Shown: positions 1 through 9,282 of the stretch, one piece after another
Layout of the letters: each line of letters opens with the position of its first letter
Numbering within the stretch: the first letter of the stretch is position 1
Source of the DNA: Pseudomonadota bacterium
Lineage (GTDB): Bacteria > Pseudomonadota > Alphaproteobacteria > UBA9655
DNA: 9,282 bases
Reading direction: 5' to 3'
NCBI GenBank assembly: GCA_021809225.1
Contig: JAKBAL010000051.1
Span: 1 to 9,282 of the forward strand
The notes under the pieces: generated by a model
Told to the model about the DNA's origin: nothing
Databases searched by the model: none
The model's input: only the letters and a program-made list of their open reading frames with translations
Translations under genes and position numbers: made by a program

Positions 1-2634
<2,634 letters not shown>

Positions 2635-3019
2635 CTAAAGAATGAGATCAACATTACCTTCTTTTGGATTGTTTAATTTATCCTAGGCGAATTGGGTTCA
2701 ACCTTCTGCCCTCCTTACTTTACAATACAGATAAATGTTTCTTTCATTGATGCGTCTAATCCTGCATAATATCGCATTGAGTATCTCTTTTTAGGTATAG
2801 GTCAAAAGATATTCTCCTCTTTCTCAGGATGCAATTACAGTATTTGGTGGAAAAATAAGTACATGCTTTGTATTGTGCTACCATAAATGGAAGAATTGCT
2901 ACTTATAAAAGCAATAGAAAGGTTGATTTGTTAATGCTAAAGATAGGTGAAGCTTCGCTTTTTGACTCAAGAAAGAAGTTGCCGCAATATTTATATGCTT
3001 ATCGTATAGGAGTCTTAAA
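2635..3019. other. Intergenic spacer ligA-dut, no full gene seen
   Basis: This 385-base A+T-rich stretch holds no ORF resembling a known protein and no tRNA or other RNA that I recognise. Just after ligA, a weak bulged hairpin (AAAG/CTTT plus AATG/CATT within about 2637-2664) is followed by a T-rich stretch and might act as a poor terminator. ATTGCT (2895-2900) and AGCAAT (2910-2915) form a 6-bp inverted repeat around TATAAA (2904-2909). Near dut there is a promoter-like sequence and short ORFs, entered separately. In many alphaproteobacteria coaBC precedes dut; I see no trace of it here. Confidence 0.6.
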
Positions 3020-3023
3020 ATGA
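2934..3023 (+). other. Possible 29-codon upstream ORF overlapping the dut start
   Basis: ATG 2934 opens a 29-codon frame that ends in TGA at 3021-3023, sharing ATGA with the dut start codon. AAAGG at 2918-2922 is a fair ribosome binding site 11 bases upstream. The frame is actually open from about 2859, but without an earlier ATG. A 15-codon ORF (ATG 2887) ends in TAA at 2932-2934, overlapping this ATG as TAATG. The predicted peptide is basic and matches nothing I know. It could be a leader peptide giving translational coupling to dut, a gene remnant, or chance. If the promoter suggested at 2962-2990 is the one used, the ORF would not be fully transcribed, which argues against function. Confidence 0.2.
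2962..2990 (+). promoter_or_regulatory. Candidate sigma-70-type promoter for dut
   Basis: TTGACT (2962-2967) and CAATAT (2985-2990) are separated by 17 bases, the optimal spacing. Transcription would start near 2997, leaving a short leader of about 20 bases before the dut start codon. The -35 box matches TTGACA at five of six positions; the -10 box is weaker (four of six to TATAAT). In A+T-rich DNA such matches arise by chance, so this is a suggestion only. Confidence 0.35.
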
Positions 3024-3481
3024 TTTCAGTTCCCCTCGTAAAATTGCCTCATGGAGAAGGATTACCCCTCCCCACCTATGCAACAACCCAAAGTGCAGGT
3101 GTTGATTTGATGGCGGCCATCAATGAGTCTTTTTTCTTGAAGCCCTTTCAACGAAAACTTATTCCTACGGGAATTTCTTTAGCTCTTCCCCCGGGCTACG
3201 AAGCTCAAATTCGACCCCGATCAGGGTTGGCCTTAAAACATGGCCTCACAGTATTAAATTCACCTGGAACGATTGATGCAGACTATCGAGGTGAAATCCA
3301 GGTTATTCTTATTCACTTAGGGACAGAAGATTTTTTGATTGAAAGAGGTCAGCGGATAGCCCAGTTAGTTTTGAGCTCTTTTTCTAGTGTTTGTTGGAGT
3401 GAGGTTGATCAACATGATAATTTTGAGCACAATTCCCGACAAGGAGGCTTTGGTTCAACAGGCCTAAGGAACAACGCATGA
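3020..3481 (+). CDS. dut: Deoxyuridine 5'-triphosphate nucleotidohydrolase (dUTPase)
   Basis: Dut hydrolyses dUTP to dUMP and pyrophosphate in the cytoplasm, keeping uracil out of DNA and feeding thymidylate synthesis. The 153-residue length is normal for the homotrimeric family. All five motifs are present in order: SAGVDLMA (25-32), PRSGLALK (66-73), [11 protein letters not shown] (83-93, with the water-activating Asp86), RGQRIAQLV (109-117) and the C-terminal arm RQGGFGSTG (140-148), whose Arg and Phe close over the substrate. The ATG has AGGAG at 3008-3012, seven bases upstream. The stop codon overlaps the start of the SH3-domain gene as ATGA, so the two are probably translated from one message. 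Identity and completeness are both clear. Confidence 0.97.
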
Positions 3482-3951
3482 AACGATATTTATACATTCC
3501 TCTAGTCTTTTTGATGTTTTCGTCAGCGATGAGAGCTGAAAAAATCCCTCTTCCCAGATTTGTTTCTTTAAGACCAGATGAAGTGAACGCCAGAGTGGGG
3601 CCTGGTCCCAATTATCCCGTAGAATGGGTTTATTTAAAGACAGGTCTTCCTGTAGAAGTAACTGCAGAGTTTGATACGTGGCGAAAAATTCGCGATAGTG
3701 AAAATGCTGAAAGTTGGGTTCATCAAAGTATGATCTGCTCTAAGAGACATGCTATTGTTCAAGGGGGTGAAACTATTCTCTATGGGGAGATGAATATAAA
3801 TAGTCGTCCTCTTGTTCGATTACAACAAGGTGTTGTCGTTGAACTACTCAAATGTCGTGATGAGTGGTGTCAGATTCGGATTTATGATTTTAAAGGATGG
3901 ATTCCTAGAAAATATCTGTGGGGTCTGTACCCACAGGAAAACATAGGCTGA
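3478..3951 (+). CDS. Exported SH3-domain protein
   Basis: The 157-residue product starts with a signal peptide: basic MKRY, a hydrophobic stretch IPLVFLMF, and a likely cleavage near residue 17 (SSA) or 20 (MRA). The mature part looks like two bacterial SH3-like modules. The first (about 31-86) holds [20 protein letters not shown], the typical bacterial SH3 opening, and ends in ESWVHQSMI. The second (about 90-147) ends in [10 protein letters not shown]. Such proteins are common in alphaproteobacteria and probably bind peptidoglycan or envelope partners in the periplasm, but no enzyme domain is present and the exact job is unknown. Cysteines at 87, 126 and 131 could form a disulfide. The start overlaps the dut stop by four bases, pointing to translational coupling with no obvious functional link. 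The gene ends 24 bases from the convergent recR. Confidence 0.85.
3916..3936 (-). terminator. Possible rho-independent terminator of the ffs-dnaX-ybaB-recR operon
   Basis: CTGTGGG (3916-3922) and CCCACAG (3930-3936) form a perfect 7-bp, mostly G+C stem with a 7-base loop. On the minus strand it lies about 40 bases past the recR stop and is followed by ATATTTTCT, a modest U-tract. On the + strand no T-run follows. It lies within the last codons of the SH3-domain gene, so part of the sequence is constrained by protein coding. The U-tract is imperfect, hence moderate confidence. Confidence 0.4.
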
Positions 3952-3975
3952 ATTTGCACCACTCCTTAACTGTAA

Positions 3976-4572
3976 TCATACCATACGTCGTGACAAAAGT
4001 GCTGCTGAGAGGGTTCCTTCATCAAGATAATCAAGTTCACCTCCTACGGGAACGCCCCGAGCAAGGCTGGAAAAATGAGTAACCCCTACTTCTTTAATTC
4101 GTTCGATAAGGTAGTGGCTAGTTGTTTGGCCTTCAACGGTTGCATTGAGGGCGAAGATAATTTCTTTTACTTCTCTCGATTGGCAACGCTTTAAAAGGGA
4201 GGAAAGTCGCAAATCTTCTGGTCCCACACCATCAAGAGCAGAAAGCACCCCCCCCAAAACATGGTAATGACCTTTGTAAGAAGAAGTTCGCTCAAGGGCC
4301 CAAAGATCGGCAACGTTTTCAACCACGCAGATAAGAGAAGAATCACGACGAAAATCTTGGCAAAGAGCGCAAGGGTCTTGTGAATCAAGGTTACCACAGG
4401 TAGTGCAGTCTTTTACTTTCACCTCTACAATCTGAAGGGATTCCGTAAGGGCAGGCAAAGTTGTCGTACGATTTTGCAGCAAGTGCAAAGCCACCCGCTT
4501 TCCTGATCGCGGTCCTAAGCCGGGAAGCTTGGAAAGAAGCTGAATCAGGGTTTTAAGTTCATCACTGATCAT
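3976..4572 (-). CDS. recR: Recombination mediator protein RecR
   Basis: RecR works with RecF and RecO to load RecA at single-strand gaps. The 198-residue product matches the family length (about 200). It has the N-terminal helix-hairpin-helix (LSKLPGLGPRSGKRVALHLL, about 13-32), a Cys4 zinc finger (Cys56, 59, 68, 71), the Toprim domain from about 80 (ICVVENVADLWALE, then YHVLGG), and the conserved C-terminal VPVGGELDYLDEGTLSAAL. The frame can also start at TTG 4576-4578. I prefer ATG 4570-4572 because AGG lies eight bases upstream of it and too close to the TTG. It follows ybaB after about 170 bases, as in the common dnaX-ybaB-recR cluster, though that gap is longer than usual. It converges on the SH3-domain gene. 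Confidence 0.96.
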   Translation of the reverse strand: MISDELKTLIQLLSKLPGLGPRSGKRVALHLLQNRTTTLPALTESLQIVEVKVKDCTTCGNLDSQDPCALCQDFRRDSSLICVVENVADLWALERTSSYKGHYHVLGGVLSALDGVGPEDLRLSSLLKRCQSREVKEIIFALNATVEGQTTSHYLIERIKEVGVTHFSSLARGVPVGGELDYLDEGTLSAALLSRRMV

Positions 4573-4742
4573 AAACAAGGCCTGTAAAATGAGAGTTAAG
4601 AATCATTATTGTTTGTAAAGTAATCTAGAAAATCCCTCTTTACCACCTTCACTTTCGCAAAGATGGCATCAAAAGTGGGAAAACTGAGCCATAATCCAGG
4701 CAAAAGAACGTGAGTCTATAAATATTTTTCATAAGGGAGGCG
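4573..4742. other. Spacer between ybaB and recR
   Basis: This spacer of about 170 bases is unusually long for a dnaX-ybaB-recR operon. On the minus strand CACTTT...AAAGTG forms a 6-bp inverted repeat (about 4656-4677), with a competing small CTTTGCGAAAG hairpin. I find no strong promoter for recR and no clear terminator. On the + strand it carries GGAGG (4736-4740), placed seven bases before an ATG that opens a 50-codon ORF antisense to ybaB, described under findings. Confidence 0.5.
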
Positions 4743-5069
4743 CTAAAATGGGAGTTTCATCCCTCCTGGAAGTTTCAGGCCTCCTGTCACTTTACCCATC
4801 TCTTCGGACGCTAAATCTTCAGCTTTCGTTTGTGCATCACGAATGGCTGCAACTAAAAGATCCTCCAACACCTCTCCTTCTTCAGGATTCAAAAGCGTAA
4901 GATCAATTTTGATGCTCTGTACACTTCCTTTTCCATCAGCAGTAATTTTTACAAGCCCTCCTCCAGACGTGCCTTCAACCTCAAGAGTCGCTAGTTTTTC
5001 TTGGACTTCCGCCATTTTTGCTTGCATCTTTTGGGCTTGTTTCATCATTTCGCCAATATTACCAAACAT
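4743..5069 (-). CDS. ybaB: YbaB/EbfC family nucleoid-associated protein
   Basis: Small DNA-binding protein of the YbaB/EbfC family, thought to act as a dimer in nucleoid organisation and almost always found between dnaX and recR. The 108-residue length is typical. The N-terminus MFGNIGEMMKQAQKMQAKM and the following helix form the long amphipathic alpha arm. The middle carries the glycine-rich GTSGGGLVKITADGKG turn and the conserved IDLTLLNPEE. The C-terminal helix LVAAIRDAQTKAED is followed by a Gly/Met/Pro-rich tail. The start lies 15 bases after the tau-frame stop of dnaX, with AAGGA about 12 bases and GAGAG closer upstream. That tight spacing supports an operon and suits ribosomes finishing the tau frame, since the gamma-frame stop is about 390 bases further upstream. 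Confidence 0.95.
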   Translation of the reverse strand: MFGNIGEMMKQAQKMQAKMAEVQEKLATLEVEGTSGGGLVKITADGKGSVQSIKIDLTLLNPEEGEVLEDLLVAAIRDAQTKAEDLASEEMGKVTGGLKLPGGMKLPF

Positions 5070-5084
5070 AGTGTCTCTCTTTCC

Positions 5085-6664
5085 TTATGTATCTTCAATC
5101 TCAACAAGGGATGTTCCAGGGAACGTTTGCATCATCATCTGCACAAGAGGATCTTGTAAGATAGACTGGCGACGCTCTTTAAGAGCTTGTTGAGCCTTTT
5201 CATAAAGAGTAGGGTGACCGATTTCATCGGAAATTGCAATCGTCCATACTTCATCTTTCTTGTTTTTTAAAAGATCCTGCAGTTGATGAGGCAGCGTTTT
5301 CGGTGCTTTTTGGGTAAGTCGTAACGTTACAGTCGAAGGAGCAAAATCCACAAGATGAACGTCATAAAAAAGGTGTGCATGTAAAATGCCTTCCCGTAGG
5401 TGGCTAACCCATTCGACGAGATCTTCAAAGGTAGAAAGTGACGTTTTATCCGTTGCTAAGACTTTTTTTTTAAGGAATTTTCCTCGGAATATCCTTCCAA
5501 AAGATCACTTAAAGAAGGAAGAGGAGAAAGATGAGTGAGGCGAATGATAATAACTTCCAAAGCTTTTTGAGGAGAGGGTGCGCGTTTGATTTCTTCAAAT
5601 CCTTTGGTAAGAATTTGCCAAGTCCGTGTTAGCGTAGGAATCGAAAGCGATTCGGCAAGCTCTAACCCTTTTTGCCGCTTTTCAGCTGTTAAAGTTATAT
5701 CTTCAGCCAGAGTCGAACTAATTTTTAGACAATGCAGCCAATGAGTCAAATCTAGAAGCTCTTCAATAAGGCGTAAGGGATCGGATCCTTCTTGATAAAA
5801 ATAGCGTAACTTTTCAAGAGCGGTGAGGATATTTCCTTCTGCTATTGTGTGAAATAAGTCTAAAAGAGCTCCTTGGTCAGAAAGTCCAAGCATTTGCCGA
5901 ACGTACGTAACCGTGACGTGAGACTTACCATAAGTAATTGCTTGATCCAGCAAAGAAAGCCCATCCCGTACAGACCCCTCTGCAGCTTTCGCAATAAGTC
6001 CTAGAGCTTCGTCCTCACAAACAACGTTTTCTTGGGCACATAGGGTTTTGAAATAGGTGACTAAAGTTGGGCTTTCAATGCGCTTGAGATCAAAACGCAC
6101 GCAGCGAGATAAAATTGTTGCGGGAACTTTATGAATTTCCGTTGTGGCGAAAATAAACTTTACATGAGGAGGAGGCTCTTCAAGCGTTTTTAGAAGGGCG
6201 TTAAACGCACTTTTAGACAGCATGTGGACTTCGTCAATGATATATATTTTAAATCGCGCTGAAACAGCCTTATATCGAGATGCTTCAATAATTTCTCGAA
6301 TATCATCCACACTTGTTCGACTGGCTGCATCAATTTCAATTACATCCATTGAACGATCTTGCGCAATGGCCGTACAAGATGAACAAGTCCCGCAAGGCTC
6401 AGGCGTTGAACCTGTTTCGCAATTGAGGGAGCGAGCAATAATTCGGGCAGTTGTCGTTTTGCCTGTTCCGCGAATGCCGGTTAGAATAAAAGCATGTCCT
6501 AGTCTGTTTCCTTCAATACCTCGTTTTAAGATTTCGACGAGAAAATCTTGGCCAATAACTTCACTGAGTTTTGTCGGACGATATTTGCGAGCGAGCACCC
6601 GATAACCTTCAAGAGAAGAAGGAGAAGAGTCTGCGGAGGAGACAAGTTTAAGAGCGGCTTCCAC
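5085..6664 (-). CDS. dnaX: DNA polymerase III subunit tau, encoded across a -1 frameshift at an A9 tract
   Basis: Tau is the clamp-loader subunit that also ties the polymerase cores and helicase together at the replication fork. The first 401 residues are shared with the gamma product. After the nine A residues at 5463-5471, reading shifts by -1 and continues as VLATDKTSLSTFEDLVEWV through to TAA at 5085-5087. This adds 125 residues for a total of about 526. The added part (with HLFYDVHLVDFAPSTVTLRL, KTLPHQLQDLL, EVWTIAISDEIGHPTLYEKA and a terminal PLVQMMMQTFPG) matches the C-terminal domain I know from alphaproteobacterial DnaX. It contains no stop codon, so it is under coding constraint. 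The stop is 15 bases from ybaB. Tau would therefore need ribosomal frameshifting, a slipped mRNA with 10 or 7 A residues, or correction of a miscounted homopolymer. Confidence 0.8.
5456..6664 (-). CDS. dnaX: DNA polymerase III subunit gamma (unslipped dnaX product)
   Basis: This is the clamp-loader ATPase in the uninterrupted frame, 402 residues. It holds Walker A GIRGTGKT (63-70), the zinc cysteines 82, 91, 94 and 97, Walker B DEVH (144-147), sensor 1 (IFATTEIHKVPATILSRC, with the SRC arginine finger at 186-188) and sensor 2 GSVRDGLSLLDQ (230-241). The collar domain ends at about 385. The frame then stops at TAG (5456-5458), one codon after the A tract, with ending LKKKS. E. coli gamma (431 residues) ends at an equivalent place, just past the collar domain. 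The start is GTG at 6662-6664: no ATG lies nearby, and AAGGA is about 11 bases upstream. It lies 23 bases downstream of the 4.5S RNA gene, so the two are probably co-transcribed. Confidence 0.85.
   Translation of the reverse strand: MEAALKLVSSADSSPSSLEGYRVLARKYRPTKLSEVIGQDFLVEILKRGIEGNRLGHAFILTGIRGTGKTTTARIIARSLNCETGSTPEPCGTCSSCTAIAQDRSMDVIEIDAASRTSVDDIREIIEASRYKAVSARFKIYIIDEVHMLSKSAFNALLKTLEEPPPHVKFIFATTEIHKVPATILSRCVRFDLKRIESPTLVTYFKTLCAQENVVCEDEALGLIAKAAEGSVRDGLSLLDQAITYGKSHVTVTYVRQMLGLSDQGALLDLFHTIAEGNILTALEKLRYFYQEGSDPLRLIEELLDLTHWLHCLKISSTLAEDITLTAEKRQKGLELAESLSIPTLTRTWQILTKGFEEIKRAPSPQKALEVIIIRLTHLSPLPSLSDLLEGYSEENSLKKKS
5462..5471 (-). promoter_or_regulatory. Slippery A9-G frameshift site in dnaX
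   Basis: On the minus strand nine A residues are followed by G. In the gamma frame the codons are TTA AAA AAA AAG TCT TAG, so the heptamer A AAA AAG sits in the register used by E. coli dnaX for -1 frameshifting. A tract of nine A residues is also the known transcriptional-slippage site of Thermus thermophilus dnaX. GAGGA (5481-5485), 12 bases upstream of the heptamer, resembles the Shine-Dalgarno-like stimulator of E. coli. I see no strong stem-loop just downstream. AAGGA and TCCTT (5492-5496 and 5472-5476) could pair immediately upstream. A sequencing error in the homopolymer cannot be excluded. Confidence 0.65.
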
Positions 6665-6687
6665 GTGTATTCTATTCCTTTTTAGGT

Positions 6688-6786
6688 GAGGGGCGTGCTT
6701 AACGTGACCCGCAGGGATCTTACGACGGCTGCTTCCTTCCGGACCTGACCGGGTTGATAAGGCCTACGTCCACAAACCAGCCCCTC
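6688..6786 (-). ncRNA. ffs: 4.5S RNA, small signal recognition particle RNA
   Basis: This RNA pairs with Ffh to form the bacterial signal recognition particle, which brings ribosomes making membrane proteins to FtsY at the membrane. The signature domain is at 6727-6750 on the minus strand: GGTCAGGTCC, the GGAA tetraloop, then GGAAGCAGCC, which carries the asymmetric loop bound by the Ffh M domain. The ends pair as a closing stem, GAGGGGC (5' end, 6780-6786) with GCCCCTC (3' end, 6688-6694), setting the length at about 99 bases, which is typical. It lies just upstream of dnaX, an arrangement seen in alphaproteobacteria, with no terminator between them. Exact ends could differ by a few bases. 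Confidence 0.95.
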
Positions 6787-6792
6787 TTCATT

Positions 6793-6823
6793 CTTATAGC
6801 AAACAAAGTAGGGGGGAGAGCAA
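6793..6823 (-). promoter_or_regulatory. Candidate extended -10 promoter of ffs (and dnaX operon)
   Basis: On the minus strand TGCTATAAG is an extended -10 element (TG, one base, then TATAAG, 6793-6801). It sits six bases before the first base of the predicted 4.5S RNA at 6786, the right distance for a start site. A TTGCTC -35-like box (6818-6823) is 19 bases upstream of the -10 hexamer; this long spacing is tolerated when an extended -10 is present. Placement at the independently derived RNA end raises confidence. Confidence 0.6.
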
Positions 6824-6938
6824 GAGGAATGTGAAAATTTGTCATTTGTCCTTGAAGAGAGCAATATTTTCTTTAATTCTCCTGAGCAAAATTATCGAGA
6901 AACCATTTCTAGGTTGACGCCTGGAATCTCGAAAGGCA

Positions 6939-6967
6939 TCCTGTTAAGAGAGGATAATCAAACAGGA
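6939..6967 (+). promoter_or_regulatory. Hairpin that would mask the tkt ribosome binding site
   Basis: TCCTGTT (6939-6945) and AACAGGA (6961-6967) are perfect 7-bp inverted arms with a 15-base loop. The right arm contains AGGA (6964-6967), the best Shine-Dalgarno for tkt, eight bases before ATG 6976. In mRNA the stem would sequester it. A role as a DNA operator is an alternative, and the stem is short enough to be chance. Confidence 0.4.
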
Positions 6968-6975
6968 AATTAGGA

Positions 6976-8979
6976 ATGAAAAGTACGACTATGCAGTCGT
7001 TTTCGGAGAATCAACTCCAACCCATGGCTAATGCTATCCGGGTTCTTACGATGGATGCCGTTGAACACGCCCAATCCGGTCATCCAGGAATGCCAATGGG
7101 AATGGCAGATGTTGCAACAGTTTTGTTTGCAAAATTCTTAAAGTTTGATGCCTCTGCACCCCAATGGTTTGATCGAGACCGATTTGTTTTATCAGCTGGG
7201 CATGGATCCATGCTTTTATATTCTCTTTTATATTTAACAGGGTATCAGGACATGACCCTCGAAGAAATTAAGAACTTTCGCCAATGGGGTAGCCGTAGTG
7301 CAGGTCATCCTGAGCATGGGGAAGCAGAAGGAATTGAAACTACGACAGGTCCCTTGGGCCAAGGACTTGGGAATGCTGTGGGGATGGCCCTCGCTGAAAA
7401 AATGATGGGTGCCGAATTTGGGAAAGAGCTTGTCGATCATAAAATGTATGTAATCGTAGGTGATGGATGTTTAATGGAAGGTATTTCCCACGAAGCCATT
7501 TCTTTAGCAGGTCACCTTTGTTTGAATAATCTGATTGTCCTTTTTGATGACAACCAAATTTCAATTGATGGTCCTACCAATTTAGCTGTTACAGATAATC
7601 AACGTTTGCGATTTGAAGCCTCCCATTGGGAGGTTATAGAGATTGATGGTCATAACCTTATCGAAATTGAAGCTGCTCTTCAGAAAGCTCAAACCGCAAC
7701 AAAGCCTGTTTTTATTGCGTGCAAGACACAGATTGCCAAAGGATCTCCTCATAAAGCAGGAACGGCAGCTGTTCATGGTGCACCCTTAGGAGAAGAAGAA
7801 GTTCGAGCAACGCGTCAGAATCTTGATTGGCCTTACCCTGCCTTTGAAATTCCAGAAAATATTTTATCGGTGTGGCGTGAAGTTGGCAGGAGAAATAAGG
7901 AAAAACGTAAGGCATGGGAAGAGCGTCTTTCTCAAAATGAGAATAAAGCTGAAATCGAGCGGCGAATAAGAAAAGCTTTACCTCATAACTGGAAGAAGCC
8001 TATTCAAAATCTTCTTGAGACGTTTGTCGCTCAGCAAACAAGTGTTGCAAGCCGCCAATCCTCTCAGATGATTTTAGATGTCCTTGCTGCTGAAATTCCT
8101 GAGCTTGTGGGAGGATCAGCTGACCTTACTGGTTCAAATAATACAAAAGCTAAAAATATGATACCCATCCGTCCAAATAATTACAAAGGGCGTTATATCC
8201 ACTATGGGGTACGGGAGCACGGCATGGCTGCAGCCATGAACGGAATGGCTCTTCATGGAGGACTCATTCCCTATGGAGGAACATTTTTAGTCTTTACAGA
8301 TTATTGTAGACCGGCGATTCGTTTGGCTGCCCTTATGGGCATTCGCGTGATTTATGTTATGACCCATGATTCCATTGGTCTGGGAGAAGATGGACCAACC
8401 CACCAACCCATTGAACATTTAGCCTCTTTAAGAGCTATCCCTAATCTTCGTGTTTTTCGCCCTTGCGATGCAGTGGAAGTTGGCGAATGCTGGATGCTTG
8501 CCCTTGAATCTACTAATTCTCCTTCTGTTATAGCTTTAACGCGTCAAAAGCTTAATCTTTTGCGGAAGGAAGTCTCCCATAATCTATCCGTGCAAGGAGC
8601 TTATATTTTAAAGGATGCTCAAGGAATTCGAGAGGTTACACTTCTTGCATCGGGTTCTGAAGTGGAAATTGCCCTTAAAGCTCAAGAGATTTTAGAAAGT
8701 AAGAATATTCATACAGCTGTTATTTCCATGCCCTGCTGGGAGCTTTTTGAAAAACAGGATCAAATGTATAAAGACACCATTTTAGGTAAGAATACGTTCC
8801 GAGTTGCTATTGAAGCGGCATCGTCTATGGGGTGGGAAAAATATGTAGGAGATGAGGGTATTACGTTGGGATTAAATCATTTCGGGGCCTCTGCGCCCTA
8901 TGAAATTCTCTATCAGAAATTTGGCCTTACGGCCGAAAATATCGTCAAAATTGTCGAGAGGAGAAAACATGGTCTGTAA
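6976..8979 (+). CDS. tkt: Transketolase
   Basis: Transketolase moves two-carbon ketol units between sugar phosphates with thiamine diphosphate, linking the non-oxidative pentose phosphate pathway to glycolysis. The 667 residues match E. coli TktA (663) in length and motif spacing. SGHPGMPMG carries the conserved His at 36. The cofactor-binding motif runs from GDGCLMEG (162) to the metal-ligand Asn at about 193 (FDDNQIS). GSADLTGSN starts at about 380, and the catalytic Glu is at about 414 in GVREHGM. The pyrimidine-binding and C-terminal domains are complete. I chose ATG 6976, which follows AGGA by eight bases; ATG 6991 is also in frame but poorly served. The end overlaps gap by 11 bases. It is transcribed divergently from ffs. 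Confidence 0.97.
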   Translation: MKSTTMQSFSENQLQPMANAIRVLTMDAVEHAQSGHPGMPMGMADVATVLFAKFLKFDASAPQWFDRDRFVLSAGHGSMLLYSLLYLTGYQDMTLEEIKNFRQWGSRSAGHPEHGEAEGIETTTGPLGQGLGNAVGMALAEKMMGAEFGKELVDHKMYVIVGDGCLMEGISHEAISLAGHLCLNNLIVLFDDNQISIDGPTNLAVTDNQRLRFEASHWEVIEIDGHNLIEIEAALQKAQTATKPVFIACKTQIAKGSPHKAGTAAVHGAPLGEEEVRATRQNLDWPYPAFEIPENILSVWREVGRRNKEKRKAWEERLSQNENKAEIERRIRKALPHNWKKPIQNLLETFVAQQTSVASRQSSQMILDVLAAEIPELVGGSADLTGSNNTKAKNMIPIRPNNYKGRYIHYGVREHGMAAAMNGMALHGGLIPYGGTFLVFTDYCRPAIRLAALMGIRVIYVMTHDSIGLGEDGPTHQPIEHLASLRAIPNLRVFRPCDAVEVGECWMLALESTNSPSVIALTRQKLNLLRKEVSHNLSVQGAYILKDAQGIREVTLLASGSEVEIALKAQEILESKNIHTAVISMPCWELFEKQDQMYKDTILGKNTFRVAIEAASSMGWEKYVGDEGITLGLNHFGASAPYEILYQKFGLTAENIVKIVERRKHGL

Positions 8980-9282
8980 GGTTTCTATTAATGGATTTGG
9001 TCGTATTGGGCGCCTAATTTTACGAGCTATATTTGAGAGTCGCCGTTCAGATATTGAAGTCATTGCTATTAATGACTTAGGGTCTATTGCAGAAAGTGCC
9101 CATCTTTTTAAGTATGATTCGGTTCACGGACCTTTCCCGGGTACGGTGGAAATTCAGGATGAGGGACTTAAAATTAATAATCACTTCATTAAAGTTTTTG
9201 CCATTCCTAATCCAATGGTTTTGCCTTGGAAAGAATTGGATGTTGATGTCGCGATGGAATGTTCTGGCCGCTTTACAAAGCG
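8969..9282 (+). CDS. gap: Glyceraldehyde-3-phosphate dehydrogenase, N-terminal part (3' cut by window)
   Basis: GAPDH catalyses the NAD(P)-dependent oxidation and phosphorylation of glyceraldehyde 3-phosphate in glycolysis, or the reverse in gluconeogenesis. About 104 residues are visible. They carry the Rossmann motif INGFGRIGRL (7-16), then IEVIAINDL with the Asn-Asp that helps bind the adenosine ribose, LFKYDSVHGPFPGTVE, and the start of the conserved ECSGRF stretch. The catalytic Cys lies beyond the window, so cofactor preference and intactness cannot be judged. The ATG overlaps the tkt stop by 11 bases, and AGGAG lies upstream inside tkt, giving translational coupling. A tkt-gap(-pgk) order is common in alphaproteobacteria, so pgk may follow. 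Confidence 0.95.
   Translation, partial: MVCKVSINGFGRIGRLILRAIFESRRSDIEVIAINDLGSIAESAHLFKYDSVHGPFPGTVEIQDEGLKINNHFIKVFAIPNPMVLPWKELDVDVAMECSGRFTK

Follow-up and report, generated by a model that had tools for sequence, protein, structure and literature searches.

In E. coli dnaX, frame 0 encodes tau and gamma is made by ribosomal -1 frameshifting, and in Thermus thermophilus tau is likewise templated, with gamma arising from transcriptional slippage on a run of nine adenines (PMC1088944, PMC5009743). The reversed polarity, in which gamma is templated, has already been published. Antonov et al. (NAR, 2013; PMC3711429) describe two-ORF dnaX genes, 17 in number from 12 genera that include Chlorobium and Chloroherpeton, with a poly-A run of 7-10 As at the junction in 12 of the 17, and reversed cases are also covered by the 2016 review of Atkins et al. 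(PMC5009743). Furthermore, a poly-A frameshift in dnaX of the symbionts Blochmannia vafer and B. floridanus is presumed to be overcome by transcriptional slippage, which would restore tau (PMC3017870).

The dnaX gene described here lies in a 9,282-nucleotide stretch of alphaproteobacterial DNA (the window), and shares features with each of these systems. Like the two-ORF genes of the 2013 study, it places gamma in frame 0, requires recoding for tau and has a poly-A junction. As in T. thermophilus, a run of about nine As stands at the end of the gamma module and the non-tau frames close nearby; unlike in that species, the templated product is not tau. With E. coli it has in common the heptamer A AAA AAG in register and a gamma that ends one codon after it, but the polarity is opposite, and the Shine-Dalgarno-like site and hairpin of E. 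coli are not conserved in the order to which the window belongs. The slippage presumed for Blochmannia is a further likeness, although the break there falls within the part specific to tau, further downstream than the gamma site. The first-pass annotation of this DNA had called the polarity reversed relative to E. coli and Thermus, which is correct for this locus, but the reversal itself is known; what is new is its conservation across an entire order, beside an order of opposite phase, whereas the 2013 study presents scattered genes. The 12 genera of that study may overlap the window's order. Among the titles listed from the open-access literature, we found none on this group apart from one paper matching Holosporales and dnaX together.

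The dnaX junction in the window

The frame-0 product gives 440.6 bits against TIGR02397 and exceeds the cut-offs of PF13177, PF22608 and PF12169 in a profile search, so by these matches frame 0 encodes a complete gamma consisting of AAA+ module, lid and collar. Of the 402 residues, number 389 is the last in the collar domain (PF12169), which places the break just past the collar, as had been claimed. On the minus strand the junction reads GAG GAA AAT TCC TTA AAA AAA AAG TCT TAG (Table 1), and the -1 frame continues for 125 codons after the A9 tract, which would yield a tau of about 526 residues. This frame matches PF12362 with an E-value of 5e-28 (98.1 bits). The split first noticed at the A9 tract is real. 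In a structural comparison, the top match of the tau part was E. coli tau domain V, with modest scores, and a sequence search of the PDB with the same part found no credible match.

Table 1 Features of the dnaX junction in the window
Feature	Position	Strand	Remark
dnaX frame 0 (gamma)	5456-6664	minus	402 aa from the called GTG start; contains the AAA+ module and the collar domain
A9 slippery tract	5463-5471	minus	
Heptamer A AAA AAG in gamma register	5462-5468	minus	possible ribosomal slip site
Frame-0 stop TAG	5456-5458	minus	one codon past A9
+1-frame stop TAA	5446-5448	minus	four codons past A9
-1 open frame with tau C-terminus	5085-5504	minus	
PF12362 tau C-terminal domain	5097-5435	minus	spans residues 13-125 of P0001; similar to E. 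coli tau domain V
GAGGA, Shine-Dalgarno-like	5481-5485	minus	12 nt before heptamer

A lone A9 in a window of 9.3 kb is within chance (1 found against 1.54 expected; at least one A9 or T9 in 125 of 200 shuffles). Chance is excluded by comparison, because the split recurs in related genomes and protein relatives. The strand that carries dnaX has two further frames downstream of it that, from reading their translations, are ybaB/ebfC-like (4743-5069) and recR-like (3976-4578).

Taken together, the comparisons below make it probable that the locus is a conserved dnaX slippage switch of reversed polarity. In this switch, RNA polymerase would slip on the A9 or A10 run and produce transcripts of mixed length, of which those of templated length, or differing from it by multiples of three, would give gamma, those in the next phase would fuse the tau frame to the gamma module, and a third class would mostly meet a stop within 10 codons and give a gamma-like protein. 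Some tau may also come from ribosomes slipping by -1 on A AAA AAG. Gamma would thus be the templated product and the tau:gamma ratio would be set by slippage.

Conservation of the split and of the tau frame

The window's order (the order of G324) forms one clade with a support of 99 in a quick tree, a kind of tree in which deep forks are weak. Among the 17 genomes searched, 15 carry dnaX, with DnaX identities to the window of 60-99%, and two (G390 and G394) gave remote matches only. All 15 encode gamma in frame 0 and carry tau in the -1 frame, in agreement with the earlier reading of gamma as the frame-0 product and of tau as dependent on a frame transition. Their dnaX frames measure 398-429 codons from stop to stop, and in 14 of the 15 this frame is directly followed by a separate one of 128-217 codons that holds PF12362. 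In L102 (from G399) the tau frame extends only 64 codons after the tract and PF12362 was not found; this lineage may therefore have an altered tau or be able to dispense with it.

When the window is added to the dnaX loci of the 15 genomes, all 16 sequences show the junction pattern NNA AAA AAA AAG at the DNA level, and all hold the heptamer in register. The frame-0 stop follows one codon after the tract in 15 of them and three codons after it in L081, and the -1 frame is open for 64-186 codons past the tract in every case. Eight sequences have A9 and eight A10, a difference that reflects the preceding codon (GAA in eight; TTA, CTA, GTA and TCA in the rest) and not the phase.

The 70 best protein relatives (clusters P0002-P0071, of which P0002 is the window's own) tell a similar story: 63 end in KKK plus S, P or F, or in KKKPYL. 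Full-length tau is found in five (P0009, P0017, P0021, P0024 and P0037), all compared at the protein level and reading LKKKVL or LKKKAL at the site. The remaining two have other forms, P0069 ending in KKNS and P0065 being an in-frame fusion to a shortened tail; the latter has lost the KKK site and falls in the same part of the tree as L102, which shows a similar loss of the tau domain. P0102, named Ca. Bealeia paramacronuclearis and placed in Holosporales by NCBI, ends in SKKKS and matches G144 from its residue 6 on. The full-length clusters are nested within the split clade at two places, with P0017, P0021 and P0037 at one and P0009 and P0024, beside the split P0011, at the other, and the phase can therefore flip. 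Relatives with one continuous tau frame, named at the outset as the observation that would overturn the slippage reading, thus occur in 5 of the 70 best clusters and in none of the 15 genomes. These clusters, together with the reduced tau frame of L102, are among the points that speak against a conserved switch.

Homopolymers are error-prone, and the tau domain is reduced in L102 and P0065, both of which would fit a mistake in sequencing or a gene that has recently acquired a frameshift and is becoming a pseudogene. The same phase in 15 of 15 genomes and in 63 of the 70 best clusters makes such an explanation scarcely credible. Moreover, clusters P0003-P0006, which are 98-100% identical and come from other sources, also end in SLKKKS, so the split is not an error of one assembly. 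Similarly, dN/dS in the tau frame is 0.04 between the window and L093, 0.14 between the window and L094, and 0.15, 0.28 and 0.20 among pairs of L098, L099 and L101. The median is 0.21 (range 0.04-0.62) over 92 of 120 pairs, many of them near saturation, the other 28 having been dropped as saturated. The gamma part is more strongly constrained than the tau part, but values well below 1 indicate that the tau part too is under purifying selection. Error and decay were rejected on the basis of this conservation and selection; the first-pass annotation had argued against decay from the intact domain.

Alternatively, the gene could be truly split, with translation re-initiating past the stop codon of gamma to yield the tau domain as a second, separate protein; the databases hold 58 separately predicted PF12362 proteins, in a search that admits only lengths near the query's. 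However, the -1 frames of the 16 sequences have no start codon in common, and the first one in the window lies 37 codons past the tract, inside the PF12362 domain. A true split would also give the A-run and its register no reason to persist. Separate initiation was rejected for want of a common start and is very unlikely. Given a tau part that selection maintains and that lacks any conserved start codon of its own, tau must arise by frame transition, and on these sequence comparisons it is highly probable that one or the other slippage route, transcriptional or ribosomal, makes it. The finding also bears on annotation, since in the databases the tau part in this group appears as a hypothetical protein in its own right (P0122).

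Possible transcriptional and ribosomal routes to tau

Programmed -1 ribosomal frameshifting on A AAA AAG, an E. coli site in reverse, could make tau from mRNA of uniform length. The heptamer is in register and the direction constant in all 16 sequences, and by a rule given in PMC3711429 a single constant direction suggests ribosomal frameshifting; the reversed cases are also called ribosomal in the 2016 review (PMC5009743). The stimulators of the E. coli site, on the other hand, are not conserved. GAGGA occurs in only 2 of the 16 sequences, those of the window and of L093, its closest relative, and probably lies outside the device; L081, L083 and L102 match it weakly and in part. No conserved hairpin was found in the 60 nt downstream, where fold z scores across the 16 sequences lie around zero (control mean -0.05). 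The window itself scores +1.4, and the strongest folds are those of L095, which favours the ribosomal route (z -4.8, -22.5 kcal/mol), and L103 (z -2.3). Of the E. coli-like cassette proposed for the window, the in-register heptamer stands, and the cassette was rejected for the 16 sequences because its stimulators are not conserved.

The composition of the junction also favours transcription. All 16 sequences have an A immediately in front of the lysine codons, which A AAA AAG does not require, so the run is longer than the heptamer throughout. In these genes the frequency of A-ending codons is 0.26 for Leu, 0.70 for Glu and 0.13 each for Val and Ser. Among 69 protein clusters the residue before KKK is E in 35, L in 16, V in 12, S in 5 and A in 1; residues without A-ending codons never occur there (0 of 69), compared with 11% among the 16 preceding residues. 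The lineages behind these residue and base counts are related, and the counts carry no probability. Furthermore, a stop closes the third frame by codon 4 in 12 of 16 sequences (27% expected) and by codon 10 in 15 of 16 (50% expected), a closure that follows the Thermus pattern and speaks against the ribosomal route.

A drop in run frequency at nine is regarded as a sign of slippage-prone length (PMC1088944). We compared runs in coding sequence with synonymous shuffles, using crude ORFs (longest non-overlapping, at least 120 aa) from 400 kb of G144 and from 370 kb of five main-clade genomes (G392, G393, G395, G398 and G243), with dnaX excluded by motif. In G144, A runs of at least nine number 1 against 32.1 expected (sd 4.1), and A8 runs 37 against 49.5. 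The five main-clade genomes hold 10 against 22.1 (sd 5.0), a deficit that comes mainly from runs of at least ten (0 against 7.8). A9 alone is mildly low there (10 against 14.3, sd 4.2), and may therefore be only moderately slippery in these genomes. T runs of at least nine in coding sequence are also depleted (loci L151-L190), with 1 against 6.5 expected in G144 and 1 against 15.8 in the five genomes. The depletion of A and T runs of at least nine is thus strong in one genome, G144, and weaker in the others.

Transcriptional slippage of the Thermus kind is favoured over an E. coli-type cassette because the run exceeds the need of the heptamer, the third frame usually closes fast, no Shine-Dalgarno-like site or hairpin is conserved, and other genes contain fewer A or T runs of at least nine than expected. 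We consider it rather likely that transcription is the main route to tau, and programmed ribosomal frameshifting from uniform mRNA rather improbable, although, with A AAA AAG in register throughout, the ribosome may have a share.

Tract phase in other alphaproteobacterial orders

The opposite phase prevails in the order of G296. From the 37 genomes searched, 30 loci were taken (L191-L220), 28 of them usable, and 26 of these have A9 or A10 with tau in frame 0. The tract lies 334 to 346 positions past the P-loop (P-loop+334 to +346), compared with P-loop+331 to +347 for the order of the window, and this shared location is a further point in favour of transcription. In 24 of the 26, the two frames other than tau meet a stop within 10 codons. 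The run is followed by C in 21 of the 26, which means that most of them lack the E. coli heptamer; dnaX of this order looks like a plain Thermus-type gene. For the order of G024, which adjoins the window's order in the quick tree (38 genomes searched), 4 of 30 examined loci have a run of at least eight and none is split, and such a run occurs in one of two usable loci in the order of G156. In an earlier set of 98 usable loci outside the window's order, 10 have a run of at least eight, with tau as the frame-0 product, and in 7 of the 10 the two remaining frames meet a stop within 10 codons. Three of these loci recur in the order sets.

Candidate splits elsewhere in the class (385 genomes, among the matches listed) were discarded, as the short dnaX frames of G128, G111, G071, G203 and G227 run off contig ends, and so do 12 short PF12362 frames chosen among the matches listed. 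Searches of viral contigs found no relative, and plasmid searches gave distant matches only.

With this comparison, what had been seen in scattered genes becomes a trait of a whole order, for which nature supplies a counterpart of opposite phase, and it becomes testable whether the gamma:tau ratio matters and whether the recoding is transcriptional or ribosomal. We tentatively raise the possibility, which we regard as doubtful, that the phase itself is selected. The window's order would have fixed templated gamma, leaving tau limited by slippage, and the opposite-phase order would template tau at the same A9/A10 site, so that replicase stoichiometry would be a matter of tract phase, read by RNA polymerase. 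If so, there would perhaps be fewer polymerases per clamp loader in the window's order, and the clusters P0017, P0021 and P0037, along with P0009 and P0024, would be natural phase reversals inside the clade. The first three of these also have long low-complexity linkers of about 60-100 residues after the KKK site; the linkers have an unusual motif (RND.GGE) in common and give the impression of a repeat element that was inserted.
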